A stretch of DNA of 64,000 nucleotides from Candidatus Nitrosocosmicus franklandus (GTDB taxonomy: Archaea > Thermoproteota > Nitrososphaeria > Nitrososphaerales > Nitrososphaeraceae): assembly GCF_900696045.1 (NCBI RefSeq), contig NZ_LR216287.1, forward strand, positions 496,001-560,000, read 5' to 3'. The notes beneath the pieces were generated by a model. The model was not told the DNA's origin and made no database searches. It saw only the letters and a list, made by a program, of their open reading frames with translations. Of this stretch, positions 1 through 64,000 are shown one piece after another (within the stretch, counting starts at the first letter, position 1; each line of letters opens with the position of its first letter). Both the position numbers and the translations under genes were made by a program.

Positions 1-994
1 TTACGTCTAAGTGAATCATATCTGCACCGTACTTTTCTGCCATTTCAATTTTTTGTATTAGGCTTTTTTCTCCAATTCCACTAGGTCCAGCTATTATTGA
101 GGGAGAAATCATGTAATCTCCTTCAAGTTCTTCAATGAGTAACGGCAAGTGTTTTTTTGATGGAGCTTTACCGTGCCACTGAGGATTGTTTGCCATGTGT
201 TTTATGCCGTTACCCTTTACAGTATTTGCTATAATTATTTTGGGTTTGTCTTCTGGTCTATTCAAGAGTTCAGGTATCAGCTGTTCTATCTTGTGACCAT
301 TAATCTCAACGACATCCCAATTAAAGGAACGCCATTTTTCTTTTATCGGATCAATAGGCATAATGTCCTCTGTAAAACCATCTTGTTGTATCTTGTTTCT
401 ATCCAGTATGGCCACCAAGTTATCTAGTCTGAATTTTGCAGCAGCCATTGAAGCCTCCCAGACCTGTCCCTCATTTGTTTCTCCGTCTCCTAAGAGACAG
501 TAAACGGTATTATTGTACTTATCCAACCGATTAGCCAAACATAAACCGATAGAAACAGATAAGCCAATACCCTCTGAACCGCCAGAGTATTCGATACCCG
601 GAACGCTATGGTGTTTTTGGTGCTCGCTATACCTTACTGGATGCCCTTGAAGTCGAGAATTTAGTTTTCTTAAGGTTAGCATCTCCTCCTTTGGAAAAGA
701 ACCTGCTAAACATAATGTTGCATAATAACCTGGTGCCGAATGAGCCTTTGAATTTACAAAGTAATCTCTATTACTTAACGAGGGGTTGGAAAGATCTACA
801 TTCATGATCTGAAAGTACAGTGACCCCATTATCTCGGCAGCAGAAAATGAGGCTCCCGGATGTCCAGACCCGGCTTCCGTTATCCCAGTTAGCGCTAGTA
901 TACGAAGTTCTCTTATCTTTTGCTTTAATTTCAAATATCTATTTATGTAATACACTTTCTTATCGTCCTCACTATAATGAACGGTTTTGTCCAC
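1..994 (-). CDS. Transketolase N-terminal half continuing in frame into a ribulose-phosphate 3-epimerase-like domain (partial)
   Basis: Residues 1-293 match the thiamine-diphosphate domain of transketolase in the split archaeal form: GSGHPGAS near 42-49, QGHP near 116, the ThDP/Mg motif GDGETNEG at 169-176 with its downstream Asn200, and WHGKAP near 273, where such subunits normally end. No stop follows. The frame continues through Met295 into MISPSIIAG and KYGADMIHLDV, which look like strand 1 and strand 2 of ribulose-phosphate 3-epimerase. The window edge cuts the protein after 331 codons. Both activities belong to the non-oxidative pentose phosphate pathway, so a fusion would be metabolically sensible. 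The GTG start is fixed by an in-frame TAA two codons upstream. A gene for the transketolase C-terminal half is not visible here. The transketolase call is firm; the fusion rests on 37 residues. Confidence 0.85.
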   Translation of the reverse strand, partial: MDKTVHYSEDDKKVYYINRYLKLKQKIRELRILALTGITEAGSGHPGASFSAAEIMGSLYFQIMNVDLSNPSLSNRDYFVNSKAHSAPGYYATLCLAGSFPKEEMLTLRKLNSRLQGHPVRYSEHQKHHSVPGIEYSGGSEGIGLSVSIGLCLANRLDKYNNTVYCLLGDGETNEGQVWEASMAAAKFRLDNLVAILDRNKIQQDGFTEDIMPIDPIKEKWRSFNWDVVEINGHKIEQLIPELLNRPEDKPKIIIANTVKGNGIKHMANNPQWHGKAPSKKHLPLLIEELEGDYMISPSIIAGPSGIGEKSLIQKIEMAEKYGADMIHLDV

Positions 995-2276
995 TCCATC
1001 TTACCCATATCCCAATACACTGATCCATCAAATAACAAATAGATAAAAAGGTAACTTTCATCCCCGCAATATGATATTACTGATAGTCTATATAGAAATT
1101 GAGATTCAACTAAATTGCTGTGGAAGAATATGATTTCTACTCTACCCAGTCAGAATCTCATCAATACTTTAATTAAAATACGTTATTACTTTATGATGCA
1201 ATAATTATACCAGGTGATTTTTTGGGTAATTAATCGGTTACAATAACGAGAGCAAACTAACTAACTAACTAACTAACTAATAGTAAAATCATTCATACAC
1301 AATAAAGTTATTATTCTATTTTAGATTCTGTTATAGAATCTAACACTATTGAGTTAATTTTGAAAAATCATACACATTCGGATTGGTTGGTTAGTTAGAT
1401 GGTCGGTTAGATTGTTAGTCGACCTGCCAGCAGACACAGTAGAAGCACAGATAGAAAGAGGGGCAGGCACACTAACGTGTTGAGAACCAATCGATAAATC
1501 AATAGGTCAATATAATTACCAAGCGATTATATGACTTTTCGTTTTTTTGGAAATTGTATTACTAATTCCACAATAACAGATCTTGGACTCAAATGTAACT
1601 TATTGAGATAACGGACAAAAAATCCTCGATAGACAGGTCCATTCAAGCCAATCATTTGAATAGCAGCTACATTGAAAAGCATCGTTATTTGGTTGTTTCA
1701 TAATTTCCCAGTAAATTTTTCAAATTCTCTGAAGTCCGCTCAAACTGCTTGTTGTCGTACTAGTAGTTAGCATTGTCAAGGGAAAAAGTAAGACAAGCTT
1801 GCTGATAGATTGTTTTCTCATATTTTGCCTGTTAGATCATTTTGTAATTTAGAAATTATTGTGAAAATGCTTCTTTGCCTCTAAGACCTTGCAAGTATGT
1901 TAAATAGTTTGAAAAATAGTCAAATAATTAAAAATGTATGAGTCAGATAGAACAAATAGTCTAATCTACAATTCTACTATTCATGAGAATAATCGTATGA
2001 ACTTAATGAGAAAGTAGATAAGGCGACACTAAATATGTAAGTAAATCGGGTAAAGCAAAGTTAAACTTACCTCGATGATATTTAGATTCCTATCCCCTGT
2101 TCACCCTTTGTTTGAGCATTTCGATTTACAATGTATGGTTTATGTTATATCATCGAGTGTTGAGATTTTTTCATTTCAATTATCTATTGGGAAAAGACGA
2201 AAAGAGTTTCTTTTAGCGTTTCAAGATAACGACGAGTCCACTTTATTCGATTATAATATATATAAATATAATTATA
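995..2276. other. Gene-poor intergenic stretch with a CTAA microsatellite
   Basis: I see no convincing gene in these 1.3 kb. A 70-codon frame at 2075-2287 lacks recognisable features and overlaps the next start. About six tandem CTAA units lie at 1256-1280. A TTGGTTGGTTAGTTAG-type stretch at 1382-1410 is roughly complementary to them and could pair with them. Confidence 0.5.
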
Positions 2277-3611
2277 TTGTTATATAATAACACTTTGACT
2301 TTTTCGTTCTATCAACGAAGTTTATTTTGTTTGATAATAATTTTTTCATCGAGTTTTATTCTCTTTCACCATGTAGCTGCATATGCCCAGAGTCAAAATC
2401 AAAGTCTGGAGAAGGATTTAGGCCTTTTTGTAAATGGAAATACATCTTTACTGAATGACATATTTAACAAGGTAAAAGATTCCGTGGTACAAATTACCAC
2501 AGAATATGAAGATCCAAATTACCCTGCTGGGTTGTATGATTCATCTGGAAGGACCCCCATTCCGATGAAATTTGGATCAGGATTTGTTTATGATGATTCC
2601 GGAATAATAATTACAAATTACCATGTAATAAGCTCTGCAACAAACATTATTGTTACCTTTAACGATGGGAACAGCTATACGGCCAAAGTTGTGGGAGTGG
2701 ATCCCTATGGAGATATTTCGATACTCAAATTGGACAACCCTGAAGGAGAAAAGCTGGTTCCCGTTAGTTTGTCAAACTCATCCGAACTTAAAGTTGGTGA
2801 TCCAGTATTAGCAATAGGAAATCCATATGGCCTAGACAATACGCTGACCTTCGGCATAGTGAGTCAAATAGGAAGACTATTGCCCAATTCAGATTTAGGG
2901 TATTCCATTCCAAATGTCATTCAAACCGATGCTGCGATTAATCCAGGAAATTCGGGAGGCCCATTAATTGATTTGAATGGTGATGTTGTAGGCATGAACA
3001 CCGCAATATTTTCAAATACTGGTGCATATACTGGTGTTGGATTTGCTATACCTTCCAATGACATTGTTAGAATAATTCCATCCCTGATTGCAACTGGAAC
3101 ATATGAACATCCTTGGCTTGGAATTTCAGGGTCGAGACTCTCTCCCACGTTGGCTGAAGCCTTTGGACTCCCACACAATTACAAGGGTGTTTTGATTGAA
3201 GACGTAGTGCCAAACGGTCCTGCTGATAGGGCAGGATTGAAAGGAATGTTAATACAAGGAAATAGATACGGACAGCAACAAATCATAGATAAAGACATTA
3301 TTATTGCGATTGATGGAAATCCCGTGTCAAGAATAGATGATATCATCTCCTATTTAGACATAAATAAGAAAGTTGGCGATAAGATAACTTTAACGGTAAA
3401 TCGCAATGGCGAAATAATCAATTTGGTAGCAACTCTCGAAGCTCGTCCAGGCTTGCCTTTGCAAGAAATTCAATCTCAATCTGAACCTGATAGCAACGAT
3501 GTTCAACCAAATACACCATTTCCCAATTTCAAACTGCCCGAATTGCCTGAATTCAGACTGCCCGAATTGCCTGATTTTAATTTACCGGGCTTGACGATCC
3601 CATTGAAATGA
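2277..3611 (+). CDS. HtrA/Deg-type secreted serine protease with PDZ domain
   Basis: Trypsin-like serine endopeptidase of the HtrA family, probably acting outside the membrane in protein quality control. An N-terminal hydrophobic segment (about 15-35) followed by AYAQS looks like a signal peptide or anchor. The catalytic triad is visible as His116 in TNYHV, Asp146 in YGDISILKL and Ser226 in NPGNSGGP. A single PDZ domain covers about 275-395. The tail (about 415-444) is a short Pro/Leu/Phe/Glu repeat (LPELPEFRLPELPDFNLPG), an unusual end for this family that could be an extended adhesive or spacer segment. The track start is TTG at 2277; a second TTG a few codons in would also keep the signal peptide. 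The gene stands alone between two intergenic gaps. Length (444) is typical of single-PDZ HtrA proteins. Confidence 0.93.
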   Translation: MLYNNTLTFSFYQRSLFCLIIIFSSSFILFHHVAAYAQSQNQSLEKDLGLFVNGNTSLLNDIFNKVKDSVVQITTEYEDPNYPAGLYDSSGRTPIPMKFGSGFVYDDSGIIITNYHVISSATNIIVTFNDGNSYTAKVVGVDPYGDISILKLDNPEGEKLVPVSLSNSSELKVGDPVLAIGNPYGLDNTLTFGIVSQIGRLLPNSDLGYSIPNVIQTDAAINPGNSGGPLIDLNGDVVGMNTAIFSNTGAYTGVGFAIPSNDIVRIIPSLIATGTYEHPWLGISGSRLSPTLAEAFGLPHNYKGVLIEDVVPNGPADRAGLKGMLIQGNRYGQQQIIDKDIIIAIDGNPVSRIDDIISYLDINKKVGDKITLTVNRNGEIINLVATLEARPGLPLQEIQSQSEPDSNDVQPNTPFPNFKLPELPEFRLPELPDFNLPGLTIPLK

Positions 3612-3953
3612 GAAGAGGATAGATATACATTGGCACTAGCTAGGTACCTGGCAAACAGATAGAAGCGGTAAACCCCCTTCCAATACTGAGCAGAATGGCT
3701 GCTGCTGCTGATTGCTGAGCCTTTTTTCCTTTATATTTTGCACCCCCTGAGGTATTCATTTCTTAAAGATTTTTAATATCAAACTTAATTAAAGAGAAGA
3801 GACAGCATAGTCGATTCCTATCTACAAACAGCAGAGGATTGCAGACTTTTTATAAACCAATTTCAGCTGACTTACTTTTTATCGCATACAGGTTCGCCCA
3901 AAAATGGATAATAGAAACGTTAAATACAAAAAAATGTAATATCTCTCAAGTTA
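3612..3953. other. Intergenic region after the HtrA gene
   Basis: No gene is visible. A GCTGCTGCTGCTG stretch followed by a T-rich run (about 3700-3735) could terminate the protease transcript. A TATA-like TTAAATA lies near 3920, about 30 nt before the next ATG. Confidence 0.4.
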
Positions 3954-4748
3954 ATGGTAGAATCTGAACTGGTTTCCTCGGAGAAATCATCAACGTCTTC
4001 ACCTGATCCAATACCTTTGGTTATATTAGAGAATGTGACCGTAAAGAATAACTCAGATGTTATTTTAGATAATATTTCCTTTAAGATAAACAAAGGGGAC
4101 TTTTTAGGGATCATCGGACCAAATGGTGCAGGCAAAACCACCCTTTTCAAATGTATTCTTGGATTAAACAAGGAATTTGAAGGGTCTATAAGAATTTTTG
4201 ATAAAGATATCCGGCGAAGTGCCAAGGAAATTTACAAAAGAATTGGATATATTCCTCAATCAAACAGTTTCGATCCCAGATTTCCAGCTACTGTAAATGA
4301 GATCATTCATCTTGGAACCTTCAAAAATAATGGTCATCACAATAAAGAAAAGTTAGAAGAATTAATACAGTTGACAGGTATCGGCGAATATCTACATAAA
4401 AGGATCGGAGATCTATCTGGGGGACAACAACAACGTGTAATGATCGCCAAGGCTTTAATTCATGAACCTGAACTACTCATATTAGATGAACCTGATACTG
4501 CAATTGATGCAGGAGTTTTAAAACTATTTTACAAATTATTAGTCAAACTTAATAAAGAAAAGAATATCACTATAATTTGGTCATCTCATGACTTAGATGC
4601 AGTAAACATGGTATCCAGTAAGGTAGCTTGTCTGTACAAGAAACTCTTTTTTCACGGAAATTCTAAAGAATTTTTCAGTAACGAAAACAATCTCAAGACC
4701 TTTAATGAGTATTCAATGCACATTCACATAAAAACACATTCCCATTAA
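3954..4748 (+). CDS. ABC transporter ATP-binding protein, zinc/manganese (ZnuC/MntB-like) type
   Basis: Cytosolic ATPase subunit of an ABC importer. Walker A is GPNGAGKTT (55-63), the Q-loop Gln102 is in YIPQSN, the signature is LSGGQQQ (154-160), Walker B is LLILDEPD (174-181) and the switch His212 is in SSHDLD. The overall pattern is closest to the metal-type cluster that includes ZnuC and MntB. The C-terminus ends in a His-rich tail (HIHIKTHSH) that could bind the metal. The first 20 residues are an extra Ser/Glu-rich leader. No permease or substrate-binding protein gene is adjacent, so the partners must be elsewhere or lost. The ATG has a TATA-like box upstream and no clear Shine-Dalgarno, as for leaderless transcripts. 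The substrate assignment is only a family-level guess. Confidence 0.88.
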   Translation: MVESELVSSEKSSTSSPDPIPLVILENVTVKNNSDVILDNISFKINKGDFLGIIGPNGAGKTTLFKCILGLNKEFEGSIRIFDKDIRRSAKEIYKRIGYIPQSNSFDPRFPATVNEIIHLGTFKNNGHHNKEKLEELIQLTGIGEYLHKRIGDLSGGQQQRVMIAKALIHEPELLILDEPDTAIDAGVLKLFYKLLVKLNKEKNITIIWSSHDLDAVNMVSSKVACLYKKLFFHGNSKEFFSNENNLKTFNEYSMHIHIKTHSH

Positions 4749-5018
4749 TTCTTGTAAAAGGCGCGCACCCCACCTACCTGAAGAAGCTCAATATACAAAA
4801 TCCTCTAGACCCGTAGCAGCGGCAGCAGCGTCAACAAGAATTCTCTGGATTAGATGCTATGTTCATCTAGTCAAGCCATATACCATTTACAAAAAAGTTA
4901 AACAATTATTAAATGAATGTTGTTGAATCAACAAGGCTTTTCCACATCAAATTTGTGTTCAAGGGTATAAAAGACATAATAACTGATGATTCATAATATC
5001 TTAAGATAAGCAATAGAA

Positions 5019-5618
5019 TTGAAAGAAAATGAAGCCTATGAGAATAAGCCGGCTAAAACGCGGAGTATAACGTTTAGACTTGAAAGCTCAGTCATCGAGG
5101 AGTTACAATTTGAAGCTGACTACAGAGAAACCTCCTTAAATGTATTGATAAATCAAATCCTTCGTAGGTATTCAAACTGGGAAAGATATGAAAACAAGAT
5201 TGGAATGATACCAATTCCCAAAATAATTTTGTTCAGTGTAATGGACCAAGTAGTTAAATCAGGCTCTGAAAACGGTATCGAAGATATGGCAAAATTTAAA
5301 GAGTCTTTGGTAAAAGACCTTGCTCAAATTGCTTTTAATTTCTTAAAAGATTCAGTTCTTTTAATAAAGAAAAATTACAATCTACTTTCGGTATTAGAAG
5401 TTTTAGAACAGTACATGAAAGTTATCGGCATCAACTCCGACCATAGAGTAGACGATGATGGAAGGCATGTTTATGTGATACAACACAAATTAGGAGAGAT
5501 CTGGTCGCTTTTCATTAAAGAATTCTTGATACTCATTTTCGAAAATCTTGGTAAGGTCAAGGTCGAGATCTCAAGCACCCCTAATACAACCGTTGCAAAA
5601 GTATCTCTCAATTCTTGA
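5019..5618 (+). CDS. Ribbon-helix-helix-like DNA-binding protein with unknown C-terminal domain
   Basis: Residues 14-50 (SITFRLESSVIEELQFEAD onward to LINQILRRYSNW) have the strand-helix-helix pattern of ribbon-helix-helix DNA-binding domains: an alternating basic strand followed by two amphipathic helices. The remaining 150 residues are predicted alpha/beta with no family I recognise; the fold could be a sensor or dimerisation domain. A regulatory role is likely but no target can be named. The TTG start at 5019 lies about 25 nt after an AT-rich TATA-like stretch. The gene is monocistronic by position, with 270 nt before and 184 nt after it. Confidence 0.65.
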   Translation: MKENEAYENKPAKTRSITFRLESSVIEELQFEADYRETSLNVLINQILRRYSNWERYENKIGMIPIPKIILFSVMDQVVKSGSENGIEDMAKFKESLVKDLAQIAFNFLKDSVLLIKKNYNLLSVLEVLEQYMKVIGINSDHRVDDDGRHVYVIQHKLGEIWSLFIKEFLILIFENLGKVKVEISSTPNTTVAKVSLNS

Positions 5619-5732
5619 TTTTTTTAGATTTATTTTTCACTGTCTCCGTAAATGATTTTCAAGATTATGATGATGATGATGATCTTTATTATCATATTGT
5701 TGACAAACAGCGAATCTGATAATGAAGAGATA

Positions 5733-5755
5733 GTGAGTGAGTGAGTGAGTGAGTT
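5733..5755. repeat. GTGA tandem microsatellite
   Basis: About five and a half uninterrupted GTGA units lie between the ribbon-helix-helix gene and the next membrane protein gene. A short GAT run sits just upstream near 5668. It is a low-complexity tract with no evident function. Confidence 0.8.
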
Positions 5756-5802
5756 TTAATTTGACATTCTAATTTTTATATAATATCATTTAAGAAAAAT
5801 TA

Positions 5803-6237
5803 TTGGTTTGGAAAGCAGTATATTATTTAATAAAAAAGGACAATTATCTTAAAGCTTCGACCCTGTTAATCTGTATTTGTTCTATTTCTGCAGTAGCCCT
5901 TAATATTGAGGGAAGCAATTGCATTAGACAGGTCAATTCACTTACCATATTAGAAAATAATATTGTTCAAGAAATTCAAGATAACCAAAGAAACAATACC
6001 GGATTTTCCAATCAATTTCAGCAGCAGGTAGAAGAACGAAGACAACAACAATTAGAAGAAGAAAACAGGCAAGCTCAAGAGGCAGCTTTACAAGATTCTT
6101 ACGAGTTGCGAAAGTATTGTTTCCTGGTTACAAATATGTACGTTTACTCTCTTTTTGGAGTAATAATTGGATTTATTCTCCTTGCGATTTGGTATGGGAG
6201 ATATAAACAAATTTGGACTTGGCGAAAAAATAATTGA
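5803..6237 (+). CDS. Small two-transmembrane protein with Gln/Glu coiled coil
   Basis: I do not recognise the family. A hydrophobic segment lies at about 17-36 and a second at about 109-128, separated by a polar, probably extracytoplasmic, segment. Residues about 65-100 (QFQQQVEERRQQQLEEENR) form a Gln/Glu/Arg-rich heptad region, a likely coiled coil. Two Cys in the first helix and one near 107 are present. The TTG start at 5803 follows a TATA-like TTTATATAA by about 25 nt. It lies 111 nt upstream of the MoxR-like gene on the same strand, so it may belong with the MoxR-vWA pair, but the spacing is too wide to prove an operon. Confidence 0.6.
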   Translation: MVWKAVYYLIKKDNYLKASTLLICICSISAVALNIEGSNCIRQVNSLTILENNIVQEIQDNQRNNTGFSNQFQQQVEERRQQQLEEENRQAQEAALQDSYELRKYCFLVTNMYVYSLFGVIIGFILLAIWYGRYKQIWTWRKNN

Positions 6238-6348
6238 AAAAATAGATACAATAAATCAAATAAAGAGGTAATGAAGACTATTTAGGTTTCATGGCTATAG
6301 CTTGCATAGATTTTTAAAGAAAAGAAACCTACTTCATCCATACAAAAT

Positions 6349-8115
6349 TTGTCCCGCGCAGATACTATTCTAGAACTGGTCAAGGCATCGTACTCGACTC
6401 AACCATCATATAAGAATCCAAGTTTCTACGGAGTTCCAGAAAATTATGACCAAGTAAAGACATTAAGAGACTTGTTAGAAATAAACTACAAGTACAGCTC
6501 TACTAAAAAACAGCTTAGAGAAAATTTAATCATTAGAATAAAAAATAATGAGAATCCCTTTGTTGGAATAATTGGTTTTGATGATACCGTGATTCCTGCT
6601 ATAAAGCGCGGTTTGCTTGCAGGACATGACATTTTGTTCGTCGGTCATATTGGACAAGGAAAAACAAGGTTAGCAGAACTGATATCAGAAAAGTTACTAT
6701 CACCGATCCCTATTGTAGAAGGAACCCTGACAAATGATATTCCAACTGAATTGCCATACACCCATCTTGTGGATTTGATTAACGGAAAAGAAATTGAGAA
6801 AAAAACACCTGAATTTCATGTTTCAAAAGACTGCGAAGAGTTGATTAGGAATAATGGACTGGATACCAGGATAAAGTGGGTTGACGGTAAACAAAGGTAC
6901 AGATACGTTCTGGCAACACCAGATATATCTGTAAAAGATTTGGTAGGTCAAATAGATGTTGTAAAAATAATCAAGAAAGGTATCGAATTGTACGATATTG
7001 ACTCTTATTCACCTGGATATTTACTACAATCCAGGTACGGTATTTTATGTTTAGATGAGTTACCCGTTCTCGATCCAAGAAAGCAAGTTACACTCTTAAG
7101 CGTATTACAGGAAGGAAGATTTACTACTGGAGCTTATCCTGTATTTTTCAAACCCGATGTTAAAATTATCGCAACCGCAAATCCTATGGATTATACACAT
7201 TCTGGAAAGATCATAGAGCCACTCGCCGATAGACTAAAAAGTCATATAGAAACTCACTATCCGAACACCATCCAGGATGAAACATTGATACTAATACAGG
7301 AAATGGATATGCTAAACAGAGACTACAAGAGTACTTTTCTACCTGTTTTTATTTTGGAGACGATAACAAGGATTTTTCAAAAAATCAGAAATCATCCAGA
7401 AGTAAATAGCGATAGAGGGGTAAGTGTTAGGTCAACAATTCACTCTTTAGAAGCTCTCATAGGAGAAGTGGAATGTAAAAGAGCTATTCACAACAACATA
7501 TTGGTAATTCCAAGATTCTCTGACCTTCAATGCATATTTCAATCGTCTAAATTTGAACTAGACGAAATCGAAGATACATCGGAGAATAGGATCGAATTTC
7601 TCAATAACATAATTAGAGAAGTTATGCAAGAGACTTCGCTGCATTTTTTCAATGGCTTTTTCAAGTCTCCTGACCTTGTTGCAATCAGAAACGATTTTAA
7701 AGACAAGTCATTTACTATAACTCAGAACCAGTACCAAATTCAAAATTTCAAATTGCAGGAGAAAGAACCTGATTCAAATACCAAAGCACTGTCAAATGGC
7801 AGATTACTCTATACAACCCAATTAAAGCAATTTCCCCAGTTAACGAATGTAGTAAAAAGAGCAGTCGAAGAATTAAGAAACAAACAAAATGATCTTATTA
7901 AGTTAGCCAAAGGTTTTGGAATAGAAAGAAATTTAGAATACATTGAATTTAAGAGCGAGTTTAACGAGAGTAATTTGGGTAATGATAATGATGATAAAGA
8001 GGAGGAGCTTTGGGCGGCTATGATTGAATTATTACTAGAGTACTTGAGATTCACGTCACCGCCTATCCTGGATAAAAAAGATGATACATTTGAGGGCACC
8101 ATTGGCAATGTTTGA
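6349..8115 (+). CDS. MoxR/magnesium-chelatase-I-like AAA+ ATPase
   Basis: AAA+ ATPase of the MoxR/ChlI group, which work as ring chaperones together with vWA-domain proteins. Walker A is GHIGQGKT (99-106), Walker B is GILCLDE (231-237), sensor 1 is ATANPMD (276-281), and PLADRL (291-296) fits the arginine-finger region. The stretch between Walker A and Walker B (about 125 residues) is long, leaving room for the family's helix insert and an added domain around 150-190. The C-terminal 200 residues are helical and poorly conserved. The vWA gene follows 168 nt downstream on the same strand, the classic MoxR-vWA arrangement. Start TTG at 6349 follows a TTTTTAAAG box. The substrate of the pair is unknown. 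Confidence 0.85.
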   Translation: MSRADTILELVKASYSTQPSYKNPSFYGVPENYDQVKTLRDLLEINYKYSSTKKQLRENLIIRIKNNENPFVGIIGFDDTVIPAIKRGLLAGHDILFVGHIGQGKTRLAELISEKLLSPIPIVEGTLTNDIPTELPYTHLVDLINGKEIEKKTPEFHVSKDCEELIRNNGLDTRIKWVDGKQRYRYVLATPDISVKDLVGQIDVVKIIKKGIELYDIDSYSPGYLLQSRYGILCLDELPVLDPRKQVTLLSVLQEGRFTTGAYPVFFKPDVKIIATANPMDYTHSGKIIEPLADRLKSHIETHYPNTIQDETLILIQEMDMLNRDYKSTFLPVFILETITRIFQKIRNHPEVNSDRGVSVRSTIHSLEALIGEVECKRAIHNNILVIPRFSDLQCIFQSSKFELDEIEDTSENRIEFLNNIIREVMQETSLHFFNGFFKSPDLVAIRNDFKDKSFTITQNQYQIQNFKLQEKEPDSNTKALSNGRLLYTTQLKQFPQLTNVVKRAVEELRNKQNDLIKLAKGFGIERNLEYIEFKSEFNESNLGNDNDDKEEELWAAMIELLLEYLRFTSPPILDKKDDTFEGTIGNV

Positions 8116-8282
8116 TAATAGAATTGCTCAATAGAATTAAGAACCATAACGATGAAAAAAATAGAAATATTTTTGTATAAAACTAGCAGGACTAAGAGAT
8201 CAGACCAGCGAAAAATTATTAATTATTTCAACAATATCAGAACAAACTCTACCGTCCAGCCACAAATCAAGGATTACTGTAA

Positions 8283-9998
8283 ATGAGAAAAACTATCTAC
8301 TACCCTAGGTCTATTGAGAAGAGCGATTCCACTAAGCGAGAAAGAGGAAGAGATAAAAGTAAAAGCGATTCTGACTATGACACAGAAATAATAGAACCGC
8401 CAGAATCCCTAAACAACAATCAAAGACAACAAAGCCAACATTCTAGTAGAAATGATCTTTTAAAGAGATTCTTTCCCGATATATTAAAAGCAATAGGAAA
8501 CAAGGCTATAAAGGAAAGCCCACCTACTTTACAAGAGCTCGAAGGATACCTCCAACAGTACGTTTCAGATTTAGAAAAGGCAAGCAACAATAGCAACAAG
8601 GATTATAGGAAATGGCGCGAGGGAACTTTTGACCCTACTAATAAAAATCAAAGCCACAATCATGGTATTATTACCTCAGGTCCGGGTTCTAATAATCAAA
8701 ACCCTCTCTCACCTCCATCTCTTCAGACCTCCCCAAAGTATTCCTCGTCATCAACAACATCAACAAATACTGCTTTTACTAATCAACAAAGTAGGCGATT
8801 TTTTGGAATAGACTTTAGAGGTACAGAAATGGATGGAAATAACCTTCCCATTGTTAGAGAGCTCATAAAAAAAGGCTATCTAACAGAAGACTCAAACAGA
8901 TGGATAAACAAGAAAGGATTCATGAAAATGGGAGAACAAATTCTTGTGGAAATAATAAAATCATTAAAGGCAGACAAGTTGGGAATGCATGAAACAATGT
9001 TTACTGGATACGGAAGCATTATTCAAGAAAGCTCAAGGAAGTACGAAGTTGGGAACGAGATTTCAAATATAAGCATAAATTCAACGATAAGAAACTTTCT
9101 GGATAGAGTTTATTCCAGTGGCACAGGTAAGGGGAAAAATATTCTAAATGCTGACAATGATGATGATGATGATGATGATGACAGAAAGAAAATTGAATTC
9201 CCTCTCGATATTACCTACGAAGATATCGAAATATATGATACTTTGGAAGAGATTCAGGTGTCAACAGTATACTGCATAGACCTGAGTTCCACAATGAAGT
9301 ACGCTTCAATGTACAGTGATTTAAGTAGAATAGAAGCTTCGAAGCGAGCTTTATGGAGTTTATACATTTTGAACAAAAAATTTTTTCCCTTGGATATAAT
9401 CCACACAATTGGATTTGGCTCCGTTGCCGCCCGAATAGAAGCTATTGATATTCCCTTTTTAAAAACATTTGAGCCTAATGCTGATTTTTTACATTATACA
9501 AACTATCAAGCTGCTTACAGGCTAGCTAAAAGGATATTGAAAAAGGATGGAGTGAAAAACAAAAGAATAGTGATGATTACCGATGGACATCCAAGTGCTT
9601 GTTTTATTAACGAAAAGAGTGAGCAGGATAGAATAATGAGGCAGAGACCATACTCTCATTTCTACAAACCTGATCCAAAAAGAATAGGCATGCAAGACTC
9701 GGAAAGTAAAAGGACAAAATTCGACATACATGAAAGCCATACGGTGTACTTGTGCTATAGATACAGACAAATAGACCAGTACATAGGCGAGCAAACAATA
9801 ATGGATGCAAAGAGAATAAAAAAAGATGGGATAGATATAGACACGATAATGGTAAGCGAAGAAGACACGTTACTGGATTTCGTAAATGAATTGGCAAAAT
9901 CGGTTGATGGAAAATCAATCTACATTAATCCAAGAGACATAGACAAAGTCCTGATCACAGACTATTTGTTAAATAAAAAGAAAATGATAAAAAAGTAA
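8283..9998 (+). CDS. vWA-domain protein, partner of the MoxR-like ATPase
   Basis: The C-terminal 250 residues form a von Willebrand A domain: the metal-ion-dependent adhesion site is seen as Asp333-Leu-Ser335-Ser-Thr337 after a hydrophobic strand (STVYCIDLSST), and the later metal-ligand Asp434 lies in VMITDGHPS. The N-terminal half (1-170) is charged and low-complexity, with Asn/Ser/Gln-rich stretches, and includes a short conserved-looking segment at 57-97. A run of eight Asp (293-300) is encoded by a GAT microsatellite just before the vWA domain. In this group the MoxR ATPase remodels or loads targets presented by the vWA protein, often metal-dependent enzymes; no target is visible here. 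ATG at 8283. Confidence 0.85.
   Translation: MRKTIYYPRSIEKSDSTKRERGRDKSKSDSDYDTEIIEPPESLNNNQRQQSQHSSRNDLLKRFFPDILKAIGNKAIKESPPTLQELEGYLQQYVSDLEKASNNSNKDYRKWREGTFDPTNKNQSHNHGIITSGPGSNNQNPLSPPSLQTSPKYSSSSTTSTNTAFTNQQSRRFFGIDFRGTEMDGNNLPIVRELIKKGYLTEDSNRWINKKGFMKMGEQILVEIIKSLKADKLGMHETMFTGYGSIIQESSRKYEVGNEISNISINSTIRNFLDRVYSSGTGKGKNILNADNDDDDDDDDRKKIEFPLDITYEDIEIYDTLEEIQVSTVYCIDLSSTMKYASMYSDLSRIEASKRALWSLYILNKKFFPLDIIHTIGFGSVAARIEAIDIPFLKTFEPNADFLHYTNYQAAYRLAKRILKKDGVKNKRIVMITDGHPSACFINEKSEQDRIMRQRPYSHFYKPDPKRIGMQDSESKRTKFDIHESHTVYLCYRYRQIDQYIGEQTIMDAKRIKKDGIDIDTIMVSEEDTLLDFVNELAKSVDGKSIYINPRDIDKVLITDYLLNKKKMIKK
9159..9180 (+). repeat. GAT trinucleotide run coding for poly-Asp
   Basis: About seven perfect GAT units inside the vWA gene encode an acidic tract at a domain boundary. 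Such a run can change length by slippage without breaking the frame. Confidence 0.8.
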
Positions 9999-10005
9999 TA
10001 TAATA

Positions 10006-11817
10006 TTACTTTTGTCCGCTTTGAAGGAATTCCAAGATTTTCATCAGGTCAGAAGAAGCGGAAGAAGCGGAAGAAGCGGAAGAAGCGGAAGAAGAGTTAC
10101 TACCGTTGTTGTTTTGACTAGTATTGGTTAGACTCTGTAAAGTATTTTCTTCTCCAAGTATTGGATCAAATCCTGTGTCGTTTGTTCCAAATAGGGTTGC
10201 AAATGGATCAAATGAACCTAAATCACTTCCAAGGCCCATATCACTATTACTGCTATTACCAGTACTGTTGCTGCTGCTGCTGCTGCTATTGACATTGCTG
10301 GTACCAAAACCAAAACCACCATCATGAGAAAACAAATGATCTAAGAACATTGAATCCGAATGATTATCAAAAGAGGAAGAAGATGAGAACAAGGATTCAA
10401 GGCCTGTTTGGCCAAATAAAGAATTAGAGCTATTTGTTAAAAAAGGAAAAGTAGAAGAGGAAGAGGAAGAGGAAGAAGGATGAGATTCCAACATTGCAAA
10501 AGGTCCAAGAAAATTCATAAGGGCAGAAAGGTTAAAGCCCTCTCCAGCAGCTGTAACATTAGGTCTGAGCATAGATTGTCCTCCAAGAAGGCCCATCGTA
10601 CCAGTGTTGTTTGAAAGGTTAAACAATTGACTGAGGTCGCTAACGTTACCACCAAATGAACCCCAATCGCTCAAAAATGGTGCAATAGAGCGATTAGTAT
10701 GATTGGAAAAAACATCTCCTCTACATAAATTTGACAAAATTTGAATATTGCAGAAGGTATCAGGGTCCACAGATCCTAATCCAGAACCCATCAAAGAACT
10801 AAGATTTGTTGATGAAAGTGATCCGGAAGGAGATGAAAACAAGGCTGTTGAATTTGATAGCAGACTTTGGAGGGTAGAGAATGTAGTTTCATTTAAACCC
10901 AATGAGTTTAACAAGCTGTATGGACTGTTTGTGATATTTTTTATATTCAGTGAGGAAAATAAATTTGCCAAAAATGGTACCTCTTCTTTTATCTTTGCAA
11001 TACTGCTAGAGTTGGCCAGTTTAGTGATGGAATCGGCCAGATTATTTAACGAATTGATCTTAAATGAGTAGATCATCTTATTTGCAATGGGTAGGGAATT
11101 TTGAACATCATTTGTATTTACTTCATAGTTTAGAATGTATAATTTGTTACCGACAAGCGTTCCAATTTCAATATCATCAATACTTGTATTTCCTGAATAG
11201 CTTCTTGTCACTAATTTGTAGGCTGGAATTCCTGATAGCATTGAATCGGTAGAGGTTTCAACAATAGTAACATCAGCATCTTGTTCTTGTATAGAATTGG
11301 CTTGGCTTTCTAAATAAGAACTAATATTTATTTGGTTACCACTGTCGTATATTGGTGGGTATAAATCTTCTACATATACATTGAACCACGATATGTAGGT
11401 CTGTGGATATTGAGTTGAATCATCATAAGCTGGGAAAAAGCTCACCTGTTTTACTGTCTCATTGGAATTGCTCTCGTCAATTAAAAAACTGGAAGGGTAT
11501 TTTATTGAAATACCCATTCCACTGTTTTCATAAGTATTAAACACCAAAGTATCGTTGGTACCAGATGCGGAATTTGCAAGTGTTGCCACAGCACTCTGTG
11601 CATAGGCCAAGTTAGTAGGATAAAACTGAAAATTGCCAATAATGCTGTTAACTTGAGAGTCAAGACCATCGCCTAGCAGTAATGATGAGAATGGTGATGT
11701 AGGTGTTAGAACCTGTAAACTAAAAACAGTACCCAATACTAGTAGAGTTGACACCAACGTAATTGCAAAAAGCACAGATGAAGATGAAGAACTTACTTGC
11801 TGTTTTGACTTTATCAT
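10006..11817 (-). CDS. Secreted Ser/Asn-rich protein with PsbP-like N-terminal domain
   Basis: A signal peptide or anchor is clear near the N-terminus (LFAITLVSTLLVLGTVF). It is followed by a domain of about 150 residues that begins FNTYENSGMGISIKYPSSF, the pattern of the PsbP-like domain common in thaumarchaeal exported proteins. The rest, about 370 residues, is rich in Ser, Asn, Leu, Gly and Phe with many NxS/T sequons and no recognisable fold. It is probably surface-exposed and glycosylated. The tail has five near-identical SerAlaSer-type units encoded by a 9-nt repeat. I start at the ATG at 11817 rather than an upstream TTG/ATG because a TATA-like TATTTTTATA lies about 25 nt before it and the first residues become a standard signal peptide. 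It is divergent from the PH-like gene. Confidence 0.75.
   Translation of the reverse strand: MIKSKQQVSSSSSSVLFAITLVSTLLVLGTVFSLQVLTPTSPFSSLLLGDGLDSQVNSIIGNFQFYPTNLAYAQSAVATLANSASGTNDTLVFNTYENSGMGISIKYPSSFLIDESNSNETVKQVSFFPAYDDSTQYPQTYISWFNVYVEDLYPPIYDSGNQINISSYLESQANSIQEQDADVTIVETSTDSMLSGIPAYKLVTRSYSGNTSIDDIEIGTLVGNKLYILNYEVNTNDVQNSLPIANKMIYSFKINSLNNLADSITKLANSSSIAKIKEEVPFLANLFSSLNIKNITNSPYSLLNSLGLNETTFSTLQSLLSNSTALFSSPSGSLSSTNLSSLMGSGLGSVDPDTFCNIQILSNLCRGDVFSNHTNRSIAPFLSDWGSFGGNVSDLSQLFNLSNNTGTMGLLGGQSMLRPNVTAAGEGFNLSALMNFLGPFAMLESHPSSSSSSSSTFPFLTNSSNSLFGQTGLESLFSSSSSFDNHSDSMFLDHLFSHDGGFGFGTSNVNSSSSSSNSTGNSSNSDMGLGSDLGSFDPFATLFGTNDTGFDPILGEENTLQSLTNTSQNNNGSNSSSASSASSASSASSDLMKILEFLQSGQK
10052..10096 (-). 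repeat. Nine-nucleotide tandem repeat in the secreted protein tail
   Basis: Five near-perfect GAAGAAGCG units (plus-strand sense) code for Ser-Ala-Ser triplets. A TGC trinucleotide run nearby (10267-10289) encodes poly-Ser. Both are expandable without frameshift. Confidence 0.8.
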
Positions 11818-11941
11818 CAGTGCTATTTGATGAAAGGTATAAAAATATTTTACTTTACAATTTGTAAGGTATAAAATTGTGATAATAAAGTAGTCAGTTA
11901 TCATAACTTTTTTAGATTGTTTTGATTAATCAGGATAGTAG

Positions 11942-12652
11942 ATGTCGGACAATAAGAATAATTTTAATACAGAGATCACAGATGAAGACGAATTTGATGA
12001 AATTAGAAAGATAGCCGAAATGCTAAACCCCGACGAAAAAGTGCTTGTGGTGGCTAGACAGTCAAGAATCAAGCCAGGTGGATCTCATTTTTCCCCAAAC
12101 GTTGTATATGCTACTGATAGAAGGATAATATTAAGAGATCCATCCATGTTAGGATTAAAACAAGAAATAATTGACATACCTTACAACGTGATTACTAACG
12201 CAAAGATAAAGAAAGGAATATTGTCTGCATCAGTAATTTTTAATGCACCGGGATTGTTTAATCCAAATGTTCCAGAAAAAATCCCAGGCGTAAAAAGACT
12301 TAGTACTCATGAACATGGTGAGGATGGAGTAATTGACGCAATTCCAAAGAAAAAAGCAGAAGATCTAGTAGAAGTAATACGATACGGGATTGCTCATATA
12401 AGGTCACCTACAACCGCTTTTGGATCTGGAGCGACATATTTGGGTAACATGAATCCCATGGGAGCCAGCAGTGACTCCCAGCATCACTACCGACCTGCTC
12501 AGCAGATATCCCACGCAGATGAGTTAGAAAAACTGGCAAATTTAAGAGATAGAGGTATAATATCTGACAAGGAATTTGAGAAAATGAAAGACAGAATCAT
12601 TCATGGCGATTCGAGCGCAGGTAGTAACAATAATAATAACAACAACAAATAA
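11942..12652 (+). CDS. PH-like domain protein with C-terminal SHOCT motif
   Basis: Residues about 20-140 look like a bacterial PH-type domain: MLNPDEKVLVVARQSR, then VYATDRRIILRDP and a following beta-rich stretch (IIDIPYNVITNAKI) are the usual cues for this family. The C-terminal 35 residues (ADELEKLANLRDRGIISDKEFEKMK) form the short SHOCT oligomerisation motif, found at the ends of many proteins with such domains. The end is an Asn-rich tail from an AAT/AAC run. The protein is cytosolic by appearance, with no membrane segment. A function in membrane or protein-complex assembly is possible, but no partner is evident. It is divergently placed 124 nt from the secreted Ser/Asn-rich protein. Confidence 0.75.
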   Translation: MSDNKNNFNTEITDEDEFDEIRKIAEMLNPDEKVLVVARQSRIKPGGSHFSPNVVYATDRRIILRDPSMLGLKQEIIDIPYNVITNAKIKKGILSASVIFNAPGLFNPNVPEKIPGVKRLSTHEHGEDGVIDAIPKKKAEDLVEVIRYGIAHIRSPTTAFGSGATYLGNMNPMGASSDSQHHYRPAQQISHADELEKLANLRDRGIISDKEFEKMKDRIIHGDSSAGSNNNNNNNK

Positions 12653-12805
12653 TAAAATAAAAAACGGTTTTCTTGTTAAACTTTTAACAATATTAGAAAA
12701 ATCGACCTTTTAGTCTCGTCATCAATCCCATGCATATACTTTGTTTTACTTTTGTACCAATTTATTTTTAAGTGTATTTGACGCATATTAAATAGATTGT
12801 TTAGT

Positions 12806-13222
12806 ATGGGTAGCAACATCTCAAAAGAAAGTTTTGTACAGCTTGTGAGCAGCAAATCAAAACTTTTTTTGATATTGTCTATAGCGGTTCTTAGTATTAT
12901 TATTTACCCAATTATTATTCCGCATGTTACCCACCCTTCAATGATTTATCATATTATTCTCCATATTGTAAGCTTCGATGTTGCACTCTTTTTGACAACA
13001 ATTTCGTTTCTTTCTTATAAAAAAACAAAGAGCAAGAAAATCCTGTTAACAGCGTTGAGTTTTGGATTCTTAATGTGCACAGAGTTTCTGTACATGCTGC
13101 AAACAAGTGATATTCTGGAAGCCTACAATATACCTTTAATAGAGGTAGAATATACACATGTATTGCTGCTAATAATGCTAGGATTGTTTGCTGCAGGTGT
13201 TTTGAGGTTGGAAAGAAAATGA
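12806..13222 (+). CDS. Four-helix integral membrane protein, coupled to a winged-helix regulator
   Basis: A small hydrophobic protein with about four membrane segments. The family is not one I can name. It overlaps the next gene by 4 nt (ATGA), so the two are translationally coupled. The arrangement suggests that the membrane protein senses something and the winged-helix protein regulates transcription, or that the regulator controls its own partner. The start is either TTG at 12797 or ATG at 12806. I prefer the ATG because the TTG adds only three residues, and a TATTAAATA box lies about 22 nt upstream. Confidence 0.7.
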   Translation: MGSNISKESFVQLVSSKSKLFLILSIAVLSIIIYPIIIPHVTHPSMIYHIILHIVSFDVALFLTTISFLSYKKTKSKKILLTALSFGFLMCTEFLYMLQTSDILEAYNIPLIEVEYTHVLLLIMLGLFAAGVLRLERK

Positions 13223-13779
13223 AAATCTATTCGGCTTTAAAAGATAGTCAAATTCATCTAGCAAATAATGGAGGAGATAACAGGGGCAGAATTCTAAAAA
13301 TTATTGATTCGTTTCCTGGAATAAGATATAGAGATATTCTTAGACTTACTAACTTAAACAACGGCACTCTTTCCCACCACTTGTCTGCACTAGAAAAGCA
13401 GTCGATGATAAAGATTGGCAAGACTGAAAACAGCAATATTACAAGATATTACCCAGCTTCAACTCATCCAGACGAGTTTCTTATTTTAAATTATTTGAAA
13501 ATCAAAACCACTAAAAAAATTATACTTTATCTTCAAGAGGAAGTAAATGGAGCAAGTTTTAACGAAATTGCAAATCACATAGGCAAGGCTCCCTCTACAA
13601 CATCGTGGAATTTGAAACGCCTTTTGGATGCAAAAATTGTTGAAAGAAAACGTGGGGAAAATGTTTCACTGTTCGTTCTTAATAACAAAGAACTGGTAGC
13701 AAAGTTAGTCGCAGAAAATAACAAGAGTTTACTCGACAGAAGCATTGAGAATTATATCTCTATTATAGACGAGTTATGA
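13219..13779 (+). CDS. Tandem winged-helix transcriptional regulator
   Basis: Two winged helix-turn-helix units are visible. The first, about 24-75, contains the HTH pattern PGIRYRDILRLTNLNNGTLSHHLSALEKQ and a wing with ITRYYP. The second, about 90-160, contains NEIANHIGKAPSTTSWNLKRLLDAKIVER. This tandem architecture is common among archaeal regulators of ArsR/MarR type. The gene is coupled by an ATGA overlap to the upstream four-helix membrane protein, which is its likely functional partner. No cofactor-binding cysteines are visible. The target is unknown. Confidence 0.85.
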   Translation: MKIYSALKDSQIHLANNGGDNRGRILKIIDSFPGIRYRDILRLTNLNNGTLSHHLSALEKQSMIKIGKTENSNITRYYPASTHPDEFLILNYLKIKTTKKIILYLQEEVNGASFNEIANHIGKAPSTTSWNLKRLLDAKIVERKRGENVSLFVLNNKELVAKLVAENNKSLLDRSIENYISIIDEL

Positions 13780-13895
13780 CCTTTTAGTTAAATTTGATCC
13801 ATAGGGTAAGTAGGTGGGTGGGTAGGTAGTAGTAGTAGCACCCAATTTTACTCTTTTGAGCACACATATTAAGCCAAAGTCATAAAGCTCTTTGG

Positions 13896-14345
13896 ATGGC
13901 ATTGGATACTAATAACGTTAAACTTGACAAATTAGAATTTTTGTTCAATCAGCAAAAAGAATTGATAAGCCAAAGTTATTCCAAATCCGAAATTAAAAGT
14001 GAGCAAGATGGACCCAAAACAGAAGAAGGTACTACAGCAGCATCATCACCTGAAAACAAAATGAAGAAACTCTACGAAATTAGAGAGCCGTTTAGTGGAT
14101 ATAGGATCTTTATGCTTTCTTCTGCAATGCTGCATGAAGTTGTAGAGTTGCAAAGAGAAACAGACTGGAAGTGGTGGAAAACAGAAAAAGGAATTGAAAA
14201 TCAAAGAATTCAAGAAGAAATTATCGATCTCTGGCATTTTTTGATACAGCTTTCGATAGAAGCCGGATTAGAGCCAGAAACTCTTGTCGCAAAATATATT
14301 GAAAAAAACAAGGAAAACACCAAAAGACAGCAACGGGGTTACTAA
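13896..14345 (+). CDS. All-alpha dimeric dUTPase/MazG-like nucleotide pyrophosphohydrolase
   Basis: The C-terminal 100 residues match the all-alpha NTP pyrophosphatase superfamily, nearest to dimeric dUTPases: a first acidic helix with HEVVELQRE, a WKWWK element and a second metal-binding helix EEIIDLWHF (ExxxD with following His), then an amphipathic helix with AKYIEKN. Such enzymes remove dUTP or other non-canonical nucleotides with magnesium. The first 45 residues are an unusual charged Ser/Glu/Lys-rich leader. The ATG at 13896 follows a TATA-like stretch (ATATTAAG) by about 25 nt. Substrate choice (dUTP or another nucleotide) cannot be settled from sequence alone. Confidence 0.75.
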   Translation: MALDTNNVKLDKLEFLFNQQKELISQSYSKSEIKSEQDGPKTEEGTTAASSPENKMKKLYEIREPFSGYRIFMLSSAMLHEVVELQRETDWKWWKTEKGIENQRIQEEIIDLWHFLIQLSIEAGLEPETLVAKYIEKNKENTKRQQRGY

Positions 14346-14488
14346 CCAAAATTTTTTAAAAACCGTATTCAGCGAGGGCGATGATGATGTCTATCAGAAT
14401 GGATAAGAATCGATTGAAGACGACAATAACAAACAACAAGTCATCAATTATCTTTTGGCCACAATTTAATTCATCAACCTACTACTAC

Positions 14489-14884
14489 CTATCCCAAAAT
14501 TTCCAATTCTTCATACTGTTCTTTTACAGCAAGTAAAAATAGATCCTCTTCAAAAATCAACAGCCAATCGCTCAAACCTGTCATAGGTAATTTCCTAACC
14601 AAGATTCGAGAATCCTTCAAAATGGTTTGTACAAATACATGAGTTGGATATTCGTCTCCTGGCCTCAATCGTATCAGATCACTTTGTAGCATGATTCCTC
14701 GGATTCCAGGCTGGATGTTTAATTTTCTAATGTTACCCTCCCTATCCTCTATTTTGGAAGTCACATAACTTTGACCAATGTCAAAGTCCAAGTTAAATGA
14801 GATCTTTACTTTGCAATCCTTGCTTCTGGGAACCTGTTTGTAAAGAATTTCAGATTCTGCATCAAAATAAGAGAGATTGCTCAC
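14489..14884 (-). CDS. Hypothetical soluble protein
   Basis: I do not recognise this 131-residue protein. It starts with GTG, has no signal or membrane segment, and appears mainly beta: alternating hydrophobic stretches such as CKVKISFNLDFDIG, then GIRGIMLQSDLIRLRPGDEY and SRILVRKLPM. The gene is convergent with the dUTPase-like gene (143 nt apart). No function can be proposed. Confidence 0.55.
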   Translation of the reverse strand: MSNLSYFDAESEILYKQVPRSKDCKVKISFNLDFDIGQSYVTSKIEDREGNIRKLNIQPGIRGIMLQSDLIRLRPGDEYPTHVFVQTILKDSRILVRKLPMTGLSDWLLIFEEDLFLLAVKEQYEELEILG

Positions 14885-15087
14885 CTGTTAGAATTGATAC
14901 ACATATCTTATTTAAAATAACTTTTACTAGTCAGGCTTGGGAGTTAACATTTACACGAATGAATTATCGCGGTCTCAGGAAAACAGGTACGCTAGATTAC
15001 CTGATTCGTGGCGTACTGTTCTTATTTACGTTCACAAAACAAGTGAAAGTGATCATAAAAGATATAGAAATTTGAGTAAAGCGGGGT

Positions 15088-15273
15088 GTGGAGTTTGGTA
15101 AAGCAGTAGAATATTTATCAATAGTCAGAAGAAAAGATAAGGCCAGTTTCTTGCGAAACGGAAAGGTCTTTTCGAAATTGGTTAAATACCTAATGTTAAT
15201 ATTTGTAGTCTTACCACTGAAGATCTATAAGCTAAAAGCAAAAGAAAGAAGGAGAAGGCATGTGAAAATATAA
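15088..15273 (+). CDS. Possible small basic protein upstream of the GNAT gene
   Basis: A 61-codon frame starting with GTG ends 1 nt before the ATG of the acetyltransferase. It has one hydrophobic stretch (YLMLIFVVLPLKIY) and a very basic tail (KAKERRRRHVK). Close spacing and a plausible single membrane helix argue for a real small gene; lack of any recognised family and the GTG start argue against. Confidence 0.3.
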   Translation: MEFGKAVEYLSIVRRKDKASFLRNGKVFSKLVKYLMLIFVVLPLKIYKLKAKERRRRHVKI

Positions 15274-15274
15274 A

Positions 15275-15913
15275 ATGCCAGAGAATAAAGTAATAATTAG
15301 GAATTTAACCTATCAGGATATCGATGGCATAATCGAATTACAGGAAGAATCATTTCCATCAATGTTCGAGGAAGGAAGCGTCTGGAGAGAGTATCATTTA
15401 AAAAGTCATATAGATATTTTTCCAGAAGGACAGTTTTGTGCTATATATAATGATAAGATAATAGGCTCCTCTAGTAGTCTTATCGTAAAATTGGAACCTG
15501 AATACGCAGTCCATACCTTTAGTCGAGTTACTGGGAATAGTATGTTTACAACTCATTGTCCAACTCTAGGTGATTCGTTGTATGGTGCAGATGTCTCTGT
15601 CCACCCATCTTTTAGAAGATTAGGAGTCGCGTCAAAATTCTATAGAAAACGAAAAGACTTGACAATTAAACTAAATTTAAGGAGGATAATTGCAGGTGGC
15701 AGACTTGCCAACTATTACAAGTATGCGAATAAACTTTCTCCAGAAGATTATGTCAATGCAATTTTGAACAAGAAACTTACTGATCCGGTTTTATCGTTTC
15801 AATTGAGAAACGGATTCAAGTTCATAAAAATTCTACCAAATTATCTTAAAGATTCAAATTCACTGAACAATGCAACGTTTATTGAATGGATTAATCCATA
15901 CTACAAAAAGTGA
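15275..15913 (+). CDS. GNAT-family N-acetyltransferase
   Basis: The acetyl-CoA-binding core is visible at ADVSVHPSFRRLGVASKFY (about 108-126), with the R/Q-x-x-G-x-A type loop as RRLGVA. The following part, GGRLANYYKYANKLSPEDYV and then DPVLSFQLRNGFKF, closely resembles the GNAT domain that in bacteria is fused to a nitrilase-type hydrolase (YhcX-like), here as a stand-alone protein. The gene overlaps the amidohydrolase by 4 nt (GTGA), so the two are probably one operon and may act on the same small molecule: one acetylates an amine, the other hydrolyses or modifies the product. That link is inference. Confidence 0.85.
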   Translation: MPENKVIIRNLTYQDIDGIIELQEESFPSMFEEGSVWREYHLKSHIDIFPEGQFCAIYNDKIIGSSSSLIVKLEPEYAVHTFSRVTGNSMFTTHCPTLGDSLYGADVSVHPSFRRLGVASKFYRKRKDLTIKLNLRRIIAGGRLANYYKYANKLSPEDYVNAILNKKLTDPVLSFQLRNGFKFIKILPNYLKDSNSLNNATFIEWINPYYKK

Positions 15914-16716
15914 CTCAAACCATCATCGATTGTCATGTACATATTAATGGCTATGAAAGTTTGAAAAATATCCCCCTTGATGAAAGAATTAAAGCTCTAT
16001 CAGATACAATGCAGGCCAACAATGTTGATCAAGCTGTCATTATTTCTTCTTACAAGGTAAATGAAGAGAGACCATCAACGTCTCAGATACTAGAATACAT
16101 AAAAAATAATGATAATATTCATGTGGTTGCAGGGTTTTCAATCGACAATCATGATGGAAAAAACACAATTGAAGAATACCGCAAATATCTTAAAGATGGT
16201 AAAATTAAAGGTTTAAAGATTTACCCAGGATATGAGCACTATTATCCTTATGATCCAAAGTACCAAAAGGTTATTGATTTGTGTATAGAATACGATGTTC
16301 CATTAATGATTCATACGGGTGATACGTATACTCCCAAGGGTAAAATTAGATATGCTCATCCTATTAACGTGGATGATGTGGCGGTGGATAATCCGGAGCT
16401 AAAGATAATAACATGTCATCTTGGAAACCCATGGTTTTTGGATTGTCAAGAGATTATCTACAAGAATAAAAATGTGTATGCAGATATTTCTGGACTGGTA
16501 TTAGGGGACTTTACAGAATTTTATGAAAAATATTTGGTTGGAAAAATTACAGATTTCTTAAACTATGCAGGTGAGCCAAAGTATCTTTTGTATGGAACAG
16601 ATTGGCCAATATCAAGTATGAAATCCTATCTGAATTTTGTTTCAAAATTAGATCTCAATGATCAGGAACGAGAACTGATCATGTTCGAAAACTCAAAAAG
16701 ATTGTTTAAGTTATAA
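15910..16716 (+). CDS. Amidohydrolase-2 family metal-dependent hydrolase
   Basis: TIM-barrel hydrolase or decarboxylase of the amidohydrolase-2 type. The first metal pair HVH is in IIDCHVHING near residues 8-10. Further likely ligands are His136 in LMIHTGDTY, the His in ITCHLGNP and the Asp in LLYGTDWP. Length, 268 residues, is typical. It begins with GTG, overlapping the acetyltransferase stop by 4 nt, so coupled translation is likely. Substrate is unknown. Confidence 0.88.
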   Translation: MTQTIIDCHVHINGYESLKNIPLDERIKALSDTMQANNVDQAVIISSYKVNEERPSTSQILEYIKNNDNIHVVAGFSIDNHDGKNTIEEYRKYLKDGKIKGLKIYPGYEHYYPYDPKYQKVIDLCIEYDVPLMIHTGDTYTPKGKIRYAHPINVDDVAVDNPELKIITCHLGNPWFLDCQEIIYKNKNVYADISGLVLGDFTEFYEKYLVGKITDFLNYAGEPKYLLYGTDWPISSMKSYLNFVSKLDLNDQERELIMFENSKRLFKL

Positions 16717-17021
16717 TTGATATTAGTTGGCACCTATTGTGAATGGAGATCAATCTATTGATTTCTTGCTTTGGATTTAAAACAAACCAATTAAATTATC
16801 ACCTAAAGGTCTCTATATTAGAAAAAATAGGGTTTCTTATACAAATATCGGAGATAATTGTAGAACAACTGGCAAAGTTAACCTACTTGCATAAGACTAA
16901 AAGGATTACATTGTATTATCAAAGGATAAAATCACATTTAACTTATGTTACTAAATTAGTGTTATAAGAATTTTAGCAATAATAAATGAGATAAAATGCC
17001 TTGTCGGACATGGCATGTAGT
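16717..17021. other. Intergenic region
   Basis: No convincing gene is seen. A 74-codon frame at 16743-16967 has ordinary AT-rich composition, no recognisable features and no clear promoter. Confidence 0.4.
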
Positions 17022-17453
17022 TTATTTCTTGGGTCTTTTGACTTTTGACAATACTCTTATCTTTACATTATATATTGGATCTCCGTTTTGTAAAAACAAG
17101 TCTGACTTTGTAACTCCTGCAACGCTGTTTTTTAATCTTAATTTAGTACCATCGTCTAGTAAATATTCATTCCACTTTTCAGAAGAAATCGAATAAGGCA
17201 ATTCCTTACTAGATACCGATTCTAATTCTTCTTTTGAATAAACTTTGGAGTGAGAAGGACCCTTTGCTTTATCTGAAAAGACAAAAGATTGTATTGATTG
17301 AAAATCAAATTCATATTCGCTTGATGGGTTAGTTTTAGATTTTTTGACCCCTGTTAATACAACTCTGCTTTTAAGTTTAGTTCCATCACCGAGAAGATAA
17401 GAATCCCAATACTCTTTGATTACCTTAAAGTCAATAGTCGCTGAATCATCCAT
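17022..17453 (-). CDS. Hypothetical protein with internal duplication
   Basis: The 143 residues contain two copies of a module of about 65 residues. The clearest matching segments are YWDSYLLGDGTKLKSRVVL (about 15-33) and KWNEYLLDDGTKLRLKNSV (about 93-111), both followed by a GVxKS motif. Each module looks like a small beta-rich domain. No signal peptide and no cysteines. The family is unknown to me. The gene is alone, convergent with the amidohydrolase and divergent from the K+ channel. Confidence 0.6.
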   Translation of the reverse strand: MDDSATIDFKVIKEYWDSYLLGDGTKLKSRVVLTGVKKSKTNPSSEYEFDFQSIQSFVFSDKAKGPSHSKVYSKEELESVSSKELPYSISSEKWNEYLLDDGTKLRLKNSVAGVTKSDLFLQNGDPIYNVKIRVLSKVKRPKK

Positions 17454-17700
17454 TTATCTATTTTGAGAGGAGACGTACATATTTTAATTAATATGTATTG
17501 CGCACAGCCATCTCTAACTTAGGCTCTAACAGTATCAATAGTCTTGAAAAGCCTATAATAGACTATCAAATATAGATTTCAAAAGAAAAAATTTGATTCC
17601 CAGGGCCTGACAGAACAGAATACTAGCACCATGAAATAAAAGAATTAACAAAAGAAATCGTTAATATCAAAGCTTCTTAAACCTAAACTAATTTAATGGG

Positions 17701-17729
17701 ATTAGCTCCTCGTGAAAAGGAGTGCTAAT
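17701..17729 (+). promoter_or_regulatory. Inverted repeat spanning the K+ channel start codon
   Basis: ATTAGCTCCT (17701-17710) and AGGAGTGCTAAT (17718-17729) are complementary apart from a two-base bulge, and the GTG start codon lies in the loop. It could be an operator or an RNA hairpin that hides the start. Confidence 0.45.
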
Positions 17730-18605
17730 TTTGAAATATTTATTGTCACCATTACTTCCTTTTCTATACTCTTAGTATTATTACAGTATTTTTATGATCC
17801 AATCGGAGATGTACTCGTGGCAATTTTGTTGTTCGATGTAGCCGTTTCAATTATTTTATGCACGGACTTGTTATTGAGGGCACGAGATTCAAAGAATCCA
17901 TCGAAATACATTCTTAAACATGTTTATGAAATCCCAGCTCTTATTCCGGTTTACGCCATATTTCTTTTAAGTGGAGAAACAATATTTGGAGTGGGGTTAA
18001 AAAGTTTCAGATTCATCCACATATTTAGACTAATTCACACGTTATCGAGAGTAATAATAGTATTCGATGAAATAAAGAATAGGCTAATTTTTATAACTTT
18101 CTTGTCAATAGCTACGGTTACTGCAGGAGCTTTGGGTGTTTATGTTGTAGAGAAGAGTGCCCCTGGAACAACTATAACCAATTTAGACGATGCCTTTTGG
18201 TGGGCAATAGTAACAGTAACGACCGTAGGCTACGGGGACATATACCCGGTCACATTTGAAGGACGAGTGATTGCAACGGTTGTCATGATTATAGGTATAG
18301 CAATACTAGGGATCTTGATTTCAACTTTGGGAGCACAACTCATAGAGTCCAGAATTAAGAGACAGAGCAAGAAGGAAGAAAATAATATCAAAGAATTAAT
18401 CAAAAATAAAATAGATAGGATAGAAGGATTACAAAGCGAGGAAATTATAACGCTTCTAAACATGATATCCAGTCTTCATGGTGAACTTAATAGAGGTCTA
18501 AGTAAAGAACAAGAGGTAGAGTGTCCCGAATGCAAGAATATAAATCCAGATAATGCAGTTTACTGTTATAGGTGCGGAAATAAAATAACCACCGGTAACC
18601 CATAA
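17712..18605 (+). CDS. Voltage-gated-type K+ channel with C-terminal zinc ribbon
   Basis: Membrane segments S1-S4 occupy about 8-120. The S4-like helix has spaced basic residues (Arg100, Arg106, Arg113), fewer than in strong voltage sensors. The pore helix and selectivity filter TVGYGD (171-176) identify a potassium channel, followed by S6 (about 186-212). The cytosolic tail holds a coiled-coil-like segment (about 213-265) and ends with a zinc ribbon with Cys271, Cys274, Cys285 and Cys288. A zinc ribbon on a K+ channel is unusual. The GTG start sits inside an inverted repeat. tRNA-Ala follows 11 nt downstream on the same strand. Confidence 0.9.
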   Translation: MKRSANFEIFIVTITSFSILLVLLQYFYDPIGDVLVAILLFDVAVSIILCTDLLLRARDSKNPSKYILKHVYEIPALIPVYAIFLLSGETIFGVGLKSFRFIHIFRLIHTLSRVIIVFDEIKNRLIFITFLSIATVTAGALGVYVVEKSAPGTTITNLDDAFWWAIVTVTTVGYGDIYPVTFEGRVIATVVMIIGIAILGILISTLGAQLIESRIKRQSKKEENNIKELIKNKIDRIEGLQSEEIITLLNMISSLHGELNRGLSKEQEVECPECKNINPDNAVYCYRCGNKITTGNP

Positions 18606-18616
18606 AAGGCATTTGA

Positions 18617-18691
18617 GGGCTGGTGGTTCAGCCTGGTACGAACGTTCGATTCGCAATCGAAAGATCGCGGGTTCAAATCCCGCCCAGTCCA
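18617..18691 (+). tRNA. tRNA-Ala (anticodon CGC)
   Basis: A complete cloverleaf can be drawn: acceptor GGGCTGG pairs with CCAGTCC, D stem GTTC/GAAC, anticodon stem TTCGA/TCGAA around the loop TTCGCAA (anticodon CGC), 5-nt variable loop, T stem GCGGG/CCCGC, discriminator A. The G3:U70 pair, the classic alanine identity element, is present. The 3' CCA is not encoded and no intron is seen. The integrase gene just downstream suggests that the 3' end of this gene is an integration site. Confidence 0.95.
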
Positions 18692-18777
18692 CTTTTGGAA
18701 TTGTTATATGAAATCTCTCAGGCTCTTATATATATTAAGTTAATTTTAAGCACTATATAATCTTTATTATAGGAACT

Positions 18778-18945
18778 ATGGAACCATAAAACTCACCTAG
18801 TATTTGACCATTTAATACCAATTTGGAACCACATATGGAACCAAATAACAAAATTTAAGCCAATTCATGGTTCCATTGTAATTTTTATGGTTCCACAGAT
18901 TTTTTCTATGGTTCCATAAGAGCTAATTTATGAATTGGAACCATA
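18778..18945. promoter_or_regulatory. Array of seven TGGAACCA/TGGTTCCA sites upstream of the integrase
   Basis: The 8-mer TGGAACCA or its reverse complement occurs seven times in 168 nt: cores GGAACC at 18780, 18826, 18837 and 18939, and GGTTCC at 18869, 18889 and 18910. Several extend to ATGGAACCAT-like near-palindromes. The last copy overlaps the AT-rich promoter just before the integrase ATG. The array could be repressor operators or recombinase arm-type sites. Confidence 0.75.
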
Positions 18946-18956
18946 AGTTATAATAT

Positions 18957-20084
18957 ATGCAGAAAATCGCGAGAGAAAACTCGCTAACTAAGCCGAGTAA
19001 AACCGAGTGGGTTGCTATGAACGTAAAGGTAAGACGAGAAGACATACCCATTCTTAATCAACGGCTCAAGTTACTGGGATTTGAAACTTTAGGACAACTA
19101 ACAAAAGATCTAATCAATGGAACATTTCCACATGTGACAGAAGATAGACAAATTACAAATCTTACAGATAATGTAGATAAATCAGGATTAAAATCTATAT
19201 TGGAGGGAGGTCACAACTCCGACTTTTACATGAAGGCTAACACCCAGGATATGTATGATTATTATCTGAATGTTCGTAAATTTCATAAAAACACCTGTAG
19301 AGATCTAGTTAGCTATTTTAAAAGATTCCGCGATGTTTTTTTTACTCAGCGAGTTGATGAAATTAGAAGCTGTACTCCTAGGGTTCGCTCAAAGATCATG
19401 GATTGCATGCGTAAATTTGGAGCCTATTATCTCTACAAATACAACAATGAAGAGTGTATTGATCTAGTAGAGAAAATTATTAGAAGACATAACCTTTCTG
19501 CAGGACAGACAGAACACGGTAAACTGTATATAGTTGATGATAGTTATATCGAAGAACGTTTAAAACAGTTATTTTCTATAGGAGAAGGAGAGATAGCCAC
19601 CATAATTAGATTTGGAATATTTTCGGGCTTGAGAGAAGATGAAATGCTTTATGTTTATAATAAAGATATCTGCCCAGATAAGTCAGGATGTTCTTGTTCA
19701 AAGCTGCATGTAATTGAAAAACCCAATGGAGTTTCTGTAGTTCTTATTCAGTGGCACAGGGGACATAAAAAATGTTATTTTACACTAGTTCCAACTAAAG
19801 TGCTAAAGGAATTCAAGTCAATGGATGATTTTGAATATAGGCCACATATACGTTCAGCTCATGAATATATGAAGGTTAAAACAAAGGATGACAAAATTAC
19901 TTTTATGTGGCTTAGAAAAGCACACTACAATGTAATGTGTAGAGTAATGAAACCGTTTGAGGCCAATGTGTTGGCAGGAAGAGCCAAATCAGTTGACGCC
20001 AAGCACTATGCAATGTATGAGTTGGATGAAATGTCACAGAAATACGCAGAAGCATGGAAAAAGTTTGATGTAAATATCAACTAG
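18957..20084 (+). CDS. SSV-type archaeal tyrosine recombinase (integrase)
   Basis: Tyrosine-recombinase features typical of archaeal integrases: the first catalytic Arg region is FGIFSGLREDEML (about 219-231), a basic hairpin segment WHRGHKKCYF follows, WLRKAHYNVM (about 318-327) fits the second Arg box, and the nucleophile Tyr lies in GRAKSVDAKHYAMYELDE (about 341-358), a pattern shared by SSV-like and thaumarchaeal integrases. The N-terminal 60 residues carry a possible arm-binding segment. It stands 265 nt from tRNA-Ala, the usual position for such an enzyme after site-specific insertion into the tRNA 3' end, and the gene is intact rather than split. An operator array precedes it. Confidence 0.88.
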   Translation: MQKIARENSLTKPSKTEWVAMNVKVRREDIPILNQRLKLLGFETLGQLTKDLINGTFPHVTEDRQITNLTDNVDKSGLKSILEGGHNSDFYMKANTQDMYDYYLNVRKFHKNTCRDLVSYFKRFRDVFFTQRVDEIRSCTPRVRSKIMDCMRKFGAYYLYKYNNEECIDLVEKIIRRHNLSAGQTEHGKLYIVDDSYIEERLKQLFSIGEGEIATIIRFGIFSGLREDEMLYVYNKDICPDKSGCSCSKLHVIEKPNGVSVVLIQWHRGHKKCYFTLVPTKVLKEFKSMDDFEYRPHIRSAHEYMKVKTKDDKITFMWLRKAHYNVMCRVMKPFEANVLAGRAKSVDAKHYAMYELDEMSQKYAEAWKKFDVNIN

Positions 20085-20282
20085 TCATAATAAAAAATTT
20101 TTACATAGTGATTTATTTCTTTCAAATGTTATATAATTCTTTAGTAACGATTCTCGATCTTGAATATAGGAATTTTATATCAATTTCAACAAATTCACAT
20201 CATTTGAACATACCATAAGGGTTTTTATAACAGCTATAACTCATTTTATAAATTTATTAAGAACCTATCCTAAAATTAATTT

Positions 20283-20763
20283 TCTATAGATTATGCTACA
20301 ATAAGAGAATTGTACCAACCCAAGATAGTTTTCATACTTCTTATCATATCTAGTAAAGAGTTTCCTAAACCTGTTATGCTCCGAATTAGTAGGCTCAACA
20401 ACCCATCATTTGGAAGAATATTTTTTATGATTTGGGTTCGGTTTTTCTTTAACCTTTTCTTCACTGTCGTTTACTTTCTTCTTTTTCTTTTTCTTGATCG
20501 GTAGATGAAATATAGAGCCTCGTTTGATTAATTATTACAGTTCCTTTTCATTGGATTTATATCCTTTGTCTAGAAAGAGATGTTATAGTTGTCGCCTTCC
20601 TCTTGATCTAGGTTTGGATCTGGGTGATGATCTAGGTCTTTTTATTACTGTTTTATCAACTACATCTGTTACCAGATTGATGTCGTGAATTCTGTATTCA
20701 GATTATATTGCAACCGATATAGGAATACCTTTCTTCTCAGGATATGAGAAGCATTAAGAAGAA
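20283..20763 (-). pseudogene. Decayed IS5-type DDE transposase (C-terminal part)
   Basis: Reading the minus strand through stops recovers KGIPISVAI, HDINLVTDVVDKTVIKRP, LDKGYKSNEKEL, WVVEPTNSEHNRFRKLF and YENYLGLVQF, in the order found in IS5-group transposases (consensus near the end: WVVERTNSWHNRFRKLF and NYLGLVQ). Stops interrupt at least three places, the key Arg of WVVER has become Pro, and the N-terminal half is not recognisable. It is a dead insertion beside the integrase. No clear terminal repeats were found. Confidence 0.8.
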
Positions 20764-21056
20764 CAAAAGACTTATTGAAGTTAAAGAGAAGTATATGCAC
20801 CGTTGAACAACCGAGACGGACTTTTAATCTCTAAAGACATCATTTGGAGAATATAAAGATTTCAAAGAGGATAATAGAGATAGTGATACAAATATCACTA
20901 TATAATCGGTACATATGAATATAGGAGGACCCAAATCGAGATGATAGGAAGACAGGAAACACATACAAAACGGCTTAAGATCAAATTTCTTTACGCATAG
21001 TTCTATGTTAATTTTCGACATCGAAAAATAACCGGCATATACTAGAGAGTAAATTA

Positions 21057-22097
21057 TCAGAGTTTTTTCTTTTCTTTTATTAAAACATCTATTTGGTTGT
21101 TTATCATATTCTTATGCTGCATTAATGTTTCATACACTATCCAGTTATCTTCTACGTCTTCTATTATTCTCCCTATCTTAGCCAATGCAATCTTTAACGT
21201 AGAGATTGTTTTATCGAATGCCCTTTGTGCTTTAAAATCAATTTCTTCCAACGTATCTTTCCTAAAAGAATGGTCAAAATAATCCATTCCATCTCCCTCA
21301 TAAATATAAACAGCATTAGTTGGAGTAGAAGAAGAAATTGTAGCATTGGCATCAGTTATGAAGTCGGTATTGTCTTTATTACTGTTAGTATTGTTGTTGT
21401 TATTATTGGCAATGTGTTGTTCATAATCCACACCCTCTTTTATTAACATCCTCATTTTTGCTACGGAAATCTTGTTACCTAAGACCTGTTGTGCAATATG
21501 CAGTTGTTTTTCTTTATCCTTTATGTATATCAGTTCCTCGGCTACACTCGTACTCAAGTTTGATTTTTTGACCTCGTCAAGTATCTCTGAAGGTAAGTCT
21601 AGCAAAGAAATTCTTTTAGATATATAAGAAATACTCTTTGATATTTTAGAAGATAAATCAGACAAACCTCCCCATCCAAAATCATAAACATAGGCTTTGA
21701 ATGCTTTTCCTTCTTCTAATGGATCTAGATCCCTTCTTTGAATATTCTCAACCAAAGAAACTTCAAATGCTTCCTTTTCATCCAATTCAACTATTTGGCA
21801 AACGATCTTTCTTAAGCCTAGTTTTTTGCAAGCTAAATATCTCCTGTTTCCCGTTACGATCTTAAATTCTGTCTTTTCTGATAGCGCTGGTGTTGAAGTT
21901 ACTGTTGTTGTTCGTACAATAATAGGATTTAACAACCCATTTTGCTTTATAGAAAGTGCCAGTTCATCTATATTATCATCATCACAAAAATCGGATTGTC
22001 TAGTGTGAAATCTATAGCTAGGAGAAGAAATCTGATGAATAGGGACCTCTTCTATGATTCCGTTCATCAAAGACGATGTAGCAAACGGTTTTTGCAC
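21057..22097 (-). CDS. ParB/Spo0J-like DNA-binding protein
   Basis: The N-terminal ParB domain is clear: IDELALSIKQNGLLNPIIVR, then FKIVTGNRRYLACKKLG (the GxRR box) and VSLVENIQRRDLDPLEEGKAF. A helix-turn-helix region follows at about 140-200 (ISKSISYISKRISLLDLP). The C-terminal third has an Asn-rich linker (about 228-250) and a coiled-coil-like end. ParB proteins bind centromere-like sites and help segregate plasmids or chromosomes; accessory copies are common on archaeal elements. No ParA ATPase is adjacent. I keep the GTG at 22097 because a TATA-like TTTATATTC lies about 25 nt upstream; an ATG at 22067 is an alternative. Confidence 0.9.
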   Translation of the reverse strand: MQKPFATSSLMNGIIEEVPIHQISSPSYRFHTRQSDFCDDDNIDELALSIKQNGLLNPIIVRTTTVTSTPALSEKTEFKIVTGNRRYLACKKLGLRKIVCQIVELDEKEAFEVSLVENIQRRDLDPLEEGKAFKAYVYDFGWGGLSDLSSKISKSISYISKRISLLDLPSEILDEVKKSNLSTSVAEELIYIKDKEKQLHIAQQVLGNKISVAKMRMLIKEGVDYEQHIANNNNNNTNSNKDNTDFITDANATISSSTPTNAVYIYEGDGMDYFDHSFRKDTLEEIDFKAQRAFDKTISTLKIALAKIGRIIEDVEDNWIVYETLMQHKNMINNQIDVLIKEKKKL

Positions 22098-22298
22098 AAC
22101 TATGACAATGTAATGCAGAATATAAACATATCTTAATATTTATTAATTAATAAAATTAACTACAAAAACAAAACGGATGCCTCGACTACTACAATATCAA
22201 TCCATTAAACATTTTGAATCCAAGATTCAAATGGCATTGTTAAATAGAATCATGTTTAAAATAATAGATAAGCTGAATTTCTTGGGAGACAACAAATT

Positions 22299-22709
22299 TT
22301 GTCAAAATCAGATGATGAACAGTTTATAAGAAATCAACCGAGACATCGGATTCTGGTTGTTGATGACAGTTATGAAACAAATTTGTTTTTCAAAATGACT
22401 CTAGAACAAGAGGGATTGTATGTGGAAACATATAGCGATCCTCTTGAAGTGGTACAGACCTTTGAACCAAATTATTATGATCTGGTATTGCTCGACATAA
22501 GATTGCCTCATATGAATGGATTTGAATTATACAAGATGCTTAAAGAAATTGATAAATCCGTAAAAGTATGTTTTATTACAAGTTTTGAAGCCTATTACAA
22601 ATCATTAGTTGAGGAATTTGATTTAGACATTAAATGTTTTATCAGAAAACCCATCCAAAAAGATGAATTAATTAAACATGTAATTGAACAGCTAGTAACC
22701 TCAGAATAA
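22299..22709 (+). CDS. Stand-alone response regulator receiver protein
   Basis: A single CheY-like receiver domain: acidic pair Asp22-Asp23 in LVVDDS, phospho-acceptor Asp66 in LVLLDIRLPHMNGFE, and the conserved Lys in FIRKPIQKDEL. No output domain is attached, and no histidine kinase gene lies in the window. It is divergent from the ParB-like gene across about 200 nt, so they could share regulation. Start is TTG at 22299 after an ATAAT-rich stretch. Length 136 is standard. Confidence 0.9.
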   Translation: MSKSDDEQFIRNQPRHRILVVDDSYETNLFFKMTLEQEGLYVETYSDPLEVVQTFEPNYYDLVLLDIRLPHMNGFELYKMLKEIDKSVKVCFITSFEAYYKSLVEEFDLDIKCFIRKPIQKDELIKHVIEQLVTSE

Positions 22710-22932
22710 CATGCTAGGCACCCATATTTAATGCATCCTTCTAATAACCATAAGACAAATTTCAATTGACTTACCTGTTTATTAGGGCAAGATTGATTAC
22801 TGCACCTAATAACTCTAGCAACTGGAATAGAGATGCTAATATTTCAAAATACCAATGTAGAATTGGAAAATTAATGCAATGATAGTAATAATTTTACTCA
22901 GATTAAAATAGCGGTATATTAATTAGAAGATA

Positions 22933-23292
22933 TTGACAGATTCTTATCAAATTGAAGGAGAAATCTGGATAGATGATAACAACAAGATCGACAATGTAAC
23001 AACATATGTACGAATCGAGGATACTAGTAGAGCCGATGCTCCTTCAAGAATGATAGCACAGAACATACTAAGAAATGTCAAGTTTAGGTCCGAAGGCGAT
23101 AAGAAGGTGCTGCAATTTCATATTAGCACTCCATTATCAAAGGATGATAAAACCTATACAATTAATGTTCATGTTGATATTAATGGAAACGGTAAAATTG
23201 ATCAAGGAGATTATATTAACATGGAAAGTTATCCTGTTCCCTTACAAAGGTCTAGACAAAAAATTGTAGTCAAAGTAAAACAAATAAGATAA
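22933..23292 (+). CDS. Small beta-rich protein resembling YbaY/YscW lipoprotein-type domain
   Basis: The pattern VTTYVRIEDTSRADAPSRMI, a middle strand KVLQFHIS and a YTINVHVDINGNGKID end resembles the YbaY/YscW-type domain (V-x-L-x-D-x-S-x-A-D-A-P). The usual signal peptide and lipobox are missing. DINGNGKIDQGD has the spacing of a calcium-binding loop. Start is TTG at 22933. It is convergent with the astacin gene, 38 nt away. The function is unknown; the resemblance is modest. Confidence 0.55.
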   Translation: MTDSYQIEGEIWIDDNNKIDNVTTYVRIEDTSRADAPSRMIAQNILRNVKFRSEGDKKVLQFHISTPLSKDDKTYTINVHVDINGNGKIDQGDYINMESYPVPLQRSRQKIVVKVKQIR

Positions 23293-23330
23293 ATTTCGTT
23301 TCTAGTTGAAGAGTATTTGAATGCGACCTG

Positions 23331-25412
23331 CTAAAACGACCATCCATTGTTTGGTGCAGTTTGCCAAATATGCCACACTGCATGGTCTGCCCCTCTTGCA
23401 AATACTTCCAATCTACCATCAGCGTTTTGGGCTACTACAGGATCGCTTGTTATTATGCCACCTCGTGAGGCCCAGCCGTTAACCCAGCCGTTACTTGGTG
23501 CTGTTTGCCATGTATGCCAAAGCGCGTTGTCTGTTCCTCTTGCAAATACTTCCAATCTACCATCAGCGTTTTGGGCTACTACAGGATCGCTTGTTATTAT
23601 GCCACCTCGTGAGGCCCAGCCGTTAACCCAGCCGTTACTTGGTGCTGTTTGCCATGTATGCCAAAGCGCGTTGTCTGTTCCTCTTGCAAATATCTCTAAT
23701 CTACCATCTTTATTTCGGCCAACAGCGATATTGCTTGTTATCCTACCTCCCCTTGTAGCCCAGCCGTTAACCCAGCCACCGTTTGGAGCTACCTGCCATG
23801 TATGCCAAACTCCATTATCTGTTCCTCTTGCAAATACTTCCAATCTACCATCAGCGTTTTGGGCTACTACAGGATCGCTTGTTATTATGCCACCTCGTGA
23901 GGCCCAGCCGTTAACCCAGCCACCGTTTGGAGCTACCTGCCATGTATGCCAAAGCGCGTTGTCTGTTCCTCTTGCAAATATCTCTAATCTACCATCTTTA
24001 TTTCGGCCAACAGCGATATTGCTTGTTATCCTACCTCCCCTTGTAGCCCAGCCGTTAACCCAGCCACCGTTTGGAGCTACCTGCCATGTATGCCAAACTC
24101 CATTATCTGTTCCTCTTGCAAATACTTCCAATCTACCATCAGCGTTTTGGGCTACTACAGGATCGCTTGTTATTATGCCACCTCGTGAGGCCCAGCCGTT
24201 AACCCAGCCACCGTTTGGAGCTACCTGCCATGTATGCCAAAGCGCGTTGTCTGTTCCTCTTGCAAATATCTCTAATCTACCATCTTTATTTCGGCCAACA
24301 GAAATTTCACTCGTTATTTTTCCACCTCTGGTGCCCCAGCCGGCTCTCGGATACATAAGGTTAATTGCTGCTATATCACCGTCACTTAATCCATTTCGCT
24401 GACCTATTGCTGCACCACATGGAAGATCTGTTCTTAATACTTGGATAGTAGGCTGTCCGTTTTTTGAAAAAGCCGTTGCAGGATAATGCATAATTGAACA
24501 ATAATCATATTGCCCCACGTCATCTCCATCGGTAATGTGTTGATTGAAATTGTGTCTATTTGCGTCCTGAATATTTTCCCAATTGATTCTAATGAAAGTA
24601 TCTCTGTCCTCACGACTTTGCTCATGCCAACATCCTAGGGCGTGACAGATTTCATGTATGGTACTTCCTGTACCACAACCATCAGCTAATGAGATTATTT
24701 GTTTTCCTCCCTGCCTTCCCACATATGACCAACAGCCATCCCTTCGTTCAAATCTTATATAATCGGGGAAGGATGATGCATTACTACTATTTCTCATAAT
24801 AAACCGAACACCTGTTCGTGATTGTATGTGAGATACAGCATCTGTAACTCTTTGTTGATTGGGCAAGGCGCCATCAATCTCGTAAGGTACTGTGTTATTT
24901 GGCCACCGAAATTGACTTCCAGGTATTATAACCGCTCTATTTGTATCACCATCGTCGCTAGGTGTCGCATTTTCATTATCAGTAACTTTTATTGCGATAT
25001 CACCTTCAAAAATAGACACCCCATCAATGACAGAATATTCTACTTCTTTTTTGGTAAAGGTGTTACCAGATATAAATCCTTTTTTAGTATCGGTGCCTTC
25101 ACTAAACTCTCTGCAAATGCCTTCAGCGCTTTCCTTGTCCCGTACAGCTGAAGGAAAGTCATCTAGACCTGATGGCATTTTACCAATTTGATCCTCAGCT
25201 CCTTGACCCGATCTTTGACTCGTACTATCAGTATTGTCAACAATGTGAAAGTCATCTAGACCTGATGGCATTTTACCAATTTGATCCTCAGCTCCTTGAC
25301 CCGATCTTTGACTCGTACTATCAGTATTGTCAACAATGTGAAAGTCATCTAGACCTGATGGCATTTTACCAATTTGATCCTCAGAAACCTTCTTACCACT
25401 ATTATTTTCCAT
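23331..25412 (-). CDS. Astacin-family (M12A) zinc metallopeptidase with N-terminal 31-residue repeats and seven-unit propeller
   Basis: Zinc endopeptidase. The active site HEICHALGCWHE (253-264) has three His ligands and the catalytic Glu254; the Met-turn CSIMHYP is at 305-311. The pro-region carries FEGD (135-138), the FxGD aspartate switch that keeps astacin zymogens latent. The C-terminal 337 residues are seven units of 48 residues (GWASRGG, DGRLEVFARGTDN, VWHTWQ), a pattern of PLL/tectonin-like beta-propellers that bind carbohydrate. The first 86 residues hold two complete and one partial 31-residue units (EDQIGKMPSGLDDF). No signal peptide is visible. I start at the ATG at 25412 because TATA-like TTTATAAATA lies about 25 nt upstream; a longer frame begins at 25460. 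Units at the DNA level are almost identical, so duplication is recent. Confidence 0.9.
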   Translation of the reverse strand: MENNSGKKVSEDQIGKMPSGLDDFHIVDNTDSTSQRSGQGAEDQIGKMPSGLDDFHIVDNTDSTSQRSGQGAEDQIGKMPSGLDDFPSAVRDKESAEGICREFSEGTDTKKGFISGNTFTKKEVEYSVIDGVSIFEGDIAIKVTDNENATPSDDGDTNRAVIIPGSQFRWPNNTVPYEIDGALPNQQRVTDAVSHIQSRTGVRFIMRNSSNASSFPDYIRFERRDGCWSYVGRQGGKQIISLADGCGTGSTIHEICHALGCWHEQSREDRDTFIRINWENIQDANRHNFNQHITDGDDVGQYDYCSIMHYPATAFSKNGQPTIQVLRTDLPCGAAIGQRNGLSDGDIAAINLMYPRAGWGTRGGKITSEISVGRNKDGRLEIFARGTDNALWHTWQVAPNGGWVNGWASRGGIITSDPVVAQNADGRLEVFARGTDNGVWHTWQVAPNGGWVNGWATRGGRITSNIAVGRNKDGRLEIFARGTDNALWHTWQVAPNGGWVNGWASRGGIITSDPVVAQNADGRLEVFARGTDNGVWHTWQVAPNGGWVNGWATRGGRITSNIAVGRNKDGRLEIFARGTDNALWHTWQTAPSNGWVNGWASRGGIITSDPVVAQNADGRLEVFARGTDNALWHTWQTAPSNGWVNGWASRGGIITSDPVVAQNADGRLEVFARGADHAVWHIWQTAPNNGWSF
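23340..24345 (-). repeat. Seven tandem 144-bp propeller-coding units
   Basis: Seven units of 144 bp encode the propeller. Two alternating unit types (SRGGIITSDP and TRGGRITSNI) form a higher-order 288-bp period, so paired units were duplicated together. There are no unique spacers between units. Confidence 0.9.
25158..25394 (-). repeat. Tandem 93-bp repeat coding for the astacin N-terminus
   Basis: The phrase GTCATCTAGACCTGATGG recurs at 25158, 25251 and 25344, exactly 93 bp apart, giving two full and one partial 31-residue unit. Copies appear identical by eye over their full shared length. Confidence 0.92.
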
Positions 25413-27646
25413 AACATGGAAATAGTAAATGTATTTATAAATATTTACACAAATTTTCAAATGATTAAGACGGTAAGATCTGTTTATCTATTACTCAATA
25501 CTTACTAATTTCTAATTTTAGAAAAGAAAGTTGTTTTGGACAACTACTCTTAAGTACCTAATAACTCGTTAATTCTTGGTAAATATTGATCAGAGATACA
25601 AAAGAATGACAGGATCATCAGAATGAATCACGATAAATCATAGAAATATAAAATATTAAAGAATCTCAATCTACTGTTCAGGACCTCTAGTTGTGTTTTT
25701 ACTAACAAAGACGTTCTCTGTGCTCATTTAATGGAAATTAGATTTTTGACAGGTAATTATATGAATATAAAATACTATTGACTACACCTAAATAACAAAC
25801 GGTATCCTATGAATAAATTAGAACAATAGCAATAATATTTAGTTCTTGTCTATAAAATCATATTAACTTGTGAAGGGTATAACCAACTTTTGTTGTTTTA
25901 ACAGATTCCTAATTTAAGTAAAGGACCATAATAAGAAGTAATTGAAAGTATCTGTTTATTAGATGATAACAGTAGAAGGTAATAACTTTATTGAAAATTC
26001 ACAAATGCATTTGAATAAACTAAAGATGGACTTATAGACGATAAAAAAGAATGACGATTAATGGTTGGATACCATTTTTCTACATTCAATATAGAAATGT
26101 TTGCTTATACAACGTCGAGTTTTTCGAAATGACTACAATAATTATAAAACATTGTTTAGTTTCTATATTTAATTTTGAGGATAATAAAGTTAAGAATGAT
26201 TTATTGAAATATGTTATTGCCTTTCCGTATTCTTGTTAAATAATTACCTCAATAAGAAAAATAAGTTAAAGTATATCGTATGAATATCTAACGATACTTT
26301 AATATGGAATTTTAATTGAACAGTTAAAGATTTAGTCCTTAATAGAAATTAAATGTATTTCATTTATTCAGTAATTGATATACCTCTGATATTACAAAAA
26401 AATTTTGGATTGTGTGATTATGATTGCTTTATGGTTAAAACCATTTTTTATTATGATTGTGACAATTCTTCAAGATTTATCGATTCCATAGACAAGTACA
26501 TACGTTAGAATAAAATTATGAAATATGTTTTTTCAAGATGCAAAGCGTATATTAGTCATCTTTGAATTGTCAATTTGAAGGGATCGCTCCAGAGTATCTT
26601 TAGTCAGACCTACTAAATTAACCATAAAATTAAGAGTATCACAGCTAAATTATAGAAAACAGAATTAGTTATCCTTGAATTAGCTTTTTCTTGCTGATAA
26701 AGTTCTTGAAGTAATTTCATGGCACCGCAGAGGGGTTGCAACATGTTTATCATGAAAACAATAGTGTTAGATTTGCAGTTCTTGATCGAACAAATTTTAT
26801 AGATAAGTTAGTAAATTCAACAATATTGGGTCACTTTATTAATCAAGATTTCTAAATCTATACCCCTCCAAAACATACTATAGCTTCATTATATCTTCCT
26901 AAAACAAATGATGAAACTCGTTTATCATACCAAGTGGGTAAAATACTAGGTCTTACCAATAGCATTTTCAAATTCTCGAATTTCTTCACTAAATTATTTT
27001 AGACGAATAAGAGAGTGTCTTTAGTTCTTTTATTCATAGGTAAAATGTGGTTTTGTATTTAAGGATCTCCTGAAGAAATTGAGGGAATGATTAATTTTTG
27101 TAACATATCATTCTAAGATCCAGATTAGGTTAAGTGATTGCATTCCTTTAATGTTTTGTCGATTCCAAATCATTACATGGCTTCTTCTTATTCATTTCGA
27201 TTAATATATTTTAGAAACTCCTGTTATTCAACATGTGTGCACAATTAGAATTCAGCCAAATTCACTTATCGAAGTATAGAATAGCTTCTTTGTAATCCCT
27301 TAAATGATAAAGAGCATTCTCTGATTGGATCAAGGATCGGCAAGGTTCGATTTCAATTCTTTTGTTTTTTAATTTACTTTGTATTCAAGGTTAAAATCTT
27401 GATCGATAAAAACGTCACATAGTAATGATGAATATAGCCTATAACAGTAAGGTCATTGATAGCAGATGAAAGCAAATGCCAGAGTTTAACTCATGAATGT
27501 ATTGCTGAATGCAAATCTGTATGTGATTTTTATTCCAAATTTCTATCTAAGCTGTATCAGCATGGTATATCGTTCATCAAATTAAACGATCGGATATCAT
27601 AAGATTCTAGTTGAAAATGGGATGTGGGTTTATAATTAATTCTTTC
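25413..27646. other. Long AT-rich stretch without intact genes
   Basis: About 2.2 kb with no convincing gene. A 62-codon frame at 26051-26239 has no recognisable features. A plus-strand stretch at about 26718-27110 reads as sensible protein (for example GTAEGLQHVYHENNSVRF and then LSYQVGKILGLTNSIF) with few stops, and may be a decayed gene of unknown type. Confidence 0.4.
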
Positions 27647-28017
27647 TTACTTTTCAGCATTATTACTTAAGGGTATAACGGAGTAACCTTCCCTAACCGT
27701 GTAATTCCTATCTCCACCGAAATGTTGAGGCAAGGTTGCTGTACCGTTCTCGATCCAAACATAGGCAATCCCATTCTTATAATCATAACAATCACCTATC
27801 TATTGTAATCACAATTAGTTGGACTAATTTCTCCATCATTCATCACTAAAGTAACGTCACTTTCAACTTCAGAGAAATTGTTATAAATGTTCGAAAAGTT
27901 AGCTAGGGCTGGCATAATTTCCATATTACCGAATAACGTGATTGTCATCAATGAACATAACCCAGTCAACATTATCAGGCCAATTAGTTTATCCTTTCCT
28001 GGATAGAACCTGTACAT
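27647..28017 (-). pseudogene. Frameshifted small secreted protein
   Basis: The first frame (28017 to 27796) encodes 73 residues with a hydrophobic leader (LIGLIMLTGLCSLMTITLF) and ends in TNCDYNR. The next frame continues at once with DCYDYKNGIAYVWIENGTATLP and runs to a stop at 27647. The continuation has the composition of exported protein, and no start codon precedes it, so a one- or two-base indel is likely. The family is unknown. Confidence 0.5.
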
Positions 28018-28787
28018 AAAATTTATGAAGGGATCACCATTATTTATCTATTTAGGATTTTGGTAATTTAGACCTTTAAATGTCTATAATTTCCTATTAG
28101 ATGCAAATAAGCGCCAGTGACCTGTATTTGTTAATACAATCTATGCTTATAGAAGATGACAAATGATTAATCAAAGCATTTTTCTTCATATTACTATACT
28201 AGGTACCATCCTGAAATGAAGTGGTTTATCTCAATTGTAGGCGACGTGTCATCACAATGCAGCAGAAGGTATGGCTTATTTGGCATGTATCATGATGACC
28301 AAATTTGGCTAGAACACCATCTTTATATAATATATAATTTATGTTTATATTACCACATTAAAGTATAGTAGGTGACTGATTAAGCCATAATAATACACAA
28401 GTCATAATTGATGTCAAAAGTTATTCAGATAATCTCGATAGATTAATATCTTGATATACCAGGTAGATCATTTTATCTAAACAAGCACTATACACCAATC
28501 CGATCTTCATGAAAGATTTTTTCAAATTATTGCAGGTTATCCCAGGTTTAGAATAATTTTAATTCGGTATGGTTTATTTTAGATTATTGATTTGTAACAT
28601 AACCTTAAAATGGTGTTCTAATTTGCAATATATTGTTACTAAGTATGTGTAGTATAAAGGAATCTAACTACATTTCAGACAGTAGAATTTCGATCGGTTT
28701 CTTAATATGGATATTTTTACTATTAACAAAAATCAGAGATAAAATTAAATTATGTAAGGAAATGATGAAATGCTCTTTAACCTTCCT
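28018..28787. other. Intergenic stretch in the accessory island
   Basis: No gene seen. A 72-codon plus-strand frame at 28633-28851 overlaps the subtilase gene end and is not convincing. Confidence 0.4.
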
Positions 28788-30452
28788 TTATATACCTACT
28801 GAATTATTTAGAGCTTCAGCTGTAAGCTTTCCGACCTTGCCATCAGTTTGAAGTTTATTACCATTTATGTCTTTGTGAGTCTTTTGAAATTCTACAACCG
28901 CAGCATGTGTTTTATTACCAAATTTCCCATCTATCCCATCATGATTGGGTCCAAAATTCCCAAGATCATATCCAAGTTTTTTTAAAATGGTTTGAAGATT
29001 TTTAACCAGCATAGACCTAGGATCGTTTAAAACTAGCGGACCACTTCCACCATTGGAACGATTCCTCAGTTCATCTGGAGGTAGTGGGGTAAGAACAACC
29101 GTTTTTTTTGATATCTTATCGTATGCGGCTTTTGCCTGAATTATACCCGCGCCCAAAAAAATCTTCAAATCAGACCCGCCTTTGTTTTTTGCAGTAGTCA
29201 TTAGAACATTCTTGACTTCACCCTGATTAACTGATGGGGATTTCTGTTTCAGTAATGCAATAACACCTGCAGCTATTGGAGTTGCAGCTGAAGTTCCACT
29301 ATCACTATCGAAGAAGCCTGTGAAATGGGTGATGGAAGCAAAGTCTGGTTTATTAGGATCCAGGGCGGCGGGTCCACAACTGCTGTAACCAACATATTGT
29401 TCATTCTTGTTAACGGCTGCAACCGTAATTACTTGCTTATGTCCGTTTGCACCCCAAATACTTTTTCCTTGACCAGTATCGGATCCACATCTGTTATCTG
29501 CACATGGATTGCCCCCACAATTTCCAGCAGCAAAAAGAACGATTATCCCTTCATTAATAGCTTCTATCACTTTCCTAGTTAGAAAGTGATCGGGGTTTGT
29601 AGTATAGTTTGGATCCCATTCTTTCTGGTAATAGCCCCAGCTATTAGTAATGATGTGCGGAGTACCATCTAACTTATGTCTATTTATAGCCCAGTCGAAA
29701 TTTTTATATGCACTTGACAATGTGTCCCCAGTTATCCTAAGGTCATAAAGCTTTGCATCAGGAGCAATTCCCAGAACATCCGTTGCGCACATATTCCCGT
29801 GCCAGTCCCAATCTACACCAGTGGTACCCCAATCAGACGTCGATCCATCGATTACATTCGGTATGAGCTTTCCTGGCCAATTTGTATCGTTTGTATCCTT
29901 AGATTTTATAGGTCTACCCACTGCTGTAATTCCCCCATCCTGAACGGCAACGACAATATTTTGTCCCTTAATTCCATCTGCATGAATTTCATGTACCCCA
30001 AGATACTTTGCCACATCGTGAATAGTTCCCTTTGGAGTGCCTGGATCACAATCACATGGAGGTATAGGACATAACCCCCTGTCGACTGAACTTATCTGAA
30101 TGAAATCGTCATCTTTATTTTCAAAGGGTCTGATTCCAGCGGTGTCCTCCCAAACCTTGACCACATTGGGTTGAGCTTCGAGATTCTTTATCTTATTTCT
30201 ATCAATCCTTCCCCTAACAATTACAACATCCATTCCCCTGGAATCTAGGCTACGGGCCATATCCGGGGTCGAAGTTACAGGAATAGCTCCATATTCAGTA
30301 TCTAATTCAAATCCATGTTGCATTAGATCTCTTGTCAATGTCAGATCACGCGAGTCAGTATTTTTCGGTTTAGTATATTCTACAACTACCTGGACACGAT
30401 TTTTTTCATCTATTACCAGTTTCTTTTTATCAGAGTTATCTGGATTATCCAT
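28788..30452 (-). CDS. Subtilisin-like serine protease (S8) with C-terminal peptidoglycan-binding domain
   Basis: Subtilase with the full triad: Asp172 in VAVQDGG, His218 in WHGNMCATD and Ser388 in SGTSAATP, with oxyanion Asn311 in FAAGNCGG. Residues about 18-102 resemble the I9-type pro-domain (ends PNVVKVWEDT), so it is likely made as a zymogen. The tail (about 467-550) is a peptidoglycan-binding-1-like domain: LGYDLGNFGPNHDGIDGKFG and a following KTHAAVVEFQKTH. Archaea lack murein, so this domain may bind another polymer, or target a bacterium. The N-terminus (MDNPDNSDKKKL) has no signal peptide. A TATA-like TTTTTAAAATA lies 25-35 nt before the ATG, arguing that the start is right. Confidence 0.92.
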   Translation of the reverse strand: MDNPDNSDKKKLVIDEKNRVQVVVEYTKPKNTDSRDLTLTRDLMQHGFELDTEYGAIPVTSTPDMARSLDSRGMDVVIVRGRIDRNKIKNLEAQPNVVKVWEDTAGIRPFENKDDDFIQISSVDRGLCPIPPCDCDPGTPKGTIHDVAKYLGVHEIHADGIKGQNIVVAVQDGGITAVGRPIKSKDTNDTNWPGKLIPNVIDGSTSDWGTTGVDWDWHGNMCATDVLGIAPDAKLYDLRITGDTLSSAYKNFDWAINRHKLDGTPHIITNSWGYYQKEWDPNYTTNPDHFLTRKVIEAINEGIIVLFAAGNCGGNPCADNRCGSDTGQGKSIWGANGHKQVITVAAVNKNEQYVGYSSCGPAALDPNKPDFASITHFTGFFDSDSGTSAATPIAAGVIALLKQKSPSVNQGEVKNVLMTTAKNKGGSDLKIFLGAGIIQAKAAYDKISKKTVVLTPLPPDELRNRSNGGSGPLVLNDPRSMLVKNLQTILKKLGYDLGNFGPNHDGIDGKFGNKTHAAVVEFQKTHKDINGNKLQTDGKVGKLTAEALNNSVGI

Positions 30453-31156
30453 AATATGATTCTTAGTGTAGAACTATTTTAAAAAGATATACGATTTTGT
30501 GTACTTTATTATAGTATTTCCACTATTATTCAATACTACTCTTAAATATCATAATACAACATTTAAATCAAATATTATTATCGTGTTAATAGCAGGCATT
30601 TAATACCAAATTATAGCAAATGCTAAAGTTGTATAAAACCGCCTTATTTTTTTTTGTCCTTAAATTGGTCTATACAATTTATCCAAATACTATATGGATA
30701 TTTGCGGAACACACACAAAACGATAGGTAAAACGAAGCAAAATTACCCAGCTCAATCATTTAAAAATCCAACAAACTTAATTGTCGTAAACAATCCTATT
30801 TATCAAAAGCACAAGCAAAAAAGAAACATAATATCCTAGATTCAATCCACTTTTAACCAGACTCAAAACAAAATAAGAATTTTACATCAATGTATTAAGA
30901 ATCTTTGTAGTAATAAACTTTCGAAACTTGATACAAAAAACTATATTTTTGTTCTTCTTTATTATTCAACTCTTTTTCTTGACCAGTAAAGCTCGGAATG
31001 AAGAAACATAATCAATAGTACTAATTGAAGGTGATAAATATTACTTAGGAAATATCCTTCTTTACTTGGTTGAAAATTTACGATTCTATTAATGGAGCCG
31101 AAGATGTATGCTACCGAGTTACTAACTACAGGTTTTGGAAATTTAAATTAAATTTA
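30453..31156. other. Intergenic stretch in the accessory island
   Basis: About 700 nt, strongly AT-rich; no gene seen. A 61-codon frame at 30654-30839 is not supported by any motif. Confidence 0.4.
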
Positions 31157-31993
31157 TTATTTTAATTGACCTAAAGGCACGTCCTTAATACTTGCTACTC
31201 CTTCCAGTTGAGGTATTTGACGAAACCTCTCTCTCATCGCATTTCTAATATTTTTCATTAATTCATATCTAGATAATCGGTTACCTGAGTTGCGTAATTC
31301 ATTACATAAATTCCATGTAAATGCGCCATGATAATCATTTTCAATTTTGGCATCAGCACTTGTTTGATCAGATTGACATCCCGTCATTAATACTATGTTG
31401 GGAGGCATTCCCTCTTCTTTTAAAGTATCTGCCAATCCATGATTTTCAACTGAACGACTAGATAATTCACGGTTAATTTCGCGTGGAGGAGGAATATATC
31501 TGGGAATTTCATCTAGACTCAATAATCTTAGTCCAGTACCACTATGACAAGTGTCTAAGTAGACTTCACAAAGACATTTCTCCGGTATGGTCGAAAGTTT
31601 TTTACCGAAATCATCATCATCTATCACAGTATTTAACGACCAATTTCCTTCCTCTACATTTAGATTATATGTTGTAAAAACCTCATCTTTTAGGTCGTCA
31701 GTTTCATCTAGTGATACATCAGGTATCTGTGTACCGTGAGCTGCTAAATGTATGACTATATAATTACATTCACCGTCTTGTGCTTTTTTAATTAGCGAAT
31801 CTATATTTTTATAAATATTTTCCTTCGTTGCCTCTGAATCCTGGAGTACTGTTATATCAGAATCTTTGAAATTCAAGTAATCTTTTAATACTGAAGACAT
31901 ATTTTTTGTATCGTTAATACACCCGCGTAAAGTGTAGTGGGGAAAAAATTGGTATTGGTTGATTCCTATAGTTAGGGCCTTTCTGTTATTCAT
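31157..31993 (-). CDS. Caspase-like (C14/metacaspase-type) cysteine peptidase
   Basis: Cysteine peptidase of the caspase fold. The catalytic His86 lies in IVIHLAAHGTQ and the nucleophile Cys149 in VYLDTCHSGTG, with the family opening ALTIGINQYQ and GCINDTKNM (about 6-32). The acidic DETDDLKDE segment (96-104) between strands is typical of metacaspase-like proteins. The domain fills almost the whole 278 residues, so the effector or sensor part is probably in the small upstream partner, whose stop lies 24 nt before this start. Prokaryotic relatives often act in cell-death or conflict systems. There is no signal peptide. Confidence 0.9.
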   Translation of the reverse strand: MNNRKALTIGINQYQFFPHYTLRGCINDTKNMSSVLKDYLNFKDSDITVLQDSEATKENIYKNIDSLIKKAQDGECNYIVIHLAAHGTQIPDVSLDETDDLKDEVFTTYNLNVEEGNWSLNTVIDDDDFGKKLSTIPEKCLCEVYLDTCHSGTGLRLLSLDEIPRYIPPPREINRELSSRSVENHGLADTLKEEGMPPNIVLMTGCQSDQTSADAKIENDYHGAFTWNLCNELRNSGNRLSRYELMKNIRNAMRERFRQIPQLEGVASIKDVPLGQLK

Positions 31994-32017
31994 TTTATTA
32001 TTTTGTTTGAGATGTTC

Positions 32018-32377
32018 TTAGAATAGACTCGAAATCGCTTTCCAAGCTTTTTTGGCCGTACTTTGGACTACTGGATTCTTTGCGATTTTATAGGCTGTAT
32101 GTGCACCCGCAATCAAACCTGCAATGGCGATGCGTTCTTGATCCTCCGAAGAAATATTTTCTGACGTCAGATCCCTAGATCCTTGCTGAGCGTCATTCTT
32201 AATTTGCTCAAAAATGGCACGAACTTCTTGGTCTTGTTCTGGTGAAATATCACGTGAATCCGAACCTTTGAAATAAGCCAAGAGCTTATCAACTAAGTCT
32301 GTATGTTGCTTTACATATTCCCATCCTTCTTTAAGAAAACGTTCTTGATCCTGTGAGACATCTGTTCCTGTTGACAT
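32018..32377 (-). CDS. Small helical protein co-transcribed with the caspase-like peptidase
   Basis: A 119-residue protein with no family that I recognise. The N-terminal two thirds is charged and helical. The C-terminal 40 residues are moderately hydrophobic and amphipathic (IAIAGLIAGAHTAYKIAKN), possibly membrane-seeking. It lies 24 nt upstream of the caspase gene on the same strand, so it is the first gene of a two-gene transcript. A TATA-like TTTAAATA occurs about 25 nt before the ATG. It could be an activator, adaptor or substrate of the peptidase. Confidence 0.6.
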   Translation of the reverse strand: MSTGTDVSQDQERFLKEGWEYVKQHTDLVDKLLAYFKGSDSRDISPEQDQEVRAIFEQIKNDAQQGSRDLTSENISSEDQERIAIAGLIAGAHTAYKIAKNPVVQSTAKKAWKAISSLF

Positions 32378-33291
32378 GTGATATTCTCAACAATATCCAA
32401 CTATTTAAATTTATACCCAATATCTCAAAGTATCGGGACAAAAATATTTATTCGATATTACTACATTATGATATCTTGATCAGTTATTGTGTAAAGATTC
32501 ATTTGTATTTCTATTTTATTTTTCAAATAACTTTCGATCAATTAAATCTATTTTGACTAATCATTGTTTGTTAAATATGTTGTAATACAGTTTGAATTGC
32601 GCTACAGCACTGTCAGTAGGTATATCTAGTGTACCTGTACAAATAGACAAACAATGAGATCTTTTCGATGTATCTTAAGTTCATTTTGTATCTAAGGTGT
32701 TATTCTAAAAGTTAACAATGTGGACAGACATCAATAATTGTCTTTTCGCTTATACACCCTATAAAAAAAGTAATTTCCAGAATTCTGGGAGGCATTACTC
32801 CAAGAATTCTGGAATATTATGATCGAATAAGAAACTTTTGAATTCATCGCTAAATGTCGCTATCAGAGGGTGAAACAACTATGATGTTGAGTCCAAATCA
32901 ATGCGTGCTAAAGTGCAGCGATTGAAGTTAGAAAAAAAATTCTTCTTCCTTTCATTTCTTAGGTATTTGACACGTGATCTAGATAAGAAATTGGGCAAAG
33001 TAGAAATTATAACAAAATACGTATCAAGAGAAATTCTTCTGCATCTATTGCTAATTCTCAATCCAAATTAGTTTGTAATATTATATTGAAATGTTTGATA
33101 CAGTAAAACTATCCTGAAAATAACGCTAGAATCAATCACATATTTCCTCTAACCATCTTTTCATTAGCTTTTATATGAAAAATTGATTTTATGTTAAGAT
33201 GATGAATGTAATCAAAAACGGTTTTAGAACTACTCCCAGGACATGAATAATAAATGATTTGTGTTACTTTAGCTTTAGACATATTGTGTCC
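32378..33291. other. Intergenic stretch with a long hairpin
   Basis: No convincing gene in about 900 nt. It holds a strong inverted repeat at 32775-32814. A minus-strand 60-codon frame at 32879-33061 is basic and has no recognised family. Confidence 0.4.
32775..32814. repeat. Perfect 12-nt inverted repeat with extended stem
   Basis: TTCCAGAATTCT at 32775-32786 pairs perfectly with AGAATTCTGGAA at 32803-32814. The stem extends inward after one mismatch by GGAG/CTCC, leaving a six-base loop GCATTA. It lies far from any coding end, so it is not obviously a terminator. Confidence 0.85.
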
Positions 33292-33918
33292 TTAACCATT
33301 CTTTTGCAAATCTGTGTCTTGTGAATTGGTTGTTTCTATTAACTGCACTTGTTGAATCAATTCAACATGTGCCCTTGTATTGTTTTGTAATAATTCCAGC
33401 ATCTCTTTTAGATCTGCAATCTCCCTATGAGGTAGTGAATTATCAGCCTTATAATCATAATCAGTTATAGATTCATAGGCACGATAGTGAGACTTGAATA
33501 CCATGTCAACTACAGATAAATTTGCAACTGCCTTACTTATAGCATCTTGGGACTTGTAAAAGAACATTGAAATTAGAACACCCATACCAATTCCTCCACT
33601 AAACAAACTCCAACCGTCTGATGTCCCTTTATACCAAGCATAAGTAATTGCGTTCGCAATAAGGATCGCACCTATAATTACCAACATTATGTTTATGATT
33701 GTCTTCATTTCGAATGCTTTTTTGGAATCATTCAAGATATCTTCAAAGTGTTTATCCATCTTTTTCCAATAACCTTCCGCGTCTTTCGATGGACGGGCAG
33801 CAATTGACCGTTTGACATCATTTAGTAACTCCTCATCCACGGCACGTGTCTTTGTGGAAGAATCAAAGGTTGTTTTCATTGCTGTGTGACTTTTGTCATC
33901 TTCTACATTATTTGCCAT
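33292..33918 (-). CDS. Two-transmembrane protein resembling TRADD-N-associated membrane proteins
   Basis: A charged helical N-terminus (about 1-70) precedes two adjacent membrane segments (IINIMLVIIGAILIANAITY and SGGIGMGVLISMFF) followed by a conserved-looking cytosolic segment (FYKSQDAISKAVANLSVVDMVFKSH) and a coiled-coil-like tail. This order is like the two-TM domain that accompanies TRADD-N-type domains in prokaryotic conflict systems (resemblance by architecture only). A TATA-like TATTTTTATAATA lies about 25 nt before the ATG. The neighbouring caspase makes a conflict role attractive, but a chance association cannot be excluded. Confidence 0.6.
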   Translation of the reverse strand: MANNVEDDKSHTAMKTTFDSSTKTRAVDEELLNDVKRSIAARPSKDAEGYWKKMDKHFEDILNDSKKAFEMKTIINIMLVIIGAILIANAITYAWYKGTSDGWSLFSGGIGMGVLISMFFYKSQDAISKAVANLSVVDMVFKSHYRAYESITDYDYKADNSLPHREIADLKEMLELLQNNTRAHVELIQQVQLIETTNSQDTDLQKNG

Positions 33919-34372
33919 ATATTTGCATTAATGAAATGTCATATTATAAAAATACATAGGTCTCAAGAATATTGTTAAATTGGGACAAAAATAATTAATA
34001 AAGATAAGTTTTCACAATTGACTCCATAACCTAAGTCAAAATGTAGGCTCTAGTTTTAAATATGGATTGATTTCGATTGTGTTTGTTATTACTTAGCCTA
34101 TTACTATTTGGACTTTCATCCTCAGTAACAATAACCACTGCCGAATGATATAATAAAGTGACCAAAACCAAGAAATATTGTCACAGTAACTGGCATTCTC
34201 ATAATAATAATGATACTAACAACAAATAACAAACAGATGTCTTATTAGAGCAGGTTAATAGAACTATCATCAACAGAACCAATACATCCTTTTCTAGTCT
34301 ATTATGATTGGGAGCTATGTTGGCAGATTGCATTCCCAGAGAAGATAAACAGAGCAATGCAATATAACGTAT

Positions 34373-34388
34373 ACATGTGATCACATGT
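34373..34388. promoter_or_regulatory. 16-nt perfect palindrome upstream of the papain-like gene
   Basis: ACATGTGATCACATGT is a perfect palindrome. The same ACATGTG core recurs as CACATGTG at 34596-34603, 12 nt before the TATA-like TTATATAAAA of the peptidase gene. The sites could be bound by one regulator. Confidence 0.4.
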
Positions 34389-34615
34389 TATCATTAAATG
34401 GAAATGACTTTATTGCATATCAATCTGTATCGTTATGGCATATACCTCGAGAGGATCCCATGCTCCAATTGCAAAATCTTTGCAAATAGTATTTTATAGA
34501 TGATACTATGTATTCAAATATTCGATCTCCATAAATTGACAGATATTGGCATCATCTCTACATATCGACCAATTGTGTAACAAAAAGTATTGGCCCACAT
34601 GTGTCAGCAAATTCC

Positions 34616-34625
34616 TTATATAAAA
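34616..34625 (+). promoter_or_regulatory. TATA-like promoter of the papain-like gene
   Basis: TTATATAAAA lies 17-26 nt before the ATG at 34642. This spacing would place the transcript start at or near the start codon, as expected for a leaderless archaeal gene. Confidence 0.6.
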
Positions 34626-34641
34626 CATCGGTGGCACAAAA

Positions 34642-35562
34642 ATGAGAAAAATGAGTCAAACTACAATTAATGGAAAAGGAACAGGATGGATCCCAGATTA
34701 TCCTAGTATAAGAGACTATACCTTAGGTGATAAAGAGGTCAAGCCATTATTTTCGGAGGTAGGTGTAGACACCACTCAATCAACGGCAAAGAGCAAAAAG
34801 CGTTCTCTACCAACAAAAGCAGACGAAATAAGACCGTATTGTTCTCACATTGAAGATCAGGAAACCCTAGGTTCCTGTACTGCACAAGCAGGAGTAGGAA
34901 TGATAGAGTATTTTGAAAGAAAGGCATTTGGAAAGCACATAGATGCCTCTAGTCTATTTCTTTATAAAGTAACAAGGAATCTTTTGCGGCTTCGAGGAGA
35001 TACAGGGGCATACCTACGAAGTACAATGGGAGCATTGAGATTATTTGGCGTCCCGCCAGAGGAGTATTGGAAATACGATATATCTAAATTTGATAGAGAA
35101 CCACCCGCGTTTTGTTATGCTTTTGCTAGTAACTATCAGGCAATTAATTATGTCCGCCTTGACACACCAAACATCGCCAAGGAAACTCTTCTATATACAA
35201 TAAAGGACAATCTATCAAAGGGAATTCCAGCTATGTTTGGTTTTACCGTTCATGAATCAATTGAGCAGGCTTCTAATGCCAACTCTTCGACAAAAGGTAA
35301 TATTCCATTTCCCTGCAGCACAGAAAGAGTACTTGGAGGACATGCGGTAATGGCGGTAGGGTACGATGACAACCTAAAAATAGAAAATAAAGGTTGCAGT
35401 GAAGAGACTATAGGAGCTATCCTTATACGTAATTCTTGGGGCACAAGTTGGGGCGATCACGGCTATGGCTATTTGCCCTATGAGTATGTGCTGAGGGATC
35501 TTGCAGTAGATTGGTGGACAATAATCAAAGCCGATTGGGTGGATACCGGTCACTTTGGTTAG
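34642..35562 (+). CDS. Papain-like (C1A) cysteine peptidase
   Basis: The catalytic Cys79 lies in QETLGSCTAQAG, His234 in LGGHAVMAVGYDD and Asn264 in LIRNSWGTSWGDHGYGYLPY, with the glutamine of the oxyanion hole upstream (Gln73). The opening GWIPDYPSIRDYTLG matches prokaryotic C1A peptidases, which lack the large pro-region of plant and animal cathepsins. No signal peptide is present. ATG at 34642 (or the ATG three codons later) lies 17-26 nt from a TATA-like box. Confidence 0.92.
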   Translation: MRKMSQTTINGKGTGWIPDYPSIRDYTLGDKEVKPLFSEVGVDTTQSTAKSKKRSLPTKADEIRPYCSHIEDQETLGSCTAQAGVGMIEYFERKAFGKHIDASSLFLYKVTRNLLRLRGDTGAYLRSTMGALRLFGVPPEEYWKYDISKFDREPPAFCYAFASNYQAINYVRLDTPNIAKETLLYTIKDNLSKGIPAMFGFTVHESIEQASNANSSTKGNIPFPCSTERVLGGHAVMAVGYDDNLKIENKGCSEETIGAILIRNSWGTSWGDHGYGYLPYEYVLRDLAVDWWTIIKADWVDTGHFG

Positions 35563-36521
35563 CTTAGTAACCGGTGCTAGAACGCATTAAATTATTACTT
35601 CTCCTCAACCTCGTTTAGTTTGTGCTAGAAAATATTTATCGGTCTAATAAACAAAAGAACAACAGATACTGACCCTCTAAGATTAACGAGAAATTCGTAT
35701 ACTATTCTATTTGATAAAGATAGAATTGAAATACCATTAACAATTCAAAAGAGTTTACTTTAGGTTTAAACAAACTTAATTCAGACATTTTTGGATTTAA
35801 ATTGTATTTCTCTTTCACTTGCTAATGCGAGTGACTGTATTCTGTGCTTATATTGTATGGTTCGAAAATCTTTTTTAGATTTCCTTTAAATTGTTATACT
35901 CAGTTCATGTTAATTGATTAAATATTATAATTAAATTTGATCAATATCTAAAACAGAATTACAGCAACACCGTTGTCTCTATTAGGATACTTCCGTATAC
36001 TCCTTCCCGGTTATTCCACGCTTGAATGAATCGTGTTTAAGATGAATTTCCATATGCAGAGGGTAGTTACATCACATTACTAGATATCAACTATTAACTG
36101 CTGTATAAATCGATTCTAATGTAAAAATAGATATTAAAGAGATGGTCAATTGGAGCTAGTTTCTAATTGTAGTTAATTTTTGTCTTAGTAAAATAATGGA
36201 CTCATTATTATGCCAATGTAAGATGAGTCATCTAGACATTGTGTAGCAACAAAACAGTATATTCTTGTCTAGATAATTAATGGATGAAAACCTTTCTCAA
36301 AAAACTATTGCGAAGAACCCTCACCAGGTGATGACAAATTTGCGGGATTTGAATTTGAAGATGCAAGGCAAAAGAAATCAATGGTTTTTGATCATTGTCC
36401 AATGATAATTAAAATCGTTATTTAGGGGACAAGCTGCAAGATGTAACATATAACCATTTTAATAAGTATGAAAATGAGATTAATGCGTTCTAATTTTCCT
36501 GGTATAAATGAGCATCAGGAT
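35563..36521. other. Intergenic stretch in the accessory island
   Basis: About 960 nt of AT-rich sequence; I see nothing convincing, apart from a regulatory-looking array that begins at 36522. Confidence 0.4.
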
Positions 36522-36622
36522 TTGACCAATATATTAACCACTTTGACCACTTTCTTATACTAATTGACCATCATTTTGACCATGTATATTAGGGAGAAAA
36601 TACTTGAATCACCTATTGACCA
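36522..36622 (+). promoter_or_regulatory. Array of TTGACCA direct repeats
   Basis: TTGACCA occurs exactly at 36522, 36543, 36564, 36576 and 36616, all in the same orientation, with a TTAACCA variant at 36534. Spacings of 21, 21 and 12 nt place most copies on the same helical face. The last copy lies within the start of the following coding sequence. The array looks like iterons or an operator cluster. Confidence 0.75.
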
Positions 36623-38459
36623 AGATTAATTCCCAGTTAAAAGCCCATATCATACGAGAGTATTTACACGGTTCATCGCTAAACAGAATATCTGCTGAAA
36701 CTGGCTTTATCTAAAGGATCAGTTTTTAATATTGTAGATTTTTGGCGGTCAAATTTAGATATAAATCTATATGAAATTAGATCCTTTGCTTCAGAGGTAA
36801 GAAAATCAGATATGACTATGCAACAATGTGTTATCGGATTTAGGACAGCACAAATACTAAAAAAGTTCTTTATAGACGATGGTTTTGACAAAAACATATT
36901 AAATGATGACGAGAACAAAGTGCAAGAATTAGGATGCAATACAGGGCTATTAGGAAAATCACAAATAAATCATGATACTTCGTTAGGACATACAAACGAG
37001 GACCAAAAATTATCCAAAACGTCTGACAAGAAGACGATTAATGAGATTTCACATTTTCTAGGAGTAATCTATAGGAATTGCAGGGTAAATGGTATCAGTC
37101 CTGATCATATAATAAAATGGCTAGATGACCTGTTTCAATTTTATTCAACTGCAAATACAAATAATATCTACGATAACACAGAAGGTGGGGATCTTGTATC
37201 TACATCTGTTCTCCCCGACAAAATCCAAGATACAAACTTTATCCCATTCATTTCAAAGATGTCCTATTTTATAGAACTAAAAAAGAAGAAAATAGAGAAA
37301 TTAGAAGAGACAGAGAAGATGATTCGTGATGATATTGAAAACTTATTAAAACAAAAAACTGACGTTTCAACAAGCCTCAAGAGTACTATCGAAAAAGAAA
37401 AGGAAATCACATCCTATTGCAACTGGTATAATGCTTTAAAATATGAGTTATTGACAAATCATAACATACATCTAGAAAATGAAATAGCCCGATTTGCAAA
37501 CATTATTGCAGAGTTTAAGAATTATAAATATAACCTGATAACAATACTAAACCTTTTTGAGTCGCAAAAAAATCTGCTGGAACAAAAAAAATTTCTATTA
37601 GAGGAAACAAAAGCCAAGACGAAGATCAGAGATAATTTAAACTTCCAAATGGAGAAGCTTCAACATCAGCTTGATTTTTCACAGCAAGCCATGGATACTT
37701 TAAATTACATGATATTGGTTTTGGACTAAAAGAATAAAAACGGTTATACGGTACCCTAGTTGAAATATCGACTGCTAATAAAATAGATATCAACGAACTC
37801 ACATCCAAATTTCTAAAGGACTAATGAGCAATATGATGATAAACTTGGTTTTGAACTCAAGATTTCCAAACTAAAAGGAGAAATGAAAGAAATAGAAAAG
37901 AAAATTCCCAATTATGAAAGCCTCGTAATGCTTCAAAGTATGGTAGCTCCTGTATTACTTCATCTTTCTAATAGTGGTGTAACTAACGAAGACATTATTG
38001 GTATGAATAACTTGGTTGTAGCATTTAGAAACAAGGATTTTCTTTCTGATACTCCTAATCAGATAAATCAAGAAAATAAAGAAACCGACACGAACCATAA
38101 TAATATCCAGAATTGGAGTTTGTTTATAGAAAAACTAGAGTCTAAAAAATATAGATCTAGAAATTGAAAGAAGAAAAACAGATCTTGAGAACATCAAAAC
38201 CTTGATACATGAGATAAATGATAATAAAGATCTAACTGAAAAATGCTACCGTGAAGCAGCATCTAATTTCAACACCTTTTGTACCCTGACATCCTACTAT
38301 TTAATGGAAACCTTAAAACAAATTAATGAAGGGCTTAATGGGAAGATAATAGTAACGACCCAAAGCCCATTTCCAATTTTTATAAATCTAGTCCACAACA
38401 AAGAAGAGGAAAGTAGAGACAATGATAATAAGGACAACAAGAGACTGGAGGAAAAATGA
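36604..38459 (+). pseudogene. Frameshifted HTH/coiled-coil protein gene
   Basis: Four or more reading-frame segments make one protein of about 600 residues. Segment 1 starts with TTG at 36604 and reads INSQLKAHIIREYLHGSSLN plus SAETG, an HTH-like start; it breaks at TTTATCTAAAG near 36711. Segment 2, in another frame to 37729, continues with LSKGSVFNIVDFW and then long coiled coils. Segment 3 (37740-38167, with an internal slip near 37820) reads YGTLVEISTANKID, ISKLKGEMKEIEKKI and VLLHLSNSGVTNEDIIG. Segment 4 to 38459 reads IDLEIERRKTDLENIKTL. A HTH start with a very long coiled coil is a pattern I associate with Nitrososphaera-group proteins of unknown role. The intact operator-like array upstream suggests recent inactivation. 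Confidence 0.75.
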
Positions 38460-38963
38460 AATACCCATGCTGTATTTTGAGCCCATATTCACTCTTGCTT
38501 GCTCTGTAATTTAACCTGCTGAATCATAAAAAAATCATGGATAGATTTTTAGCATCATTTCTGCCTATTTATTCAGGCTTTATTAAACAATTCTTGGCAA
38601 AACAATCAAAAAAGATAAATAATAAATGATCTTTTTTGTATAAATCTAACGATACTTTACGTTTTATGGGATAGAGTCCAACATATTTAGTTATCTAGAA
38701 GGTATAGATATAATGACTTGTGGCCACTCTGTCGTTTATGAAACAATGAAAATACAAATTTAACAATAAAGAAAAAGTAAGCAGAATGAAAGCACACTGG
38801 TTCACGTTGAACCTATTACAGTTGACAATAGCTATTCTAAAAAGATTTAATAATTTATTATCCATCATTAAGTTGGAATTTCCGTTCCTAAATACCCATA
38901 ATAACAAATGACAAAAAATACGTATACAGTGCATTACGGTGTCATTTATACATTATATCCTAT
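38460..38963. other. Intergenic stretch before the IS element
   Basis: No gene is seen. A 79-codon minus-strand frame at 38695-38934 is hydrophobic and looks incidental. Confidence 0.4.
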
Positions 38964-38971
38964 ATTGCGGG

Positions 38972-39638
38972 GGCTCTGTTCAGTTAACAGGTTTTAATTC
39001 CTTGTTGTGATAGTCGACAAACAGGTTCAACCAGTTTTTTACGTGTTTTAGTTTGCAGTTCTTTAGCCTGCAGGGAAAGTAATCATCGAAACTTTCAGTT
39101 CTGTCCTTGATATACTGCATTGTTCTTTCAATCAAGTTTTTTTCATAGGAGGAATGGAGATGGTGTTCTAATTTAAGGAATTGACAAGCCATGGGATACC
39201 AAGTACCACCATCTGTTGAAACTGGATGCTTTCCATAGTCTCTGACTATGTTTGACAGAAACCGTTCCGCAACAAACATGTTTCTCTCCTTAGAAATGGA
39301 TAGTGAGAGAATTTCCTTACTTTTCGCATCTATTGCAACCCATAACCACGTGTATTCTGAACCAACCTTAAGCAATGTTTCATCTACAATGAATTCACAT
39401 ATCCTTCTTTGTTTTGTCTTGATAATCTTAGGTTGGTACTTTTGAATCCAATTCCAGATGGAGACATGGTTTCTTTTATACATCTGAGACAATCTTTCCG
39501 AGGCTTTCCTTAAGGATAGGCCTGAAAAGTACAAATGCAACCCATAATACACATATTTTGAAGGTGTTCTGTTTCTAGTATTCATAAAAGAGATAGGACA
39601 TCTTCAAGCTATAGACTTGACGCTAAATGAACAGAGCC
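38972..39638 (-). mobile_element. Complete IS6-like insertion sequence
   Basis: A 667-bp element with perfect 11-nt terminal inverted repeats (GGCTCTGTTCA at 38972-38982 and TGAACAGAGCC at 39628-39638; one mismatch over about 15) and one transposase gene. The direct repeat ATTGCGGG flanks it at 38964-38971 and 39639-39646: an 8-bp target duplication typical of the IS6 family. The intact ends and duplication indicate a recent insertion. Confidence 0.92.
38980..39585 (-). CDS. IS6-family DDE transposase
   Basis: A short N-terminal helix-turn-helix region (LHLYFSGLSLRKASERLSQM) precedes the DDE catalytic core: Asp in EFIVDETLLKVG, Asp in VSTDGGTWYP and Glu in KNLIERTMQYIKDRT. The order and spacing fit the IS6 group of archaeal transposases, which are about 200-230 residues. 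The frame is complete, starts with ATG at 39585 and stops within the element's left inverted repeat. It is likely active or only recently inactive. Confidence 0.9.
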   Translation of the reverse strand: MNTRNRTPSKYVYYGLHLYFSGLSLRKASERLSQMYKRNHVSIWNWIQKYQPKIIKTKQRRICEFIVDETLLKVGSEYTWLWVAIDAKSKEILSLSISKERNMFVAERFLSNIVRDYGKHPVSTDGGTWYPMACQFLKLEHHLHSSYEKNLIERTMQYIKDRTESFDDYFPCRLKNCKLKHVKNWLNLFVDYHNKELKPVN

Positions 39639-39780
39639 ATTGCGGGTCTAATAATTAATTACGGCCAACCTCTGGTAAAATTTTTTTAGCAGAGCCTCGG
39701 TAGGTATGTATATGCATTCAATTAAACAAATAATCATTCCTACGGATTATCAATAAAAGTTTGGCAGATACAAAAAGAAT

Positions 39781-41151
39781 CTAAGTCAACGGCAATATTC
39801 GGTACAAAGACCCACTATAACTTAGAACATACAAATAACCATCCACACCAACCTCAATGTCTGTTATACCACCAAATCCTTCTCCGAACACAAGGGGTTG
39901 ACTTTCCCTTGGGTCATCCACCTGTTTATCTGACAACGATTGCAAGTTACCGCCATACCTTTGTTCATCCATAATCACACCATCTCTCAAATCATTCAAA
40001 ACAAATCGATACAGATATCCATTATTTATGTCTCCTACAAACATATTGTTGGCATATTGTTTACCGAGTTTTTCTGAATCCAAGAATTTAAGATCAGTTA
40101 TTCCTATGGTATTTACCCACACAAATTCCGGATCCGAATAATGACTGTTCCCAAAGTATAACAAGTTTTCGGGGAATAGGTTCTTCCCACTTGAGCTATC
40201 AGTATTCTCCTTCTTGAGATCATTATTTTCAGCGTATCCTTGAATTTGTTCCCATCCACTGTTAAATCCAGGTGTAACAAGATTGATTTCATCCCCATAA
40301 GAAGCCCCGTTTTCTGTATCCCACAAATTACCAGTCAGAGAATCAAAATCCATCCCAAAGCTGTTACGAATGCCCATGGCATAATAAAGATTCAATGGTA
40401 TTTGGTCACCAAAGATAGGGTTATCTGGATCTACAATTTTTCCATCCTGCGTAATTCTCAAAATGCCTCCTAAACCATTTGGTGCAGGACCATCTTCTAC
40501 GTTCTGGGCCTGTGTCCTGTGTCCACCCACTTCGCCTACAATCAAGTATACATTATTATCGGGTCCAACAACCACCTTTCCACCATTGTGATCAGTCCTA
40601 CCTTCTTTGACCGGATCAGCTGGCAAATCAAGCAAAAGTAACGGATTTATCAATTTACCGTCAACCATTTCATATCGATAAAGTCTATTGCCTAATGGAT
40701 CGACACCTTTTTCGATATCGCTTGCATCTTCGCCATTTCCAGATTCAGTATAAAAAAGAAATACAAAAATCTTGCCAGCACCAGAGTTTTTGGAAACGTC
40801 GATCCCCAATAGACCACGCTCAATTTGAGTTGCTACCGGGACGTCAATCACGGGATCATCCATAATCTCTCCATTCAAAATTCGAATTACTTTGCCTGTA
40901 TTTTTTTCTGTTACCAATATGTCATTTTCTCCTATAAAGGCCATGCTAGTAGGAAAATCCAGTTCATCAACGACCGTTTGGGCTTGAAGAGAAGCATCCA
41001 TAATCTCAGGTCCATCGGAGTTAGGAGAAGCCTTAGAGTAAGCAGCCAAGGCAAGAGGAACAGAAAAAAAAGAGAAAAAGAGAAGGAATATTGTTAATCC
41101 AATAAACGGAAATATCAAAAGCAGTCTAGGTTCAATAATATGCTTTAGCAT
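39781..41151 (-). CDS. PQQ-dependent sugar-dehydrogenase-like secreted oxidoreductase
   Basis: Soluble glucose/aldose dehydrogenase-type beta-propeller. An N-terminal hydrophobic segment (about 8-38) is a signal peptide or anchor. Diagnostic strings are ERGLLGIDVS (111-120), GRTDHNGGKVVVGPD (184-198) with His188 as the expected catalytic base, YLIVGEVGGH, GLGGILRI and ENGASYGDEIN, all spaced as in the family. The protein oxidises aldoses or related alcohols using PQQ; no PQQ biosynthesis genes are in this window, so the cofactor source is open. It is transcribed away from the IS element. Length (456) is normal. Confidence 0.88.
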   Translation of the reverse strand: MLKHIIEPRLLLIFPFIGLTIFLLFFSFFSVPLALAAYSKASPNSDGPEIMDASLQAQTVVDELDFPTSMAFIGENDILVTEKNTGKVIRILNGEIMDDPVIDVPVATQIERGLLGIDVSKNSGAGKIFVFLFYTESGNGEDASDIEKGVDPLGNRLYRYEMVDGKLINPLLLLDLPADPVKEGRTDHNGGKVVVGPDNNVYLIVGEVGGHRTQAQNVEDGPAPNGLGGILRITQDGKIVDPDNPIFGDQIPLNLYYAMGIRNSFGMDFDSLTGNLWDTENGASYGDEINLVTPGFNSGWEQIQGYAENNDLKKENTDSSSGKNLFPENLLYFGNSHYSDPEFVWVNTIGITDLKFLDSEKLGKQYANNMFVGDINNGYLYRFVLNDLRDGVIMDEQRYGGNLQSLSDKQVDDPRESQPLVFGEGFGGITDIEVGVDGYLYVLSYSGSLYRILPLT

Positions 41152-41642
41152 AGTTAATCAAAGAATTACTAACTAACAATTATGAATTAAGAGACAATTA
41201 TCAATAATATTAATAGTATAAATTCCAATGAGTTTCCTGTATGATTGACAAATACGTAATTTTATGATCTATAAGCGCCAAAAATATACCATCTATGTAT
41301 TTCATTGGTTTTAGTAGTATTCTATAATGGGGTTTGATATCTCCAGAAACATGATGTACTTTCGACTTGTCATTGACAGTTATTTCCGTAAATTACTAGT
41401 CGATGAAATGTAGATATATTGTGATTTCAGACTGTAGACCATTCTTAGAACTATCCATTCTTTACTTACTGCAATGCTATGCTAAGACAAATCATCTACA
41501 AATACCAATATTAGATAAAATTTTCAAAAGGATTTAATGATTACAATTAAAAAACAATTTATAAAATAAGGAATCGAAAAAATTATGACATACTTACCAA
41601 AAATAATATCTATTAAAAAAAATAGATATGGTATTTGTCTTA
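41152..41642. other. Intergenic region with a hairpin downstream of ferritin
   Basis: No gene seen in about 490 nt. A hairpin near the ferritin stop is listed separately. Confidence 0.4.
41606..41629 (-). terminator. Hairpin terminator candidate downstream of ferritin
   Basis: ATATCTATT and AATAGATAT form a 9-bp stem around a six-base A/T loop, 14 nt after the ferritin stop codon. In the sense of the ferritin transcript a T-rich run follows. Confidence 0.5.
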
Positions 41643-42161
41643 TTATTTCGGGGCTGCTGAGACCTGAGACCTTATTGCAGATAAATTCTGGTCTATCTGG
41701 TAAATAGCCAGTTTATCATCTCTGCCGAGCAATTCAAATTTCTGAAGAATTGTTTGAAACAATGTCTCCTCCTCGGTTTGCTCGGTTACAAACCATTGCA
41801 AAAACGAATAAGTGGAATAATCTTTCTCTTTTGCGGCTATATCAACTAGTTCATAAATCTCTTTAGTAACTTTGCGTTCGCTCTCTAACCCAAATTGAAA
41901 GGCTGCTTCTAAGGACTGAAAGCTTCCGGGTGGTTTTTCAATGGCTGGAATCACCGCTTCATATCCTGCATTATTTAGATAGTGAATGAACTTTAGCATG
42001 TGGTCTTTTTCTTCGGCGGCTTGCTCAAAGAAAAATTTCGCACTTCCATCGTATCCGATTCTTTCACACCAGGATCCGATTGCTATGTATGCGTTTGCAG
42101 AAAATGCTTCATGAGAAATTTGTTCATTGAGGGCCTTTATCATTTCTGATGATATTTGCAT
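41643..42161 (-). CDS. Ferritin
   Basis: Four-helix-bundle iron-storage ferritin. The ferroxidase residues fit: EQISHEAFSANAYIAI (helix A Glu), FFFEQAAEEKDHMLKFI (the E-x-x-H of helix B), LESERKVTKEIYELVDIA (helix C) and FVTEQTEEETLFQTIL (helix D). The protein is closest to bacterial-type ferritins such as FtnA. I prefer the ATG at 42161; the longer frame from a TTG at 42206 would add 15 residues, and a TATA-like ATTATAAG overlaps that region. It is 77 nt downstream of the PhoD-like gene stop on the same strand. Confidence 0.9.
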   Translation of the reverse strand: MQISSEMIKALNEQISHEAFSANAYIAIGSWCERIGYDGSAKFFFEQAAEEKDHMLKFIHYLNNAGYEAVIPAIEKPPGSFQSLEAAFQFGLESERKVTKEIYELVDIAAKEKDYSTYSFLQWFVTEQTEEETLFQTILQKFELLGRDDKLAIYQIDQNLSAIRSQVSAAPK

Positions 42162-42237
42162 AGTGTAGTAATTGCCCAGTTCATCTATATTTATCTTATA
42201 ATGCAATAAAGGATAAACCTACACCTTGTACACATCA

Positions 42238-44808
42238 TTAGAAGCAAACTAACGCTTGGCTATATTCTATATTTCCTTTATCTAGAAAATAAAGTGTGTG
42301 TCTTACTGCCTTAGAATTCAAATCCAAATAGACATGTCCTATGTTATTTTTTGCCAAAACGGGCATGGTACTTTGACCTTTAGGTTTTATAAGCAGCCTG
42401 TGTTCAGTCCATGGAATTCCCATAAAATTTCTTTCATTCTTAGTTGCTTGGAAATGTCTTCCTACTAGATTAAATGAAATTACTTTAATTTTTTCTAACA
42501 AAGATTTATGGTTGCCATGTCTTGAAAAATGAATTATCTGTTTTCTGCTGTAGCGATATTTGTCGATTCTTCGTATTCCGTTTTTAAGATCATAAATATC
42601 AGGGAGTATCCGAAAATAATCGTAATCCATCCGCTGAACCTTGTTTGTATTTTTCGTTACTAGGCCCTTCAAGTGAAATAATTTTTTTTTAGAGACAATT
42701 ACTCTATGGACCAAATTCAAGATCCAAATAGCCACCATCCTGTTTGTCAGACTATTACTTCTAAAAGGACTGCTAGTTAACTGTGCTACGGGTATTGCAG
42801 ATTGAATTTTATTGTCATAATCTGTTTCTGAGGAGGAGGAGGAGGAGAAGGAGGATTTTATTTCTTGATTTGGTATAGGTCTGTGACGTTGGAAGTGTGC
42901 TTGCATGGTAAATGCATAATGAACATCCCCAGATAGAAAAATGCAATAAGAAGGATTAAAATTATTGGCCAAAAATGCTAAAAAAGTGACAAAGCCCATT
43001 TCATTAGCTCTCCAGGTTTCTAAATCCCATTTATAAGAACCAGATATAGATGTCAAAAAGTATTGGACACTTTCGGCAAGTTCGAAACCAAAAACCGGAG
43101 TAGGAGAGATCGAGATCAATGGATCAGTCTTCCTATATCCAGATTTTGTGAGTATGTTTTTCATATGATTTAAAGCGCTGCTACTTAACAAGTAAGGTGG
43201 CCCTTCCTCATCAACAAATGTTCTTTGTGTACGACAATCAAGAAAAACCGATAAAGGATAAGTTGGAGCTACGAATGTCCAATTTCTAGACATTATGAAA
43301 TGATAATCCATCTCTTGATCCGATTTGAAGTTTTCAACGGTGTCTTTTGCAGACCCAGATGTTTGTAAAGACGTTGACGATAGATCCTGATATTTTTGTG
43401 ATATAGACCTGCTAAATTCCCTAGTGAGAGACAGATATTGCTTTATTTTTTGTATAAACTCGTCATCGAAGGATTCTGGATCGTTTCCCCATGCCTGAAA
43501 TGCCCAATAGGCTAACAGACCATTTGAAATTATTTGTTTACCACAAGTGCTCTGTTCTACATCGTTGCACCATTTTTTATTTATATTCCAGTCATCGGTG
43601 ATTTCGTGATCATCACAAATCATATATGTAGGAATATTCGCAAAAAGTCTTCTTATCCCAAATAGACTTTGTCGACTTTGTTCTAGTTCTTTCATTTCAT
43701 TCATATACTTAGTAGCAGGAGGTGAAGAATCAGAATTACCGTTTGTTGAGCCCTGATCAAATCTTTTGGGCCAAAGTAGTTGATTCCATGCAACAAGATA
43801 CATTGCAGCAAATTCTCCAAAACCAAGCAAGTGATTGTCTCCTACCTCTGTAGAAAATTTGGCATATTTACTAACTATTTCACTCCTGTCTCCTTTAACT
43901 AATTCGCCAAGTTTTCTTTCGAGACCAACAATTCCTTCTTCCCAGCCCAAAAGTTTGGTGGAAAGTTCTTTTATAAGATCTATTAAAGGATCTGCAACAT
44001 CATCCGCATATATTTGATCTCCTATCAAGAATAGTGCACTAGGTCTTTTTGCCAGATCATAAGGAAAATCCTGTATTATTTTATCCCCGATTATAAGACT
44101 GTCCTCTTCATCACCATGCAACTTGCGACATGACCCGTACAATACATTAAGAGAAGAGGCGCTCACTGTGTCAGGGATATAAAACATTGGTAACCGTGGA
44201 TAAGGATAAAATCGTTCATTACTATCATCATGATTAGAATCTTTAGATTTAGACAAAGAACCATCCTTGTTCTTCTTAAGACCGTATACTATACTATTTT
44301 CTCCTGACAACAACCCCAAATCCTTCAAAGTAATTGTTTCAACCTGTCCTGTTTCTGTTGAAGAAGAAATCAGTTCCACGTCGTAGGCCAGTAACTCGTC
44401 TGTAGGAAATTCTATTGAATTGGTAAAGCTTTGAGAATCCCGATTATCATCATGGCGCTTAATTGGAGACGCTATTATTAAATTTATAAAAAGATTGTCC
44501 CCTAGTTGTACAGGAGAATTAACGCCTTCACCTATCAATTGTAAGTTTGGCTGTTGTACATCCGATAAAGTGTCGTTTCTATCATAAGACAGATTTTCAT
44601 TAAAAGTACTACCACTTCTGCTGTTTCTGCTGTTCCCATTGATAGTCTTTATGATCCTAAATATCTTTATTCTAGCCCGTACATTCTTACTAGTTGAAAT
44701 CCATATACATATCTTTGATTTATCGACTCTACGAATAATTGGGCCAGCTAGTAATATAGGAATATCAAAATCCGCCACGTCATTAATAGTATGATTAAAG
44801 ATATTCAT
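42238..44808 (-). CDS. PhoD-like metallophosphatase
   Basis: Large phosphoesterase of the PhoD-like group. Metal-ligand motifs are visible in order: YGSCRKL (224-230), LIGDQIYADD (261-270), ICDDHEITDDWN (near 395) and SGDVHYAFT (near 615). An N-terminal beta-rich domain of about 210 residues precedes the catalytic part. There is no signal peptide; the first hydrophobic stretch (PILLAGPIIRR) is short, so location is uncertain. The 856 residues exceed many PhoD proteins because of low-complexity insertions (Ser/Asn near 58-80 and poly-Ser near 655). It may release phosphate from phosphodiesters. The ferritin gene follows on the same strand. Confidence 0.82.
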   Translation of the reverse strand: MNIFNHTINDVADFDIPILLAGPIIRRVDKSKICIWISTSKNVRARIKIFRIIKTINGNSRNSRSGSTFNENLSYDRNDTLSDVQQPNLQLIGEGVNSPVQLGDNLFINLIIASPIKRHDDNRDSQSFTNSIEFPTDELLAYDVELISSSTETGQVETITLKDLGLLSGENSIVYGLKKNKDGSLSKSKDSNHDDSNERFYPYPRLPMFYIPDTVSASSLNVLYGSCRKLHGDEEDSLIIGDKIIQDFPYDLAKRPSALFLIGDQIYADDVADPLIDLIKELSTKLLGWEEGIVGLERKLGELVKGDRSEIVSKYAKFSTEVGDNHLLGFGEFAAMYLVAWNQLLWPKRFDQGSTNGNSDSSPPATKYMNEMKELEQSRQSLFGIRRLFANIPTYMICDDHEITDDWNINKKWCNDVEQSTCGKQIISNGLLAYWAFQAWGNDPESFDDEFIQKIKQYLSLTREFSRSISQKYQDLSSTSLQTSGSAKDTVENFKSDQEMDYHFIMSRNWTFVAPTYPLSVFLDCRTQRTFVDEEGPPYLLSSSALNHMKNILTKSGYRKTDPLISISPTPVFGFELAESVQYFLTSISGSYKWDLETWRANEMGFVTFLAFLANNFNPSYCIFLSGDVHYAFTMQAHFQRHRPIPNQEIKSSFSSSSSSETDYDNKIQSAIPVAQLTSSPFRSNSLTNRMVAIWILNLVHRVIVSKKKLFHLKGLVTKNTNKVQRMDYDYFRILPDIYDLKNGIRRIDKYRYSRKQIIHFSRHGNHKSLLEKIKVISFNLVGRHFQATKNERNFMGIPWTEHRLLIKPKGQSTMPVLAKNNIGHVYLDLNSKAVRHTLYFLDKGNIEYSQALVCF

Positions 44809-45235
44809 ACATATTTACCAAAGTTCAAAAAGATTTCTGACTCTATTCTTAAAAACGGTGAGATGAAGAGGGAAATCATAGATTTGGTGGTTGGTTGTAT
44901 CTAACAACAATAGTACAGTATAAAAGTACGAGGTAGGTCCAGTAAAATAAAGGATATTAAAGAATTTATCTATTAGAAATTTATCGTGTCGGTTCACGGG
45001 ATACGTTTCATCATGCCTATTTAGTCATCAAGTATTATGTATTATACTAGATATTCTACCCCTTAAAGATCATAGTTGGAGACAAGGAATAGGTAAGACA
45101 TGCACAACAATATTTCATCGTAGTCCAAGATAACGATGCAATTTCGGCAAGTATCCACGCTCAATTTTTACTGTAACTATTTCTATCTAATTGAACCTGA
45201 ACAATGTTAAAATAATTCAAAAACCACTATTACTC
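44809..45235. other. Divergent intergenic region between PhoD-like and dienelactone hydrolase genes
   Basis: No gene is convincing; a 60-codon minus-strand frame at 44815-44997 lacks features. Both flanking promoters should lie here. Confidence 0.4.
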
Positions 45236-46195
45236 ATGCAATCAAAAAAAAATAATACAAGTGGACCTATTTTTTCAATCCTCACAGTCCTACTCTTATC
45301 CATGATAATTGCCCCGAACCTGCCCGGAGTATATGCACAGAATAACACCAATACTAGTAGCAACAATGATCAATTTGTCGCATCCTCAAATAATAATACA
45401 GAATCAGACAACTTTGTATCTTCAAATGGAACACTAACTCTTTCAAACAATACAATCGGTCTTCATAATGAAGATGTAGTTTACTTCAATAATACTAATG
45501 GGTATCTAGTATATCCAGAAAATACTGCTGCTGAGGAAGGAGGCAATGCATCGGACTCTAAACTACCTGCTGTTGTGATGGTTCATGAATGGTGGGGCCT
45601 AAATGACAACATAAAGAACATGGCAGACGAGCTTGCAAAGGAAGGTTATGTAGTTTTAGCAGTTGACTTGTACAATGGCAAGGTTGCTACTTCGCCAGAT
45701 GAGGCGATGAGCTTGGTTACAAGTGCACGAGAAAATCAAAACGCCTCCAATTCAAATTTGCTTGCAGCGGTGGAGTATCTGAAATCCCTTGATACTGTTG
45801 ATTCATCAAAGATAGTCAGTATAGGATGGTGCTTTGGTGGAGGCCAAGCTCTTCAGCTTGCACTTAATACCGATCCATCTAGTCCTCTGGCTGCCACAGT
45901 GCTTTACTATGGCAATCTAGTAACCGATGAACAACAATTGTCAAAGATAAAGGGACCGGTCCTAGGGATATTTGGTAGTGAAGATCAGTCTATCCCCGTT
46001 TCAGAGGTAAAGAAATTCGAAGAGGCATTAAACGCCAACAACATTACAAACGAAATCCACATTTATGAAGGAGTGGGACATGCCTTTGCAAATCCAACTG
46101 GAGATAATTTTGCGCCAAATGAGCTAAAAGATGCATGGCAAAAAACTATCAAGTTTTTGGAGACGCATGTAAAAACAAACAATGAGCAGCAATAA
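45236..46195 (+). CDS. Secreted dienelactone hydrolase-family protein
   Basis: Alpha/beta hydrolase of the dienelactone hydrolase type. A signal peptide (PIFSILTVLLLSMIIAPNLPGVYAQ) is followed by an Asn/Ser-rich linker of about 60 residues, then the catalytic domain. The nucleophile Cys is in IGWCFGGGQAL, the acid Asp in FGSEDQSIP and the His in GVGHAFANP; HEWWGLND supplies the usual Glu-containing loop. Substrate may be an ester or lactone outside the cell. I take the ATG at 45236, which gives a standard signal peptide, over the TTG at 45191. Confidence 0.87.
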   Translation: MQSKKNNTSGPIFSILTVLLLSMIIAPNLPGVYAQNNTNTSSNNDQFVASSNNNTESDNFVSSNGTLTLSNNTIGLHNEDVVYFNNTNGYLVYPENTAAEEGGNASDSKLPAVVMVHEWWGLNDNIKNMADELAKEGYVVLAVDLYNGKVATSPDEAMSLVTSARENQNASNSNLLAAVEYLKSLDTVDSSKIVSIGWCFGGGQALQLALNTDPSSPLAATVLYYGNLVTDEQQLSKIKGPVLGIFGSEDQSIPVSEVKKFEEALNANNITNEIHIYEGVGHAFANPTGDNFAPNELKDAWQKTIKFLETHVKTNNEQQ

Positions 46196-46297
46196 TCACC
46201 AACACACACTTTTTTCTTCGATAAAGTGTCAGATGAGCCATTAACAATGTGTTGTTTTTTTTATTCGAAAATTTGATTAGTTAATTCCTAACCTGAA

Positions 46298-46828
46298 ATG
46301 ATGTTGCTACAAATATTTTTTATCATCGTTTTAATTTCGATGGGTTTGGCCTCTTCGTTTTACTTTATTCATTTGCCAGATATCAGGGTACAAATGTCAG
46401 CTGCTTATGACGACGACATACAGAAGAAACCTATTTTTGGAAAAGTAACGGAAATTAGCAATAATTTTACTGTGGGAGTAAATGGCAGTTTAGTTGTCTC
46501 ACTTGCATTTATCTATCCAAATTCTACCGATCAAACTACTCATGAGGACGGTGTTCACTATATGTCCGTAGTATGTCCAATTCGCTCTCCTGTAATCATA
46601 TTACCAGTATCTGATTATACTAGATTTAACGACACAGATTCGTCCATGAATCTGACAAAATTATCTGGAATTGTTTATTGTCAAACAAGCAACATGTCCG
46701 ATATCAACTCTGAAAAAAGCATAAATGAACAATTGGTTGACGCAAACCTAGCAAGTTTAGATGTCAACGGATGTAATGATACTACTTTCCTTTGGATCAG
46801 GGAATTTGACTACTACTACTACTGCTAG
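46298..46828 (+). CDS. Exported protein resembling a degenerate staphylococcal-nuclease-like domain
   Basis: An N-terminal hydrophobic segment (LLQIFFIIVLISMGLASSFYF) acts as signal or anchor. The rest shares the late part of thaumarchaeal SNase-like proteins: CPIRSPVIIL, then GIVYCQ, INEQLVDANLASLD and a Cys before a FLWI end. The early catalytic Arg/Asp/Glu positions are not evident, so it may be inactive. It has four Cys that could form disulfides and ends with a Tyr-rich tail (YYYYC). The similarity is faint and from memory. Confidence 0.45.
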   Translation: MMLLQIFFIIVLISMGLASSFYFIHLPDIRVQMSAAYDDDIQKKPIFGKVTEISNNFTVGVNGSLVVSLAFIYPNSTDQTTHEDGVHYMSVVCPIRSPVIILPVSDYTRFNDTDSSMNLTKLSGIVYCQTSNMSDINSEKSINEQLVDANLASLDVNGCNDTTFLWIREFDYYYYC

Positions 46829-46910
46829 TAAAATCACAACATTGAGCAAATATATACAAAAATAAATCTTTGATGGCTCAAATAAAACAAAATAGATAGT
46901 ATTCTACAGC

Positions 46911-47594
46911 TCATCCATAACCATATTTAACCATAATTTCTTTTACCTCATCATCAGTTACCTGATCAAATCTGTCATAAAATTGACCAACTGCTGAAAA
47001 TTCTATTCTAGAATGGAGTATCACAACCTTGTCGGCTATTTCTCTCAGAATATCAATAGTTTTATCATTTGCGGGTGCAACAGGCACAGCTACAATAAGA
47101 AATTTACATTTATGGTTCTTTTTTATCCACTTGGCCGAGGCAATTATTGTTGCTCCTGTGGCGATGCCATCATCAACAAGTATCACTATTTTGTTATCAA
47201 ATTCCTTTTCATAGGAAATGTTCCCTCTAAATAGCATCAATCTCCCATTAATTTCCTTTCTCTGAAAATCAACTTCTTGTTTCAAATAATCTTTGCGTAC
47301 GTTGAACAAATCGATAAAACCGTTGCTAATAAAATATTCACCATCAGGCATTACCGCTCCAAGAGCAAATTCCGCGTTAAACTCAGAACGAATTTTTCTA
47401 GATACGATTACATCGAGTTTACACTTTAATTTTTCAGCAATTTTCTCTGCCAATATAATTCCACCTCTAGGTATTGCAACAACGATAAGGTCATCTGGAC
47501 CAAATGACAAGGTCTTGTTTTTCCTCAATTCTTCATCAATCTTCTTAGCAAGTTCGGTCCCGGCATGTGCACGATCTTTGAATAATGCAGTCAT
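46911..47594 (-). CDS. Phosphoribosyltransferase-family protein
   Basis: Type I PRTase fold. The PRPP-binding motif is VILVDDGIATGATIIAS (about 133-149), with the two acidic residues followed by GxATGxT. The opening FKDRAHAGTELAKKI and later VVAIPRGGIILAEKIAEKLK are typical of a thaumarchaeal and bacterial family of unknown PRTase substrate. It is not one of the standard purine or pyrimidine enzymes that I can identify. ATG at 47594. The dehalogenase- or hydrolase-fused forms seen elsewhere are not present here. Confidence 0.85.
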   Translation of the reverse strand: MTALFKDRAHAGTELAKKIDEELRKNKTLSFGPDDLIVVAIPRGGIILAEKIAEKLKCKLDVIVSRKIRSEFNAEFALGAVMPDGEYFISNGFIDLFNVRKDYLKQEVDFQRKEINGRLMLFRGNISYEKEFDNKIVILVDDGIATGATIIASAKWIKKNHKCKFLIVAVPVAPANDKTIDILREIADKVVILHSRIEFSAVGQFYDRFDQVTDDEVKEIMVKYGYG

Positions 47595-47830
47595 AGCATT
47601 AATACAACATCCTATAAACTCGATATACCATTAGAAATTATTAACTGTTCACTACAATTTGCGAGCTGGAACTAATAAAAATAATACAAGCCTGAGATAG
47701 ATCTGAATCTAAAATAAATAACTGATGTCAACCTGTAGTCTAGAGATATTTTGTCAGGGTAAATAAGACCGTAGGTATCAAGCACCAGATTCATCAAAAA
47801 ATACTAATTTCAGTCAAAAACAAAATAAGC

Positions 47831-48162
47831 ATGCACAAGGTTTTTGACATTGAAAATATACTAGCTCAATTAGAGAAGGATAAAAAAAGGGATTCTTCCG
47901 TCTATTTTCTGGATTTTCTACATAATGATAGTTTTGAAGCTGGTATTATTAGACTGTCCCCGGTCAAAAGGACACTCAAGGTGTTCATAATGCCGACGAA
48001 ATATACTACGTTATAGAAGGAGATGGATTCATTAGGATTCATCAGGAGGATCATATGGTCCAGAAAGGTTCTTGTATTTTCGTTCCTTCCAATACAAAAC
48101 ATTATTTTCACGGCAACAATAAGGAACTCGTTGTTTTGTATGTATTTAATGTTTCAAACTGA
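47831..48162 (+). pseudogene. Cupin-domain protein with a frameshift
   Basis: The frame from ATG at 47831 reads normally to ...IIRLSP and then loses sense in TCCCCGGTC near 47957-47965. From there another frame continues with GVHNADEIYYVIEGDGFIR (cupin motif 1) and FVPSNTKHYFHGNN (motif 2) to a stop at 48162. Adding one base at the C/G run restores a 110-residue cupin. It is either a one-base loss, a sequencing error, or a rare recoding site. The cupin would be a small metal-binding beta-barrel of unknown substrate. Confidence 0.85.
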
Positions 48163-48174
48163 CCCGGGACTACC

Positions 48175-48200
48175 TGCTGGACTACTATAGTAGTCCAGCA
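48175..48200. terminator. 26-nt perfect palindrome between convergent genes
   Basis: TGCTGGACTACTATAGTAGTCCAGCA is a perfect palindrome, 12 nt after the cupin stop and 58 nt after the end of the opposite-strand phosphoesterase gene. A symmetric hairpin in a convergent intergenic region could terminate both transcripts. No strong T-run follows, so another role is possible. Confidence 0.5.
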
Positions 48201-48258
48201 TGCCGGATAGATTTCGATTAAATCATGCTGAGAATAATGCATATTTCCTTCATGGTTA

Positions 48259-49140
48259 TTAATGTGGAGACATCATATCTGCGATGCGTGTAACTCTTTT
48301 TTCTGGATCATATTTTTTTACAATTTCAGAAAGTTGCATCCTCTCGCCTCCAACTATCTTTATATCGATTTTCATCGATTTGCCACTATTTTCAATATCT
48401 ATTATATTGTACGTATCTTCAAATACTCCTCTATATCTCCAGGAGCATGCGGTTCCTGCATATGCTATCTTCATTGCCCCAAAATCCCACAACCATGGCC
48501 TATGTTTATGACCACATATCACAAGGTCAACGCTGTTTGCTTGACATGTGGTCAAGACGTCTCCTGCATCGGATATTCCTACTACATTTGCATAACCAGT
48601 ATCGGGAATGGCTATAAGATGATGATGCATTGCCACTATTTTTGTTACGGTTTTCTGATTATCTATCCTCTCGGATGTTGATTTCTTTTCTTTTGGATCT
48701 AGGTAATTATTATCATACTTTTTTAAAACTTTGTTTAACCACAGATTTTGTCTGTATCCAACCTCACCTTCATCTCTATCTGCCCTCGCGGTTCCAACAG
48801 TAGTAACTATTACGCTGTGTTTAGGGCTTGAAGGATCGTTAAACTTGTAAACTTTGGATCCTAGTACGCTGGCAGTAGGAAAAAATTCTCCAAATAACAA
48901 ATACCCCGTATGTCTATAATCATGGTTACCTGGAAGAATAATAGTATTTTTGCAAGTAAATTTATTTAATTCACGTCTGGCCTGCTCAAACTGAAAGTAT
49001 AGGCCATCATCAGTCAGGTCTCCTGAAATAATTAGAATATTGGGTCTTAATTCATCGTTAACTTCTTTGACCAAGATATCAAAGGATTCTTGTTTGAATA
49101 ATCCTCCAATGTGCAAATCAGATATTTGGACAATTCTCAT
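48259..49140 (-). CDS. Metallophosphoesterase (CpdA/Icc-like)
   Basis: Calcineurin-like phosphoesterase. Motif I is MRIVQISDLHIGG at the N-terminus, motif II LIISGDLTDDG (38-48), motif III LPGNHDYRH (69-77), motif IV AMHHHLIAIP and motif V CGHKHRPW. The 293-residue size and the pattern fit CpdA/Icc-type cyclic-nucleotide or general phosphodiesterases rather than the nuclease Mre11. It lies 57 nt downstream of the HerA-like ATPase on the same strand, and the two may be co-transcribed. Confidence 0.9.
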   Translation of the reverse strand: MRIVQISDLHIGGLFKQESFDILVKEVNDELRPNILIISGDLTDDGLYFQFEQARRELNKFTCKNTIILPGNHDYRHTGYLLFGEFFPTASVLGSKVYKFNDPSSPKHSVIVTTVGTARADRDEGEVGYRQNLWLNKVLKKYDNNYLDPKEKKSTSERIDNQKTVTKIVAMHHHLIAIPDTGYANVVGISDAGDVLTTCQANSVDLVICGHKHRPWLWDFGAMKIAYAGTACSWRYRGVFEDTYNIIDIENSGKSMKIDIKIVGGERMQLSEIVKKYDPEKRVTRIADMMSPH

Positions 49141-49197
49141 TTGTTTTTATCGCCTAAGAATTATGAACATTGAATAAAAGTATATCATATTTATCCA

Positions 49198-51072
49198 TCA
49201 GGACCTTTTGAACAAAGGTTTTGGTATGGTAACTTTGATAGGATGTCTAAATGCAGAATGTACTAAGACAAATTCACCCTTATTCAATTTACTTATAACG
49301 GATTTAGTAACGTCATCAATCATAGAGTATGGACTTGCGCTAAGTTCTGACAAACCAAGTTTAGCAAGAACATGTAGTCCTGTATTTTCATTAATTCCTG
49401 CATCGATCTGACTTTTGAACTGTTGAGCTGAAAACAAGATACAACGTCTCGAGTTGCCAGTGATCAAAGTCTTTAACAGTTCCTCTCCAACAGTGGAACG
49501 AATGCTACTACTTACAGTGCTGCTGGATAAGCCACTGCTACCACCACTATTGTTGCTGCTACTGCCGCCTCCACCACCACTACTACTAATACTGGCTGCT
49601 ACCCTCTGAGGCAAAAATCTATTAATTTCATCAAGTAATATGACCACATATTTTGGCTTTCCTCCATGTTTTAGTGTATCATCTAGGATTTTCTCTTCTT
49701 GATCCTGTTCATCGTCATTGCTATTTTTTACCCCCCTGTCATATTGAGGGTTAAAGCCACCAATAGAGTACATTTCATCGACTGTTTTCATTACATCTCC
49801 TACCACAAATGCCTGTTCTTCGACGGTTGAAAGCATCGCTATATCAATCACTAGCACTTCATTTTTTTTCATCTTCCTAATTTCATTACCCAAGTAGGTA
49901 CTAGTTACTTTTTTGTCTACAAAGAGTGAGGCTGGCTTCCGAAACCTTTGAATGATACCTTGAAACTTTAATAATGTCGATTTATGTGTTATTACCTCTT
50001 CAGGGTAATCATCATATACAGAAAGTTCGGTCCAATTCATATACCGCCTACTATTTTCATCTTGACTCAAATTTTCACCTAAAACAGGCCATGTTTCGTA
50101 GATATAGTTTAAGATAGCCGAAATATTATGCCTTGGGTCGACCATAAAGTCAGATGAGAAAAGCAAGTCCAGTCTATCGTAAACGTCTTTTAGTTCATAG
50201 GAGTAGGTCACAGAATTGTTTTTGGGAACATACGATGAATTAGGACTACCATTTCTTCCTCGGGGTAAAAAGTATCTTACATTTTGAAAAGGTCCAAGCT
50301 CCAAGTCAAGCACATCTAATATTTCTCGATCTGCTGGAAAAATTTCTTTTTCCGTCTTTTTATCAATTGAAAGTAGGTCCTTTTCTTTTGTATTAAACAT
50401 GATAATCGAAACACCTTCATCTTGTAACTTTTCATGTATAACCTGCAATAGAAACATCAAATATCCAGTTTTCATGTTACCAGATATCCCAGTTGCATTG
50501 ACATGCGTTGTATCTGGACCAAACAGGTAAGATACGTCCAGATCTATGGGAATTTTAGTATTATCAGACATTGTAATAACACCAGCCGGGATAGGATTTT
50601 CCATTTCAGGGATTCCCAATGCCAGACACACCTCCTCTCTGCTAGCAAAACATACAGGTTTTCCTTCTTCAATAGGCATGTTGATAGGAGGAGAAGGTGG
50701 TTTTGTCTTTAGTGTAGTGTATTTCAAACCTAAATGTACAATACCATCAGATGACTTTTTTCTATCAGAGGGAAAATTGGATATTACATTAACATTGGCA
50801 ACTGTAAATCCAGTATCAAAGGATTTTGAGTCACGTACATCCAACTTGAGTATCTCACCATATTGTTTAATAGGTAATGACTTTAGGTCTAAAAACATGC
50901 GTTTGATTTCTTTGACGATACCAACTGTAGTAGTGTCATGTATGTTTTCAACATAAACAAAGTCAAAAGGATTAATGAGAGTATTTGGACGAATAATCAT
51001 CCAAAAGTTATCTTGGGTATTCGATAATTTTTCAGAAATAAAACTCAACCCAACTACTTTAGAAGCATTCAT
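49198..51072 (-). CDS. HerA-like P-loop ATPase
   Basis: HerA/FtsK-type motor ATPase with an N-terminal HAS-barrel-like beta domain (about 5-110) and a P-loop domain. Walker A is read as GISGNMKT (195-202); the Gly before Lys in the normal box is Met, which I consider noteworthy. Walker B is VVILLDEINRF (about 455-465), followed by a Gly/Ser/Asn-only loop of about 40 residues and by sensor-like ILFSAQQFKSQID. These DUF87-type ATPases help in DNA translocation or end processing. No NurA-like nuclease is adjacent. The TTG-free ATG start at 51072 lies in a TATA-rich context. The gene is followed by the metallophosphoesterase. Confidence 0.78.
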   Translation of the reverse strand: MNASKVVGLSFISEKLSNTQDNFWMIIRPNTLINPFDFVYVENIHDTTTVGIVKEIKRMFLDLKSLPIKQYGEILKLDVRDSKSFDTGFTVANVNVISNFPSDRKKSSDGIVHLGLKYTTLKTKPPSPPINMPIEEGKPVCFASREEVCLALGIPEMENPIPAGVITMSDNTKIPIDLDVSYLFGPDTTHVNATGISGNMKTGYLMFLLQVIHEKLQDEGVSIIMFNTKEKDLLSIDKKTEKEIFPADREILDVLDLELGPFQNVRYFLPRGRNGSPNSSYVPKNNSVTYSYELKDVYDRLDLLFSSDFMVDPRHNISAILNYIYETWPVLGENLSQDENSRRYMNWTELSVYDDYPEEVITHKSTLLKFQGIIQRFRKPASLFVDKKVTSTYLGNEIRKMKKNEVLVIDIAMLSTVEEQAFVVGDVMKTVDEMYSIGGFNPQYDRGVKNSNDDEQDQEEKILDDTLKHGGKPKYVVILLDEINRFLPQRVAASISSSGGGGGSSSNNSGGSSGLSSSTVSSSIRSTVGEELLKTLITGNSRRCILFSAQQFKSQIDAGINENTGLHVLAKLGLSELSASPYSMIDDVTKSVISKLNKGEFVLVHSAFRHPIKVTIPKPLFKRS

Positions 51073-51395
51073 TTAATCTATTTTGAAAACAAAATTTATA
51101 ACACTAAGGTACTTTGTCAAGATTGATACCTTAAAGCCAATAATACCATGGATTAACCGTCGATCAGTCGTATATTAATAGACAATCTTAGATTTACAAG
51201 AGTAATTCTATCGATAAATTTTTCTAAATCAGCACGGAGTTTCCGAGAAAGTCGAACCAGACACAAATTGTTCTAAACGATGAATTTATCTATCCAGATT
51301 CTTAATGGAATTTGTTCACTAATTTAGTTCTAAATCTTGTCCATCAACCAATTAGACATTAACTTTAACATGCATACTAGATTTAGTTTGTTATA
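51073..51395. other. Divergent intergenic region
   Basis: Between the HerA-like and DUF421 genes; no gene or clear RNA seen. Confidence 0.4.
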
Positions 51396-52235
51396 TTGAA
51401 CATTAACACCAAAATTCTTATCATAATAATTGTCGTTTTAGGAGTTATCGTTTTATTTTTTGGATATCAGATTTATCAACTTAATAATAGTTTAAATTTC
51501 ATAAGGTCCAATTTGCTAATTAATCAAGAATCGGGTTCAAATAGAGAAGATCAATCGGGTCAATTGTCAGGTTCCCATTCAAATACGACTGTTAATTTGT
51601 CCCCTCCCATGGCTATCTACAACATCCCTTGGCTACAGAATCAAGCAAATAACCAAACTACTGGACAAAGTGAAGGAGAAGTTAGTGAAGGATCAGATAG
51701 CGGAGTTGAATCTCAGGTAGAATCGCAAAACCTCATAGTAGCAGCCCTAGTTCCAGAGCCTTTTTCTATAGTGTCTGTTATCATTAGGACCTCAATAATA
51801 GCACTCTCTGTTTTTGTTATTGTCAAATGGCTTGGAGGAAAAGGTATAGGACAGTTGTCCCCTTTTGGACTACTCATTGTTGTGGGATTGGGTACAGCAA
51901 TTGGCGACCCAATGATATACAACGAGATATCCATCCCCCAGGCTTTGGTGGCCGTTATAATAATTGTAGTCTTTTTCAAGATTATTGATTACCTCACACT
52001 AAAAAGCAAGAGATTTAGAGAATCTGTTGAACCAAATCCCATTCTTTTGGTGGAGTACGGAAAAATTGACAAAATTGGTTTGAATAAAGCAAAAATGGAC
52101 AAGGAGGAATTTGAAATTGAAATGAGACTTGCAGGAATCGAAAATATTGACGAAATCAAATTTGCACGCTTGGAACCAAACGGCAGGATCAGTTTTATAC
52201 TAAGGAACAAAGAAAAAAATAAGAACATAGATTAA
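51396..52235 (+). CDS. DUF421/YetF-family membrane protein
   Basis: One N-terminal membrane helix (about 3-24) and a Ser/Gly/Gln-rich linker (about 35-110) precede three helices (SIVSVIIRTSIIALSVFVIV onward). The DUF421 signature follows: FGLLIVVGLGTAIGDPMI and RFRESVEPNPILLVEYGKID, and the C-terminal domain with MRLAGIENIDEIKFARLEPNGRISF. Bacterial YetF-like proteins are of uncertain role in membrane stress. The N-terminal anchor plus linker is an addition to the usual family layout. Start is TTG at 51396. Confidence 0.85.
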   Translation: MNINTKILIIIIVVLGVIVLFFGYQIYQLNNSLNFIRSNLLINQESGSNREDQSGQLSGSHSNTTVNLSPPMAIYNIPWLQNQANNQTTGQSEGEVSEGSDSGVESQVESQNLIVAALVPEPFSIVSVIIRTSIIALSVFVIVKWLGGKGIGQLSPFGLLIVVGLGTAIGDPMIYNEISIPQALVAVIIIVVFFKIIDYLTLKSKRFRESVEPNPILLVEYGKIDKIGLNKAKMDKEEFEIEMRLAGIENIDEIKFARLEPNGRISFILRNKEKNKNID

Positions 52236-52464
52236 AAACATTAACCCCTCTTTGTTACGGAGGATGTATTTTAAGAATATCGATTCTCATCATATTGGTC
52301 AATGGTCAGTTTAACAACCGCTCAAAAAAAGAACATAGTTTTTGATATCTACGGTGGTAAGTATATCTAAATTTGTATTTTTGCGAATTGCCCTTCTTCA
52401 ATTAAACCTCCGGGAAAAAATTTAGGATATTTATTCAATTTGATCGAACGGACATTTGGGAAGG

Positions 52465-52941
52465 TCATCTTACAACCAAAACAGCACAGTGTGCATATGC
52501 AACAACCGATGATGCCGTACTTCCAAGTAGTAATCTCTTAAATCCGGTCCTTCCCCTTGTGCCAATTACAATCAAGTCAATGTTATGCTCTTCTGCATAT
52601 TCTAAAATTACATAATTCACAGGTCTTGCGCTATTAACAAGTTCAGGTCTTAAATCTACCCCTTTGGAGGCGGCATTTTGTATAAAGTTATCAAACCACG
52701 TTTCAGAGGCCTGTGCGGCTGCATGACTACCATCTTCCACTAAACCCTTGCTTAACACCTGCTTTTGCGTTAATCCCGCCGTAGCAGGAATATATGAAAC
52801 GGTGATGGCAAATAACTTTGCACCATAAACCTTTGCAAGTTCCAGAGCATATTCGGCTGCGTTAAAAGATTGCTCAGAGCCATCTATTGCTACTAATATA
52901 TTTGAAAATTTCTTATTTTCCAGATTGGCATGGTCAGACAT
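52465..52941 (-). CDS. Universal stress protein
   Basis: UspA-type nucleotide-binding protein: FSNILVAIDGSEQSFNAAEYAL opens the fold, and the ATP-binding GTRGRTGFKRLLLGSTASSVV (near 128-148) matches G-x2-G-x9-G-[ST]. Hydrophobic strand VIGTR precedes it. At 158 residues it is a single domain. It is probably cytosolic and stress-responsive. Monocistronic, with about 230-370 nt around it. Confidence 0.92.
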   Translation of the reverse strand: MSDHANLENKKFSNILVAIDGSEQSFNAAEYALELAKVYGAKLFAITVSYIPATAGLTQKQVLSKGLVEDGSHAAAQASETWFDNFIQNAASKGVDLRPELVNSARPVNYVILEYAEEHNIDLIVIGTRGRTGFKRLLLGSTASSVVAYAHCAVLVVR

Positions 52942-53312
52942 TCAATTTGTATAAAAAGCATTTCCTATAAAAACAGGTGTCTTTATCAGCCCTTTTCTAG
53001 CTAGATAGTTATACAATACCATAACACGGAAGATGGCCTGGTGTCTATTGCGCCAAAATAATATTTATTTCAGCAGAGTATCCAGTCAGTTGAGATTATA
53101 CCCTCTTTCTTATTGGTTTTATTTCCTAATCAATTTTATTAAATAATCCTATTATTTCCGAGAATAGATATCTTCTTATCTTTTTGCACTTCCATAATTT
53201 TCGTATTGTGATACCAGAGAACAGACCGGTACATAACATAATAATCCTCGACTTTTTGGAAGAGTAGTTCAATTAATTAGTTTAAATAATTCTCAATAAA
53301 ATCTTTAATATA
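52942..53312. other. Intergenic region
   Basis: No gene or clear RNA is seen in these 371 nt. The promoters of the universal stress protein and Pth2 genes lie at its two ends. Confidence 0.4.
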
Positions 53313-53672
53313 TTGAACAGTGCTGACGATGAGATAAAATTTGTAGTGGTAGTAAGGAAAGATTTAGGAATGGGGGTTGGTAAAATCGCAGGTCAAGTAG
53401 GACATGCCTGTAGCACTGTAGTGTGGGAGAATCCAGATCGTGTAGCTAACTGGTTTAAGTATGGTAATCAGAAAAAGGCAATTCTAAAAGTACAGTCAGA
53501 AAGTGAGCTAATTGAGATAATTAAAAAGGCACAAGCCTATGGCATCATTACCACAATTATCAGGGACGCGGGCAAAACTCAGATAGAACCAAATACCATG
53601 ACTTGTTGTGGATTTGGTCCAGACTACTCGACAAAACTTGACAGGCTAACTGGACATTTGAAATTGCTATAA
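53313..53672 (+). CDS. pth2: Peptidyl-tRNA hydrolase 2
   Basis: Archaeal/eukaryal Pth2, which frees tRNA from prematurely released peptidyl-tRNA. The family pattern is strong: FVVVVRKDLGMGVGKIAGQVGHACSTVV (9-36; the catalytic region), QKKAILKVQSESEL, AYGIITTIIRDAGKTQIEPNTMTCCGFGP. All conserved residues expected are present. Length 119 is typical. The TTG start gives six residues before the domain and is preceded by a TATA-like stretch (TTTAATATA) about 20 nt away. Confidence 0.95.
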   Translation: MNSADDEIKFVVVVRKDLGMGVGKIAGQVGHACSTVVWENPDRVANWFKYGNQKKAILKVQSESELIEIIKKAQAYGIITTIIRDAGKTQIEPNTMTCCGFGPDYSTKLDRLTGHLKLL

Positions 53673-53876
53673 TGAATGAATATTTTTCATGGCATCTATA
53701 ATGTCAATATGCTTATTTCGGGTCAGTCATCAAAATCGCATAGTTTAGTTGTACTATTCACTAGAAATAAAGAATCTAACAAATGAAAATATTTCTCAAT
53801 AAGAGCATAATTGTAATCTTCGACTTCAAGAAGAACGCAACAAAAGAAATTGAAAATAGATTGTCATTTATAATTA

Positions 53877-54521
53877 CTATCTTCTGTAATGAACTGCATA
53901 AGAATTTCCAATAGTTGAATTCAAATCCCTTTTAAACTGACCATTTATCAAGCTACCGTAAACAACCAGATCTCTGGCAAAGATATCTATTCTTTTAACA
54001 AGTTGTTTATTAATTATTTGGCGTCTTTCGTTAAAGTCGGTACTCGAGTTTATAGATATTCCATAAGGCAAACTCCATCCATAACACTGTCTTATTGCTG
54101 TTCTCATCTGATCCATGACGGTCAACCCCTTTTCATGTGATGAACAGATATAGCCGAATGTTTTTCCTGCAAATTCTGACCAAAAATAGTCCAAGAAATT
54201 TTTTAGCGACCCGGCCATTGAGCCATGATAATCAGGAGTAGCAATTATGAATGCATCTGCCCAATTTACTAAATCAGTGGCTTTTCTTATATTGGGATTA
54301 TCTTTATCATTTTCGGGAGAGTATATAGGTAAAGGATTTTCAAACATATTTAATAACTGTGGCTTTGCCCCGTTCTCACCGACCTTCTTTAATACAATTC
54401 TCAAAGTCTCCGTTCCGAATGATTCTCTTCGCATGCTAGAGCCTATACCCAACACCTTGAGTGCGTATGGATTACCACTTTTATCATTCCTTGAATTCAA
54501 ATCAGTGATTTTCTTATTCAC
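53877..54521 (-). CDS. NADPH-dependent FMN reductase-like flavoprotein
   Basis: Flavodoxin-like fold: VLGIGSSMRRESFGTETLRI (the FMN phosphate-binding loop), ATPDYHGSMAGSLKNFLDYF (near 95-115) matches the conserved family block, followed by KTFGYICSSH. It may reduce flavin, quinone or metal with NAD(P)H. The start is GTG at 54521. A 24-nt dyad lies just upstream between the TATA box and the expected transcript start, and the same dyad precedes the downstream regulator, suggesting repression by it. Confidence 0.88.
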   Translation of the reverse strand: MNKKITDLNSRNDKSGNPYALKVLGIGSSMRRESFGTETLRIVLKKVGENGAKPQLLNMFENPLPIYSPENDKDNPNIRKATDLVNWADAFIIATPDYHGSMAGSLKNFLDYFWSEFAGKTFGYICSSHEKGLTVMDQMRTAIRQCYGWSLPYGISINSSTDFNERRQIINKQLVKRIDIFARDLVVYGSLINGQFKRDLNSTIGNSYAVHYRR

Positions 54522-54542
54522 ATCATTATATGAAAGAAATAG

Positions 54543-54566
54543 TTTATAAACATATTAGTTTACAAA
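54543..54566. promoter_or_regulatory. 24-nt operator-like dyad upstream of the FMN reductase
   Basis: TTTATAAAC, six bases, then GTTTACAAA: imperfect inverted half-sites TTTrTAAAC. The site overlaps the start region of the FMN reductase transcript, downstream of a TATA-like ATTATATAAATT (54565-54576). It has the same layout as the site at 55302. Confidence 0.75.
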
Positions 54567-54613
54567 TTATATAAATTCAATGTTAATGTATGAAATTGGG
54601 GATGTCGTAATTA

Positions 54614-55273
54614 CTATAATCCAATTTTCCTCTTTTTAATTTTAAATTTGCAGATCGAGTCGCCTTTTGCAGCCCTATGTGTAGTTTTTATATCCGCATC
54701 AAGCACCTTTTCAAATAGCTCTGTTTCGATAGCACATGCTTCCCAATGCTTTTCTGCAATCATTATTATGGGACAGTTATATTCTAACAAAACATGATTT
54801 TCCCCTGTTTTGTCCAGTTTTTTGGATTCGGCAATGTATCCTTCTTCATCCCTTAATCTTGCAAGCCGATTAACCTTCTGATCAAAATCCAAATCCTTTA
54901 AAATCTCATGATATTTATCAAGTAATTCTGCCTGTCTTTCTCGAAGTACATCTTCTACAGCAGTTTTACCCATTCTTTTTTCTATATAATCAAGCGCAAA
55001 CGTAGCTATTTGACCATATGCTTTTGGAAAAGTCGACGAACCCGTACTTGTTAACGAATACTGCATTACTGGTCTACCCACACCCTTTCTTACTTCTACA
55101 CTCTGTACCAAACCCCTATCCTGTAAATCTGTCAAGTGCTTGTGCACGCCCATTCTAGAAATTTTCATCATCTTTGATAACTCTTCCAGTCCGCTACCTC
55201 CCATGATTTTGAGTAGGTACATCACCTTTCTTTTTGGGTCGGAGTTGGTCATAGAATCAATACTAAAGTTCAA
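54614..55273 (-). CDS. SufR-like winged-helix regulator with Cys/His cluster
   Basis: ArsR/DeoR-type winged helix at about 15-80 (GLEELSKMMKISRMGVHKHLTDLQDRGLV and a wing at VGRPVMQYSLT). The C-terminal part has YNCPIIMIAEKHWEACAIE and GDSICKFKI, the Cys pattern of SufR-like regulators that hold an iron-sulfur cluster. So redox or Fe-S status may be its signal. An operator-like dyad overlaps its own TATA box, and a copy lies before the FMN reductase. The longest frame starts with TTG at 55273; an ATG at 55252 is an alternative. Confidence 0.87.
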   Translation of the reverse strand: MNFSIDSMTNSDPKRKVMYLLKIMGGSGLEELSKMMKISRMGVHKHLTDLQDRGLVQSVEVRKGVGRPVMQYSLTSTGSSTFPKAYGQIATFALDYIEKRMGKTAVEDVLRERQAELLDKYHEILKDLDFDQKVNRLARLRDEEGYIAESKKLDKTGENHVLLEYNCPIIMIAEKHWEACAIETELFEKVLDADIKTTHRAAKGDSICKFKIKKRKIGL

Positions 55274-55301
55274 AATTTCATATTTCTAATAGGTAAAGAA
55301 A

Positions 55302-55325
55302 TTTATAAACAATTAGGTTTATGAA
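55302..55325. promoter_or_regulatory. 24-nt operator-like dyad upstream of the SufR-like regulator
   Basis: TTTATAAAC, six bases, then GTTTATGAA, with the same 9-6-9 layout as the dyad at 54543. It overlaps the TATA-like box of the regulator gene, which suggests autorepression. Confidence 0.75.
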
Positions 55326-55513
55326 TTTATAATCTTACATATGTATCCAGATGGTAACAAAAGGTTGACAAGTACATATATATCCACAAATTACCTGATT
55401 CATCTAATGATATCTAATACTTACAACAAATTGAATTTAATTATTAAAAAGGAATTTTAAAAACAGTAAAAATTATGAAAGTTTAAAAAGGGACGAACTA
55501 AATTGTTATAGAG

Positions 55514-56485
55514 TTGAACATAACAAGACCAAAAATAGCTATTGTTATAGGTTTAACTATTGTTACGATTATCTTATTATATTTCTATTTCAATGCATTC
55601 TTTTTAGGACAGCAACCACAGGAAGGTGAAGGGCCTGAACCAATAGAACAGCAAAGGATAGCGACTCCCATGGGACAGGATCCTTTTGGTGTAAATGAAA
55701 TTTATCCAACCAAGGAAAACGGCAGAGAATGGTTTGTTAACATGCAGAATCCTAAAGAAGACCCAATGTTCACGATATCATCTAATGTCCCTATCTTACG
55801 AAGTGCCTTGGATAATGAATCTTGGTTGATAAACAATACTCAAGTACGCATGAATGTAATCACTCCCCCAGGAGAACAACCATGGAGAGACGTCGAAATG
55901 ACTGGATATATCAAAGTAAGATCCATTTATGATCCTAATTCCTCAAATCAGAGCGAAGAGGATGGGAGTGGGAACGGGAATGAAGGTACGGGAATACCTG
56001 ATTTGACATTCAGAGCCCGTGGTGGAGCACATAGTAGTGACAATCCATGCGAAGGTACGGCTCTAAATGGGAGTTTCGATATCTTAAAAAGAGAAGTATT
56101 ATGGAAAAAAGAGATCTGGCATACAGGTGGATACACAGACTCTAAAGGTGTTGTTCAGGCCGTGGATTCATCGATACTAAATAATTGGTTTGGATTTAAA
56201 GTCATCATGTACAATATTAATAATGACACAGGCGTTAAGATGGAAACATATATTGACGTCAATAATACAAATCAATGGGTAAAGGTTACTGAGGTCACAG
56301 ACGAGGGCGGGTGGTTTGCAAATAGTTCTGATGAAGTATTTAATAGCGCCAACTGCGGTAAGAACAAAGACTACGTTGTCACCAATTCAGGGCCAATAGC
56401 CACCTTTAGAGGAGATAACATAGCGTTTGACTTTAAGAACCTCAGCATCAGAGAAATAAATGCTACTGCTGCTACTACCGTCTGA
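55514..56485 (+). CDS. Secreted beta-rich protein, possibly polysaccharide-lyase-like
   Basis: An N-terminal membrane anchor or signal (IAIVIGLTIVTIILLYFYF) is followed by a domain with KENGREWFVNMQNPKEDPMF, FRARGGAHSSDNPCEGTALNG, WKKEIWHTGGYT and WFGFKVIMYNI. This looks like the conserved jelly-roll domain of a family of secreted archaeal proteins reminiscent of PL7-type lyases; I cannot prove the activity. Two cysteines (in CEGT and ANCGKN) may form a disulfide. TTG start at 55514. It stands alone upstream of the multicopper oxidase group. Confidence 0.6.
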   Translation: MNITRPKIAIVIGLTIVTIILLYFYFNAFFLGQQPQEGEGPEPIEQQRIATPMGQDPFGVNEIYPTKENGREWFVNMQNPKEDPMFTISSNVPILRSALDNESWLINNTQVRMNVITPPGEQPWRDVEMTGYIKVRSIYDPNSSNQSEEDGSGNGNEGTGIPDLTFRARGGAHSSDNPCEGTALNGSFDILKREVLWKKEIWHTGGYTDSKGVVQAVDSSILNNWFGFKVIMYNINNDTGVKMETYIDVNNTNQWVKVTEVTDEGGWFANSSDEVFNSANCGKNKDYVVTNSGPIATFRGDNIAFDFKNLSIREINATAATTV

Positions 56486-56705
56486 TCAATAATCCGGTAG
56501 CATCTCCACCATTACCGATACTACTGCAGCAAAGGCTCAAATAGACAGTTCTTTCAAATATAATAATTTCTTTTTTGAGCTAGCGGATTTTTTCGTCAAT
56601 TCGATAACTCTTTTCAAGATTCTTGCAATATCTTAATAATGTTATACTACTCTCAATAACTTAACCTAGGCTAACATTTATTAATTTAGTTAACTAATTG
56701 ATATC

Positions 56706-58139
56706 ATGAAGCTTTCAAGGCGGTTCGTTTGGTCGTTAACCGCTATTATAATATTAATTCCGATAGTTACAGTAATTGCAACTAAAACTACTACTGATGG
56801 TCAGTGGTATTCTGCTGTTAGTACGATGGCAAAAAATTCCTCCGAAATGACCAAATCCGTCGGCGGTCACACCCCAGGGTATCCCAGCATCAAGACCAAT
56901 GGTGACGTCTTAGATCCCATTACCATTCCCGGTAATTCAGAAAATGCAGTGGTTAACCCAACAGAATACCTTCGTGATTTTAGTTATGGTCATGTAACCA
57001 AGTTCCCAAACGGAACGGCCCTGAGAGAGTTTACGCTAATTGCATCTGATTCGGAAATCAAGGAGATTTCCCCAGGAGTTTTTTATAATGTATGGACATT
57101 TAATGGAACCGTACCAGGTCCTACGATAAGAGCCACAGAAGGTGACATAATAAGGATTAATTTCATTAACAACGGCTCAAAGCCTCATTCAATTCATACT
57201 CATGGAATCCATCCTGCAGAAATGGATGGAGTATTTGAAATGATCGGTCCCCAAGGCAGATTCACATACGAATTCACTGCCGAGCCGTTTGGGGTTTTCC
57301 CATACCACTGTCACATGACTCCGCTTGAGGAACACATAACACATGGCCTGTATGGTGTAATAATCATCGATCCCAAAGAGGGGAGACCCGTAGCAGACGA
57401 ATTGGTAATGGTAATGAACGGATACGATACAGATTTTGATACCGAAAATAATTTCTACACAGTTAATGGAATACCTTATTATTACATGTACGAGCCCATT
57501 GAAGTGGAAAAAGACAAGCTTGTTAGAATTTACCTAGTCAACATGCTAGAATTTGACCCCATAAATAATTTCCATTTACATGCTAACATGTTTAATTACT
57601 ATCCAAGTGGAACGAGTATGACTCCAGTCGAGTTAAACGACATTGTGACAATGAGCCAAGGTGAAAGAGGAATCTTAGAATTCAAGTACAAATATACAGG
57701 CGACTACATGTTCCATGCCCATAAAACAGAGTTTGCAGAAAAGGGATGGATGGGACTAATCAGAGTTGTTGACAACAAAAGCACAGATAGTTACAGTTAC
57801 GATACCACTCCACACTTTAGTGATCGAGATGTCGACCAATCATATGACTACCAGGTAGACAATACTGTCAACGATAACTCGTCTAAAGCAATTGTATCCA
57901 CCAAACTATTAGACAATACAAATGGTACAAATAACTTAAACTTCTCTTCTATACAGCATCCAAATACGACGACAAGCTTTAGTCCATTAAATAGTAGTAG
58001 CGATGATTCTACCACCTTCAATAAAACTTTAGCAAATGATGGCAACACTATTGAAAATAAAAACAATCCCAAACTAGTTTCTCTATCCAATTTTGGCGAC
58101 ACCATTCATAACAATCATTATATTCAAGGAGAAATTTAG
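56706..58139 (+). CDS. Two-domain multicopper oxidase
   Basis: Exported copper oxidase. After a signal anchor (about 8-27), two cupredoxin domains are visible. Domain 1 has His164/His166 in SIHTHGIHP and a type 1 copper set in YHCHMTPLEEH (His201, Cys202, His203, with Met204). Domain 2 has His290/His292 in NFHLHANMF and His337/His339 in MFHAHKTEF, forming the trinuclear site with domain 1 across subunits; its own type 1 Cys is missing, so this is the form with copper in domain 1. The tail beyond 366 is Ser/Thr/Asn-rich. It starts an operon with a ZIP transporter 2 nt downstream and a DtxR-like gene; in ammonia-oxidising archaea this trio is recurrent and linked to metal handling. Confidence 0.92.
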   Translation: MKLSRRFVWSLTAIIILIPIVTVIATKTTTDGQWYSAVSTMAKNSSEMTKSVGGHTPGYPSIKTNGDVLDPITIPGNSENAVVNPTEYLRDFSYGHVTKFPNGTALREFTLIASDSEIKEISPGVFYNVWTFNGTVPGPTIRATEGDIIRINFINNGSKPHSIHTHGIHPAEMDGVFEMIGPQGRFTYEFTAEPFGVFPYHCHMTPLEEHITHGLYGVIIIDPKEGRPVADELVMVMNGYDTDFDTENNFYTVNGIPYYYMYEPIEVEKDKLVRIYLVNMLEFDPINNFHLHANMFNYYPSGTSMTPVELNDIVTMSQGERGILEFKYKYTGDYMFHAHKTEFAEKGWMGLIRVVDNKSTDSYSYDTTPHFSDRDVDQSYDYQVDNTVNDNSSKAIVSTKLLDNTNGTNNLNFSSIQHPNTTTSFSPLNSSSDDSTTFNKTLANDGNTIENKNNPKLVSLSNFGDTIHNNHYIQGEI

Positions 58140-58141
58140 GA

Positions 58142-59899
58142 ATGAAAAAGAAAAACGACAAAATCAAAAATTCTGTGGATTCTGAGAATACAACGGACCC
58201 CGTCTCAACCCAACCGAATCATGAAGATATTTCTGTATTGGAAGGCGCAGAGGTCGAGATTTCTAAAGAGTTGGAAAAAGATCCGCACTCATCAAAAAAT
58301 CAAGACACTATTGCTGTTACTACTGATACTACTACAACAGTTGCACCTACTACTACAGGATTGCCATTTCAAAAGAAAAAGAGAATCGTGACGATAGGTC
58401 TTGCACTCATGCCGTTAGTTATTTTGGCCGTAATGATATACTTTTTTACTAGTCCATATGGCCAAGATTTGATAACGGGTGGAACCCCATTACCTCAAAT
58501 AACAATAGAAAAGATTGAATTTCATGAAAATCAAATAGTTGTATACATACGTAATACGGGGCCAGAGACAGTCACAATTTCACAGGCAGACATAAACGAC
58601 AGAATACATTCAGCAGCTATCGAACCCTCACAGATACTTCCAAGACTCGGCGAAGCACGTGTGATTATCCCCTTTCTTTGGAACCCTGGGGAACCTTACG
58701 AAGTAGGTATTACCACATCGGATGGAACTCGATTTAGTAATACTGTAGAAGCTGCAGCACCTACCCCCATTCCGAATATCAATCAAGTCACAGTGTTTGC
58801 TTTGCTGGGAGTGTTTGTAGGAGTAATCCCAGTTTTGATAGGTTTAGCCTGGTACCCATTTATGAGAAAAATCACAAGAAACCAGTATAATTTCTTTCTT
58901 AGTTTAACGGCTGGGTTATTAATATTCTTGGGAATAGAGGCATTCTTAGAAAGCAATGAAATTGCAGCATCTAGTCTGGCTCCCGTATTCAACGGTCAAA
59001 TGTTAATACCTGTAGTAGTATTTGCCACATTTTTAGTATTGTTTTTTCTGTCGGAATATTTTACAAACAAGACAGAAATCAAATTATCAACCACTGCCAC
59101 AATTTCAGGTAAATCATCAGTAACAAACTCGCAATCAAATGGAGAACACGACGATAAAGACAAACGAAAAAACCCCGCGTTAGTATCAAGCAAACATCAG
59201 GGTTCAAAATATTTATCGAATGATAAAAAGTCATTTTTTGCAGCTCAAAGGGATGAAAAGTATCAATCTACTAATACTAGTAGTCTAGATACTTTCAAGG
59301 AAAATAGAGGTAGTAGTACTAGCAGTAATGTCGATCTCCTAAAGCCATTGGCGATATCCCTTATGGTAGCGATAGGAATTGGTCTGCATAATTTTGGTGA
59401 AGGCCTAGCAATAGGAGCTGCTGTTCTCCTTGGAGAAATAGCATTAAGTACATTTCTCATCATTGGCTTTACTATTCACAATACAACAGAAGGACTAGCA
59501 ATAATTGCCCCACTTGCAAAATTGGGAAAACCAATGATAAGAAGATTGATACTATTAGGATTAATTGCAGGAGTACCAACCATCATAGGAACATGGATAG
59601 GCGGTTTCATTTACTCTCCTCTTGCCTCAGTAATTTTCTTGGCAATAGGAGCAGGAGCAATTTTCCAGGTCGTGTACTCTCTCATTGTATGGATGTCCAA
59701 ATCATTCAAGCAGTCGGCACAAAAACAAGTAACAACAACAACGATTAGTCCAGCAGCCAATGAAGATCAGAACTTTAGTACTGACGAGACAAAAAATGAA
59801 CCAATTCAGCAGTCAGTATCGTCTAATTCCGGTACATCGATTATTGCAGGTTTTATCATTGGAATGCTTATCATGTATCTGACGGGGTTGCTTGTTTAA
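58142..59899 (+). CDS. ZIP-family metal transporter with long N-terminal and linker regions
   Basis: Membrane metal permease. The family motif HNFGEGLAIGAA and the following HNTTEGLAI provide the His/Glu metal-transport residues in helices 4 and 5. The 585 residues exceed ordinary ZIPs: an acidic soluble N-terminus of about 75 residues, a first helix, a beta-rich extracytoplasmic segment (QITIEKIEFHENQIVVYIRN), and a Ser/Asn/Lys-rich cytosolic loop in the middle. Translation is probably coupled to the multicopper oxidase gene, with a ribosome site AGGAGA before the stop. Metal identity (Mn, Fe, Zn or Cu) cannot be read. Confidence 0.9.
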   Translation: MKKKNDKIKNSVDSENTTDPVSTQPNHEDISVLEGAEVEISKELEKDPHSSKNQDTIAVTTDTTTTVAPTTTGLPFQKKKRIVTIGLALMPLVILAVMIYFFTSPYGQDLITGGTPLPQITIEKIEFHENQIVVYIRNTGPETVTISQADINDRIHSAAIEPSQILPRLGEARVIIPFLWNPGEPYEVGITTSDGTRFSNTVEAAAPTPIPNINQVTVFALLGVFVGVIPVLIGLAWYPFMRKITRNQYNFFLSLTAGLLIFLGIEAFLESNEIAASSLAPVFNGQMLIPVVVFATFLVLFFLSEYFTNKTEIKLSTTATISGKSSVTNSQSNGEHDDKDKRKNPALVSSKHQGSKYLSNDKKSFFAAQRDEKYQSTNTSSLDTFKENRGSSTSSNVDLLKPLAISLMVAIGIGLHNFGEGLAIGAAVLLGEIALSTFLIIGFTIHNTTEGLAIIAPLAKLGKPMIRRLILLGLIAGVPTIIGTWIGGFIYSPLASVIFLAIGAGAIFQVVYSLIVWMSKSFKQSAQKQVTTTTISPAANEDQNFSTDETKNEPIQQSVSSNSGTSIIAGFIIGMLIMYLTGLLV

Positions 59900-59968
59900 T
59901 GTTCTACAATATTCTTTTATCAGGCCACTTTGAAATTAAAATTAACTCGGAGAAGGTATATCACTAAA

Positions 59969-60433
59969 ATGTCAAATTATCCAATTCCACCCCCGGAACC
60001 CTCAACAATAGATTCTATCAAAAGAGTCAACAAATTTCAGAGAAAGGAACGGACGGACAGAATGGAAGATTATCTAGAGATTATTTACGAACTGGTTCAT
60101 CAAAAAGGATATGCTACGAGTGTCGACATTACAGAATGTCTTAATGTATCAGCACCCAGTGTCACAAAAATGATGCGCAGGTTGGATCTTAAGGGATATC
60201 TAGAGTACGAAAAGTATAGAGGTATAAGACTAACAAGCCAGGGCAAGACAGTAGCAGAAAATATAAAAAAAAGACACAAACTATTAACTGAATTCTTTAA
60301 GCGGATTGGAGTTAGTGAAGATATTGCTATCCAAGACGCAGAAGGCATAGAACATCATTTGCATGCAGAAACATTAGAAAAACTTGAAAAGTTTCTAAGC
60401 ACAGTTAATGAATATCAAAATAATCAATCGTAG
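59969..60433 (+). CDS. DtxR/MntR-type metal-dependent repressor
   Basis: A winged-helix N-terminus (MEDYLEIIYELVHQKGYATSVDI then SAPSVTKMMRRLDLKGYLEYEK) is typical of DtxR/MntR metal-regulated repressors. The metal-binding dimer domain follows: RHKLLTEFFKRIGV, then EDIAIQDAEGIEHHLHAETLEKLE, in which His/Glu/Asp ligands are present. No SH3-like third domain is present, so it is MntR-like. It is 69 nt after the ZIP gene, likely in the same operon, and would repress or tune metal uptake. Start is ATG at 59969 (AGAAGG lies about 15 nt before it); a TTG at 59930 would add 13 residues. Confidence 0.9.
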   Translation: MSNYPIPPPEPSTIDSIKRVNKFQRKERTDRMEDYLEIIYELVHQKGYATSVDITECLNVSAPSVTKMMRRLDLKGYLEYEKYRGIRLTSQGKTVAENIKKRHKLLTEFFKRIGVSEDIAIQDAEGIEHHLHAETLEKLEKFLSTVNEYQNNQS

Positions 60434-60634
60434 TCGGGTTATATGAGGCTAGATACTAGTTGATACGAAATCTCAAGCATATAGATAATAAGATCGTTAG
60501 TAAGAATTTTGCTTTGGCATCAAGAAAAATTTGGACTAGTCTTTAACCATATAACGTAGATAACAGTTTGTAGTATCTTGATGCCATTACAGTTATAAGG
60601 ATAATTTCATCCTCTAACAGAACGGGATAGCAGT

Positions 60635-61543
60635 ATGGCAAGTGAAAACCTGGAAAAAGCCCTTGGAAGATCGATTTTTGACGACAATTTTAGAAAAAAA
60701 TGGTTGGATGATTTTGATAACTTATCGGACGAATTGGATATTGCTGATGTCCGCGAAAGAATAAAGGCCGAGCACTTTCTAAGAGATTTTGAAAGATACA
60801 AGAACGAAAAAGAGGGCCGCGTTAGTAGTAACAACAGTAATAGTAGTAGTACGACTCATAGCGATAAGGATAAGGAAAAGGAAAACACCAAAGACGGCAT
60901 AAAAAATAATTATGATACGTCTAGTGCAACTGCTGCCGTTTACCCTGGTGTAAAAAATAAAGAACTAAATTTTAACAAGCAGGAATTAGGAAAGAACGAG
61001 TCTGATAAAGTGAGTGTTAATGACTATATATTTTCAATATTTCAACAAACCGTTGAAGATTCCAGAAAATTTTTTAAAAAAATATTCTATTTAAGTTATG
61101 GGGTTTTTGCCATTGGAATTATTATGTTTATCATATCCTTTCTAAGCGGATTGGGGTTATTTGGTAGTGGTCTTGGAGTTAGTTCCACCATCATATTTGG
61201 AGTTTTGGGTGTTATTACCCTTTCAATATATTTTATATATAATCCATCACAGAAAGCACAGCTGGGTATTTCAAATATTCTAAAAGTAGAAATGATTTTT
61301 ATGAATTTTTGGGACCAATTAAACTTTTGGAGACCCTACGGAAATTCTAGCGATGATGAAAAGAAAAAAGAAGCTAGTAATCAGATGCACATTACTGCAC
61401 GAACATCAATAGAATTTTTGCAACAATATTTGGATGATCAGAAATCAACTAGAAATAAGCTAAGTTCGATATTTGGAAGAACCTTTGTTCCATCAAACGA
61501 GCAAACTTCAAGCCCCGCCGTTCAGGATTTTAGGGATTCATAA
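60635..61543 (+). CDS. Two-transmembrane protein with N-terminal helical domain
   Basis: The N-terminus (ALGRSIFDDNFRKKWLDDFD) is charged and helical, followed by a Ser/Asn/Lys linker, and then two membrane segments (LSYGVFAIGIIMFIISFLSG and STIIFGVLGVITLSIYFIY), a segment with QKAQLGISNILKVEMIFMNFWDQ and a helical end. The order TM-TM-helix resembles that of the protein at 33292-33918 in this window, and of TRADD-N-associated two-TM domains. It may be a paralogous membrane sensor. The ATG at 60635 is preceded by AT-rich DNA with no clear RBS. Confidence 0.6.
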   Translation: MASENLEKALGRSIFDDNFRKKWLDDFDNLSDELDIADVRERIKAEHFLRDFERYKNEKEGRVSSNNSNSSSTTHSDKDKEKENTKDGIKNNYDTSSATAAVYPGVKNKELNFNKQELGKNESDKVSVNDYIFSIFQQTVEDSRKFFKKIFYLSYGVFAIGIIMFIISFLSGLGLFGSGLGVSSTIIFGVLGVITLSIYFIYNPSQKAQLGISNILKVEMIFMNFWDQLNFWRPYGNSSDDEKKKEASNQMHITARTSIEFLQQYLDDQKSTRNKLSSIFGRTFVPSNEQTSSPAVQDFRDS

Positions 61544-61651
61544 AAGATCGAGTAGTTTTAATGATTTGTTTTGACAGAAACCATAAGAAAACTAAACTTA
61601 TTTTTATTGGAAGAAGAGCTAATTACAACAAAGTAATAACAAGTGAAACGA

Positions 61652-64000
61652 ATGAAAGACAGCAATAATACAAACGAGAACAGAAATACTGATTCTCCTG
61701 AACGCAGGTTTGAATTTCCTGGAAGTCATTATCACGAAATTCCCATCTTGCCATACACTATCGAAGAAATGTCACTCAAAATTTTTCCAGATTTCCAAAC
61801 GGCTACACTTTCAAAGTGTCATCAAGATCTAAGCATCAAGTTCTTGAAAAATACAAAGAGTATAGAATTGGATATTGCCGAGTTAAAAATATTGAGTGTT
61901 ACATCACCTGATATCACAGTCTCGGGGTTCCGTTTGAGAAACGATAATAAGCTAACGATTGACTTTGCAAAAGCCGTTCAGGAGGGAACTAGCGCCAGTA
62001 TTTCCATTCAATACTCCGCAGGTTATTACAAAAAGAATAATAACGATACGATCGTTTATTTTGGGCCCCCTCGAAACGGCTTCCACTTTGTTGTCAAAAA
62101 AGAACCAAAAGACAATCAAGAAAAGGGCATGATAGAAGGGGAGATAAGAGAGCAAGTGCATCAGGCCTGGACTCAAGGGGAAACCACAGAAGCCAAGTAT
62201 TGGTTTCCATGTATTGATTCACCACATGTAAAATTCCGTCTAAATATAGAAATCACCACACCGGCTGAGTTTGAAGTAATTTCAAATGGAAAGATCGTGT
62301 CTAAGGTTCCCAACAGCAATAATGAACATGTAACGTGGAAATATGTAGAAACAAATCCTTTACCAGCGTATCTTGTTTCGGTGGTCATTGGCAAATTTTC
62401 AAAAATCGAAATTAGCCATGATGTCGTTCCTCTAATCTACTATTGGCCTGAAGATATTCATAGAGATGATGCTATTCTGACCTTCTCTGAAACACCTCAA
62501 ATGATCAATTTCTTTGAAAACTACTTGAAGACGAAATATCCGTTTTATAAATATTCACAAGTTGCGGTCGATAACTTTGAATTTGGAGGTATGGAAAATT
62601 TAAGCTGTACTACATTTACAAGAAGGGTACTTCATGACAAAAAAACCTCACTGGATTACAAGAATGATATCTTGTTGATTACTCACGAACTAGCACATCA
62701 ATGGTTTGGCGATTTAGTAACTTGCAAAGGCTGGTCGCACATATGGTTAAATGAAGGATTTGCAACTTACTGTGAGTCACTGTATCTAGAAAATTCAAAG
62801 GGGACAGATGAATTTCATTATAGCCTGATAGAAGCGACTGACATTTATTTTGAAGAAGCTAATGAATACTACATCAGACCAATAGTCACAAATATTTACA
62901 AGCACCCAGATGAGCTATTTGATGCTCATTCTTATGAGAAAGCAGGGTTTATCCTACACATGCTTAGATGTTTTATCGGAGAATCGAATTTTCAGAAATC
63001 AATAAAACAATACCTAGACAAGTACAGAAATTCAACCGTTACTACGAGCGATCTGATGCTAACGGTTGAAGAAGTGTCAGGTATTCAGATGCAGAAATTC
63101 TTTGCTCAATGGATTTACAGAAAGGGGCACCCAGAAATCGAAATCGAGTATTCGCTATTACCTGTAGATATTAATAACAAAGAGCAGGTCAAAAAACTAA
63201 AGATCAAAGTCACACAATTACAACTACATTCCGGAGGTCAGCAGCTTTTACCACCATATCAGTTCGAACTTGAAATAAAGGTCGTTATTCATGATACTAC
63301 GGAGAAGAGCAAAGAAATTCTCCATTTAATGCAAATCTCCCAAATAAATTCAGAAAGTATCGTCGAGTTTGACAACAAATATTCAATTTCATACATATCT
63401 GTCGATCCTCAGTTTAAGATACTAAAAGTCATCAAATCAGCAAAGATCCAAGACGAAAATAAAGAATTTTACCTCAGAAAAATGTTAGTGAATCAACTGA
63501 AAACAGCGGATACCGTAATCGAAAAAATACAAGCCGCAAGGTTCATGAAAGACCATTTCTCCGACGAGATTTTAAATTCCTTAAGCGATACCATTGAAAG
63601 TGATCCTTTCTATGGTGTAGGAAAGGAAGTAGTCAATACAATAGGATCCTATCACGACAAGAACAACTTTGAAAAATCTAACAAGGCGTATCAAACTTTA
63701 TTGGACTTTGTTACCCATAATGAAAAGTTTCAAAAACTAAACAGCCATGTAAGGCGAGCTTTATTAAGAAACATTGGGCTTTTTGAAAGAACAGAGTCGA
63801 TCGACCTACTCGAATCTATCCTAAAGGACACCTCTATAAATAGCGACTTTATAAAATCAGCTGCAGCTGCTGCTTTGGGTAAAAGCTGCAAGAAGGCTTC
63901 AAAACATGAGAAGAAAAGAATTATGAATATTTTGAAAGAAATCATAGACACTTCAGAATCATTTCAAAGTGTTGCGGCAACAGGAGCATTAGAGGGTTTA
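61652..64000 (+). CDS. M1-family aminopeptidase (partial)
   Basis: Zinc aminopeptidase of the M1 family, nearest to tricorn-interacting factor/puromycin-sensitive types. The exopeptidase motif is FGGMEN and the zinc motif HELAHQWFGD with the third ligand in WLNEGFATYCE (about residues 310 to 375). The first 200 residues form the usual beta-saddle domain. No signal peptide is visible, so it is cytosolic and may degrade peptides from the proteasome. The frame is open for 783 codons to the window edge; the protein should end within about 70-100 further codons. ATG at 61652. Confidence 0.93.
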   Translation, partial: MKDSNNTNENRNTDSPERRFEFPGSHYHEIPILPYTIEEMSLKIFPDFQTATLSKCHQDLSIKFLKNTKSIELDIAELKILSVTSPDITVSGFRLRNDNKLTIDFAKAVQEGTSASISIQYSAGYYKKNNNDTIVYFGPPRNGFHFVVKKEPKDNQEKGMIEGEIREQVHQAWTQGETTEAKYWFPCIDSPHVKFRLNIEITTPAEFEVISNGKIVSKVPNSNNEHVTWKYVETNPLPAYLVSVVIGKFSKIEISHDVVPLIYYWPEDIHRDDAILTFSETPQMINFFENYLKTKYPFYKYSQVAVDNFEFGGMENLSCTTFTRRVLHDKKTSLDYKNDILLITHELAHQWFGDLVTCKGWSHIWLNEGFATYCESLYLENSKGTDEFHYSLIEATDIYFEEANEYYIRPIVTNIYKHPDELFDAHSYEKAGFILHMLRCFIGESNFQKSIKQYLDKYRNSTVTTSDLMLTVEEVSGIQMQKFFAQWIYRKGHPEIEIEYSLLPVDINNKEQVKKLKIKVTQLQLHSGGQQLLPPYQFELEIKVVIHDTTEKSKEILHLMQISQINSESIVEFDNKYSISYISVDPQFKILKVIKSAKIQDENKEFYLRKMLVNQLKTADTVIEKIQAARFMKDHFSDEILNSLSDTIESDPFYGVGKEVVNTIGSYHDKNNFEKSNKAYQTLLDFVTHNEKFQKLNSHVRRALLRNIGLFERTESIDLLESILKDTSINSDFIKSAAAAALGKSCKKASKHEKKRIMNILKEIIDTSESFQSVAATGALEGL

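Follow-up and report, generated by a model that had tools for sequence, protein, structure and literature searches.

A leaderless astacin zymogen with a PLL-type propeller and a linked small partner gene in the archaeon Candidatus Nitrosocosmicus franklandus

The window is the whole stretch of DNA that was analysed, 64,000 nucleotides from Candidatus Nitrosocosmicus franklandus (family Nitrososphaeraceae), whose genome is a single contig of 2.84 Mb. On the minus strand of the window an open reading frame runs from an ATG at 25412 to a stop at 23331 and encodes 693 residues. From the N-terminus these form EDQIGKMPSGLDDF repeats, a FEGD pro-segment, an astacin domain and seven blades of 48 residues, and a small gene on the plus strand converges on the astacin (Table 1). 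Two plus-strand frames over the repeat arrays, at 23347-24402 and 25172-25414, were rejected as genes: they are mirror frames of the repeats. An earlier sequence-only reading had described the protease and its two arrays, and the observation as made there is confirmed overall, with a correction on blade identity.

Table 1. Positions of the features at and around the astacin gene; all are in the window except the last row, which gives locus identifiers.
Feature	Position	Strand	Basis or remark
tRNA-Ala(CGC) gene	18617-18692		then integrase
Archaeal phage-type integrase (PF16795)	18957-20084		after tRNA-Ala
Partner gene, 119-aa leaderless protein of predicted AspS/YscW fold	22933..23292	+	convergent with astacin, 38 bp between stop codons
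EF-hand-like loop DINGNGKIDQGD in partner, predicted Ca2+ site	23176..23211	+	pattern match
Leaderless pro-astacin with C-terminal PLL-type propeller, 693 aa	23331..25412	-	Pfam: Astacin 1.9e-51, DUF346 1.3e-15
Seven 48-aa PLL/DUF346 blades, A B A B A' B' B''; predicted fucose/O-methyl-sugar lectin	23334..24329	-	TRF, alignment, residue mapping
Astacin (M12A) catalytic domain, residues 169-354	24351..24908	-	Pfam and PDB matches
Zinc-binding motif HEICHALGCWHE, residues 253-264	24621..24656	-	sequence
FEGDI motif, aspartate switch of pro-segment, residues 135-139	24996..25010	-	sequence; motif role as in PMC9848320
Tandem array at the N-terminus: 2.48 copies (100% identical) of a 93-bp unit; lineage-specific, acidic and predicted to be disordered	25154..25384	-	repeat detection and model
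~95-aa WFTHSW domain	L030 7342-7677; L032 7493-7777; L034 7452-7730		

The Pfam Astacin match spans positions 1-186 of the 189 in the model, and in the PDB the domain matches zebrafish hatching enzyme (3lqb), pro-meprin and others (E 1e-36). The zinc motif of family M12A, HExxHxxGxxHExxR, is found as HEICHALGCWHEQSR at residues 253-267, and the Met-turn SxMHY as SIMHY at residues 306-310. Within the pro-segment E136-G137-D138 are invariant in an alignment of 16 homologues; the role of FEGD-type motifs as aspartate switch is taken from PMC9848320. Further, the modelled pro and catalytic part matches crayfish pro-astacin (3lq0, TM 0.74 on target). Its motifs, among them a complete zinc site and the aspartate switch, identify the window protein as the zymogen of an astacin and a predicted protease. 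It represents a known enzyme family in a new form, joined to a lectin fold that is likewise known.

The lectin part covers residues 362-693. The seven 144-bp propeller units first read at the 3' end are all there, the last consisting of 45 codons and the stop. They are W-motif (DUF346) blades, as in the PLL family, and match Photorhabdus PLL2 at 5e-131 and PHL at 3e-116, so that what had been called a target-recognition propeller is borne out as a PLL-family lectin. Sugar contacts were mapped on PHL numbering (residue numbers from PMC5584973) with the alignment checked residue by residue, and the PHL positions coincide exactly with the aligned sequence. Equivalents of R91, E93, H105, W107, Q and W199 are retained in all seven blades and that of T194 in six. 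The outer-strand W, equivalent to PHL W214, lies within blades 1-6; a GW ahead of blade 1 could supply it for blade 7. Both sets of PLL contact residues, those of the hydrophobic and those of the polar sites, are retained. The Photorhabdus lectins bind fucosides and O-methylated sugars (PMC12203525), and from the retained contacts we infer that the window propeller may bind fucose or O-methyl sugars as well. In the full-length AlphaFold model the propeller did not close (mean pLDDT 63.9, low confidence; rmsd about 18 A to PLL), and its geometry was therefore left unused.

The same lectin also occurs on a different metalloprotease: in another Nitrososphaeraceae genome (L009, from G036, 2-1021) a leaderless matrixin has an N-terminal peptidoglycan-binding domain and C-terminal PLL blades. 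Further, a plasmid of the soil bacterium Paenibacillus amylolyticus (L077, 4500-6296) carries a metalloprotease, annotated as matrixin, that aligns with the window protein in its astacin part as well as in its propeller part.

In the blade array TRF also reports a 288-bp period with 95% matches. The AB-AB higher-order pattern of the sequence-only reading is therefore real, and the latest amplifications copied a two-blade unit. That reading also held the copies to be nearly identical in DNA, which is right for the N-terminal array and for blades 2 and 4 (100% in each case), while over all blades identity ranges from 64 to 100%: A-type blades share 86-94% among themselves, A and B blades about 74-85%, and for the last blade against any other the value is 64-83%. 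The G+C content is 48% in the propeller, 40% in the protease part and 35% in the window, which is compatible with an acquired domain. Its DNA indicates that the propeller arose by recent amplification of a single blade or of a pair. Between A and B blades synonymous and non-synonymous codon differences are equal in number, 11 of each, which gives no hint of positive selection. The rapid change that had been proposed finds no support as diversification; the data speak for recent amplification and homogenisation.

Amplification recurs in this group of enzymes. In Actinopolymorpha (L048) FG-GAP blades are up to 99% identical, and in the astacin of the Nitrosocosmicus genome G005 two copies of a different 48-aa repeat are identical over 123 bp. 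This leaderless astacin (L003, 2-418) carries the unrelated repeat (RLSEYNQAGAVSLVSLIRF...) at its C-terminus, where it gives no Pfam match and the contig ends inside it.

Copies identical in DNA, such as blades 2 and 4 or those of the N-terminal array, are places where assemblies can err. The repeats could then be an artefact of assembly or of neutral slippage, in an ordinary domesticated protease for which the length of the array has no meaning. We give this almost no credence: the frame remains open, there are exactly seven blades, as many as in the solved PLL lectins, and sugar-contact residues are retained in each blade. Recent in-place amplification of near-identical blades is a known process, common in propellers in nature (PMC9218822).

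At the 5' end the 93-bp period and the full identity of the copies stand, as first read; full 31-residue units, in contrast, number just two. Three identical EDQIGKMPSGLDDF cores are present, and the array amounts to 2.48 copies, which accounts for the difference. The sequence-only reading suggested a surface or target-recognition protein, from which the 31-residue units could be set free as peptides when the protease is activated. Since they precede the pro-segment, activation would take them off, and some bacterial leaderless astacin loci have, between the astacin and the partner gene, a short acidic ORF with repeated GPPPxxL or EGEL. However, the repeats are absent from every homologue inspected, an outcome that the reading itself had named as speaking against its N-terminal half, and a search across 61 relatives gave, besides astacins, just chance matches in unrelated proteins. 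Residues 1-100 are predicted to be disordered (AlphaFold pLDDT 26-34), and the repeats have no identifiable processing site or conserved cleavage signal. We therefore regard a peptide cut loose on activation as very improbable and treat the repeats as a young, lineage-specific disordered spacer.

Short ORFs of this acidic kind, in which (D)GPPPxxL or EISLEGEL motifs recur, were seen between leaderless astacin and partner at L025 (2877-3269), L040 (7168-7638) and L030 (7099-7338). They are possibly peptide precursors or tags. The 31-residue unit resembles the bacterial GPPPxxL peptides too weakly for a relationship to be called.

No hydrophobic leader was found by inspection and hydropathy, either from the ATG at 25412 or from an upstream TTG at 25460. 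A signal peptide is a feature of animal astacins, not of the catalytic family M12A. Homologues in genome contigs were recovered with an alignment of archaeal copies, and their signal peptides were called by inspection and hydropathy rather than by SignalP; 2-3 of the 27 astacins classed below as other have unclear N-termini. Archaeal relatives in Nitrosocosmicus, other Nitrososphaeraceae and Nitrosopumilus are leaderless too, and so are relatives in Streptomyces, Gordonia, Sphingomonas, Rubrivivax, Thiobacillus, Sulfurimonadaceae, Acidobacteria and Chloroflexota MAGs. Obvious leaders were seen in the astacins of Legionella, Myxococcus, Aquimarina and others. Neither signal peptide nor anchor is present in the window protein or in the related leaderless FEGD astacins, which argues against the surface protein that had been suggested. 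No related phage record was found. In bacteria a domain of ~95 aa (WFTHSW...PVVDGxAQIEW) without Pfam match is fused to the C-terminus of leaderless astacins and also stands alone beside them.

The pair lies in a stretch that begins with tRNA-Ala and an integrase gene. After the integrase follow genes for ParB, a response regulator, the astacin and its partner, a leaderless subtilase, caspase-like and papain-like proteins and an IS240-type transposase. Between two shared flanking genes the interval is about 24 kb in the window, 21 kb in the Nitrosocosmicus genome G006 and 12 kb in G003, so the region is variable, and the DNA from tRNA-Ala to about 39.6 kb has the appearance of an integrated region of variable length. 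As to a second attachment site, no repeat of at least 15 bases of the tRNA occurs within the window, and the right boundary was not found. Elsewhere in the window, at 6349-9998, adjoining genes resemble a MoxR-type AAA ATPase and a von Willebrand A domain protein.

At 28788-35562, with long gene-poor gaps between them, lie three more leaderless peptidases: an S8 subtilase with a peptidoglycan-binding domain, a C14 caspase-like and a C1 papain-like protein. With such neighbours, none of which has an evident signal peptide, the astacin could be a cytosolic protease of cell death or defence, its propeller sensing an invader or a damaged envelope from inside; in conflict systems that have been published, caspase-like effectors are coupled to sensors with a lectin fold (PMC8195603). 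However, the peptidase genes examined contain no STAND/NTPase switch or effector-associated domain, the astacin pair is found elsewhere without the other peptidases, and the disulphide cysteines of the astacin suggest an oxidising place of action. We consider such a role improbable.

The conserved neighbour, which the sequence-only reading missed, is the most informative feature of the locus. The model of the partner has a pLDDT of 93.6 (AlphaFold), and its sole strong match in the PDB is AspS (5wec; E 7e-6, TM 0.73), the alternative type II pilotin of Vibrio cholerae. Pfam YscW matches the partner at 9e-4 with a score of 20.0, under the cut-off of 22.6. A strict EF-hand-like loop pattern is found in 11 of 16 aligned partners, against 0.1% of shuffles. 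On the basis of the model, the partner is predicted to have the AspS/YscW pilotin fold with an EF-hand-like loop. A lipoprotein signal is absent from the window partner and not evident in the aligned partners; lacking leaders, these proteins are not lipoprotein pilotins. The model gave no fold match to a known protease inhibitor.

To a very large degree the partner follows one type of astacin. With an HMM built from the window copy and the copy in G036 and then iterated, a partner homologue turned up close to nearly all leaderless astacins, whereas astacins with a leader had none nearby. Counting loci with adequate flanks, the partner is present at 22 of 25 leaderless loci versus none of the 27 other astacins (Fisher p about 9e-12, a value that is too small because the loci are related). 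The tree backbone is weak and leaves a single origin of the leaderless clade possible, so the locus counts are not phylogenetically independent, and gains of the partner are not countable. Three leaderless astacins (L043, which is G022, L047 and L068) have no detectable copy. The partner-linked leaderless FEGD astacins span seven phyla of bacteria and archaea. In most of them the partner lies downstream on the same strand; it lies upstream in L031 and L042, is divergent in L028 and convergent in the window.

Whole-genome searches, in which genomes were not selected for the partner, are a stronger test of linkage than the locus counts. Among 200 Streptomycetaceae the search gave four partner genes, each at a distance of 0.4-1.4 kb from one of four leaderless astacins with FEGD. 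These genomes contain eight further full-length astacins, all without a partner, and those inspected lack FEGDI and mostly have clear leaders. Of 61 relatives in the Nitrososphaerales exactly two genomes have the partner, in both cases beside an astacin, and a further 35 genomes gave 17 partner matches, 16 of them at the astacin locus. From the locus counts and the whole-genome searches together, gene linkage indicates that the partner is dedicated to the leaderless FEGD type, although a few of its members do without it. Thus, judged by position in the genome, a small gene is specifically linked to a leaderless protease, as in the protealysin-emfourin pair. Protealysin is itself leaderless.

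Emfourin is the operon-encoded inhibitor of protealysin, which is called intracellular (PMC9505478). By analogy, we give roughly even weight to the proposal that the two convergent genes of the window work as one module, in which a leaderless astacin zymogen is paired with a small keeper protein of its own. The proposal builds on the zymogen motifs, the lectin domain, the absent leader, the gene linkage and the predicted partner fold. The astacin would be made in the cytoplasm as an inactive zymogen with Asp138 on the zinc, and there the partner would bind it as inhibitor or chaperone, as emfourin does for protealysin. Outside the cell the partner would let go, perhaps through a change in calcium. 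The protease might leave by lysis or by an unrecognised export route: no export route was found, and contractile injection was rejected as a means of delivery, since the genome has no contractile sheath gene. It can be added that PLL2 and PLL3 are found in the extracellular fraction though Photorhabdus PLLs have no signal peptide (PMC12203525). The propeller would then anchor the protease to glycans that carry fucose or O-methyl groups, on neighbours or in extracellular polymer, and there the loss of the N-terminal part (the repeats and the pro-segment, to about residue 168) would activate it.

For the partner a role as chaperone is close to as likely as one as inhibitor, because the AspS/YscW fold is known from pilotins, which are peptide-binding chaperones, and no inhibitor fold was matched. 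The AspS/YscW pilotin family binds a short peptide of its client secretin. In the same way the leaderless partner could be an export or folding chaperone and no inhibitor, binding a short segment of the astacin and delivering it to an exporter. The pilotin AspS is the only strong solved fold match, the YscW match falls just under the cut-off, and the gene changes its place and direction relative to the astacin from locus to locus, as would suit a diffusible helper. However, we know of no secretin or type II/III system in ammonia-oxidising archaea, the conserved EF-hand-like loop would be left unexplained, and a one-to-one linkage of small protein and protease is more typical of inhibitor or immunity pairs. 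On balance we find a pure export or folding chaperone possible but rather unlikely.

If the partner of the keeper module is an inhibitor, it would found a new class of inhibitors of metzincins, one that calcium might switch. A wider proposal is made tentatively, at clearly less than even confidence: leaderless FEGD astacins and the AspS-fold protein with its calcium loop may constitute an undescribed protease-keeper pair (inhibitor or immunity) common to bacteria and archaea. The astacins of such pairs would swap C-terminal glycan-binding modules, often freshly amplified (PLL propeller, ricin trefoil, FG-GAP propeller, 48-aa repeat), and thereby re-aim the protease at the surfaces of neighbours. 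With its freshly amplified propeller the window gene also shows clearly how a domain for sugar targeting is being rebuilt within a single archaeal genus.

Prokaryotic astacins have been treated as scattered borrowings by animal-associated microbes (PMC9848320). The occurrence of leaderless astacins with a linked partner in free-living bacteria and ammonia-oxidising archaea points instead to an established prokaryotic lineage with its own helper. A literature search found nothing that links astacin with YscW/AspS and, for astacins in ammonia-oxidising archaea, nothing beyond the mention of a Nitrosopumilus sequence in PMC9848320, a review in whose text the word propeller does not occur. In the literature searched the linkage of astacin and partner appears to be undescribed.

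Compared with known systems, the window pair shares with protealysin and emfourin an intracellular metalloprotease and a small protein encoded beside it (PMC9505478). However, protealysin belongs to family M4 and the window protease to a different one, the partner has a predicted AspS/YscW fold with an EF-hand-like loop, and inhibition is here predicted by analogy. Like crayfish astacin, the meprins and myroilysin, all M12A, the window protein has a complete HExxHxxGxxHE, the Met-turn, FEGDI and a mature start near RWPN. In contrast to these members it has no signal peptide but a lectin propeller and a linked partner gene, and its host is a soil archaeon, while the prokaryotic hosts stressed in PMC9848320 are animal-associated. 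The protein of Streptomyces albipurpureus (L028) is likewise a leaderless FEGD astacin with seven DUF346 blades and an adjoining AspS-fold partner; there the blades are 69-83% identical in DNA with a period of 49 aa, N-terminal repeats are absent and the partner lies upstream in divergent orientation.

With the Photorhabdus lectins PLL and PHL the propeller shares seven 48-aa W-motif blades and both sets of sugar contacts, and the PLLs, like the window protein, lack a signal peptide. In contrast to these lectins the window propeller is fused to a protease, and its blades were amplified independently and recently in their own gene, up to 100% identity in DNA. Finally, near-identical blades amplified in place also characterise the highly repetitive beta-propellers of Pereira and Lupas (PMC9218822, a text in which PLL and thaumarchaea are unmentioned), whereas in the window gene the last amplified unit is a pair of blades.
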